From: Candidatus Latescibacterota bacterium
Lineage (GTDB): Bacteria > Latescibacterota > UBA2968 > UBA8231
Reading direction: 5' to 3'
Length of the DNA stretch: 35,123 nt
Assembly (NCBI GenBank): GCA_003529325.1
Contig: DPVW01000292.1
Coordinates: 14,070-49,192, forward strand
Made by a program: the position numbers and the translations under genes. Every line of letters starts with the position of its first letter. Position 1 is the first letter of the stretch. The notes beneath the pieces are model-generated. The model did no database searches and was not told where the DNA came from. It saw only the letters and a program-made list of their open reading frames with translations. Below are positions 1 through 35,123 of the stretch, one piece after another.

Positions 1-28
1 TCCTCCGGGGGCCACCACCGCGAAAAGG

Positions 29-763
29 ATGCAATCCAATATGCGCTGTGTTTTCGTCGGTCTCGAGTATTCCGGCAAGTCCACTTTGATCGATCTGCTC
101 ACTGCGTACTATCGACAGCGCAGCCTGCGGGTGCACGGGGATGACCATTTCACCATCCCCGACTCGACGCTGAGTCCCGAGTCGCGGGCGGCCTATGTCG
201 ATTATCCGAATGACGTGAAGGAGCGCCTGCAGCGCATGCAGTTGCAGTATCACGTCGAGGTCATGCGCAACTACGATCACGTCATGATCGCCGGTTGGCA
301 CATCGAAGAGGCCATCTATTCGGAGATGTATGGCGAAGATCCGGAGAATCCGTATTATCCCCGATACGCCTACAGGCATCAGCGCTTGTATGAGGTGCAG
401 GTCCTTGAGTCCAGGTTGCCCGACGTGGTGTTGATCCATGTCACCGCCAGCGACGACAAGATTCGTGCCCGTATGGCTGAGCAACCGCACCAGTATCCGA
501 TTATCAAGTCAGATGATGTGCCGGAGCTCAGGCAGCGTTTCGCCGCCGAAGTCGATAAGTCACTGTTTACGCACAAAGGGCTGCTCGTGGAGATCGACAC
601 GACGGACTCGACGCCACAGCAGTCGCTCGATGAGTTGTTGGGCAAGACGGAGCCACTCATTACCCAGGGCGAGTTGGCCCTGCGCCATCTGCCGGTTCCC
701 GAAGGTCCCTACGACGTGGTCTACGAGAACGGCGAACGACGCATGGTGCCAAAAAGCGAATAA
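29..763 (+). CDS. Thymidylate-kinase-like P-loop nucleotide kinase
   Basis: The protein opens with a beta strand and a Walker A loop (GLEYSGKST) within its first 20 residues, the arrangement seen in thymidylate and other small-molecule kinases. At 244 residues it is somewhat longer than typical bacterial Tmk (about 205-215). It has the run-on alpha/beta pattern and an Arg-rich lid-like stretch (near RARMAEQ), but I do not see a classical DRY/H TMP-binding motif, so the substrate is uncertain. The first ATG sits directly on the purine tract (gaaaagg at 22-28). An ATG at 41 has 12 bases of spacing and would lose only four residues. The frame is also open to the window edge, so a start further upstream cannot be excluded. 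No operon partner is visible downstream; a hairpin follows the stop. The fold class is fairly sure, the exact enzyme is not. Confidence 0.7.
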   Translation: MQSNMRCVFVGLEYSGKSTLIDLLTAYYRQRSLRVHGDDHFTIPDSTLSPESRAAYVDYPNDVKERLQRMQLQYHVEVMRNYDHVMIAGWHIEEAIYSEMYGEDPENPYYPRYAYRHQRLYEVQVLESRLPDVVLIHVTASDDKIRARMAEQPHQYPIIKSDDVPELRQRFAAEVDKSLFTHKGLLVEIDTTDSTPQQSLDELLGKTEPLITQGELALRHLPVPEGPYDVVYENGERRMVPKSE

Positions 764-772
764 TCATCACGT

Positions 773-791
773 GGCGCGCGGCCTGCGCGCC
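773..791 (+). terminator. GC-rich hairpin after the kinase-like gene
   Basis: A perfect 7-bp inverted repeat (GGCGCGC at 773-779, GCGCGCC at 785-791) with a five-base loop lies 9 bases after the kinase stop codon. It is followed by a short TGTT rather than a real T tract, so it is a weak intrinsic terminator candidate. The rest of 792-930 shows no gene that I recognise. Confidence 0.4.
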
Positions 792-945
792 TGTTGCACT
801 GCGGTGTTTGGGGGAGGGCCTCAAGACGCCGACCATGGGACTGACAAGGAGAACAGCCGGGTCACGAGATCAATCGGTAGACGAAAACACAAATCAAGAT
901 TACTTCGTACACTGACTAGATCACACGACTCAGGAGGTTCGTCCT

Positions 946-1386
946 TTGTATCACGCAAAAACCCTCGCAGCCCTGGCGGCAGCAATTCTGCTATATGCCA
1001 GCGCCATCGAAGCACGTCCCCATCGTCTCACACAGGTTCCCAATGGCACGAATATCGGGTGTGTCCTGTGCCACCTCAATCCAGGCGGTGGCGGTGCGCG
1101 CAATCCCTTTGGCGGCGAAATAGAGAACGGCTTTCTGTCCGAATTTGACGTCGTCTGGGGACCGGAGCTAGCGGCTCTGGACTCGGATGGCGATGGTGCC
1201 ACTAATGGCCAGGAGTTGCTCGACGCGGATGGCCTCTGGGCTATCGGCGACGACAATCCCGGGAATGTCGATGATGTGACCCTGGCGGGGGATGATGAGA
1301 GTTTTCCGCCCTCACCGGTTGCGACGGCAGTTGCCTCGTCCACCTGGGCCCAGGTCAAATCCGCCTTCCGTGACCTCGTAGACTAG
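946..1386 (+). CDS. Secreted one-heme protein with temptin-like Ca-binding domain
   Basis: A 146-residue protein starts at TTG 946; the strong Shine-Dalgarno aggagg at 932-937, 8 bases upstream, decides this start. The N-terminus is a signal peptide (basic start, Ala/Leu-rich core to about residue 23, cleavage near AIEA). The mature part has one CxxCH heme c site (CVLCH, about residues 39-43), then GGGGARNPFG, an acidic Ca-binding loop (DSDGDGATNGQELLD) and DGLWAIGD. The order PNG - GGG.RNPFG - DSDGDG.TNGQEL - W..GD resembles the temptin family of secreted proteins, here carrying a heme motif. It lies just upstream of the Rieske and cytochrome b genes, in the same direction, so a role as periplasmic electron carrier or accessory subunit is plausible but inferred. 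The low-complexity C-terminus has no membrane anchor. Confidence 0.72.
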   Translation: MYHAKTLAALAAAILLYASAIEARPHRLTQVPNGTNIGCVLCHLNPGGGGARNPFGGEIENGFLSEFDVVWGPELAALDSDGDGATNGQELLDADGLWAIGDDNPGNVDDVTLAGDDESFPPSPVATAVASSTWAQVKSAFRDLVD

Positions 1387-1461
1387 TCTGCTGCAGCACG
1401 GGCCCCGTCTGACGGTGGGTCCGTGTCAGCCCCGCCCCCGTCTTTCCGCAACGAGGTTTCC

Positions 1462-1923
1462 ATGTCCGATTCTCCGCCGCTGGTGGGTCCGACACGCCGT
1501 TGGGTGAGTGCCCTGCTCAGTCTCGGCTTCATCAGTACGATCTCCGGCTTCGCCGGCACCATCCTCGCTTACTTGTGGCCTGCCGCCGGTGGTGGTGGCA
1601 GTGAGTTCCTCGTCGGTTCGCACGGCCCCCTGCGGGCGGAGGACATCGACTCGGATGGCAGTGTTGTGGGCCGTTCGCGGCTCGGCAAGATCCTGGTTGT
1701 ACGCCGACCGGATGGCCTCGTTGGTATGCAGGCGACCTGTACCCATCTGGGCTGCACGGTCGCGTGGAATGCCACCAGTCAGCTGGTGGAGTGCCCTTGT
1801 CACGGTGCGCGCTATAATCTGCACGGCGAAGTGCTCGCAGGTCCGGCACGAGAAGCATTGGGTCTGGTGTCGTTGACCATCGAAGAGGATGGCATCCGCG
1901 TGCGTCCGCCGCTGGAGGGATAA
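1462..1923 (+). CDS. Rieske iron-sulfur protein of a bc-type complex
   Basis: This is a Rieske [2Fe-2S] subunit that accepts electrons from quinol at the Qo site and passes them to a c-type cytochrome. From the ATG at 1462 it has 153 residues: a single N-terminal anchor helix (about residues 16-39, with a twin-Arg TRRW just before it, fitting Tat export), a Gly-rich hinge (AAGGGG), and the cluster domain. Both cluster motifs are complete: CTHLGC (C93, H95, C98) and CPCHGARY (C111, C113, H114), so the four ligands and the disulfide pair are present. The start at 1462 is preferred because GAGG at 1453-1456 lies 5 bases upstream; an in-frame GTG at 1423 lacks such a site. Its stop is 3 bases before the cytochrome b start, so the two are surely cotranscribed. 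Confidence 0.93.
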   Translation: MSDSPPLVGPTRRWVSALLSLGFISTISGFAGTILAYLWPAAGGGGSEFLVGSHGPLRAEDIDSDGSVVGRSRLGKILVVRRPDGLVGMQATCTHLGCTVAWNATSQLVECPCHGARYNLHGEVLAGPAREALGLVSLTIEEDGIRVRPPLEG

Positions 1924-1926
1924 TCG

Positions 1927-3099
1927 GTGCAGCGACTGTGGGAGTGGTTCGACGAACGGCTGCATCTGGCACCCGTGCGACGGGCTCTGCTCGACAATCT
2001 GCACAAGCCCGTGCCTGGCCACGTGAATTGGCTGTTCACGATGGGGGCAGCCCTGATTCTGCTGCTCAGCGTGCAGCTGTTGACGGGGGTCCTGTTGATG
2101 GTGTATTACAAACCGACAGGGCGGGAGGCTTTTGCCAGTATCGAGTCGATCATGTACGAGGTGCCCCTCGGTTGGTTGATCCGCTCGGCCCACAACTGGG
2201 GCTCCCATCTGATCGTCATCCTGGCTCTGCTGCACATGTTCCGCGTGTTTTTCTACGGCGGTTTCAAGAAGCCGCGAGAACTCACCTGGATCGTCGGCGT
2301 AATGCTACTGGCTGTGATCCTGGGGTTTGGCTTCACCGGCTATCTGTTGCCGTGGGACCAGGTCGCCTACTGGGGTACCGTCGTCGCCACGGAGGCGCCG
2401 GCTTCGTTGCCCGTGCTCGGACCGATTACGCGAGAGTTCATGATTGGCGGTAACGAGGTCGCCGATGCCACCCTAGGCCGGTTCTACGTCGTCCACGTGT
2501 TCCTGCTGCCGTTGCTGCTTCTGAGCCTCATGGGACTGCACCTGCTGCTGATACGGTATCAGGGTATCTCATCGATGCGTCGTACAGATGAACCAGAGCC
2601 GACGCCGGCCCAACTGCGTGTCGATGGTGGTGAACCATTTTTTCCCAACCACGTTCTCAGGGACAGTGCGACGATGTACGTGATTTTCGGCGTGCTCGTC
2701 AGCCTGGCGCTGCTCTACCCGGCACACATCGGCTCGCCGGCGGATCCTCTCAACACCCCTGCGGGCATCAAACCAGAATGGTATTTTCTCCCCGCCTATC
2801 AACTGTTGAAGTATGTGCCTGAAGTCGTGGGCGTGAATATGCCGCCCCTGCTGGTGCTCGTGTTGGTCCTACTCCCCCTGGTGATCGATACCTCGCCGGA
2901 GCGACACCCCGGCCGTCGCCCCCGTGTCGTGGCTGGCTGGCTGATCGTTTCTGCTGTGATCGGACTGCTCGGCGTCCTCGGTCACCTGTCCGAGACGTCG
3001 AGCACATTCTTCGGCACGACGTATCACTTCGACGTGCAGGGCGTACCTCATCGCGTGGTGGACGTCGCCGAAGGTGGAGAAGAAGGGGGAGAAGACTGA
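1927..3099 (+). CDS. Cytochrome b, full-length fused b6/subunit IV type
   Basis: This is the membrane core of the quinol:cytochrome c oxidoreductase, binding two b hemes. It has 390 residues and starts at GTG 1927. Helix B carries histidines 89 and 103 (SAHNWGSH...LLHMFR) and helix D carries 190 and 205 (VVHVFLL...GLHLLL). The helix D histidines are 15 positions apart, as in cytochrome b6, rather than 14 as in mitochondrial-type cytochrome b. The C-terminal half corresponds to subunit IV and includes the Qo-site motif PEWYFLPAY (from residue 283). The cysteine that binds the extra heme in b6f is not present: the HVNWLFTMG segment has Thr at that place. The tail is Glu/Gly-rich. The stop overlaps the next start by one base (TGATG), implying translational coupling with the pentaheme cytochrome. 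Confidence 0.95.
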   Translation: MQRLWEWFDERLHLAPVRRALLDNLHKPVPGHVNWLFTMGAALILLLSVQLLTGVLLMVYYKPTGREAFASIESIMYEVPLGWLIRSAHNWGSHLIVILALLHMFRVFFYGGFKKPRELTWIVGVMLLAVILGFGFTGYLLPWDQVAYWGTVVATEAPASLPVLGPITREFMIGGNEVADATLGRFYVVHVFLLPLLLLSLMGLHLLLIRYQGISSMRRTDEPEPTPAQLRVDGGEPFFPNHVLRDSATMYVIFGVLVSLALLYPAHIGSPADPLNTPAGIKPEWYFLPAYQLLKYVPEVVGVNMPPLLVLVLVLLPLVIDTSPERHPGRRPRVVAGWLIVSAVIGLLGVLGHLSETSSTFFGTTYHFDVQGVPHRVVDVAEGGEEGGED

Positions 3100-3911
3100 T
3101 GCGATGGCTGGCACTGCTGAGCCTCGTGCTCGCCTGGCCTGCTGGCGCTCAGGATACGCCAGAGGTGCCCGAGGGGCAGGTCTCACTCGACGATGTGTGG
3201 TGCACGGTCTGTCACTTCGAACAGGGCGATGAGTTTGCCTTGAGCGTGCATTATCAGCGCGGTCTGCTATTGTGCAATGACTGTCATGGCGGCAATCCCT
3301 TCGAGCCAGACGCCGAGGTGGCCAAAGCCCAGGACACCGGATTTATCGGTAAACCGACGCGCTCTGATATCGTCACCCTCTGTGCCAAATGCCACAGTGG
3401 CCCGGCAGAATTCTTCGCGCTGGGACCGCACGCGGACGACACCGATCCCGACAGTCCGACCTGTGTCACCTGTCACCAGAACCATCTCGTCATCGATGCG
3501 ACCCTGGCGTTGATGGACACGACTTGTGCGGTCTGTCATCGAGGCGATAGCCGGGTCGAGAAAAGAGTCACCGCCATCGAGTCGAAGCTGGCGGGGGCCG
3601 AGGCGAGTCTCGTAGCCATGGCCGTGCGCTTCGACAGCCTGCAGGGACTCGATGCGGGACTGCGGCGTTCCGTCGGACTGCTGGAGGGCGCGGGGGCGGC
3701 ACTGCGGCAGGTCGAACCGCGCACGCACGCACTCGACATGGGTCTGATCGGTGCCTCGATCGACGCTTTTGACGAGGAGATCGCCGCTGTCGGTGAGGTG
3801 CTCGATGAATCCGAACACTGGCGCCAGCGCCGGGGTTGGATCGTCGTTGGCGTGTGGCTCTTCGTCGCCGCAAATGTCACCCTCCTCTGGATGCGGCGCC
3901 GGACACTATAA
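3099..3911 (+). CDS. Membrane-anchored pentaheme cytochrome c
   Basis: A 270-residue exported protein with a signal peptide (cleavage near PAGAQ, residues 15-18), five CxxCH heme c sites (CTVCH 35-39, CNDCH 59-63, CAKCH 95-99, CVTCH 122-126, CAVCH 143-147), a predicted helical stalk at about 150-240, and one C-terminal transmembrane helix (about 247-265) followed by RRR. It starts within the cytochrome b stop codon, so it most likely replaces the usual cytochrome c1 or f as electron acceptor of the Rieske/cytochrome b pair. Spacing resembles NapC/NrfH or cytochrome c7-like multiheme proteins, but I cannot assign it to one of those. The heme sites and anchor are directly visible; the partner role is inferred from the operon. 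No cytochrome c maturation genes are in the window. Confidence 0.88.
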   Translation: MRWLALLSLVLAWPAGAQDTPEVPEGQVSLDDVWCTVCHFEQGDEFALSVHYQRGLLLCNDCHGGNPFEPDAEVAKAQDTGFIGKPTRSDIVTLCAKCHSGPAEFFALGPHADDTDPDSPTCVTCHQNHLVIDATLALMDTTCAVCHRGDSRVEKRVTAIESKLAGAEASLVAMAVRFDSLQGLDAGLRRSVGLLEGAGAALRQVEPRTHALDMGLIGASIDAFDEEIAAVGEVLDESEHWRQRRGWIVVGVWLFVAANVTLLWMRRRTL

Positions 3912-3912
3912 C

Positions 3913-4452
3913 ATGTTACCTCTGCGCAAGGTTGAGATCCGTCGACTCTTCGAGCAGGCGGCAAAGGACTTTCCGCCACAAGCGGAAGTGGCTTTTCTGT
4001 TGCAGAGCCTGGATGATCCACGCAACGTGGGTTCGCTGTTCCGTATCGCCGACGCCATGGGTGCCCGAGAACTGGTGTTTACCGGCAAGACCCCGACACC
4101 GCCCGATGACGAGATCGACCGCACATCCCGTGGTCACGATCGGCGCGTGTCCTGGCGGCGAATCGCTGATACACACGAGGCTGTGGCAACGCTAAAGGCA
4201 GAGGGTTATCAGGTGGTGGCCCTGGAAACTGCCCGGGGCACGCAGCCCTTCTTCGAGTTCGCCTGGAGTGACCGCGTTTGCCTCGTCCTCGGAAACGAAA
4301 CGAATGGTGTCTATGCGGGCACCCTCGGGCAGTGTGATGGCGCTGTCTTCGTCCCCATGTATGGCAAAGGTCCATCGATGAACGTGCATGTAGCGGCGGC
4401 GCTCGTCGCATACCAGGTGATCCTCCATGGCGGAGCAGGTGACAGTCGATAG
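3913..4452 (+). CDS. SpoU/TrmH-family RNA 2'-O-methyltransferase (TrmL-like)
   Basis: A SPOUT-class methyltransferase that transfers methyl from S-adenosylmethionine to the 2'-hydroxyl of a tRNA or rRNA nucleotide. At 179 residues it is a minimal SpoU domain without the N-terminal L30e-like domain of rRNA enzymes, which favours a tRNA-acting, TrmL-like role. The three family motifs are present: motif 1 DDPRNVGSLFRIADAMG (N38, G40, R44), motif 2 LVLGNETNGV (E129) and motif 3 VPMYGKGPSMNVHVAAAL (S155, N157), which together form the knotted SAM site. The ATG at 3913 follows the pentaheme cytochrome stop by one base, so it is probably carried on the same transcript, although the functions are unrelated. 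The exact RNA target cannot be read from sequence. Confidence 0.9.
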   Translation: MLPLRKVEIRRLFEQAAKDFPPQAEVAFLLQSLDDPRNVGSLFRIADAMGARELVFTGKTPTPPDDEIDRTSRGHDRRVSWRRIADTHEAVATLKAEGYQVVALETARGTQPFFEFAWSDRVCLVLGNETNGVYAGTLGQCDGAVFVPMYGKGPSMNVHVAAALVAYQVILHGGAGDSR

Positions 4453-4517
4453 GCGGCTGACGACATAGTCCTGCAGCAATCGGTCCGCCTTACTACTATT
4501 AATATTCTGTCGAAACC

Positions 4518-5573
4518 ATGCCGATGACTCGATCAAACGCCCTGCGCGATTTTACCCTCCGTCGGCTGTTGCTGATGCTGCCGACCCTGCTGGGAATCAC
4601 CTTCGTCGTGTTCCTGCTATGCCAGTTTGTACCGGGTGGGCCTATCGACCAGATGCGCATGCGTATCGCCGGTGCCGAAGGTTTCGGCGAGACGGGGGCA
4701 GGGGCCTCACAGCGTGTCTCCTCCATCGATATCCCCGAGGAGGATCTGCGGAGTCTGCAGCGTTATTACGGCTTCGATAAACCCATCCTCGTACGCTACG
4801 CGATCTACCTTGGCAAACTGGTCACCCTCGATTTAGGCGATTCCTTTCGTTACACACTCCCCGTCGAGGATTTGATCGCCAGTCGCTTTCCGGTCTCCGT
4901 CTATTTCGGTGTCATCGCTTTCCTGCTCACCTATTCTGTCTGCATACCACTGGGGATTCTCAAGGCGCTTCGCCACAAGTCGCACTTCGACAACATCACC
5001 TCCATTTTCATCTTCCTCGGCTACTCTATACCCGGTTTCGCTCTGGGGGCGGTGCTACTCGCATTCTTCGCCGTGCAGCACGACTGGTTTCCTCTGGCTG
5101 GTTTCGAGAGTCAGGGCTTTGCCGAGATGTCATTGTTCGGCAAGATTCAAGACCGCATGCATCATACGGCGTTGCCCGTGATCTGTTATGCCATCCATCT
5201 GTTCGCCTTCATGACGATTCTGATGAAGAACAGTCTGCTGGAGAACATGGGTGCCGATTACGTCAAGACTGCCCTCGCTAAGGGCATGACGTGGAAGCGT
5301 GCCGTCTTCGGCCATGCACTGCGAAATTCGCTGATCCCCATCGCCACGAGCTTTGGCAATAACATCTCGCTGATCCTGACGGGCTCGCTGTTGATCGAGC
5401 GCGTCTTTGGTATCCCTGGGATGGGCCTGCTCTTCTGGGAAGCGATCACGTCGCGGGACTACCCAGTCGTCATGGGTTACATCTTCATCTCGTCCGCACT
5501 GATGCTGCTCGGTAATCTGCTGAGTGATTTATGCGTCGCAGGGGCGGACCCACGAGTGAGATTTGGGGAATGA
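4518..5573 (+). CDS. yejB: Peptide ABC transporter permease, YejB-like
   Basis: Inner-membrane permease subunit of a DppB/OppB-type importer. The 351-residue protein has an N-terminal helix followed by a long periplasmic insertion rich in charged residues (about 40-100), then five further helices. The long N-terminal extension and the phrase RYYGFDKP are typical of YejB. The cytoplasmic coupling loop (EAA motif) reads NMGADYVKTALAKGMTWKRA, and the end is DPRVRFGE. Two ATGs (4518, 4524) are possible and neither has a good Shine-Dalgarno; an AT-rich stretch at 4491-4508 just upstream could hold a promoter. It is the first gene of a five-gene transporter cluster; its stop lies upstream of the next gene's likely start. 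Family assignment is strong; the substrate (peptides, possibly peptide-nucleotide compounds as for Yej) is inferred. Confidence 0.9.
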   Translation: MPMTRSNALRDFTLRRLLLMLPTLLGITFVVFLLCQFVPGGPIDQMRMRIAGAEGFGETGAGASQRVSSIDIPEEDLRSLQRYYGFDKPILVRYAIYLGKLVTLDLGDSFRYTLPVEDLIASRFPVSVYFGVIAFLLTYSVCIPLGILKALRHKSHFDNITSIFIFLGYSIPGFALGAVLLAFFAVQHDWFPLAGFESQGFAEMSLFGKIQDRMHHTALPVICYAIHLFAFMTILMKNSLLENMGADYVKTALAKGMTWKRAVFGHALRNSLIPIATSFGNNISLILTGSLLIERVFGIPGMGLLFWEAITSRDYPVVMGYIFISSALMLLGNLLSDLCVAGADPRVRFGE

Positions 5574-5637
5574 TGGCGTCGTCTACGGGGATTCTCAGTT
5601 GGCGCTGGTTCAACGCCGCCAGGTCGAGGTCGCGCCG

Positions 5638-6702
5638 ATGATGCAATTGCGGCTCAACCCGATTACGCGGAAGCGGCTGCAGCGCTTTCGGCGGATCCGC
5701 CGTGGCTTCTACTCCTTTGTCATCCTCGCTTCGCTGACGCTGTTGTCGCTGTTCTCCAACTATCTGGCCAATCGTCGCGCCATCGTCGTCAGCTACGAAG
5801 GGTCGCTCTATTTTCCGACGTTTCAATACCATGACATGGCCACTTTCGGCCAGCAGGACGAGTATGGCTTTGAGGACGTGGAGGCCGATTATCTGGCCTT
5901 GCAGGCAACATTCGACGCCGCAGACTCTGGCAACTGGGTGATCATGCCACCGGTGCCACACGATCCCTACGAGCCTGATTTCGACTACGAGAAACCACCG
6001 CCCAATGCGCCGGACAGCCGGCACTGGTTTGGCACCGACTCGCAGGGACGTGACGTCTTCGCGCGGCTGCTCTATGGTTTCCGTATCTCCATCCTCTTTG
6101 CCCTGATTCTGGTTTTCGTCGGTCAGGCGGCAGGCACCGCCATCGGTTCGTTACAAGGTTTTCTCGGTGGGCGTTTCGATATCTACAGCCAGCGATTCAT
6201 CGAGGTCTGGTCGACACTGCCCTTTCTCTATGTCGTCATCCTGCTGGCGACCTTCTTCAAGCCGGGCTTCCTGTTGCTGCTGGCGATCATGTCGCTCTTT
6301 GAGTGGATTCGCATGACCTACTACATGCGCACGGAGATGTATCGTGAGAAGACGAAGGAGTATTGTCTGGCGGCACGCTCTTTCGGTGCCTCTCGCTGGC
6401 GCCTCATCTTCCGGCATCTGTTGCCCAACTGCCTGACGCCGTTGGTGACGATCACGCCCTTCGCCATCGTCGGCGCCATCAGCGCCCTGACAGCGCTCGA
6501 CTATCTGGGTTACGGCTTGCCGGCGCCGACACCGAGCTGGGGTGAGATGATCGATCAGGCTCTGGCGAGTCACAATCGCGACAAGATCTGGTTGAGTGTC
6601 GCACCCTTCTCAGCAATTTCCATCACCTTGCTGCTGGTGACCCTGATCGGCGAGTCGATCAGGGAAGCCTTCGACCCGAAACAGTACGCCCACTACCGGT
6701 AA
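5638..6702 (+). CDS. yejE: Peptide ABC transporter permease, YejE-like
   Basis: Second permease of the importer, about 354 residues. The N-terminus (RLQRFRRIRRGFYSF) and the following long periplasmic segment with SYEGSLYFPTF and HWFGTDSQGRDVFARLLYG match the YejE layout. The EAA coupling loop is EYCLAARSFGASRWRLIFRH, and the C-terminus has the usual GESIREAFDP. I place the start at ATG 5638 (a second ATG is at 5641) because GAGG at 5626-5629 lies 8 bases upstream; the frame also allows TTG 5563, which would overlap yejB by 11 bases but add a tail unlike the family. It pairs with the YejB-like protein to form the channel and is followed 13 bases later by the binding-protein gene. Confidence 0.9.
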   Translation: MMQLRLNPITRKRLQRFRRIRRGFYSFVILASLTLLSLFSNYLANRRAIVVSYEGSLYFPTFQYHDMATFGQQDEYGFEDVEADYLALQATFDAADSGNWVIMPPVPHDPYEPDFDYEKPPPNAPDSRHWFGTDSQGRDVFARLLYGFRISILFALILVFVGQAAGTAIGSLQGFLGGRFDIYSQRFIEVWSTLPFLYVVILLATFFKPGFLLLLAIMSLFEWIRMTYYMRTEMYREKTKEYCLAARSFGASRWRLIFRHLLPNCLTPLVTITPFAIVGAISALTALDYLGYGLPAPTPSWGEMIDQALASHNRDKIWLSVAPFSAISITLLLVTLIGESIREAFDPKQYAHYR

Positions 6703-6715
6703 TCGAAAGGACTCC

Positions 6716-8542
6716 ATGTCTCGACATTCAATGAGATTTCTGCTGTTGCCCCTGGTATTGTTCGCAATGATGATGCCCGCAACCGCTGAGGATCTGTCCG
6801 CTATCGAATGGGTGACCAACAACGAGGATCCACCCATCGGCGATCCTGCGGCGAAGAAGGGTGGCACCTTCTACACGAACATGACGTCATACCCGTTGAC
6901 CCTGCGTGTGGTCGGGCCGAATGCCAATGATAGTTTTGCTGGTTGGAAACGAGCCTATTCGATGGACTTCACGTTGGTCTCCCGACATCCGACGACGGAC
7001 AACTACATCCCCATCATGGCGACCCACTGGTCGGTGCAGAGCGATGGCAAGACGATCTATTACAAACTCGATCCAGACGCCCGTTGGAGCGACGGCAAGG
7101 CGCTGACGGCGGCAGATTATGTACACACCTGGCATATGATGCAGAGCGAAAACATCGTCGATCCCTTCTTCAATCAATATGCCAAGGATTACTTCGATCA
7201 GATCGTCGCCGTCGAGCCGTATGTGCTCAAGGTGGTGGGCGTGTTCGAGAGCTGGCGTCCCCTCGACATGTTCGATCTCTGGGCAACACCCGCGCACGCA
7301 GTAACCCTGGAAGAGGGTTTCCCGGAACGCTACAACAACAGCGTGCTTCCCGTTCAGGGACCGTATCTGCTCGACGAACAGGTCGCCGGACAGTATGTCA
7401 CTTTTGAGCGACTCAAGGACTGGTGGGGGCGGGACAAGCACTACATGCAGGGCATGTATAATGTCGATCGTATCCACATCCGTGTCATCGAGGACAACGA
7501 TCGCGCCTTCGACTTTTTCAAGAAAGGCGAACTGACCTATTACTCGGTCAACACGGCGAAGAAGTGGGCGGAGGAGATGGAATTTGATGCCGTGAAGAAG
7601 GGCTGGGTACACCGCAAACGCCTGTTCGTCGACTACCCGCAAGGGGTCTACGGCTTCGCCATGAATCTGGAGAAGCCGATTTTTCACAACAAGGACTTTC
7701 GCAAAGCGATCCAGCACCTGTTCAACTTCGACGTGATCAACGAAAAGTTGATGTACAATGCGTACTACAAACAGGTCTCTGCTTTCACCGGGACGGAGTA
7801 TGAGAATCGCGACCTGATCCCGTACAGCTTTGATCCACTCAAGGCGCGTGAGCATTTGCGGGCTGCGGGGTACGAGGAACGAGGAGATGACGGCATTCTG
7901 GTGGATGCAGCGGGCAATCGGGCCTCCTTCACGCTCTCGTATGGCAGCAAGGGCCTCGAGCGTCACATGACGGTGGTGAAACAGACATTTCAGCGTTTCG
8001 GTGTGGAGATGGAACTCCGACTCCTGGAACCGGGCACCGCTTTCCGCAATGGCCTGGAGCGGCAATATGAGATGACGATCATGTCTCGTACGTCAGGGCT
8101 GTATCCAGGACCGCACCAATACTTCGGTTCCGTCTACAAGGAGACGAAGAACAACAACAACGTATGGGCTTATGGAACGGCGTACACGGATTCCCTCATC
8201 GACGTCTATCGGTTTGATACCGACAAGCAACGTCGAGTGGCGGCACTATACGAGTTGGATGCCATCATCCAGGACGAGGCGTTCTACCTGCCCTTCTGGC
8301 AGGCACCTTTCATGCGGTTCCTGTATCGTGATTCCCTCGTCTTTCCAGCATCGTACTTCCCGAAGCGCACACAGGGCATGACGGACTGGCAAGTATTCTG
8401 GATCGATGAAGATCGCGCCGCCCGTCTCGAAGAAGCCATGGCGGCAGACCGTTCTCTCGGTGAGGACACGGAGGTCGATGTTGACCCGTACAAGGTCAAG
8501 GACCGTATCGAAGCCGCACTGCGCGCCGCCGCCGAGCGCTGA
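6716..8542 (+). CDS. yejA: Extracellular solute-binding protein, family 5 (YejA-like)
   Basis: The 608-residue periplasmic receptor of the transporter. It has a signal peptide (MSRHSMRFLLLPLVLFAMMM, cleavage near ATAED, residue 25), then the family 5 fold. Visible landmarks are KKGGTFYTNM, the WRTDGK-like RWSDGKALTAADYVHTWHMM (about residues 123-142) and the closed-lobe region with FAMNLEKPIFHNKDFRKAI. Length matches YejA (about 600) better than DppA/OppA (about 530). AAAGGA at 6706-6711 supports the ATG at 6716. Unlike E. coli, where yejA precedes yejB, the receptor gene here sits between permeases and ATPases. No lipobox cysteine is seen, so it is a soluble periplasmic protein. Confidence 0.9.
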   Translation: MSRHSMRFLLLPLVLFAMMMPATAEDLSAIEWVTNNEDPPIGDPAAKKGGTFYTNMTSYPLTLRVVGPNANDSFAGWKRAYSMDFTLVSRHPTTDNYIPIMATHWSVQSDGKTIYYKLDPDARWSDGKALTAADYVHTWHMMQSENIVDPFFNQYAKDYFDQIVAVEPYVLKVVGVFESWRPLDMFDLWATPAHAVTLEEGFPERYNNSVLPVQGPYLLDEQVAGQYVTFERLKDWWGRDKHYMQGMYNVDRIHIRVIEDNDRAFDFFKKGELTYYSVNTAKKWAEEMEFDAVKKGWVHRKRLFVDYPQGVYGFAMNLEKPIFHNKDFRKAIQHLFNFDVINEKLMYNAYYKQVSAFTGTEYENRDLIPYSFDPLKAREHLRAAGYEERGDDGILVDAAGNRASFTLSYGSKGLERHMTVVKQTFQRFGVEMELRLLEPGTAFRNGLERQYEMTIMSRTSGLYPGPHQYFGSVYKETKNNNNVWAYGTAYTDSLIDVYRFDTDKQRRVAALYELDAIIQDEAFYLPFWQAPFMRFLYRDSLVFPASYFPKRTQGMTDWQVFWIDEDRAARLEEAMAADRSLGEDTEVDVDPYKVKDRIEAALRAAAER

Positions 8543-8556
8543 GGGAAGTTTCCGTA

Positions 8557-9546
8557 ATGGCTTTGCTCGAGGTCGCAGGTTTGCGCACCGCTTTCCACAC
8601 GGAGGATGGCGTGGTGCGTGCCGTTGACGGTGTCTCCTTCCAGGTCGAGGCGGGCAAGGTTCTTGGTATCGTCGGCGAGTCGGGCTGCGGCAAGAGTGTC
8701 AGCGCCATGTCCGTCATGCGTCTGATTCCAGATCCCCCGGGGCGCATTGACGGCGGGCGTGTCATCTGGAAGGGGCGTGACCTATTGGGCATCGACCCCG
8801 ATGAGATGCCGCAGATCAGAGGACGGGAGATCGCCATGATCTTCCAGGATCCCATGACATCGCTCAACCCGGTCTTCACCATTGGCAAGCAGTTGGGTGA
8901 AGTGCTCGACAAGCACTTCGACCTGCGCGGGAAGGCCGCCGTCGAGCGCATGATCGAGATCCTTGGTCAGGTCGGGATCGCCGATGCCAGCCAGCGTCTG
9001 GGGCAGTACCCGCACGAATTGAGTGGTGGTATGAAGCAGCGCATCATGATCGCCATGGCGCTGATGTGCAAACCGGATCTGCTGATTGCGGACGAGCCGA
9101 CGACGGCACTCGACGTCACGGTACAGGCGCAGATTCTGCAGTTGATGAAACAACTGCAGCGCGAATCAAAAACCGCCATCATCCTCATCACACACGACAT
9201 GGGTGTCGTCGCCGAGATCTGCGATGATGTCGTCGTCATGTATGCTGGCAAGGTCGTCGAGAGTTGTGGGGTTTTCGAACTCTTCGAACACCCCCGACAT
9301 CCGTATACCCGTGGATTGCTCGACAGCATTCTGCGACCTGGACGGCTGAAAGATGTACCCGTGCCGACCATCGATGGCGTCGTCCCATCACTCATCAATC
9401 CACCAGAGGGGTGCCGCTTTGCCGATCGTTGCCCGAGGGCTGAGACGCGTTGCCGCCAGCAGACGCCGCCATTGGCCCAGCTTGAGGCTGGTCATATGGT
9501 CGCCTGCTTTCTGCCGTTGGAGCGGATGCAGGAGACAACGACATGA
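8557..9546 (+). CDS. Peptide ABC transporter ATPase, DppD/OppD type
   Basis: One of the two nucleotide-binding subunits that power the importer. Its 329 residues contain Walker A GESGCGKS (40-47), Q-loop FQDP (Q97), signature LSGGMKQR (from 155), Walker B LLIADEP (from 175), and H-loop H213. The C-terminal extension (ILRPGR...PPEGCRFADRCP...C) is the oligopeptide-transporter domain whose cysteine cluster (CRFADRCPRAETRC plus a later C) is known to bind an iron-sulfur centre in some members. In E. coli the corresponding YejF is one double-length protein; here the two halves are separate genes. AGGGA at 8542-8546 precedes the ATG by 10 bases. The stop overlaps the next start in ATGA. Confidence 0.93.
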   Translation: MALLEVAGLRTAFHTEDGVVRAVDGVSFQVEAGKVLGIVGESGCGKSVSAMSVMRLIPDPPGRIDGGRVIWKGRDLLGIDPDEMPQIRGREIAMIFQDPMTSLNPVFTIGKQLGEVLDKHFDLRGKAAVERMIEILGQVGIADASQRLGQYPHELSGGMKQRIMIAMALMCKPDLLIADEPTTALDVTVQAQILQLMKQLQRESKTAIILITHDMGVVAEICDDVVVMYAGKVVESCGVFELFEHPRHPYTRGLLDSILRPGRLKDVPVPTIDGVVPSLINPPEGCRFADRCPRAETRCRQQTPPLAQLEAGHMVACFLPLERMQETTT

Positions 9547-10526
9547 CGGACGGCTCTCTCATGGAGGTTCGTCACCTGCGCAAACACTACCCGGTGCGAG
9601 GTGGCATCTTCGGCCGTCAACGAGATACGGTGAAGGCCGTGGAGGATGTCTCGTTTCATCTACGTGCAGGGGAGACCCTGGGGCTGGTGGGCGAATCCGG
9701 TTGTGGCAAGTCGACCCTCGGTCGCACGCTCATGCGTCTCGAGGAGCCCACAGAGGGGGACGTATTGTTCGAGGGCCGTAACCTGGCTCGGGCCTCAGCG
9801 GCAGAACTGTTCTCCTTGCGGCGCGACGTGCAGATGATTTTCCAGGATCCGTACTCGTCACTGAACCCGCGACTCACGGTGGGCGAGGCGGTGCGTGAAC
9901 CACTCGATATCCACCGACTGGGCAGCACAGCCGAGCGCAGCACCCGCGTGGACGAACTGTTTGAAGCCGTGGGCTTGAGCCCGCAGGCACAGAATCGGTA
10001 TCCCCATGAATTCTCTGGTGGGCAGCGGCAGCGTGTCGGTGTTGCCCGATCTCTGGCGCTGCGTCCGCGTGTGATCGTTGCCGATGAACCGGTCTCCGCC
10101 CTCGATGTCTCGGTGCAGGGACAGGTCCTCAACCTGCTCGTGGAATTGCAGCGCGAGCTGGGATTGACATACCTGTTCATTTCCCACGACCTGTCCGTGG
10201 TGGAGTATCTCAGCGAACGAGTCGCAGTGATGTATCTGGGGCGAATCGTTGAAATCGGGGATCGTGCCTCGATCTACGCTGCACCCGCGCACCCCTACAC
10301 ACGGGCGTTGCTGGAATCGGTTCCCATCGCGGATCCTCGCCGCCGCCGTGAACGCGTGCCAGTGCAGGGAGAGACCCCGAGTGCCGTCAACCCGCCTTCG
10401 GGATGCGCCTTTCATCCACGTTGCCCCTTCGCAGTGGACGCCTGTCGACAACAAGTGCCTGTCCTCGAAGCGGCAGGCGAAGAGGAGGACCACCTTGTCG
10501 CCTGTATCCGCCACGACGAGATCTAG
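9543..10526 (+). CDS. Peptide ABC transporter ATPase, DppF/OppF type
   Basis: Second nucleotide-binding subunit, 327 residues, overlapping the preceding ATPase gene by four bases (ATGA). It starts with the OppF/DppF hallmark HLRKHYPVRGG and KAVEDVSF, followed by Walker A GESGCGKST, Q-loop FQDPYSSLNPR, signature FSGGQRQR, Walker B VIVADEPVSALD and the H-loop FISHDLS. The C-terminal cysteine cluster is also present (GCAFHPRCPFAVDAC and a final C), as in the partner subunit. The pair forms the asymmetric ATPase dimer expected for peptide importers. The stop codon TAG is followed directly by the ATG of the broken MoaD-like gene. Confidence 0.94.
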   Translation: MTDGSLMEVRHLRKHYPVRGGIFGRQRDTVKAVEDVSFHLRAGETLGLVGESGCGKSTLGRTLMRLEEPTEGDVLFEGRNLARASAAELFSLRRDVQMIFQDPYSSLNPRLTVGEAVREPLDIHRLGSTAERSTRVDELFEAVGLSPQAQNRYPHEFSGGQRQRVGVARSLALRPRVIVADEPVSALDVSVQGQVLNLLVELQRELGLTYLFISHDLSVVEYLSERVAVMYLGRIVEIGDRASIYAAPAHPYTRALLESVPIADPRRRRERVPVQGETPSAVNPPSGCAFHPRCPFAVDACRQQVPVLEAAGEEEDHLVACIRHDEI

Positions 10527-10800
10527 ATGCCAAGGATCACATTCACCGCCAACATGCAACGCCACATCGATTGCCGCCCACAGTAGGTCGAAGGGAAGAC
10601 GGTACGAGAGGCGTTGGGCGCGGCTTTCGCCAGCAACAGCAAGGCCCGGGGCTACGTACTCGACGAACAGGGCGCGTTGCGTCGGCACATGGTGATATTT
10701 CGTCGATGCCGAGGCGATTCGGGACCGTACCGACCTCAGTGACACCGTCAATGCTGACAGCGAGGTGTACATCATGCAAGCATTGTCCGGAGGGGTATGA
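10527..10800 (+). pseudogene. Broken MoaD/ThiS-like ubiquitin-fold protein
   Basis: Translation from ATG 10527 gives MPRITFTANMQRHIDCRPQ, then a TAG stop at 10584-10586, then VEGKTVREALGAAF, ARGYVLDEQGALRRHMVIF. A one-base frameshift near 10703 leads to VDAEAIRDRTDLSD and EVYIMQALSGG, ending at 10800. Joined, this is a roughly 90-residue MoaD/ThiS-family beta-grasp protein ending in the expected Gly-Gly-like tail. Such a small protein often sits beside a BNR/sialidase-like beta-propeller gene in other bacteria (my recollection), and remains of exactly that partner follow. The gene carries one in-frame stop and one frameshift and should not give a functional product. It starts immediately after the DppF stop. 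Confidence 0.75.
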
Positions 10801-11617
10801 AGAGCCGGTGAACCCGGTCAGCGGCAAACCGACACCATGGGCCCTGCTCAAGATCTGGAGTCTCGTCCCCGGCCATGAGTCAGCGCCAGGGGAGTTATGG
10901 TGTGGGACCATTCCCGGAGGATTGTTCCACAGCACCGATGGCGGCGATAGTTGGAATCTCAATCGGCCATTGTGGGACCGTGAGGAGCGGTGTCAGTGGT
11001 TTGGTGGGGGTGAGAATTTCGCCGGAATCCATTCGCTCTGTGTCCCCTCGACCCCCCGCGATTGACGGTGGGGGTGTCGGTCGGTGGTGTACTCACCAGT
11101 GGCGATGGCGGCGACAGTTGGGAGACCCGGGGTGCTGGCATGGTCGCCGACTATATGCCACCGGAACGCCGAAAATCCCAATGCCCAGGACCCGCACTGC
11201 CTCGTACACTGTGCTGCCGCTCCGGAAACGATGTGGGTGTAGCATCACAATGGTATCTTCGTCAGCCGCAATGCCGGAATTCACTGGGATCGCTGCACGG
11301 ATGTAGATCCTTCGACCTTCGGTTTTGCCGTGGCGGTGCATCCGCATGACGGCGACACCGCGTGGTTTGTGCCGGCGGTGAAAGATGAACATCGAATCCC
11401 AGCGGATGGTCGTGTTGTGGTGACGCGCACACGCGATGGCGGACGCTCTTTCGACAAGCTGCCGCAGGTCGATGCCTACGATATCGTCTTTCGGCACGCC
11501 CTCGACGTCGACGAGACGGGGGATCAACTCGCCTTTGGCAGTACCACCGGCAGTCTGTGGGTGAGCGATAATCAGGGCGACAACTGGACGACACTGTCGC
11601 CCTGCGTCCAGCGATAA
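10801..11617 (+). pseudogene. Broken BNR/sialidase-like beta-propeller protein
   Basis: Three reading frames each carry part of one protein. Frame ending at 11065: KIWSLVPGHE, ELWCGTIPGGLFHSTDGG, CQWFGGGENFAGIHSLCV. Frame from 11062: VGVSVGGVLTSGDGGDSW, VADYMPPER. Frame from about 11170 to 11617: QDPHCLVHCAAAPETMWV, then a TAG at 11240-11242 where Gln is expected, then HHNGIFVSRNAGIHW, FGFAVAVHPHDGDTAWF, VVVTRTRDGGRSF, GSTTGSLWVSDNQGDNW. The repeated S.DGG.SW Asp-box motifs identify a glycosidase-like BNR/VPS10 propeller. About 85 N-terminal residues are missing relative to what I expect for the family, and the C-terminus breaks off after the last Asp box. Damage: two frameshifts (near 11060 and 11170), one stop, both ends truncated. 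Confidence 0.78.
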
Positions 11618-11732
11618 CGGCGTGTCCCTGCTCGAAGGCCTCACGGGCGCGGTCATGCTCTGCAAAAAAACCGCCGCCACTGAGGCTGACGACGACGATG
11701 GCGATGAGGACCTTCTTCCGCCAATGGCGAAT
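11616..11732 (-). pseudogene. Possible PepSY-type small secreted protein remnant
   Basis: Read on the minus strand from 11732, one frame gives a hydrophobic export-like segment (RKKVLIAIVVVSLSGGGFF) followed by AEHDRAREAFEQG, the phrase that opens many small PepSY-domain periplasmic proteins. There is no proper start codon (a stop precedes, then ATT), and similarity ends after about 40 residues, right where the propeller pseudogene from the other side also ends. It is best explained as the 5' end of a gene cut by a deletion. Short and without the PepSY core, so the identity is tentative. Confidence 0.35.
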
Positions 11733-11761
11733 CTCGCCACTTCCATTTCAGGGCAGCGGTG

Positions 11762-13342
11762 TCAGCCGCCATGTCCTCGGTGTTGTGCTTCCAGCTTGCG
11801 ATACGTTTCCAGGAGCTCATCGTAAAGCCTGCGGTTTTCCGGATTGGGCTCGACACGCGCACTGGCGGGTGGCGAGGTGAAAGGTGCCACAACATCACTC
11901 CAGTCAGGCTCACCGCCGTTGGCCTTTGCGTGACCATGAGCGGCGCGCAAAGCGGCGCCGAGAGCGGCGGCATTCGTCGTCTGGAATGGCTGCACGGGGC
12001 AGCCGTGAACGTCGGCGTAGACCTGCAGGATGTTGCGGTTCGCCGACGCGCCTCCGGTAACCGATAGAGACTGAATGCGTACGCCCATCCACTCGGAGTG
12101 GAGCTTCGAAGAGAGCGCCTGGGCTTCTATCACGGCGCGCACATTCGCCGTGGCATCCGTCTCGTCCAGATCGTGTCGGATGACACCGCCAGTTGCCACG
12201 TGGGGGACGATCTCGGCACTGAACCATGGCAGCATCAGTCCGCCACCGTTGCCGGCAGCGGAAGTTGCCAGAGCCTGGTCGAAACCCTCCCAGTCGAGGC
12301 CGTATCGATCGCGCACCGCCTCGCGGGCGAGACTGCCATTGAGGAAACAGATGAGCGCCATGTAGTGCTCGCCGTCGGGTGAGGCGAAAAGTGCTCCCTC
12401 GCCGGTCGTCGAAACGCGGGCCTCGTCCATGCAGGCAAAGAGGGTATCGCTCGTGCCTAGACTCAACGCGACCTGCCCGGGTTGCACGAGGCCGAGACCG
12501 ATGAGACTGGACGGGTTGTCGCCGGAGAAGGGCAACACCCGACAGTCCGGAGAGAAGCCATGTCGACCAACCCAGAAGGGGTGGATGGCGCCGACGATGG
12601 TATCGGCGGTGGCGATGGGTAGCAGACGTCGGCCAAGGTCAGGGACGGTGGCATCGAGGGCCTCTTGACTCCAGTCACGGCTACGAATGTCCATCAGGTT
12701 GGTGCCGCTGCCGTCGCCGGGATCGACGCCGACGAGACGACCGGCGAGCAAGCTGCTGACGAAAGAGCTGACGAGACTGATGTTGGTGGTGCGCTCCCAG
12801 TCGTCGGGTTCGGTTTGCTGGAAGCGACGGATCTGCGGACCGCTGAAGCGCTCGAAGGCGGTGTTGCCCGTCAGTTGCAGCAATGCCTGCCGCCCACCGA
12901 CGCCGGCTTCGATCTGGCGGCATTGCTCGGCCGTGGAAGTATCCATCCAGATGGGTGCGGTGGCGCGTGAGAATACGCCCTCGAGTTGTGTTGCCAGGTC
13001 CCGATCGGCGTCGAGTCCTGCCAGCGCTTCGGCGGCGGAGTCGTTCAGATATACGGTGCCGTGCTGTTGGCCACTGCCGGCGACGGCACGGATCGAAGTC
13101 AAGTCGACATCCGCATCCCGTAGCTGTTGACACAACTGCTCCAAAGCCTCCACCCACATCAGTGGTGCACTGTGCATCTGACCGTCGCCGAGGTCGATGA
13201 CACCGTTGGTGACGCCATACCGATCGGCATAAAGTTCGTCGAAGTTGACGGAGACTTCGGCGACGATCGTCCCCGTCTCTGTATCGATGACGAGACCGCT
13301 CATCGACTGCGTGCTTGCATCGATGCCGAGGAAGTTGCCCAT
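11762..13342 (-). CDS. xylB: FGGY-family carbohydrate kinase, xylulokinase-like
   Basis: ATP-dependent sugar kinase, most like D-xylulokinase, which makes xylulose 5-phosphate for the pentose phosphate pathway. The 526-residue protein has the ATP-loop start FLGIDASTQS, the substrate-side motif GSGQQHGTVYL (from about residue 89), the FGGY signature region LPFSGDNPSSLIGLG with the catalytic Asp, LSLGTSDTLF and the C-terminal VTGGASANRNILQ. I choose ATG 13342 because the reverse-strand aggggt tract lies 7 bases upstream; ATG 13348 would leave one base. It is divergent from glyA with 182 bases between them. A different ketose or polyol substrate within the FGGY family is possible. It stands alone: no isomerase or sugar transporter is adjacent. 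Confidence 0.85.
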   Translation of the reverse strand: MGNFLGIDASTQSMSGLVIDTETGTIVAEVSVNFDELYADRYGVTNGVIDLGDGQMHSAPLMWVEALEQLCQQLRDADVDLTSIRAVAGSGQQHGTVYLNDSAAEALAGLDADRDLATQLEGVFSRATAPIWMDTSTAEQCRQIEAGVGGRQALLQLTGNTAFERFSGPQIRRFQQTEPDDWERTTNISLVSSFVSSLLAGRLVGVDPGDGSGTNLMDIRSRDWSQEALDATVPDLGRRLLPIATADTIVGAIHPFWVGRHGFSPDCRVLPFSGDNPSSLIGLGLVQPGQVALSLGTSDTLFACMDEARVSTTGEGALFASPDGEHYMALICFLNGSLAREAVRDRYGLDWEGFDQALATSAAGNGGGLMLPWFSAEIVPHVATGGVIRHDLDETDATANVRAVIEAQALSSKLHSEWMGVRIQSLSVTGGASANRNILQVYADVHGCPVQPFQTTNAAALGAALRAAHGHAKANGGEPDWSDVVAPFTSPPASARVEPNPENRRLYDELLETYRKLEAQHRGHGG

Positions 13343-13524
13343 GCCCATACCCCTGGTTAATTTTGCCCTTTGCAGAGAAATACAACCTACAGCGGGGGGC
13401 GGCATGGAAACAACGTGGTCCTGGTCAGTCCCGCCCCGATCCCTCCGTTCACCCTTCCATCATATCTCGAATTACCGCCGCGCCGTGTCTGTCTGCTGGT
13501 TGTCGGCTGCTCGAAAGGAGCTGC

Positions 13525-14793
13525 ATGTCCCTGCGTGACGCCGATCCTGAAGTCGCCGACATCCTGGTCGCCGAAAATCGACGCCAGCACGTCAAGATCC
13601 GTCTCATCGCTTCTGAAAACTATGTCTCCACCGACGTGCTCGAGGCGACGGGCTCAGTGCTGACGAACAAATATTCCGAGGGTTATGCGGGCAGGCGCTA
13701 TTACGAGGGTCAGCAGCAGATCGATCAGATCGAAATGTTGGCCATCGAGCGTGCCAAAGGGTTGTTCGGCGCCGAGCACGTTAATGTGCAACCCTATTCC
13801 GGATCTCCCGCCAATCAGGCGGTGTATGTGGCCCTTGCCAAGCCGGGGGATCGTGTCATGGGCATGTCACTGGCCGGTGGTGGCCATCTCACCCATGGCG
13901 CCGGCGTCAGTGTTTCGGGACTGCACTACGATGCTGTTCAATACGGCGTTGATCCAGAGACCGGATTCCTCGACTATGACGCCATCGGGAAGCTTGCCGA
14001 GCAGACACGGCCGAAGCTGCTGTGGTGTGGGACGACGGCATATCCACGCATTCTGGACTTCGAGCGCTTCGCCGCCATCGGTCACAAGGTTGGCGCCGTC
14101 GTCATCGCCGACATGGCGCATATCTCGGGTCTGGTAGCCGCCGATGTGCACCCCACGCCCGTACCCCATGTCGATATCGTCACCTCAACCACGCACAAAA
14201 CCCTGCGTGGCCCGCGTGGTGGCATGATCCTCTGCCGGCAGCAGTTCGCCGACGCCATCGACAAGGCCGTGTTCCCGGGGCTGCAGGGCGGCCCACACAA
14301 TCACACGACTGCCGCTCTCGCCGTGGCGCTGAAAGAAGCGGCGACCCCCGAATTCAAGAGATATGCCCAGGCCATCGTCGACAATGCCCGTGTGTTGGCC
14401 GAAGAACTCGTCGGTTTTGGTTTCAAGCTGGCATCGGGGGGAACGGACAATCATCTGCTGCTGGTGGATGTCACCAGTCGCGGCGTCGCCGGCTACAATA
14501 TGGCCAAGTCTCTCGACGCGGCGGGTATCGTCTGCAACTACAATCTGGTGCCGGGGGATACTCGTCCCGCCATGCGACCCAGCGGCATACGTATGGGTAC
14601 CGCATCGGTGACAAGTCGTGGTTTCGGCACCGATGAGATGAGGCAACTGGCAAGATGGATCGACCGTGTTGCCACGACCCGGGCCGATAAGGGCGCAGAC
14701 AGGGATCAGCGTGTGCGGGTAAACAGAGAGATCGCCGCTGAGGTGCGCGCCCTGTGTGATCGGTTTCCGGCGCCGGGGTTGGCGACGATTTAG
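13525..14793 (+). CDS. glyA: Serine hydroxymethyltransferase
   Basis: Cytoplasmic PLP enzyme that interconverts serine and glycine with tetrahydrofolate as one-carbon acceptor. From ATG 13525 it is 422 residues, the usual bacterial length. Visible signatures: LIASENYVS (from 28), NKYSEGYAGRRYYEG (48-62), the PLP-contacting DMAHISGLV and the Schiff-base segment VTSTTHKTLRGPRGG with Lys225, plus GLQGGPHNH. The start is set by aaaggag at 13514-13520, four bases before the ATG; upstream in-frame codons back to 13315 overlap the kinase promoter region and are not used. It is followed by 232 bases without a gene. Confidence 0.97.
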   Translation: MSLRDADPEVADILVAENRRQHVKIRLIASENYVSTDVLEATGSVLTNKYSEGYAGRRYYEGQQQIDQIEMLAIERAKGLFGAEHVNVQPYSGSPANQAVYVALAKPGDRVMGMSLAGGGHLTHGAGVSVSGLHYDAVQYGVDPETGFLDYDAIGKLAEQTRPKLLWCGTTAYPRILDFERFAAIGHKVGAVVIADMAHISGLVAADVHPTPVPHVDIVTSTTHKTLRGPRGGMILCRQQFADAIDKAVFPGLQGGPHNHTTAALAVALKEAATPEFKRYAQAIVDNARVLAEELVGFGFKLASGGTDNHLLLVDVTSRGVAGYNMAKSLDAAGIVCNYNLVPGDTRPAMRPSGIRMGTASVTSRGFGTDEMRQLARWIDRVATTRADKGADRDQRVRVNREIAAEVRALCDRFPAPGLATI

Positions 14794-14914
14794 CTGGGTC
14801 GGTTGTCTAGTGGAAGACTTCCATGCCCAGGCGCAGAAATATCCACGTCAGCGCGAGCAGGATGACAAATCTTCACGATAGCCTCCCAGGGGAGTAGGTG
14901 GCTGACGCGACGAG

Positions 14915-14948
14915 CCCTGAAAGTGCCGCAAACGGCACTGTAACAGGG
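14915..14948 (+). other. Nested hairpin in the glyA-downstream gap
   Basis: A perfect 7-bp stem (AGTGCCG 14922-14928, CGGCACT 14933-14939, loop CAAA) is enclosed by an outer 5-bp stem (CCCTG 14915-14919, CAGGG 14944-14948) with small internal loops. It lies 122 bases after the glyA stop and about 80 bases before the next gene's start. No T tract follows, so it may be a rho-independent-like terminator, an RNA control element or an operator. Apart from this, 14794-15025 shows no gene that I recognise. Confidence 0.45.
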
Positions 14949-15025
14949 AGTTGTCAAATTCAATATACCCGAATGTATCACATTTTCGACCCATTCTCCG
15001 TGACCCACCTCACGTTAGGGCCCCC

Positions 15026-16123
15026 GTGAAAATCACAAAGATCACTCTGCATCTGGTAAATGTTCCGGAAACGAACTGGTGGTGGTCGGATGACGAACAC
15101 GGCCAACCCGGACACCAGAATGACGAACACTTCGTCGCCGAGGTTGACACCGACGCCGGTCTTACCGGGCTGACACAGATCGAGCGCATGACGGCACACG
15201 ACGTCGTAGAGAACACTGTGCGCGGTTGGCTGGGCACTGATGTGCTCTCCGTGAACCTGGCGAAGAATCCTTCCGCTCTGCCCAAATCCTTCGAGCAGGC
15301 TGTGCTGGATCTGCGGGGGCAGGCCCTGGGTGTACCCATCTGGCAGTTGCTCGGTGGCCGTGTGCGTGACCGAGTGCCCATCACGATGTGCACCGGTTAC
15401 AAGACGCCGGAGCACACAGCCGAGCAGGCGGCGGCCGGCTGGGAGCAGGGCTTCAGGTGGTACAAGATGAAGTGCTGCACCGGCCGTGATGTGACCCCCG
15501 AGGACCGGCTGCAGCACATCGAAAGGCGTGTCCGCGCGATTCATGAGGCGGCGCCGGGTATGGGCATCCGTCCCGATATCCGCTGGCGTCTCGAAGAGGT
15601 ATGGGTTGCCCAGGAACTGGCGCGCCGGTTGGATGGGTTGCCGATGGAATCATTCGAGAGTCCCATCGCCAAGGGTGCCTATGGTGGCTCCTACAGCGAG
15701 TGGCGTCGGCTGCGCCAGACGATTCAAGTTCCCGTCGGTGACCATACGGGGAACTGCGATGACCTGCTGCTCCGGGTCCAGGCGGAGGCGCTGGATTACG
15801 CCATCGTCGGTTCGCCCAGTCACCTCGTCGATATACAGTACTCACACTTTGCCCATGGCCTTGGTCTAGGCGGCTGGTCGCAATGTGTGCAGTATGGCCC
15901 CGGTGCTGCCATGGGTCTACATGTGGCGGCCTGCATGCCGCATCTGACGCAACCATATGACATGGTGGGACCCATGGCGTGGGAACACGATCTGACGAAC
16001 GAACCCTTTGGCTTCGAGGATGGCGCCCTGCTGGTGCCGGATCGTCCCGGCCTCGGGTTCACCCTCGATCTCGATGCCGTGAACCGTTACCTGGTGAACC
16101 GATATGTCCTTGAGGCGGAGTGA
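15026..16123 (+). CDS. Enolase-superfamily enzyme (mandelate racemase/muconate lactonizing)
   Basis: Member of the enolase superfamily; these enzymes abstract a proton alpha to a carboxylate, commonly as sugar-acid dehydratases or racemases. The 365-residue protein has an N-terminal capping domain (DEHFVAEVDTDAGLTG) and a barrel domain with the KxK base motif YKMKC (K147, K149) and metal ligands D184 (RPDIRW), E211 (ESFESPI) and D239 (VGDHTGN). The GTG at 15026 is chosen because TTAGGG at 15015-15020 lies 5 bases upstream and residues before it (from 14951) do not look coding. Its stop is 13 bases before the SelA-like PLP enzyme, so the two form a pair, probably for breakdown of a sugar acid or amino-sugar acid. 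Exact substrate unknown. Confidence 0.87.
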   Translation: MKITKITLHLVNVPETNWWWSDDEHGQPGHQNDEHFVAEVDTDAGLTGLTQIERMTAHDVVENTVRGWLGTDVLSVNLAKNPSALPKSFEQAVLDLRGQALGVPIWQLLGGRVRDRVPITMCTGYKTPEHTAEQAAAGWEQGFRWYKMKCCTGRDVTPEDRLQHIERRVRAIHEAAPGMGIRPDIRWRLEEVWVAQELARRLDGLPMESFESPIAKGAYGGSYSEWRRLRQTIQVPVGDHTGNCDDLLLRVQAEALDYAIVGSPSHLVDIQYSHFAHGLGLGGWSQCVQYGPGAAMGLHVAACMPHLTQPYDMVGPMAWEHDLTNEPFGFEDGALLVPDRPGLGFTLDLDAVNRYLVNRYVLEAE

Positions 16124-16136
16124 AGTGGATGACGAT

Positions 16137-17342
16137 ATGAGTAACGTCTACGAACGTTTCGGTCTCCGTCCCATCATTAATGCCTCGGGGCCGTCCACGC
16201 GCTTGAGTGGTGCCATCATGGCGCCGGAAGTCGCCGCGGCGATGGCGGCTGCATCGCAGTGGTGTGTCGACATCGCCGAGTTGCAGGCCACGGCTTGTGG
16301 CATCATTGCCAAACACACCGGCGCAGAAGCAGGGTATGTCACCAGCGGCGCTGCGGCGGGCCTGCTGCTGTCGACTGCGGCGTGTGTGACGGGTCTTGAT
16401 CCGTCAAAGATGAACCGCCTGCCCGACACGACGGGTATGAAAAATCGGGTCATCATGGCACGCAGTCACCGCAATTTTTACGACCACGCCGTACGCTCCG
16501 CCGGCATCGAGCTGGTGGAGATCGGCATCGCCGACCGCTACTCGGGTGCCGGCGTGCGTGACGCCGAACCGTGGGAGTATGCCGCCGCCATCGACGACGA
16601 TACAGCGGCGATCGTCTACGTCGCCTATGCGCACACGCAACCGGATCTGGTCTCCGTCGTCGAGGTCGCGCACGCCGCGGGTGTACCCGTCATCGTTGAT
16701 GCGGCGGGACAGTTGCCGCCGGCGAGCAATCTGCGGCGGTTTATCGCCGAAGGGGCCGATCTGGTATGTTTTTCTGGTGGCAAGACGATTGCCGGTCCAC
16801 AGGCGAGTGGCATCCTTGCCGGTCGTCGCGACCTCATCGAGGCGGCGGCGTTACAACATCTCGACCTGGATATTCTGTGGGATCAGTGGAATCCACCGGC
16901 GGGATTGATCGACAAGAGTCACCTGCCGGGGGCGCCACACCACGGGATCGGTCGACCGTGCAAGGTGGGCAAGGAGGAGATCGTCGGTCTGCTGACGGCG
17001 CTGGAGTTATTCGTCGAGGAGGGGGATGACGCCCGCCACGCACGTTGGTTGGCACATATGCAGGCCCTCGTCGAGGCCACGGGATCGATCCGCGGCGCGT
17101 CGGTGGAACTGCGCAACGATCCAAAGCGCGCGACAATTCCGGCGGTGCATGTGGTCCTCGATGAAGAGGTTATCGGCAAATCGGCTCTTGATGTGGTGCG
17201 TGAACTACAGGATGGGGAACCGGGGATTGCGGCCAATCCGACGTACCATCGCGATGGTGTTGTGGCTTTCGGGCCGCTGTGTCTCAAGGAGGGTGAAGCT
17301 GGTGTGGTTGGGGCTCGGTTGCGGGAGGTTCTTGGGGTGTAG
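16137..17342 (+). CDS. SelA-like PLP-dependent lyase/transferase
   Basis: A 401-residue fold-type I PLP enzyme in the group that includes selenocysteine synthase SelA and D-glucosaminate-6-phosphate ammonia-lyase. It opens with the typical YERFGLRPIINASG and R-L-SGA, has the YVTSGAAAGL phosphate-binding region, the cofactor Asp in VPVIVDAAGQLPP (D188), and the Schiff-base lysine in CFSGGKTIAGPQASG (K216). No selenocysteine machinery is nearby, so a catabolic ammonia-lyase or aldolase-like role is likelier than SelA. Start at ATG 16137; an in-frame ATG at 16104 would overlap the previous gene and has no Shine-Dalgarno. It closes a two-gene unit with the enolase-superfamily gene. Confidence 0.82.
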   Translation: MSNVYERFGLRPIINASGPSTRLSGAIMAPEVAAAMAAASQWCVDIAELQATACGIIAKHTGAEAGYVTSGAAAGLLLSTAACVTGLDPSKMNRLPDTTGMKNRVIMARSHRNFYDHAVRSAGIELVEIGIADRYSGAGVRDAEPWEYAAAIDDDTAAIVYVAYAHTQPDLVSVVEVAHAAGVPVIVDAAGQLPPASNLRRFIAEGADLVCFSGGKTIAGPQASGILAGRRDLIEAAALQHLDLDILWDQWNPPAGLIDKSHLPGAPHHGIGRPCKVGKEEIVGLLTALELFVEEGDDARHARWLAHMQALVEATGSIRGASVELRNDPKRATIPAVHVVLDEEVIGKSALDVVRELQDGEPGIAANPTYHRDGVVAFGPLCLKEGEAGVVGARLREVLGV

Positions 17343-17344
17343 GG

Positions 17345-17716
17345 TTATTCAGCGGGTGCGGGCGGAGCAGGTGGCTGCGGCGGCGTACGTCTTCTGTTTT
17401 TGGGTGATCTGAATGAATCTTCGGTGGGTCGGTTCGGCTGGCGAGCCCTGGGGGCAGCTGAACTGCGCTGCCCGAGTCTCTGGGGACCAGTGTGTACGGC
17501 TGTCGGGTCCCCGCCGATGGTCGGATGGCCGGTGAAGTCCGCGTGCGTGAGGTTGGGATAACCAAGGGCGTCCTCCCAGTCTTCGAGGCTGCCGTCGTGG
17601 ATGTCGGGTATGTCGGCGCTGGGGATCTCGTAGATGGGGTAAACGCGGGTGCCCAGGTGTGCGTTCGCCCCCGACAATGGCAGCAGAGACAAGATCAAGA
17701 CCAGCCGAACCAACAT
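17345..17716 (-). pseudogene. Truncated secreted protein with DGSLEDWED motif
   Basis: From ATG 17716 on the minus strand, with a good reverse-strand Shine-Dalgarno (aaaggag), a signal peptide MLVRLVLILSLLPLSGANA is followed by YPIYEIPSADIPDIHDGSLE, DWEDALG and NLTHADF. This opening recurs in large secreted proteins of some uncultivated FCB-group bacteria that carry a carbohydrate-binding-like domain (my recollection, not checked). After about 70 residues the protein becomes low-complexity (Arg/Pro-rich) and stops at 124 residues, 2 bases from the convergent PLP-enzyme stop. I read it as a gene that lost most of its 3' end; a genuine short protein is the alternative. Confidence 0.5.
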
Positions 17717-17746
17717 GGGTGCTCCTTTGCTGCGCATGTGTGTCAT

Positions 17747-17818
17747 GTGTGAAAATGCCTGTATGCGGCCGTTGCCCGGATCGGCAACGTAGATAAATCC
17801 GTTCTGACCACCACCGAC
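17747..17818 (-). pseudogene. NHL-repeat scrap
   Basis: A short minus-strand stretch reads GGGQNGFIYVADPGNGRIQAF, a good match to the end of an NHL beta-propeller repeat (G.IYVAD.GN.RIQ.F). It lies just upstream of the truncated secreted gene, and the surrounding translation makes no sense. It looks like a leftover of a deleted propeller gene rather than a working ORF. Confidence 0.4.
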
Positions 17819-17843
17819 AGCTCTGACCTCGGTTCTTGACATC

Positions 17844-17857
17844 GGCCCGCGCGGGCC
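17844..17857. repeat. Perfect 14-bp GC palindrome
   Basis: GGCCCGCGCGGGCC is fully self-complementary. It sits between the minus-strand NHL scrap and the plus-strand ankyrin remnant, in the most degraded part of the window. It could be a protein-binding site or a chance GC palindrome. Confidence 0.3.
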
Positions 17858-17939
17858 TGACTGTTGAACCAAGGCTCCGAGGGGAAGCCGCACGTCCGCG
17901 GGAAGGACCGAGTCCACCCCCGGGGTTGGTACGCCTGGT

Positions 17940-18381
17940 GGCTGGGCGGTCCATGGTTCTCGCCCGGACCTTGAGGACCTTCTGCGCCAGGAGGCGCCCC
18001 TAACTCCTGAACCTGACGCGGGTCTTTTCCACGTGATCGAGCAAGGAGCTGTGCCACAAGTGATCGCCATGTTGGCCGAGGGCGTCGATGTCAACCAGAG
18101 CCGGCACATTCCATGGGAGATCAGCGGCAAGGGGATGACGACACTCGAACAGTCACCTTTGCAGGCAGCCTAACAGCAAGATCGCCTCTCTACTCGTGGC
18201 GGCGGCTTGTGGCGCGTCGCGACAGGTGATCGAACGCTTGATCGTTTCCGGGGCGGATATCAACCAGCGGGCGAATCCGGGAACACCGATGCAGATCGCG
18301 CAACGTCATGGGAAGGATACGACTGTGGAGACTCTGCGGGATCTAGCAGCTCAACCCAACATCAGACAGGGCAAGACATGA
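17940..18381 (+). pseudogene. Ankyrin-repeat protein remnant
   Basis: One frame gives WAVHGSRPDLEDLLRQ, then GLFHVIEQGAVPQVIAMLAE, GVDVNQ and TTLEQSPLQAA, ending at a TAA at 18171-18173. The next frame continues with KIASLLVAAACGASRQVIER, LIVSGADINQRANPGTPM and ETLRDLA to a stop at 18379-18381. These are ankyrin-type repeats (..V...L..G.DVNQ) broken by one frameshift near 18171, with no clear 5' end. The final stop overlaps the dioxygenase start in ATGA, so the intact ancestor was probably translationally coupled to that gene. Confidence 0.6.
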
Positions 18382-19184
18382 ATACAGAGCAGATCGCGGA
18401 TGATTTTTATCGAGATGGTTTCGTCCACATCCCGAATGTGCTGGAGGCAGACGAAATTGAGAGGCTGAGGCGCAGGACGGACGAACTGATGGACGACCCG
18501 GAGTTACAGGCGCGGGTCAACCCGGAACGGCACGACACGCGTTATGTGCAGACCCACGCGGCTGCCACCGGGGAACAGCTGCCCTTCATTCTACGCAATA
18601 CGATCGAGCTGGATCCCGTCTTCTCGGCGCTCCTCGTGCGCGAGCCCATCCTCGGTCTGGCAGAGGCCGTCGTCGGCAAAGACTGCCGATTCTGCGGGCA
18701 GAACGTGTTGAGAAATCTCTCCGGTATCGCCATCGAACAGTGGCACGTCGACGGGGCGCTGCATTTTCCCCTTCCCGAGGATGTGCTCCGCCATGAATCC
18801 CGACAACGGCCGCCGGTGCTGTGGTTGACGATACAGATGGCATTGAGTGACATCGACACGATCGCCCATGGGCCTACCCAGTATATTCCCGGCAGCCACT
18901 TTTCCGGTCGTCATCCAAACGACCAACAGAACCCGACATTCGAGGGCCGTGGCCCCGTGTCGATTCTATGCAAGGCGGGGGACATCTACCTGCAGGATCC
19001 GCAGTGCTGGCACCGCGGTGCGCCGAACACTTCCGACAGAACACGCTACCTGATCCAATCTCAATACGCCGTCGACTGGGCCTATCGCAGGTTCGGCTGG
19101 ATGAATCGAGTGCCGGTTCCCACCCAGGTCTTGCAGTCGGCCAGCGATCGGTTGCTGTCGGTGCTCGGCCAGCAACCGAGCTAA
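18378..19184 (+). CDS. Phytanoyl-CoA dioxygenase family (PhyH) protein
   Basis: Non-heme Fe(II)/2-oxoglutarate-dependent oxygenase of the PhyH family, 268 residues. The start matches the family (FYRDGFVHIPNVLEADEIE); the iron-binding HxD is in QWHVDGALH (H123, D125) and the distal His in CWHRGAPN (H212), followed by the 2-oxoglutarate Arg in RTRYLIQ (R221 or R223). All cofactor residues appear intact. ATG 18378 is supported by AGGG at 18368-18371 and by the ATGA overlap with the upstream ankyrin frame. Members hydroxylate many different small molecules, so the substrate cannot be given. The nearby minus-strand operon is convergent and unrelated. Confidence 0.87.
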   Translation: MNTEQIADDFYRDGFVHIPNVLEADEIERLRRRTDELMDDPELQARVNPERHDTRYVQTHAAATGEQLPFILRNTIELDPVFSALLVREPILGLAEAVVGKDCRFCGQNVLRNLSGIAIEQWHVDGALHFPLPEDVLRHESRQRPPVLWLTIQMALSDIDTIAHGPTQYIPGSHFSGRHPNDQQNPTFEGRGPVSILCKAGDIYLQDPQCWHRGAPNTSDRTRYLIQSQYAVDWAYRRFGWMNRVPVPTQVLQSASDRLLSVLGQQPS

Positions 19185-19199
19185 ATAGCTAGTTGTCGT

Positions 19200-20189
19200 C
19201 TACTTGTCGAAGGATCCGTCCGGCACACCTCGGAAGCAGCCCAGGACCCATGGATAGGAGTCGGTGACATAGTAGGCGTAGGCACCGTCCACACTCATGC
19301 CATTGCACTCATCGAGGTCCCCTGAGCCGGCGACAAACTCCCAGTCGTCGACGAAGGTGCCATCGAAGGCACCCCCCGGATCGACACCTCCCGTTGTTGC
19401 ACGAGTGCCACTCTTGAGTTGGTAGCTCGAAGTAATCCTGCGTAGCGAACCGCCCTCAAGGATGTACGAGCCCATCACGGGGAAGCCGTCCGCGGCGAAG
19501 CCAATGACGGGAGATGCCACCGAGCCGTCATCGGCGAACAGTGCATTGGGGTTGCCGTGATAGTGGTAGGTGCCGTCCGGCTGTGTGTGGGCATTGTGAC
19601 TGTCAGTGCCGAAGTCGGCTGTTACCGCCATCGGGTCGTAACGGAAGGGTGACCCCATCTGGAAGCAACCGATCTTGCCATCGCCGACACCAAAACAGCC
19701 CGCTGCCAGCAGATCCAGTTTTACCCCGTTGAGAAAGATGGCGTTGTCGGTACGCAGACTGAGTGCCGTTGTAGAGCTGGCCATGACCGGGGCACGCGGC
19801 ACCCGATAGGTGACCGATTGCGCTTTGGTATCATTGACGAAGGAACGCGCGCTGTCATTGAAGTCGTGGTTCGGAATGGCGTTGGCGCTGAACACGCAGT
19901 GATCGTCGGTTACCGTGATCATCAGGTCGCCGGTGAACCCCATGTTGCGATTGATATCCCGTACCGTCGACACGTAGGCATTGGCGTAGTCAGAGCAGTC
20001 GCCACTCACCGCACTCAGCAGGGCATCGGTAATGTCGATGGTCGTAGGCTCGGTCGTTGGACCCGTCGGCGCGTCCTGTGACGGTGTATCTCCCGTTGGG
20101 ACTTCCGCGTCGCCGCTGTCACCGTCCGATCCGCAGCCGCTACCCAGCAACAGAGCCAACACGAGCACCATGTGTACCGATCTCATCAT
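19200..20189 (-). CDS. YHYH-domain lipoprotein
   Basis: A 329-residue exported protein with a lipoprotein signal (hydrophobic run then LGSGC, Cys near residue 19), a Ser/Thr/Pro/Asp-rich linker and a YHYH domain recognised by GTYHYHGNP. Also visible are GVKLDLLAAGCFG, GFAADGFPVMGSYI and a C-terminal DECNGMSVDGAYAYYVTDSY with YPWVLGCFRG, all typical of that family of unknown function. The paired cysteines probably form disulfides. ATG 20189 and 20186 are both possible; the previous gene's stop is one base upstream, so it is the last gene of the tal-zwf-glk operon. An earlier in-frame ATG (20198) would overlap that gene by eight bases. Confidence 0.8.
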   Translation of the reverse strand: MMRSVHMVLVLALLLGSGCGSDGDSGDAEVPTGDTPSQDAPTGPTTEPTTIDITDALLSAVSGDCSDYANAYVSTVRDINRNMGFTGDLMITVTDDHCVFSANAIPNHDFNDSARSFVNDTKAQSVTYRVPRAPVMASSTTALSLRTDNAIFLNGVKLDLLAAGCFGVGDGKIGCFQMGSPFRYDPMAVTADFGTDSHNAHTQPDGTYHYHGNPNALFADDGSVASPVIGFAADGFPVMGSYILEGGSLRRITSSYQLKSGTRATTGGVDPGGAFDGTFVDDWEFVAGSGDLDECNGMSVDGAYAYYVTDSYPWVLGCFRGVPDGSFDK

Positions 20190-20190
20190 C

Positions 20191-20763
20191 CTACCCATCG
20201 AGTCCGTACTTCTGCAGAATTGATGTCCATTCACCCCGCGCCTGCATGATCAACTCGATCACCTCGCGCAGGGCCCCCTGACCGCCGGGTGTGATGGTTA
20301 CGTAGTCAGCCACCGACTTAACCTCCTGCCTCGCGTTCTGTACGGCCACACCAAGGCCGGCGCGGCGCAGCAGCGGGGTGTCCGGTAGGTCATCACCCAT
20401 ATAACAGACCTCGTCATCCTCCACACCGGCCTCGGCGCAGATTTTCTCCCAGGGCTCGATCTTATCCAAGTGTCCCTGAAAGATGTACTTCACACCGAGC
20501 ATCTGGCAGCGGTGCGTGATGCCAGGGGCGTCGCGGCCACTGATGACGCCGCTGATATGCCCGGCGCCGTGCCACCAGCGCAGGGCCATGCCGTCGATGG
20601 CGGTACTGCCCTTGGTCTCGACGAGGTCACCGGAGGGGCCGGGGAAGTAGTACAGTCTGCCATCCGTCCACACACCATCGACGTCGGTGAGCAACACGCG
20701 GATGCGTTTGGCCTTGGTGACGAGGGCGGGGGAGGGTGGTGGTGGCGTTGGATCGGCTGCCAT
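20191..20763 (-). CDS. KdsC-like HAD phosphatase
   Basis: C0-type haloacid-dehalogenase phosphatase resembling KDO-8-phosphate phosphatase KdsC, which acts in lipopolysaccharide core sugar synthesis. The 190-residue protein has motif I LLTDVDGVWTDG (nucleophile D27, D29), motif II SGR (75-77), motif IV YMGDDLPD (D124, D125) and the family's C-terminal TPGGQGALREVIELI. It begins 2 bases after the glucokinase stop, in a sugar-phosphate operon, without kdsA, kdsB or kdsD. The operon context makes a different sugar-phosphate substrate possible. An N-terminal Pro-rich tail (PTPPPPSP) precedes the domain. Confidence 0.85.
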   Translation of the reverse strand: MAADPTPPPPSPALVTKAKRIRVLLTDVDGVWTDGRLYYFPGPSGDLVETKGSTAIDGMALRWWHGAGHISGVISGRDAPGITHRCQMLGVKYIFQGHLDKIEPWEKICAEAGVEDDEVCYMGDDLPDTPLLRRAGLGVAVQNARQEVKSVADYVTITPGGQGALREVIELIMQARGEWTSILQKYGLDG

Positions 20764-20765
20764 CG

Positions 20766-21785
20766 TTACAACTTTCCCTGGTTGGGGTGGGTCACGTGTT
20801 GCGCCATGCGGGCGCCGAAGTAGGCGGCGCCGAGCAGCGCCGTGTCGTCGTTCTTGATGACGCGCACCGGGATCCGCTGCAGCACATCGGAGACACGTCC
20901 CTTCTCTGTGAAGGCCTGCATAAAGGAGCCCTCCGTGAGTTCGTCGAGGATCTGTGGGGCGATGCCGCCACCGATATAGAGGCCGCCAGTGGCCAGCATC
21001 TTCAACGCCAGATTGCCCGCTTCCGCTCCGTAGAGAGAGACGAACATGCGCAGAGCTTCACCTGCGAGAGGCACGCTGTGTTGTTGCGCCGCTGCCGAGA
21101 TGACCCGGGCACCCGCTCCTGGCTCGCACAACTGTGCACGGAGCCATTCCGGTTCGTCGTCGGGGGTCTCGTGGCGCAGGAATTCGTATATGTTCACCAG
21201 TCCCATGCCCGATACGACACGCTCCCAACTGACGTGACCATGGCGGGAGAACAACCAACTCCACAACTCCGCCTCTCGTTCGGTGCCAGGGGCGAAGGAG
21301 GCGTGGCCCCCTTCGGATGGCACGGCGACGTAACGCCCGTCGACCCAGGCCAGGCCTGCCTCTCCGAGTCCGGTGCCGGCGGCGATGATGGCCATGCCCC
21401 CGGTGGGGTCCGGTTCGCCTCGATTGATCTCGATGACATCGTCGTCACTCAACGCCAATGTTCCGTACGCCGTCGCTTCGAGATCGTTGAGCAGAAACAG
21501 ACGGGGCACCCCAAGGGCCTTGGCGATCTGCTCCGGGTCGATGGTCCACGGCAGGTTGACCGGTTTGACGGGCGTGTGCTTTACCGGTCCCGGAACGCCG
21601 ATCACGACACGATCCGGCTGTTGTCCATACCCTTCGACGAAGTGCGCCAGCAACTCCGCTACACCGGCGAAGTCGGTGGAGACGTATCGTTCCACCTTGA
21701 CAGGCTCCAGCGCCTCCCCATCAACACGGTACAGACCCAGGTAGGCCTTCGTGCCACCCACGTCGCCACCGAGAATCAGAGGCAC
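20766..21785 (-). CDS. glk: Glucokinase (Glk family)
   Basis: ATP-dependent phosphorylation of glucose to glucose 6-phosphate, feeding zwf next to it. The 339-residue protein belongs to the E. coli-type Glk family rather than ROK: GGDVGGTKAYLGL at the N-terminus, IGVPGPV, LLNDLEATAYG with the catalytic Asp, AAGTGLGEAGLA, EGGHASFAP and a C-terminal GGLYIGGGIAP. The ROK zinc motif (GCxCGxxGCxE) is absent. It starts at GTG 21785, overlapping the end of zwf by 10 bases, which argues for translational coupling. Confidence 0.93.
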   Translation of the reverse strand: MPLILGGDVGGTKAYLGLYRVDGEALEPVKVERYVSTDFAGVAELLAHFVEGYGQQPDRVVIGVPGPVKHTPVKPVNLPWTIDPEQIAKALGVPRLFLLNDLEATAYGTLALSDDDVIEINRGEPDPTGGMAIIAAGTGLGEAGLAWVDGRYVAVPSEGGHASFAPGTEREAELWSWLFSRHGHVSWERVVSGMGLVNIYEFLRHETPDDEPEWLRAQLCEPGAGARVISAAAQQHSVPLAGEALRMFVSLYGAEAGNLALKMLATGGLYIGGGIAPQILDELTEGSFMQAFTEKGRVSDVLQRIPVRVIKNDDTALLGAAYFGARMAQHVTHPNQGKL

Positions 21786-23215
21786 GCCCAGGCCCGCCAG
21801 TCTCGATCAAACAACTCGTCCGCTTCTGTCGGCCCCCAGCTGCCGGCACGGTAACCGGGTACCTGGGTTGCCGAGGCGGCACTCCACGCCTCATGGATCG
21901 GCATCAACAGTTCCCAGGACTTCTCGATCCAACCGGCGTCGGCGAACAGGGTGCCATCGCCGAGGAGGCAGTCGAGCAGCAATGTCTCATACGCTTCGGG
22001 GCTGCGCCCACCGAATGCATCCTGGTAGTTGAAGTCCATCTCCACCGTACCGAGGTTGACGTCGGGCCCCGGGGTCTTGCCGCTGAAGGACAGGGCGATG
22101 CCCTCGTCCGGTTGGATGCGGATCGTCAGTGTGCTTGCCCGCAGTGGCATCCGTTTGCCGGTGCGCACATAGAATGGCACCCCCTGCCAACGCCAGTTGT
22201 CGAGGATGAATTCCACCGCCGCATAGGTTTCGGTGCGGGAATCGGCGGGTACGTCCTGTTCCTCGCGATATCCCGGGACCAAGACGTCGTCGACCTCGCC
22301 CTCCGTGTACTGCGCACGGACGGCGAAGTGGTCGACTTCGCCGACGCTGATGGGGCGTATCGCCTTGAGGACCTTCAATTTTTCCAGTCGCACAGACTCG
22401 GCGTCGAAAGCGGATGGGGGCTCCATGGCAACGACACACAGCACCTGCAGCAGGTGGTTCTGGATCATGTCGCGCAGGGCGCCGGAACCGTCATAATATC
22501 CGGCTCGGTGTTCGACGCCGACGGCTTCGGCCGCGGTGATCTGCACATGGTCGACGTAGCGCCGATTCCACAACGGCTCAAACATGGAGTTGGCGAGACG
22601 GAAGACGAGGATGTTCTGCACCGTCTCTTTGCCCAGGTAGTGATCGATGCGGAAGATCTGGTGCTCCGCGAACACGGCATGGATTGACCGGTTCAGATCG
22701 CGGGCACTTTCGAGGTCGTGGCCGAATGGTTTCTCCACGACAATGCGTACCCAACCGGGTTCGCCCTGCGCTTCTCGGTGCAGTCCGGCGTTGCCGAGTT
22801 GTTCGATGATCGGCAGATAGACCTGGGGTGGCACAGAACAGTAGAAACAGCGGTTGCCAGCGGTGCCACGCTCCTCGTCGATCTGCTGCAGACGGGTACC
22901 CAGGCGTTCGTAGAAGCCCGCGTCACCCGGGTCGCCACTGACATAATCGAGATGCGACAGGAAGTGGTCTACCTCGTCGCCACCAACACCGACAAACTCA
23001 TGCAAGGCCTCGCCCATGCGGGCGCGGAAATCGTCGGGACTCATCGCGGAGCGGGCGCCACCGACGAGAGCGAACTGCTCCGGCAGACGGCCTTGCTGCT
23101 GCAGATGCCACACCGCGGGAATCAGCTTGCGACGCGTCAGATCGCCAGAGGCACCGAAAATAACAAGCACACACGGATCGGGGACACGATCCGGCACCAG
23201 GAGGGAGTCGGTCAC
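21776..23215 (-). CDS. zwf: Glucose-6-phosphate dehydrogenase
   Basis: First enzyme of the oxidative pentose phosphate pathway, oxidising glucose 6-phosphate with NADP. The 479-residue protein has the dinucleotide-binding GASGDLTRRKL (21-31), EKPFG (161-165), the substrate/catalytic motif RIDHYLGKE (189-197) and the expected C-terminal domain with PFYVRTGKRM. It starts at GTG 23215 within the tal stop (GTGA, four-base overlap) and ends inside the glk start region. Neither 6-phosphogluconolactonase nor 6-phosphogluconate dehydrogenase follows, so these must be encoded elsewhere or the pathway diverges. Confidence 0.96.
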   Translation of the reverse strand: MTDSLLVPDRVPDPCVLVIFGASGDLTRRKLIPAVWHLQQQGRLPEQFALVGGARSAMSPDDFRARMGEALHEFVGVGGDEVDHFLSHLDYVSGDPGDAGFYERLGTRLQQIDEERGTAGNRCFYCSVPPQVYLPIIEQLGNAGLHREAQGEPGWVRIVVEKPFGHDLESARDLNRSIHAVFAEHQIFRIDHYLGKETVQNILVFRLANSMFEPLWNRRYVDHVQITAAEAVGVEHRAGYYDGSGALRDMIQNHLLQVLCVVAMEPPSAFDAESVRLEKLKVLKAIRPISVGEVDHFAVRAQYTEGEVDDVLVPGYREEQDVPADSRTETYAAVEFILDNWRWQGVPFYVRTGKRMPLRASTLTIRIQPDEGIALSFSGKTPGPDVNLGTVEMDFNYQDAFGGRSPEAYETLLLDCLLGDGTLFADAGWIEKSWELLMPIHEAWSAASATQVPGYRAGSWGPTEADELFDRDWRAWACL

Positions 23216-24315
23216 GCGGATGGCAGTGCCGCGCAGCGGCTCTCGATGGCCCCGAGCAGTTTGTCGAAGGGCTCAACAAAAAGTTGCACAGCGTCGGTCT
23301 GCAGCTTGTCCGTGACCTTCTGCATCGAGATACCCGCGACCTCGATGGCGGCCATCACCTGCCGTGCTTCATCGATGCCCTGCTCCAGGCTGGCCGCCAC
23401 CACACCATGGTCGCGGAAGGCCTCAAAGGTGGCGACGGGCATCGTATTGACCGTGTCCTTGCCGATCAGCTCTTCCACGTAGAGCACATCGCGGTAGTCG
23501 GGGTTCTTGACACCGGTGCTGGCCCAGAGAAGCCGCTGCGGCCGTGCGCCCTTGGCTGCCAATGTCTGCCAGCGGTCACTGGCTTTTATCTTCAGGTAGT
23601 GCTGATAGGCGAGTTTGGCGTTGGCGATGGCGACCTTGCCACGCAAGTCCCCCAGTGCGGGGCGCTGCTCGAGTTCAGAGTCCACGAGGGAGTCGATGCG
23701 ACTGACGAAAAAGCTGGCGACGCTGGCGATGCCACCCACATCTCCCCCGGCGGCGGCGAATGTCTCCAGACCGGCGAGGTAGGCCTCAGCAACGGCAGCG
23801 TAGTTGTGTTGGGCGAAAAGCAGGGTGACGTTAATGTTCAGTCCCTTGCCGATGAGCGCTTCGATCGCTGCTACACCGGCAGCCGTTCCAGGCACTTTGA
23901 TCATCAGATTGGGGCGTTCCACGGCGGCTGCCAGACGCAAGGCCTCGTCGATCGTGCCCGGCGTATCCGCAGCCAGATATGGGGAGACTTCCAGCGACAC
24001 AAAACCATCGGCTCCCTGGCTGTCGTCGAAGACGGGCCGCAGCACGTCGGCGGCAGCCTGGATGTCGTCGATGGCGATGGCCTCGTAGATCTGCAGGGGG
24101 GACAGGCCCGCCCTGGCGTGCCGCTGCAGGTCGTCGGTGTAGTCATCGGAGCCGGAGATGGCTTTCTCGAAGATTGCCGGATTCGACGTCATGCCACGCA
24201 CCCCGTCCTCAGTGATCAAACGGGCCAGGTCGCCACTGGTGATGAGGCTGCGGCTGATGCTGTCGTACCAGACGCTCTGGCCCTGCGGACCGAGATCGAC
24301 GAGAGGATTGGACAT
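23212..24315 (-). CDS. tal: Transaldolase, long type
   Basis: Transfers a dihydroxyacetone unit between sugar phosphates in the non-oxidative pentose phosphate pathway. Its 367 residues match the longer transaldolase type of actinobacteria and cyanobacteria. Landmarks: GVRGMTSNPAIFEKAI (39-53), the Schiff-base segment NLMIKVPGT with K140, GLNINVTLLF, SVASFFVSRIDSLVD and LLWASTGVKNP. A reverse-strand GGAG 7 bases from the ATG supports this start. It is the first gene of the five-gene minus-strand operon and is divergent from the epimerase, with 170 bases between. Confidence 0.96.
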   Translation of the reverse strand: MSNPLVDLGPQGQSVWYDSISRSLITSGDLARLITEDGVRGMTSNPAIFEKAISGSDDYTDDLQRHARAGLSPLQIYEAIAIDDIQAAADVLRPVFDDSQGADGFVSLEVSPYLAADTPGTIDEALRLAAAVERPNLMIKVPGTAAGVAAIEALIGKGLNINVTLLFAQHNYAAVAEAYLAGLETFAAAGGDVGGIASVASFFVSRIDSLVDSELEQRPALGDLRGKVAIANAKLAYQHYLKIKASDRWQTLAAKGARPQRLLWASTGVKNPDYRDVLYVEELIGKDTVNTMPVATFEAFRDHGVVAASLEQGIDEARQVMAAIEVAGISMQKVTDKLQTDAVQLFVEPFDKLLGAIESRCAALPSA

Positions 24316-24355
24316 GTCCGAACTCCCAGTAGAGGTGAGCGTTGCGCTGAGCGCG

Positions 24356-24361
24356 TATAAT
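24356..24361 (+). promoter_or_regulatory. Candidate -10 box in the tal/epimerase divergent gap
   Basis: TATAAT occurs at 24356-24361, the only AT-rich island in the 170-base gap between the divergent tal and epimerase starts. No good -35 hexamer lies 17 bases upstream. The reverse complement also offers TATTAT for the tal operon. This is a candidate only. Confidence 0.3.
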
Positions 24362-24485
24362 ATCCCGACTCACCTCCGGGCAAGCAACATGACTGCGGGG
24401 TGCAACTCGAACGATCCCAAAACGACTGCGCATGTTGGTGTCGCCTCTACAAAGTGGCTCCAAGGCGCAACAGGAGATTGCTAGC

Positions 24486-25415
24486 GTGGCACGTGTTCTC
24501 GTTACCGGCGGCGCCGGTTTTATCGGCTCGCATCTTTGTCGGCGACTCGTCGCTGAGGGGCACGAGGTTCGCGTCCTCGACAATCTGTCGAGTGGGAAGC
24601 GCGGCAATCTGGGTGAGATCGATGTGGATCTTATGATCGGTGACCTGCGCGATCCGTCCACCGCGGAGCATGCCGTGGAGGACGCCGAGGTCATTCTGCA
24701 CCATGCCGCCATCGCCTCCGTGCAATATTCGGTAGAGCAGCCCCTCGACGAGCAGGACGTCAATGTCGTGGGCACTCTTCGCCTGCTCGAGGCGGCCCGC
24801 AAGGTTGGTGTTCGTCGTATCGTGTTTGCCGCCTCCGCCGCCGCCTATGGCACCGATCCGACCATACCCAAACGTGAAGAGATGACCGCTCTCCCGGTGT
24901 CACCGTATGGGCTGTCGAAAGTTGCCGGGGAACACTACTGCCGGGTGTGGTCCCATGTGTATGGCCTGGAGACGGTCTGTCTCCGCTACTTCAACATCTT
25001 TGGTCCCCGGCAGGACCCGGCGAGCCCCTATAGTGGCGTGATCTCGATCTTTGCCCGCAAGATGATCGATGGTGTCGCACCGACGATCCACGGGGATGGC
25101 GAGCAATCGCGTGACTTCAACTACGTCGACAATGTCGTCGACGCGAACCTGGCGGCCATGGCGGCGAAGACGGCGGCGGGGGAGATCTACAATATCGGCA
25201 CCGGGCGCGGAGTGACGGTCAACGAGCTCGTCGCCACGCTGAATCAGGTGCTCGGCAGTGACCTGCAAGCGGAGCACGGCGAATCGAGGGCGGGAGATGT
25301 GCGGACCTCTGTCGCAGCCATCGACAGGGCCCGACAAGCGCTGGGATATGAACCCCGGGTCGCTTTCGAGGCGGGACTGCAACAGACCGTAGACTGGATG
25401 CGCGAAGCAGAATAA
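24486..25415 (+). CDS. NAD-dependent sugar-nucleotide epimerase/dehydratase
   Basis: Short-chain extended reductase that acts on nucleotide sugars, most like UDP-glucose/UDP-GlcNAc 4-epimerases. The 309-residue protein has the Rossmann motif VTGGAGFIGSHL at the N-terminus, HHAAIASV, the catalytic Ser in AASAAAYG and the YxxxK pair in YGLSK, then LRYFNIFGPRQDP and HGDGEQSRDFNYVDN. I choose GTG 24486 because AGGAG at 24472-24476 lies 9 bases upstream and the Rossmann fold begins at once; an in-frame start at 24432 adds an 18-residue tail foreign to the family. It is probably an envelope polysaccharide gene. Confidence 0.9.
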   Translation: MARVLVTGGAGFIGSHLCRRLVAEGHEVRVLDNLSSGKRGNLGEIDVDLMIGDLRDPSTAEHAVEDAEVILHHAAIASVQYSVEQPLDEQDVNVVGTLRLLEAARKVGVRRIVFAASAAAYGTDPTIPKREEMTALPVSPYGLSKVAGEHYCRVWSHVYGLETVCLRYFNIFGPRQDPASPYSGVISIFARKMIDGVAPTIHGDGEQSRDFNYVDNVVDANLAAMAAKTAAGEIYNIGTGRGVTVNELVATLNQVLGSDLQAEHGESRAGDVRTSVAAIDRARQALGYEPRVAFEAGLQQTVDWMREAE

Positions 25416-25463
25416 AATCCGCTCCCGCTTGCCCCTCCCGGAACGTCAGGGTACCGTTAGTAC

Positions 25464-26645
25464 ATGGCGACCATTACCGACGGCAAGAAGCGCATCCCCT
25501 TCATGCGGGGCATGCTCGTGCACCATCTGATCCAGCGTGGCTTCGACCATGACGAAGCCTACCAGCTGGCGGATGAGGTGCGCGGCGAATTGCGTGAGCG
25601 CAAGAATGTCGATCGCGAGGAGATTCTCGAACTCATCGGCAGTCTGCTGGCACGCGATCACGGGAATCGGATCGTAGGGGATCTCGTGTTCTGGGAGCGC
25701 GCGCCGACGACGATTCGGGTTACGCGCAAGAGTGGCTCCCGGCCCTTTTCCAAAGAGCTGCTATCCCATTCGATCCAGGCTTCAGGGCTGCCTCCGGAGG
25801 CGGCCTACTCACTGGCACAAAGTGTTGAGAGCCGGCTCGTGCAGGAGCGCAACACCGACATCGACCACGAACAACTCGAGGCGGTGGTCGAAGAGGTATT
25901 GCAGCAGAAGCACGGGCACAACTACGCTCAGCGTTATCGCGTGTGGCGAGCCTGGGGCAATCTCGACAAACCTCTCATCATCCTCATCGGCGGTGCCAGT
26001 GGTGTCGGCAAAACGACACTGGCTGTCAGCCTGGCGAATCTACTCGACATCCCCAAGGTCGTCGGGACCGACGACATTCGACAGATCCTGCGTCTGACTC
26101 TGACGGCTGACTTCATGCCCGCCATCCATACTTCATCCTATCGCGCCTCGGAAGCGATCCCGGAGTCGAGTCTGGTCGGTCCGGATCCCGTCATCGCCGG
26201 ATACCGGGAGCAGTCCAGCGTCGTCGGCGTCGGCGTGCGTGCGATCATCAGCCGCTGTGTGGAAGAAAACACGAGCGTGATCATCGACGGTGTGCACCTG
26301 CTGCCTGGCTTCATCGACCTGTCCGCTTTCGACAAGAAGGCCATCATGGCGCCCCTCAGCCTCGTGGTCACCGAGCGCGAAGCCTACGAGGAGCGTTTCG
26401 ACAAGCGCGCTTCGCAGGCACCGGTGCGGGGCGCACACAAATATCTGGATCATCTCGACCAAATCTTGACGATCCAAGACCATATCCTGCACTGCAGCGA
26501 AGAAGCGGATGTGCCCACCATCGATGTGACCGCCGTCGAGGATCCGACGAGTGCCGCAGTTACGCTGGTGGCAGAACGCCTGCAACAGGAGAAGGAGATC
26601 CGCTCCGCGATGCGGAGTAGCGGCAAGGACAAGAAGAAGCGCTAG
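25464..26645 (+). CDS. 2-phosphoglycerate-kinase-like protein with two ATP-cone domains
   Basis: A 393-residue protein with two helical ATP-cone-like regions (about 9-63, with PFMRGMLVHHLIQRGF, and 84-157, with RPFSKELLSHSIQASG) and then a P-loop kinase domain: Walker A GGASGVGKTT (176-185) and GTDDIRQILR after it. This layout resembles archaeal 2-phosphoglycerate kinase, which makes 2,3-bisphosphoglycerate, the precursor of cyclic 2,3-bisphosphoglycerate. The ATP-cone may sense nucleotide level. No partner cyclase is in the window, so the product and role here are unknown. The C-terminus is a Lys/Arg-rich tail (SGKDKKKR). The Shine-Dalgarno is weak. Confidence 0.75.
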   Translation: MATITDGKKRIPFMRGMLVHHLIQRGFDHDEAYQLADEVRGELRERKNVDREEILELIGSLLARDHGNRIVGDLVFWERAPTTIRVTRKSGSRPFSKELLSHSIQASGLPPEAAYSLAQSVESRLVQERNTDIDHEQLEAVVEEVLQQKHGHNYAQRYRVWRAWGNLDKPLIILIGGASGVGKTTLAVSLANLLDIPKVVGTDDIRQILRLTLTADFMPAIHTSSYRASEAIPESSLVGPDPVIAGYREQSSVVGVGVRAIISRCVEENTSVIIDGVHLLPGFIDLSAFDKKAIMAPLSLVVTEREAYEERFDKRASQAPVRGAHKYLDHLDQILTIQDHILHCSEEADVPTIDVTAVEDPTSAAVTLVAERLQQEKEIRSAMRSSGKDKKKR

Positions 26646-26646
26646 A

Positions 26647-26662
26647 GAGCAACTCGTTGCTC
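26647..26662 (+). terminator. Short hairpin after the kinase-like gene
   Basis: GAGCAA (26647-26652), loop CTCG, TTGCTC (26657-26662) form a 6-bp stem three bases after the stop codon. It has no T tract, so it is a weak terminator candidate only. Confidence 0.25.
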
Positions 26663-26744
26663 CTCGCGGAGGGCCGTTCTATATTGAACCAGACCATGAT
26701 CGCTTTTTTTGACCCAACCAACACCTGAGATCGCAGACAACTTC

Positions 26745-27224
26745 ATGCTGGGGAAAAAAGACAACGGCAATGTCGCCGGAAATGGCCAGACTCTCAATAC
26801 CATCATCGGACGTGGTACGGTCTTCGAAGGTGTAATGAAGGTCGACAACAGCGTCCGCATCGATGGCACCTTCAAGGGAGAGCTGACCTGCTCTGGTGCG
26901 CTGACAATCAGCCAGTCGGGTGAAGCCTACGCTCATCTCGAAGGGCGTGACATCTACATCAATGGCATCGTTCGCGGTACCGTCCGCGCCGAGAAGGTCC
27001 GGCTCGACAGTCAGGCCCGTTTTATCGGCGACGTTTACGCTACTGCCCTGTCGGTGTCGGAGGGGGCGATTTTCCACGGCAGTTGCTCGATGGAATCAGT
27101 GGCGAGCGAGATCGAAGACAGCAGCAAACGCGACGGTTCCGTCATCCCCATGGATGGCAAACTCAAGGAGATCGCCCCGGTGCTCGAATCGACGTCTGAG
27201 GAGGCCCGCGCAGCCAGCAGCTGA
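26745..27224 (+). CDS. Bactofilin
   Basis: Polymer-forming cytoskeletal protein of the bactofilin family, which assembles into filaments at the membrane and scaffolds cell-shape or envelope processes. The 159-residue protein has the short unstructured start, then the beta-helix core beginning NTIIGRGTVFEGVMKVDNSV, RIDGTFKGEL, GEAYAHLEGRDIYINGIVRG and IFHGSC, with the six-residue repeat period of Gly and hydrophobic residues. It ends in a charged tail. Start is ambiguous: ATG 26745 is preferred as the first ATG in frame, but TTG 26709 would add 12 residues; neither has a clear Shine-Dalgarno. Confidence 0.88.
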   Translation: MLGKKDNGNVAGNGQTLNTIIGRGTVFEGVMKVDNSVRIDGTFKGELTCSGALTISQSGEAYAHLEGRDIYINGIVRGTVRAEKVRLDSQARFIGDVYATALSVSEGAIFHGSCSMESVASEIEDSSKRDGSVIPMDGKLKEIAPVLESTSEEARAASS

Positions 27225-27436
27225 ATAGCGGATCGGCGCAACCGACCCTCCACCGGAATATCCTGCACCCGCACCCAAAGCGGGGTCGTTCTCTTTATCT
27301 TTCTTCAAGTCCCAATAAAACAACAAGTTAAATCCTATGAGCGGCGCCAAATCGGCGGCGTGTCGACCATGGTATGTCCTTTGCGTTTCTCGGGTATGCG
27401 TTCTTCCGAACGTCCTCTCCGACCCGGGTAAAGATC

Positions 27437-28155
27437 ATGCCGACACCGCGTCTCAATCATAACTCCCACCTGAAGAGTGTGCATCGATCGATGGCGGTGC
27501 ACCAAGCGGATATGAGTCGGCAGATCGGTATGTTGTCCTCCGGCCTGCGTATCAACAGGCCCAGCGATGATCCCGCCAGTGTGGCCCTGGCAATGCAGGG
27601 AGCCAGCTCGGTCTTCAGCGACGTGGATCGACTCAGCATCAACTCCGAATTCAACGAGTTGCGCGCCGAGGTCGACCGTATTGCCAGCGCCACTGTGTAC
27701 AATGGGCGCCAGCTGCTCACCGGTGGCAATAACCTGGAGGGCAGAACTCTGATCGTCGAGGAGAATGATGGCCTCAGTTTTCAGGTAGGCCCTTCCGAGA
27801 CGAGCAACGACGTCAGCCGTGTCGGCATCCGCGACATGCGGGCGACGGGTCCCAATCTCGATCTCGGCAACCTGTCGATCGTCAGTCGAATCGATGCACA
27901 AAACTCTCTGATGACGCTGGCACACGCAATCGAGACGGTATCCGGGGAGCGCAATCGACTGGGTGCCTTCCAGAACCGCCTGCAATTGAGTATCTCCACG
28001 AGTGAGAACGTGATGCGGAGTCAAGAATCCGAGAGGTCGATGTGGCCCGGGCGGCATCGCAGCTGATCCACTCGCAGATTCTGTCACAGGCAGCCACGAG
28101 CATTGCCAGCCGTGCGGATACGGACATCGATCAGATTCTCACCTTGCTGCGTTGA
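27437..28155 (+). pseudogene. Flagellin pseudogene (internal deletion and frameshift)
   Basis: The N-terminus (NHNSHLKSVHRSMAVHQADM, LSSGLRINRPSDDPASVALA) and the C-terminal motif ESRIREVDVARAASQ...QILTLLR are classic flagellin D0/D1 ends. Two defects are visible. First, about 55 residues expected after ALAMQ (roughly 27600-27625), the conserved D1 helix around LQRMRELAVQ, are missing, the sequence jumping to FNELRAEVDRIA. Second, a one-base deletion at 28016-28018 shifts frame: frame 0 ends in a short unrelated tail at 28066, while the next frame supplies the true end at 28155. No other flagellar genes are in the window. A sequencing error could explain the frameshift but not the deletion. 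Confidence 0.8.
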
Positions 28156-28162
28156 TGGCCGG

Positions 28163-29164
28163 TTACAAGTAGAGCAGGTAGAAGCGAAGATCCGGATAAA
28201 CCCGCACCGCCGGTGCGGGGAGGCGCAGCCAGATCAGCTGTTGCTTGAAGTGCTCCCATAACCATCCCCCCGCAGGCAATTGACGCGCGTCGTAGTCGAG
28301 GGAGAGCAGGAACTCGGGGTGTGCCGACGGCAGGTCCGGATACTCTCGTTCCCGCCCGCGGCTCTTGACGTTGGCACCATGCATGCCCTTCGTCCCATAA
28401 CCGACGGCGAATCCGAGCCAGTCGGGCCAGCTTGATTGTAAGCGCGCGGGGAGCATGGGTTCTACGGCCAGGGTGAGCCAGACCGTCATGCCCTCGTAAT
28501 CGTCAATCGCATAGCGTGTGCTGGGCAAGTCGGCGGCGCGACGTCTGTCGTAGTTGCGATACTGCGATGAGGGCCAATAGCTCAATTTGAAACCCACAGC
28601 CTGGGTTCGTGGCCATAACGTATGCACAAGGGGAATCGAGGCTCCCGCCGTGTTGGCGAGGAAGTCGGGTATGGAGAAGCCCCAGTCGGCGTAGTAGGCG
28701 TCGCGCATCTCCACCTCGCAGAGCACCGCCCAGCTCACCGCCGCGCCAAGACCGGCAGCCGCATTTGCACCCAAACCACTCCAACGAAAGGCGTCCCCTA
28801 CATTTCGCGACAGGAACATGCCACCGATAAAGTGACCCCCCTTGTCCAGATGCAGATAGGTGTCGCCGGACCAGTCACGGAGCCAGCGGATCGACTCCTG
28901 CTTCTCGCCCTGGTACCAGGCGCGATCGAAATAGGTGAACCCCGCCCAATGCACGACGGCACCGCCGGCTCCCACCGTGGCCAGTCGATCAAGGCGCACA
29001 CCCTCTGGATCAGCGACAATGGCTGCATCCCCCCAGGCTGATACCGTCAGCAACAGGGAGAGCAGGAATGCCTGCAGCCAATGCCCCGATGTGGGTGTTA
29101 CGGAACTTGTTGGCGCCACCGCACGTCTTGCCGGGGGAGGGCTCCGCATCTGATTGGCTTTCAA
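28163..29164 (-). CDS. DUF2279-type envelope protein
   Basis: A protein of up to 333 residues whose family signature is HLDKGGHFIGGMFLSR followed by CEVEMRDAYYADWGFS and IPDFLANTAGA, typical of DUF2279 (YfiM-like) proteins of unknown function. An N-terminal hydrophobic segment (about 29-45) is a signal peptide or anchor, preceded by a long basic region. The C-terminal half has alternating aromatic beta-strand-like pattern and ends in YLLYL, suggesting an outer-membrane or periplasmic location. Start TTG 29164 has GGAG 8 bases upstream; ATG 29149 is an alternative. It is divergent from the sensor kinase with 79 bases between, and convergent with the flagellin remnant (7 bases). Confidence 0.7.
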   Translation of the reverse strand: MKANQMRSPPPARRAVAPTSSVTPTSGHWLQAFLLSLLLTVSAWGDAAIVADPEGVRLDRLATVGAGGAVVHWAGFTYFDRAWYQGEKQESIRWLRDWSGDTYLHLDKGGHFIGGMFLSRNVGDAFRWSGLGANAAAGLGAAVSWAVLCEVEMRDAYYADWGFSIPDFLANTAGASIPLVHTLWPRTQAVGFKLSYWPSSQYRNYDRRRAADLPSTRYAIDDYEGMTVWLTLAVEPMLPARLQSSWPDWLGFAVGYGTKGMHGANVKSRGREREYPDLPSAHPEFLLSLDYDARQLPAGGWLWEHFKQQLIWLRLPAPAVRVYPDLRFYLLYL

Positions 29165-29243
29165 CGGGATGGCTCCAGTTTGGAGCGAGTGTCACCGAAC
29201 CATGTTAACTTAGAAGCCGCCCTGACTCTTCGAAACCCGCGAC

Positions 29244-31112
29244 ATGACGATACCACCTTTATCCCCTCTTGAATCTGCTGCTGCTGCTGACGATGCCGCG
29301 CCGCGCCGCCGTCGTCGCCGCACGGATGGCCCGATGGAGTCGCCGGGACCCGTACCGACTGTCCCAAGGGGGAACCAGACTGGGGACCCGTTGGGGGACC
29401 TCCAAGTTGGAGGTAGGTATGACGGTAGTCGTCGGGCGGGTGGTCTGCGCTCTCTGGCACCAAAGGCCTGGGGTCTGTCGCCGACGTTTCGAGTGTTTCT
29501 GTTCCTTGGTGGAATCCTCGGCGTCATGGCGTTCCTGCTATACAACGAATACGTCATCCAGCAGTTCCATGATCAGGAGCGCGTGCGGGCAAATCTCTAC
29601 GCCAATCTCTACGGCCTGGCCATTTCTGAAGGACTGCCCTCGAAGATTTCAGAGCAAATCTTCGACAACATCATCCTCGATGAGAGAGAGGACATCATCC
29701 CCAATGAGAGGATCTCCTTCCCACTCATCGTCACCGACTACCGCGGCCGGATCAACAGCTGGTCAGGTCAAGGTCTTCCGGCCCAGGCCGACAGTGCAGC
29801 TACGGAAGAGGTGCTGACCATCGTGGGCGAGGTGATGGCAAATATGGACGCCGTCAACGAGCCGGTCTCCGCCTCATGGAGCGATCGGGCCAGTGTGCGT
29901 GTGTACCAGCAGGGCGAGGATCTTGTCCTCGTCGATCCCGACGGTTATGCCATCGCCTGGAGTGGCGCAGGCATGCCGGCAGGGACGGATACGACAGATC
30001 GCCTGATGGCTGAGTCGCAGATGCAGAGGCTGCGTGCCGCCGACATTCAACCCACCGTGTTCCACGTCTCCACCGACTCGCTGAATCACCTCGTGAGCTC
30101 CGGCGCAAACTATGCGATATCGAGAGGCGGCAAGGTCATCGCCTGGGGGGGACCTTCGCTGCCGACATTTGTCGAGATCGATCCTCCGAGTGTCGAGGCG
30201 CAGGCTCTGTACGATGGCATCGCTGCCACGACAGAACCCTTCGCCTTTCGTGTCCAGAACGAACAGCTCATTCACTACGGGGATACAGAGCTGATGAGCC
30301 GCATCTCGGTGGCGCCCTTCGTCACGATCGGCGTCTTGTTGCTGTTCGTCGTCATCGGCTGGGTCGGGTCACGCAACATCCGGCGTAGCGAGCAGCGGTC
30401 GATCTGGGTGGGTATGGCGAAGGAGACCGCCCACCAACTGGGCACACCACTCTCCTCTCTGTCCGGTTGGCTGGAGCTGATGACGGGCCGTGTGCGCGAC
30501 CTGGTCACAGCCGACAAAGATGAGCGTGAGAGGGCGGCGTCGGCGGTAGATGATGTGGTGCGCGAAATGTCACAGGATATGGGCCGCTTGAACCAGATCG
30601 CCTCCCGCTTCAGCCAGATCGGTTCTGTGCCTGAATTGAAGCCGGCAGACGTGCGCGACGTCCTGCGAGAGACGGTTCGCTATTTCGAGGGTCGAGGACC
30701 GCAGTTCGGCCGCCACGACTTCGACCTCGAACTGGCGACGGTGCCCCTCGTGCCACTGAATGCCGAGTTGATGGGCTGGGTCTTCGAGAATCTGTTCAAA
30801 AATGCGATCGACGCCATGGTGCAACAGGAGGGCTGTATCCGGGTGACCACCAACTATGACGACGAGCGTCGCCGGGTGCGTATCGTCGTGGCGGACAATG
30901 GCCGGGGCATCGATGCGGAGAATCTCGCTCGCGTGTTCCAACCCGGTTTCAGCACCAAGAAGCGCGGCTGGGGTCTGGGCCTCGCCTTCGTCCGTCGCAT
31001 CGTCGAAGAGTACCACGGCGGCTATATTTACATCCCCCGTTCCGAACCGGGCGCGGGTACGACGTTCGAGATCAGCCTGCCAGCTCGAACCGAGATCCTG
31101 AAAGAGACATAA
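29244..31112 (+). CDS. Membrane sensor histidine kinase (PorX partner candidate)
   Basis: A 622-residue kinase: Arg/Pro-rich cytoplasmic N-terminus (1-80), transmembrane helix 1 (about 83-100), a large extracytoplasmic sensor domain (101-355), helix 2 (about 356-375), then HisKA with the phospho-acceptor H397 in AKETAHQLGTPLSSL and the ATPase domain with N-box FENLFKNAIDAM (N520), G1 DNGRGI (551-556) and G2 GWGLGLAF (575-582). The sensor domain carries three similar short segments with G...WSG..P (about 166-180, 232-245, 294-307). ATG 29244 has no clear Shine-Dalgarno and the low-complexity start leaves ATG 29334 possible. It is separated from the PorX-like gene by 3 bases and is very probably its cognate kinase. 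Confidence 0.9.
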   Translation: MTIPPLSPLESAAAADDAAPRRRRRRTDGPMESPGPVPTVPRGNQTGDPLGDLQVGGRYDGSRRAGGLRSLAPKAWGLSPTFRVFLFLGGILGVMAFLLYNEYVIQQFHDQERVRANLYANLYGLAISEGLPSKISEQIFDNIILDEREDIIPNERISFPLIVTDYRGRINSWSGQGLPAQADSAATEEVLTIVGEVMANMDAVNEPVSASWSDRASVRVYQQGEDLVLVDPDGYAIAWSGAGMPAGTDTTDRLMAESQMQRLRAADIQPTVFHVSTDSLNHLVSSGANYAISRGGKVIAWGGPSLPTFVEIDPPSVEAQALYDGIAATTEPFAFRVQNEQLIHYGDTELMSRISVAPFVTIGVLLLFVVIGWVGSRNIRRSEQRSIWVGMAKETAHQLGTPLSSLSGWLELMTGRVRDLVTADKDERERAASAVDDVVREMSQDMGRLNQIASRFSQIGSVPELKPADVRDVLRETVRYFEGRGPQFGRHDFDLELATVPLVPLNAELMGWVFENLFKNAIDAMVQQEGCIRVTTNYDDERRRVRIVVADNGRGIDAENLARVFQPGFSTKKRGWGLGLAFVRRIVEEYHGGYIYIPRSEPGAGTTFEISLPARTEILKET

Positions 31113-31115
31113 AGA

Positions 31116-32684
31116 GTGACGGAATCGACCAACCATAAGATCCTGTGGGCAGATGACGAGATCGATCTGCTACGTTCCCATCACATGTATCTGAACGAGC
31201 GGGGTTACGACGTGACGCCTGTCAGTAATGGCGAGGATGCCCTGGCCCTGTTGCAGCAGGAACACTTCGACATCGTCCTGCTCGACGAGATGATGCCTGG
31301 TCTAGATGGATTGTCAACGTTGGAGCAGTTGAAAGAGCGCGACCCGAATGTGCCCGTTATCATGATTACAAAAAATGAAGAAGAGCGCCTCATGAACGAG
31401 GCTATTGGGCGGCGCATCGATGACTACCTGACAAAGCCGGTGAATCCGAGTCAGATCTTCATGGCTTGCAAGAAGATTCTTGATGCGAGGCAGATCCGGC
31501 AAAGTCAGGCGGGCCAGGCCTACGTGTCGAAGTCGAACCAGATCCGTGCCTGGCTCGCCGGTGACATGACCTGGCGCACGTGGATCGACGTGCACCGCCT
31601 GTTATCTGAATGGGATATCGAAATCAGTCGTATCGGTGACCGCGCTCTGCAGCAGATGATCGAGGACCAGCGCAAAGAATGTAATCACGAGTTCGGCCGT
31701 TTCGTCGAGCATAACTATCCCACGTGGATCGCCAGCGAGAAAGACTCGCCTCCGCTGTCGGTGGACGTTGTGCCCGAACGGGTCGCGCCCCTGCTGCAGC
31801 AGGGCAAACAGGTGTTCTTCATCGTCATCGACTGTCTGCGTCTGGACCATTGGATGATCCTCGAGCCGATGGTCTCCGAGTTCTTCAATGTGCGCCGCGA
31901 CTACCACTACTCCATTCTACCCACGGCGACACCCTACTCGCGCAATGCCATTTTCTCCGGCCTGTTTCCACTGGAAATCTCCAAGAAGTACAAGGACCTC
32001 TGGTCGCACAGCGGCAAGGATGACGAGCACAGTCTCAACCGCCACGAGCACAAATTTCTCGATGACCAGATCGCCGATCTAGGCATTGAGTTGAAGGGCG
32101 ATTCACGCTATGTGAAGGTCATCGACACCGCCGAAGGCCAGGCTCTGGCGCGGAAGGCGGATGGCATGGGTAATGTGCCACTCGTCGGGGTGGTGTACAA
32201 TTTTCTCGACATGCTCGTTCACGGTCGCTCGCACTCCGAATTGCTCAAAGAGATCGCTCCGGACGAGAGTGGTTTTCGCTCTCTCGTGCTGTCGTGGTTT
32301 GAACACTCGTCGTTGTTCGAGCTACTCAAGCGCCTGTCGCGCACCGATGCGACGGTGGTGATCACCACCGACCATGGCGCCGTCCGTGGTGGCCGGGCGA
32401 CGATGGTGCACGGGGATCGGCAGACCTCTACGAGTCTACGCTACAAACATGGCAAGAATCTTCGCGTCGACTCCAAGGACACCCTGTTGATCACCGAACC
32501 CGAAAAGTGGGGTCTGCCAAGCACGGGGCTAGGCTCAAACTATATCGTCGCCAAAGAAGACTTCTACTTCGTCTACCCGACAAATTTCAATGAATATCAG
32601 CGGCAGTACAAGGACAGCTTTCAGCACGGGGGTATCTCCTTGGAGGAGGTCGTACTGCCGGTGATCACGCTGGAGGCCAAATGA
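31116..32684 (+). CDS. porX: PorX-like response regulator with PglZ/alkaline-phosphatase domain
   Basis: 522 residues from GTG 31116. Residues 7-125 are a receiver domain: acidic D13/D14, phospho-acceptor D57 (LLDEMMPG), T85 and K107 (YLTKPVN). A helical middle (125-220) leads to an alkaline-phosphatase-superfamily PglZ domain with metal-site segments FFIVIDCLRLDHW (D239), ILPTATPYSRNAIFSGL (Thr nucleophile 270 or 272), VVITTDHGA (D419, H420) and FQHGGISLEEVVLPV (H504). This is the architecture of PorX, the regulator of the type IX secretion system in Porphyromonas, whose PglZ domain is reported to cleave cyclic oligonucleotides. It overlaps tsaE by four bases. Identity with the PorX family is confident; a link to type IX secretion is not shown here. 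Confidence 0.92.
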   Translation: MTESTNHKILWADDEIDLLRSHHMYLNERGYDVTPVSNGEDALALLQQEHFDIVLLDEMMPGLDGLSTLEQLKERDPNVPVIMITKNEEERLMNEAIGRRIDDYLTKPVNPSQIFMACKKILDARQIRQSQAGQAYVSKSNQIRAWLAGDMTWRTWIDVHRLLSEWDIEISRIGDRALQQMIEDQRKECNHEFGRFVEHNYPTWIASEKDSPPLSVDVVPERVAPLLQQGKQVFFIVIDCLRLDHWMILEPMVSEFFNVRRDYHYSILPTATPYSRNAIFSGLFPLEISKKYKDLWSHSGKDDEHSLNRHEHKFLDDQIADLGIELKGDSRYVKVIDTAEGQALARKADGMGNVPLVGVVYNFLDMLVHGRSHSELLKEIAPDESGFRSLVLSWFEHSSLFELLKRLSRTDATVVITTDHGAVRGGRATMVHGDRQTSTSLRYKHGKNLRVDSKDTLLITEPEKWGLPSTGLGSNYIVAKEDFYFVYPTNFNEYQRQYKDSFQHGGISLEEVVLPVITLEAK

Positions 32685-33184
32685 CGGTCGCCGTTGAGCC
32701 CGTCTCTGCGGTGGGCGAGTTCCACCCGGCGAGCGCCAGCGACACTGCGCGTCTGGGGCTGCGCCTCGCCGCGGCACTGAAACCAGGGCATCTGGTCGCA
32801 CTCAGTGGTGACCTTGGCGCCGGCAAGACGTGTCTGATACAGGGCATCGCCGAGGGACTTGGGGTGACGGATATCGTCAACAGCCCGACCTTTGTTCTGC
32901 TCAATCTCTACGCTGGCGAAGACGCCACGGGAGGGGAGTTGACGGTCTATCATTTCGATCTGTATCGCCTTGGTTCGGGCGAGGAACTCGAAGACATAGG
33001 GGGTATCGAGTTTTTCGCAGACCCCCACGGGGTGAGCCTGGTGGAGTGGGCGGACCGTATGCCTGAAGTATTACCGGAGAGTCGCTGGGAGGTCTGCCTC
33101 GAGCACGGTACGACGGCAGATGAACGCTTGATCCGCTGGCGGCATCTCGTCGCAAAAAAAGTCCATGGAAGGGAGATCGCGTGA
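32681..33184 (+). CDS. tsaE: tRNA threonylcarbamoyladenosine biosynthesis ATPase TsaE
   Basis: Small P-loop ATPase that drives the TsaBD complex in making the t6A modification of ANN-decoding tRNAs. The 167-residue protein has Walker A SGDLGAGKTCLIQGIAEGLG (43-50 core), NSPTFVLLNLY, YHFDLYRLG and LVEWADRMPEVLP, all family signatures. Its start overlaps the PorX-like stop (ATGA) and its own stop overlaps the next start (GTGA), placing a housekeeping gene tightly inside a signalling and outer-membrane operon. No tsaB or tsaD follows. Confidence 0.95.
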   Translation: MTVAVEPVSAVGEFHPASASDTARLGLRLAAALKPGHLVALSGDLGAGKTCLIQGIAEGLGVTDIVNSPTFVLLNLYAGEDATGGELTVYHFDLYRLGSGEELEDIGGIEFFADPHGVSLVEWADRMPEVLPESRWEVCLEHGTTADERLIRWRHLVAKKVHGREIA

Positions 33185-33975
33185 GTGCAGCAGGGAGGGG
33201 CCGTCGTCTGACGGCATGTGTCCTGGCGACGCTGTGCCTGCAGCCAGCCATGACGTTGGCGCAGAGTACACCCGCCGCAAGTGCCGCTGGTGAGTTGGTC
33301 CGCCTCATCGATAGTCCCACAGCAGGACTGGTCGACAAGGGTCGTTTTGCCGTTGATTTGCGTCTGTTTCCCGAAGGTGGTCTCGTCGGTCAATTGCACG
33401 CCGGCATCATGCGGCGATTGACGATCGGCCTGTCTTTTGGTGGCGAAAGTGTCATCGGCAACGATCCCATCGACTGGTATCCACGGGTGGAGGCGGCGGC
33501 ACGTTATCGGGTTCTGGAAGAGAGTGAGGCCTTTCCCGCTTTGGCCCTGGGCTACGAGACCCAGGGATATGGACCTCGGTTTGCACAACGGTATCAGGTC
33601 AAGTCGAAGGGGTTCTTCGTTGCGGCGAGCAAGAATTACATCTCCGGCTTCGGCCAGTTCGGGCTGCATGGCGGCATCAACTGGAGCCGAGAAAGCGAAG
33701 ATGATGACGGCCCAAATGGCTGGGCCGGTGTCGATAAGCGGATCAATGAAGAACTGTCAGTGGTCGCCGAGTATGACTTCGCCATCAATGATAACGACGA
33801 CGATTCCCTCGGTTCGGGCCGGGGGTATCTGAATGCCGGTGCCTACTGGTCTCCGGCTCAGGGCTTGGGTCTGGGTTTTCTGTTGAGGAACGTCCTTGAG
33901 AACGGAGACGAGTCAGGAGTTGTAGATCCGGACATGAGTCGTGAACTCTCGGTGCGCTATACGGAGATGTTTTAA
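33181..33975 (+). CDS. YjbH-like outer-membrane beta-barrel protein
   Basis: 264 residues with a signal peptide (basic start RGRR, hydrophobic core, cleavage near LAQS, residues 26-29). The mature part is a continuous pattern of amphipathic strands ending in a strand with terminal aromatic (RELSVRYTEMF), as in outer-membrane barrels. Phrases such as IDSPTAGLVDKGRFAVDLRL, FGGESVIGNDPIDWYPRVE, KSKGFFVAASKNY and AEYDFAINDND resemble a conserved hypothetical family of the FCB group related to YjbH exopolysaccharide proteins (recollection, not searched). GTG 33181 overlaps the tsaE stop by four bases. Function unknown. Confidence 0.72.
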   Translation: MSAAGRGRRLTACVLATLCLQPAMTLAQSTPAASAAGELVRLIDSPTAGLVDKGRFAVDLRLFPEGGLVGQLHAGIMRRLTIGLSFGGESVIGNDPIDWYPRVEAAARYRVLEESEAFPALALGYETQGYGPRFAQRYQVKSKGFFVAASKNYISGFGQFGLHGGINWSRESEDDDGPNGWAGVDKRINEELSVVAEYDFAINDNDDDSLGSGRGYLNAGAYWSPAQGLGLGFLLRNVLENGDESGVVDPDMSRELSVRYTEMF

Positions 33976-33977
33976 CT

Positions 33978-35123
33978 ATGACAAAGTCCCTGGTAGTCCT
34001 CGTCCTGTTGGCGGCGGTACCTGCAGCCACCCAGGAGGAGCGTGCCATCGGCAACTTCGGCGGCCTCGGCGTGCGTGCCATGGGTATGGGCGGAGCCTAT
34101 GCCGGCGTGGCGGACGATTTTACCGCCGTATTCTGGAACCCGGCAGGTCTGGCTCAGATGCAGCGGCGCGAGGTGTATGTCGCTTTTCTGCGCAATGCGA
34201 AAGAGAATTCAGCCACCGCTGGAAGTGGCACTGCCACGCAGACCTCGGCGATGGCGGATGTGAGCAACACACGCTTCGGCTCGCTGGGGTTTGTCTATCC
34301 ATTTCCCGTCTACCGCGGGGCCTTTGTCCTGGCAGCAGGATTCAATCGTGTGAAGGACTTTGACTGGGGCCTGAACAGGACCGGTTTTGTCGACAGCCTT
34401 ACCGTCAACGATTCGTTCCGGCACGAAGGTGACCTGTCGATTTCCTCCGTCGCCGCCGCCGTCGACGTCTCTCCTTCGGTGTCGCTGGGTGTGACGTTGA
34501 GTCTAATCTCGGGGATGGACGAGTCGACAACCCAGTACGAGTCCGTCGACACTGAGGACTATTTTGACCAGCGCCGTTTCCTCGACAAAGCGTCCTTCGA
34601 AGATGACTACGAGACGACCTGGACAGCAACGCTTGGTACGATGATGAGGTCACCCGGGGTCAACCCCAAGCTGCGTATCGGCGCGACGATCACCACGGGC
34701 CCGACACACAAGGTGGGTTTTACCTATCGTGCGCCGCCGGATACGGCTTTCTCCCTTGTCGAGTTCGACGATGGTCGTGTTGTCAGCGCACGGAGCCTCG
34801 ATATCGACGGCAGCTACAAGATCGACCTGCCCCTGTCCTTCGCTGTCGGCGGCGCCTACAGACCAGTACCCCATCTCCTGCTCGCCGCCTCAATGCATGC
34901 CACGGAGTGGACGCAGACGGAGTATGCGGATGAGGACAACTTCCAGCTACGCACGGGCACCTCTTTTGAGGATCAATACGACGATATTCTGCGATATCAT
35001 CTCGGTATCGAGTGGCAGGTGCCATGGTTGGCCCTCGATGTCCGGGGGGGATACTACACCGATCCACTGCCGTTCATCGGACCCCGTGACCCGAATCTCA
35101 TCGTCGATCCAGAGACGAACCCG
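33978..35123 (+). CDS. PorV/FadL-like outer-membrane protein (3' end beyond window)
   Basis: The frame is open from ATG 33978 to the window end (382 codons, no stop). After a signal peptide (SLVVLVLLAAVPAATQ) comes GVRAMGMGGAYAGVADDF and AVFWNPAGLAQMQ, the characteristic N-terminal plug region of OmpP1/FadL and PorV-type barrels, followed by long amphipathic strands. In type IX secretion PorV shuttles cargo at the outer membrane; FadL transports hydrophobic compounds. The sequence alone cannot separate these two roles. It starts two bases after the YjbH-like stop, as the fifth gene of the kinase-PorX operon. Only the N-terminal part can be judged. Confidence 0.85.
   Translation, partial: MTKSLVVLVLLAAVPAATQEERAIGNFGGLGVRAMGMGGAYAGVADDFTAVFWNPAGLAQMQRREVYVAFLRNAKENSATAGSGTATQTSAMADVSNTRFGSLGFVYPFPVYRGAFVLAAGFNRVKDFDWGLNRTGFVDSLTVNDSFRHEGDLSISSVAAAVDVSPSVSLGVTLSLISGMDESTTQYESVDTEDYFDQRRFLDKASFEDDYETTWTATLGTMMRSPGVNPKLRIGATITTGPTHKVGFTYRAPPDTAFSLVEFDDGRVVSARSLDIDGSYKIDLPLSFAVGGAYRPVPHLLLAASMHATEWTQTEYADEDNFQLRTGTSFEDQYDDILRYHLGIEWQVPWLALDVRGGYYTDPLPFIGPRDPNLIVDPETNP

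What the first reader, a model, noticed from the sequence alone, without database searches (positions are those of the whole stretch)
29244..35123. PorX-type two-component system in one operon with tsaE and two outer-membrane proteins
Kinase, PorX-like regulator, tsaE, YjbH-like barrel and PorV/FadL-like barrel are separated by 3, -4, -4 and 2 bases. In Bacteroidetes porX and the kinase porY are generally unlinked to each other and to porV (my understanding). Physical linkage here suggests that the kinase is the PorX partner and that the two barrels are outputs or targets. All catalytic positions of the receiver and PglZ domains appear present. It may be an ancestral or non-type-IX version of this envelope signalling system.
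Basis: partly seen in the sequence, partly recalled or inferred. Interest (0 to 1): 0.7.

Follow-up and report, generated by a model that had tools for sequence, protein, structure and literature searches.

The report
PorX and PorY in one operon
In an uncultured Latescibacterota bacterium, the sensor and the regulator of a switch known from gum-disease bacteria, where it controls protein export, sit side by side in one operon, which helps to show that the two are old partners across a whole group of bacterial phyla.

Summary
In detail: five genes with spacings 3, -4, -4 and 2. The regulator is a true PorX (678.9 bits, cut-off 300) with the phospho-acceptor and all seven zinc/catalytic residues. 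The kinase is of the PorY family: its core profile finds one kinase in 301 of 395 Bacteroidota genomes, 298 of which also have PorX; in a Porphyromonas-like genus it finds a solitary kinase, in two genomes with PorY's published 395 residues and His193. Kinase and PorX distances co-vary (r 0.94; 0.78 with TsaE removed). PorX-TsaE adjacency runs across FCB lineages; the two barrels were found beside porX only in this phylum, so they are not general outputs. 'Non-type-IX' is contradicted: SprA in 61 of 64 phylum genomes, type A sorting domains in 64 of 64, own genome included; in nine of 74 other FCB loci sprA directly precedes porX. The GldM motor model found nothing in the 64. Best reading: a linked PorXY system acting on a type-IX-like exporter; which motor it uses, if any, is open.

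The parts
29244..31112 (+). PorY-family sensor kinase, 622 aa: helices about 81-99 and 354-372, periplasmic region of about 254 aa between them, phospho-acceptor His397 in the motif ETAHQLGTP
31116..32684 (+). PorX: receiver domain (Asp57) and PglZ effector (D239, T272, D365, H369, D419, H420, H504)
   Evidence: NF052313 678.9 bits, cut-off 300; alignment to solved PorX chains read against the residue list in PMC11320123
32681..33184 (+). TsaE, tRNA t6A synthesis ATPase; overlaps porX by 4 bases
   Evidence: TIGR00150 109.3 bits, cut-off 60.1; adjacent to porX in 58 of 58 phylum loci and 57 of 71 others
33181..33975 (+). 264-aa predicted 12-strand outer-membrane barrel of no named family
33978..35123 (+). 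FadL/OMPP1-type barrel, cut off by the contig end (382 codons seen; complete relatives are about 440-455 aa)
   Evidence: PF03349 44.1 bits, cut-off 29.7

Best explanation
This is a PorXY two-component system whose sensor and regulator share one operon. Shown by sequence: a two-pass membrane kinase of the PorY family lies directly before a PorX with an intact phospho-acceptor and zinc site, and the same genome carries the SprA translocon and dozens of type A sorting domains. Inferred from published PorXY work: the enlarged periplasmic region senses an envelope condition, His397 is phosphorylated and passes the phosphoryl group to PorX Asp57, and this changes the dimer state or the zinc phosphodiesterase activity of PorX, which tunes export of sorting-domain proteins through SprA. 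TsaE is a housekeeping neighbour kept beside porX across FCB lineages. The two barrels are later additions of this phylum, probably co-transcribed, and need not be targets.
For: PorX identity and intact sites. Linkage conserved in the phylum. One kinase per genome tracks PorX over 395 Bacteroidota genomes: 298 with both, 4 PorX only, 3 kinase only, 90 neither, by reading the two lists against each other. The profile finds PorY-sized solitary kinases in a Porphyromonas-like genus, 395 aa with the histidine at 193 in L228 and L229, as published for PorY. Distances co-vary beyond the TsaE control. SprA and sorting domains in the same genome; SprA over cut-off in 47 of 50 further PorX genomes; sprA directly before porX in nine of 74 other loci (one confirmed).
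Against: No experiment. GldM was not found in the phylum (0 of 64) or, over cut-off, in 49 of 50 other PorX genomes, so the exporter may not work as the known one does. L055 has PorX and the kinase but no SprA match. The kinase is not adjacent in four phylum loci whose PorX frame is intact (L149, L153, L157, L160). The window's own SprA is in pieces on a contig with masked bases. Sorting domains also resemble FlgD domains. The 395-genome survey is not corrected for relatedness.
Confidence: 0.72

Rival explanations
1. The PorXY pair here controls the outer-membrane barrels or another envelope task and not type IX export, a non-type-IX version of the system.
For: The barrels share the operon; GldM was not detected; L055 has PorX and the kinase without SprA.
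Against: SprA in 61 of 64 and sorting domains in 64 of 64 genomes of the phylum; the barrels are absent beside porX in all 64 and 59 other loci that could be judged; sprA directly precedes porX in nine other FCB loci.
Confidence: 0.13
2. porX and the kinase only ride with tsaE, a housekeeping gene, and their adjacency carries no functional message about their pairing.
For: TsaE is the most constant neighbour of porX: 58 of 58 and 57 of 71 loci.
Against: Kinase and PorX keep one-to-one co-occurrence where they are far apart and co-vary beyond TsaE (partial 0.78 against 0.33 and 0.25).
Confidence: 0.08
3. The kinase serves another response regulator and PorX is phosphorylated by something else.
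For: The kinase catalytic fold is ordinary, and pairing with other regulators was not examined.
Against: 27 of 30 PorX genomes have one kinase at 254-324 bits, while no other full-length match in those 27 passes 128 bits; co-occurrence in 298 of 395; PorY-to-PorX phosphotransfer is published (PMC4800418, passages).
Confidence: 0.03

Closest known systems
PorX/PorY two-component system of Porphyromonas gingivalis (PGN_1019 / PGN_2001)
   Same: PorX equivalog with the same receiver and PglZ residues; kinase of the same family, two helices and the same HQLGTP phospho-acceptor motif.
   Different: Linked in one operon with tsaE and two barrels, while porX and porY lie apart in P. gingivalis. The periplasmic region is about 254 aa with three WxGxx(L/M)P motifs, against a loop of about 115 aa in PorY.
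Type IX secretion system of Bacteroidota
   Same: SprA translocon and type A sorting domains in the same genome.
   Different: No match to the GldM motor model in 64 phylum genomes; the other parts were not tested. Latescibacterota is not among the phyla that PMC11285876 lists as possible hosts (passages).
BREX phosphatase PglZ (NF033449)
   Same: Shares the PglZ domain (119.8 bits).
   Different: Far below that model's cut-off of 250, and here fused to a receiver domain.
PorV/PorQ and BamG barrels, for the fifth gene
   Same: Same FadL-like superfamily by partial matches.
   Different: Below every cut-off: PorV_fam 39.5 of 90, BamG 48.9 of 250.

Membership tests
PorX | NF052313 equivalog over 300 bits | tested here: met
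   678.9 bits over residues 8-522
PorX | Receiver Asp and seven zinc/catalytic residues | tested here: met
   D57; D239, T272, D365, H369, D419, H420, H504, by mapping the alignments on the residue list in PMC11320123
PorX | Zinc-dependent phosphodiesterase activity | not testable with these tools
   Enzyme assay needed; published for the F. johnsoniae protein (passages)
PorY | Member of the kinase family that includes PorY | tested here: met
   The profile of window-type kinases matches 25 of 26 genomes of a Porphyromonas-like genus at 229.7-257.8 bits; in L228 and L229 the kinase is 395 aa with His193 and two helices, as published. That the genus is Porphyromonas is inferred
PorY | One-to-one occurrence with PorX | tested here: met
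   298 both, 4 PorX only, 3 kinase only, 90 neither, of 395; not corrected for relatedness
PorY | Phosphotransfer to PorX | not testable with these tools
   Biochemistry needed
Type IX secretion system | SprA/Sov translocon | tested here: met
   TIGR04189: own genome 502.8 bits with neighbouring pieces, cut-off 200; 61 of 64 in the phylum; 0 of 14 controls
Type IX secretion system | C-terminal sorting domains on cargo | tested here: met
   TIGR04183: 50 matches in own genome (75 of 79 candidates scored), 64 of 64 genomes over cut-off, 1 of 14 controls over cut-off
Type IX secretion system | PorM/GldM motor | tested here: inconclusive
   TIGR03517: 0 of 64; positive control Pedobacter 355.4 bits, 1 of 50 over cut-off; a divergent motor could be missed
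Type IX secretion system | PorL, PorK, PorN, PorU | not tested
PorV/PorQ family (gene at 33978) | NF033709 over 90 bits | tested here: not met
   39.5 bits; three relatives 36.8, 54.7 and 56.0; the window copy is truncated
BamG (gene at 33978) | NF053685 over 250 bits | tested here: not met
   48.9 bits; relatives 39.4 to 54.2
FadL/OMPP1 family (gene at 33978) | PF03349 over 29.7 bits | tested here: met
   44.1 bits
YjbH-like barrel (264-aa ORF) | Match to a YjbH family model or fold | tested here: inconclusive
   No Pfam or NCBIfam match; best folds FapF and other barrels
TsaE | TIGR00150 over 60.1 bits | tested here: met
   109.3 bits
BREX PglZ | NF033449 over 250 bits | tested here: not met
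   119.8 bits

The most novel reading that the evidence does not exclude
PorXY, SprA and sorting domains are the conserved core of an export system across the FCB group, and this core exists without the GldLM rotary motor. PorX would first have acted on the translocon or its cargo through its zinc phosphodiesterase, and its CheY-like docking on PorL would be a later Bacteroidota addition.
Probability: 0.25. Interest if true: 0.8.

Novelty: new variant of a known kind. Interest (0 to 1): 0.55.

Why it matters
PorX is needed for type IX secretion in P. gingivalis (PMC11320123 abstract), yet how it acts is disputed, and in that organism its kinase gene lies elsewhere on the chromosome. The linked arrangement and the one-to-one survey are independent evidence for the pairing, point to the kinase in about 300 sampled Bacteroidota genomes, and supply linked natural pairs for biochemistry. 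If the motor is really absent outside Bacteroidota, docking on the PorL motor cannot have been the original job of PorX, which makes that question testable.

Tried and rejected
Rejected: 'non-type-IX'. Rejected as memberships: PorV and BamG for the fifth gene. Set aside: TsaE as a specific target, because the adjacency is spread over FCB lineages; in other lineages genes of the size of TsaB and RimI often follow it (sizes; those names are recalled, not tested).

Rows dropped or miscounted at first: the kinase label on L023 was a false hit, a 1584-aa hybrid protein. The 30 genomes were picked because one search showed no linked kinase; L019 does have one, and in L018 and L034 the contig is too short upstream to tell. 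In one search, L133 counts as a miss although one search shows the kinase there, because its PorX frame is split by a stop. Six phylum loci (L115, L120, L158, L160, L161, L166) repeat named loci; the named copies were left out of the 'other' group, and the phylum copies out. The first tally missed some genes because of how ORFs were chosen and was replaced.

Failed or weak: the first distance test sliced the kinase wrongly and gave a negative correlation; it was redone as and one search is discarded. The fold comparison of the kinase covered only its catalytic part, so the fold of the sensor region is undetermined. Literature: no paper held both Latescibacter* and 'type IX secretion', none held both PorX and tsaE; the eight of 63 papers listed did not hold PorX. 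The library lacks most subscription journals. Papers were seen as passages or listings, and one section of PMC5005315 in full.

Full report
What is there. The five genes lie exactly as described: kinase 29244-31112, PorX 31116-32684, TsaE 32681-33184, a 264-aa ORF 33181-33975 and a FadL-type gene from 33978 to the window end. The contig (C70, 49,192 bases) ends at the window's last base, so the last gene is incomplete. The nearest named relatives are Latescibacterota. Several genomes of the tool's 'same phylum' group have contigs whose lengths equal those of records titled Latescibacteria or Latescibacterota. The phylum is inferred from that.

The regulator is PorX. It scores 678.9 bits on the PorX equivalog model, cut-off 300, and aligns end to end with solved PorX chains. 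Mapping the printed alignment on the residues named for the F. johnsoniae protein (PMC11320123, passages seen) gives Asp57 as phospho-acceptor and D239, T272, D365, H369, D419, H420 and H504 for the zinc and catalytic site. All eight are identical.

Gene order. I compared 60 loci of the phylum and 74 named loci of other lineages with profiles grown from the window's own genes. In the phylum the kinase is directly upstream in 51 of 56 loci with room to tell, TsaE directly downstream in 58 of 58, the 264-aa ORF follows in 42 of 55 and the FadL-type gene in 19 of 51. In the other lineages the counts are 16 of 70, 57 of 71, 0 of 64 and 0 of 59. The kinase-PorX pair is thus spread over several lineages (among the 16 are records titled Zixiibacteriota, Poribacteria, Krumholzibacteriia and Ignavibacterium), PorX-TsaE is the commonest link, and the barrels are local. 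That argues against the barrels as the general output. One relative of the 264-aa ORF in the protein database bears the name Candidatus Aminicenantes, so its reach may be a little wider or the label wrong.

The kinase is PorY. A profile of 18 linked kinases (A2) found a strong match in 27 of 30 PorX genomes, 254-324 bits. In those 27 no other full-length match passes 128 bits; one has a further partial match of 177 bits. The other three genomes reach only 121 to 182 bits. P. gingivalis PorX and the kinase profile were then run over the same 395 Bacteroidota genomes: PorX in 302 (E up to 1e-100), the kinase in 301 with one match each (E up to 1e-42). Reading the two lists against each other gives 298 with both, four with PorX only (G327, G472, G488, G505), three with the kinase only (G370, G417, G476) and 90 with neither. 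The survey is not corrected for relatedness. Where the cut match lists show both places, I saw no adjacent pair; at least six pairs lie about 10-12 kb apart (G178, G182, G194, G263, G287, G362).

To tie the family to PorY, I found a genome whose PorX is 79% identical to the P. gingivalis chain (G591) and searched its genus: 25 of 26 genomes have a strong match (229.7-257.8 bits), one has only 74.5 bits, and one has a second weak match of 76.3. In L228 and L229 the kinase has 395 aa, the motif histidine at 193 and hydrophobic segments near 15-35 and 156-174. PorY is described as 395 aa with membrane segments 14-36 and 149-173 and His193 (PMC5005315, section 17 read). No receiver domain was found in the fetched flanks (about 1.5 kb each side at most) of 26 loci, 25 of that genus and one of Pedobacter, which fits the published 'orphan' status. 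The genus name is inferred.

Co-variation. Over 58 loci with all three genes, distances correlate at 0.94 for kinase-PorX, 0.85 for kinase-TsaE and 0.84 for PorX-TsaE. The partial correlations are 0.78, 0.33 and 0.25, and 0 of 500 permutations reached the kinase-PorX value.

Type IX context. SprA is over its cut-off in 61 of 64 genomes of the phylum, the window's included (502.8 bits with neighbouring pieces), and in 0 of 14 controls. Type A sorting domains are over cut-off in 64 of 64, with 50 matches in the window's genome (75 of 79 candidates scored); 1 of 14 controls is over cut-off. Two tails from the window's genome have TIGR04183 as the only model over its cut-off, with weaker FlgD matches. 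SprA is over cut-off in 47 of 50 further PorX genomes; two with Poribacteria titles fall below it and L055 has none. In nine of 74 other loci sprA directly precedes porX (L017, L020, L022, L025, L029, L030, L034, L037, L039), and in none of the 60 loci of the phylum; L025 was confirmed with Pfam. [quoted passage not shown] Latescibacterota is not in that list, and a search for both terms found no paper.

The missing motor. The GldM model found nothing in 64 genomes of the phylum. Among 50 other PorX genomes it passed its cut-off only in Pedobacter, the positive control (355.4 bits); L055 gave 49.6 bits. In P. gingivalis PorX binds PorL of that motor (PMC5005315, passages). Either the motor is too divergent for this one model, or PorX works here without it. 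That is open.

Sensor and barrels. The window kinase has about 254 residues between its hydrophobic segments, against about 115 in PorY. They hold three copies of a short WxGxx(L/M)P motif. Copies 1 and 2 align at score 54, above all 500 shuffles; 1 and 3 at 36 (0 of 500); 2 and 3 at 37 (3 of 500). Of 55 aligned members 21 have three copies, 29 two and 5 one. The predicted kinase core is an ordinary histidine kinase. The 264-aa ORF has 406 relatives; the 120 listed carry no Pfam domain. Its modest model is a 12-strand barrel whose best matches are FapF chains.

How it most likely works. Shown: the genes, their residues, their linkage, the co-occurrence, and SprA and cargo signals in the same genome. 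Inferred from published PorXY work: autophosphorylation, transfer to PorX, zinc phosphodiesterase output and control of secretion. Unknown: the signal, the natural substrate of the phosphodiesterase, the motor, and whether the barrels or TsaE respond.

Noticed in passing
28163-29164 (-): A DUF2279 gene (38.3 bits) is divergent from the kinase, about 80 bases away. In 12 related loci an ORF of 319-378 aa sits in the same place and orientation (L114, L118, L119, L122, L126, L127, L129, L131, L132, L133, L136, L139); those were not tested for the domain.
   Followed up: partly
27374-28066 (+): A 230-aa ORF matches only the N-terminal flagellin domain (57.1 bits), short for a flagellin.
   Followed up: no
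25464-26645 (+) and 26709-27224 (+): An ATP-cone protein with weak P-loop matches, followed by a bactofilin (47.7 and 87.9 bits).
   Followed up: no
L058 6032-8659: In a record titled Neomarinimicrobiota the gene directly before porX encodes a CHASE2 domain and a nucleotide cyclase domain; L067 has an 874-aa ORF in that place (not tested). This may hint at nucleotide signalling beside the phosphodiesterase.
   Followed up: partly
L253-L259: sprA of this phylum is often flanked by two divergent ORFs that look to me like LptF/LptG permeases (read by eye, no search made).
   Followed up: no
L055 (PXUA01000012.1): This genome has PorX and the kinase but no SprA match, and only a weak GldM match: an exception, or an incomplete assembly.
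   Followed up: no
G178, G182, G194, G263, G287, G362 (places): In at least six Bacteroidota genomes porX and the kinase are not adjacent but lie about 10-12 kb apart on one contig, a spacing that looks conserved.
   Followed up: no
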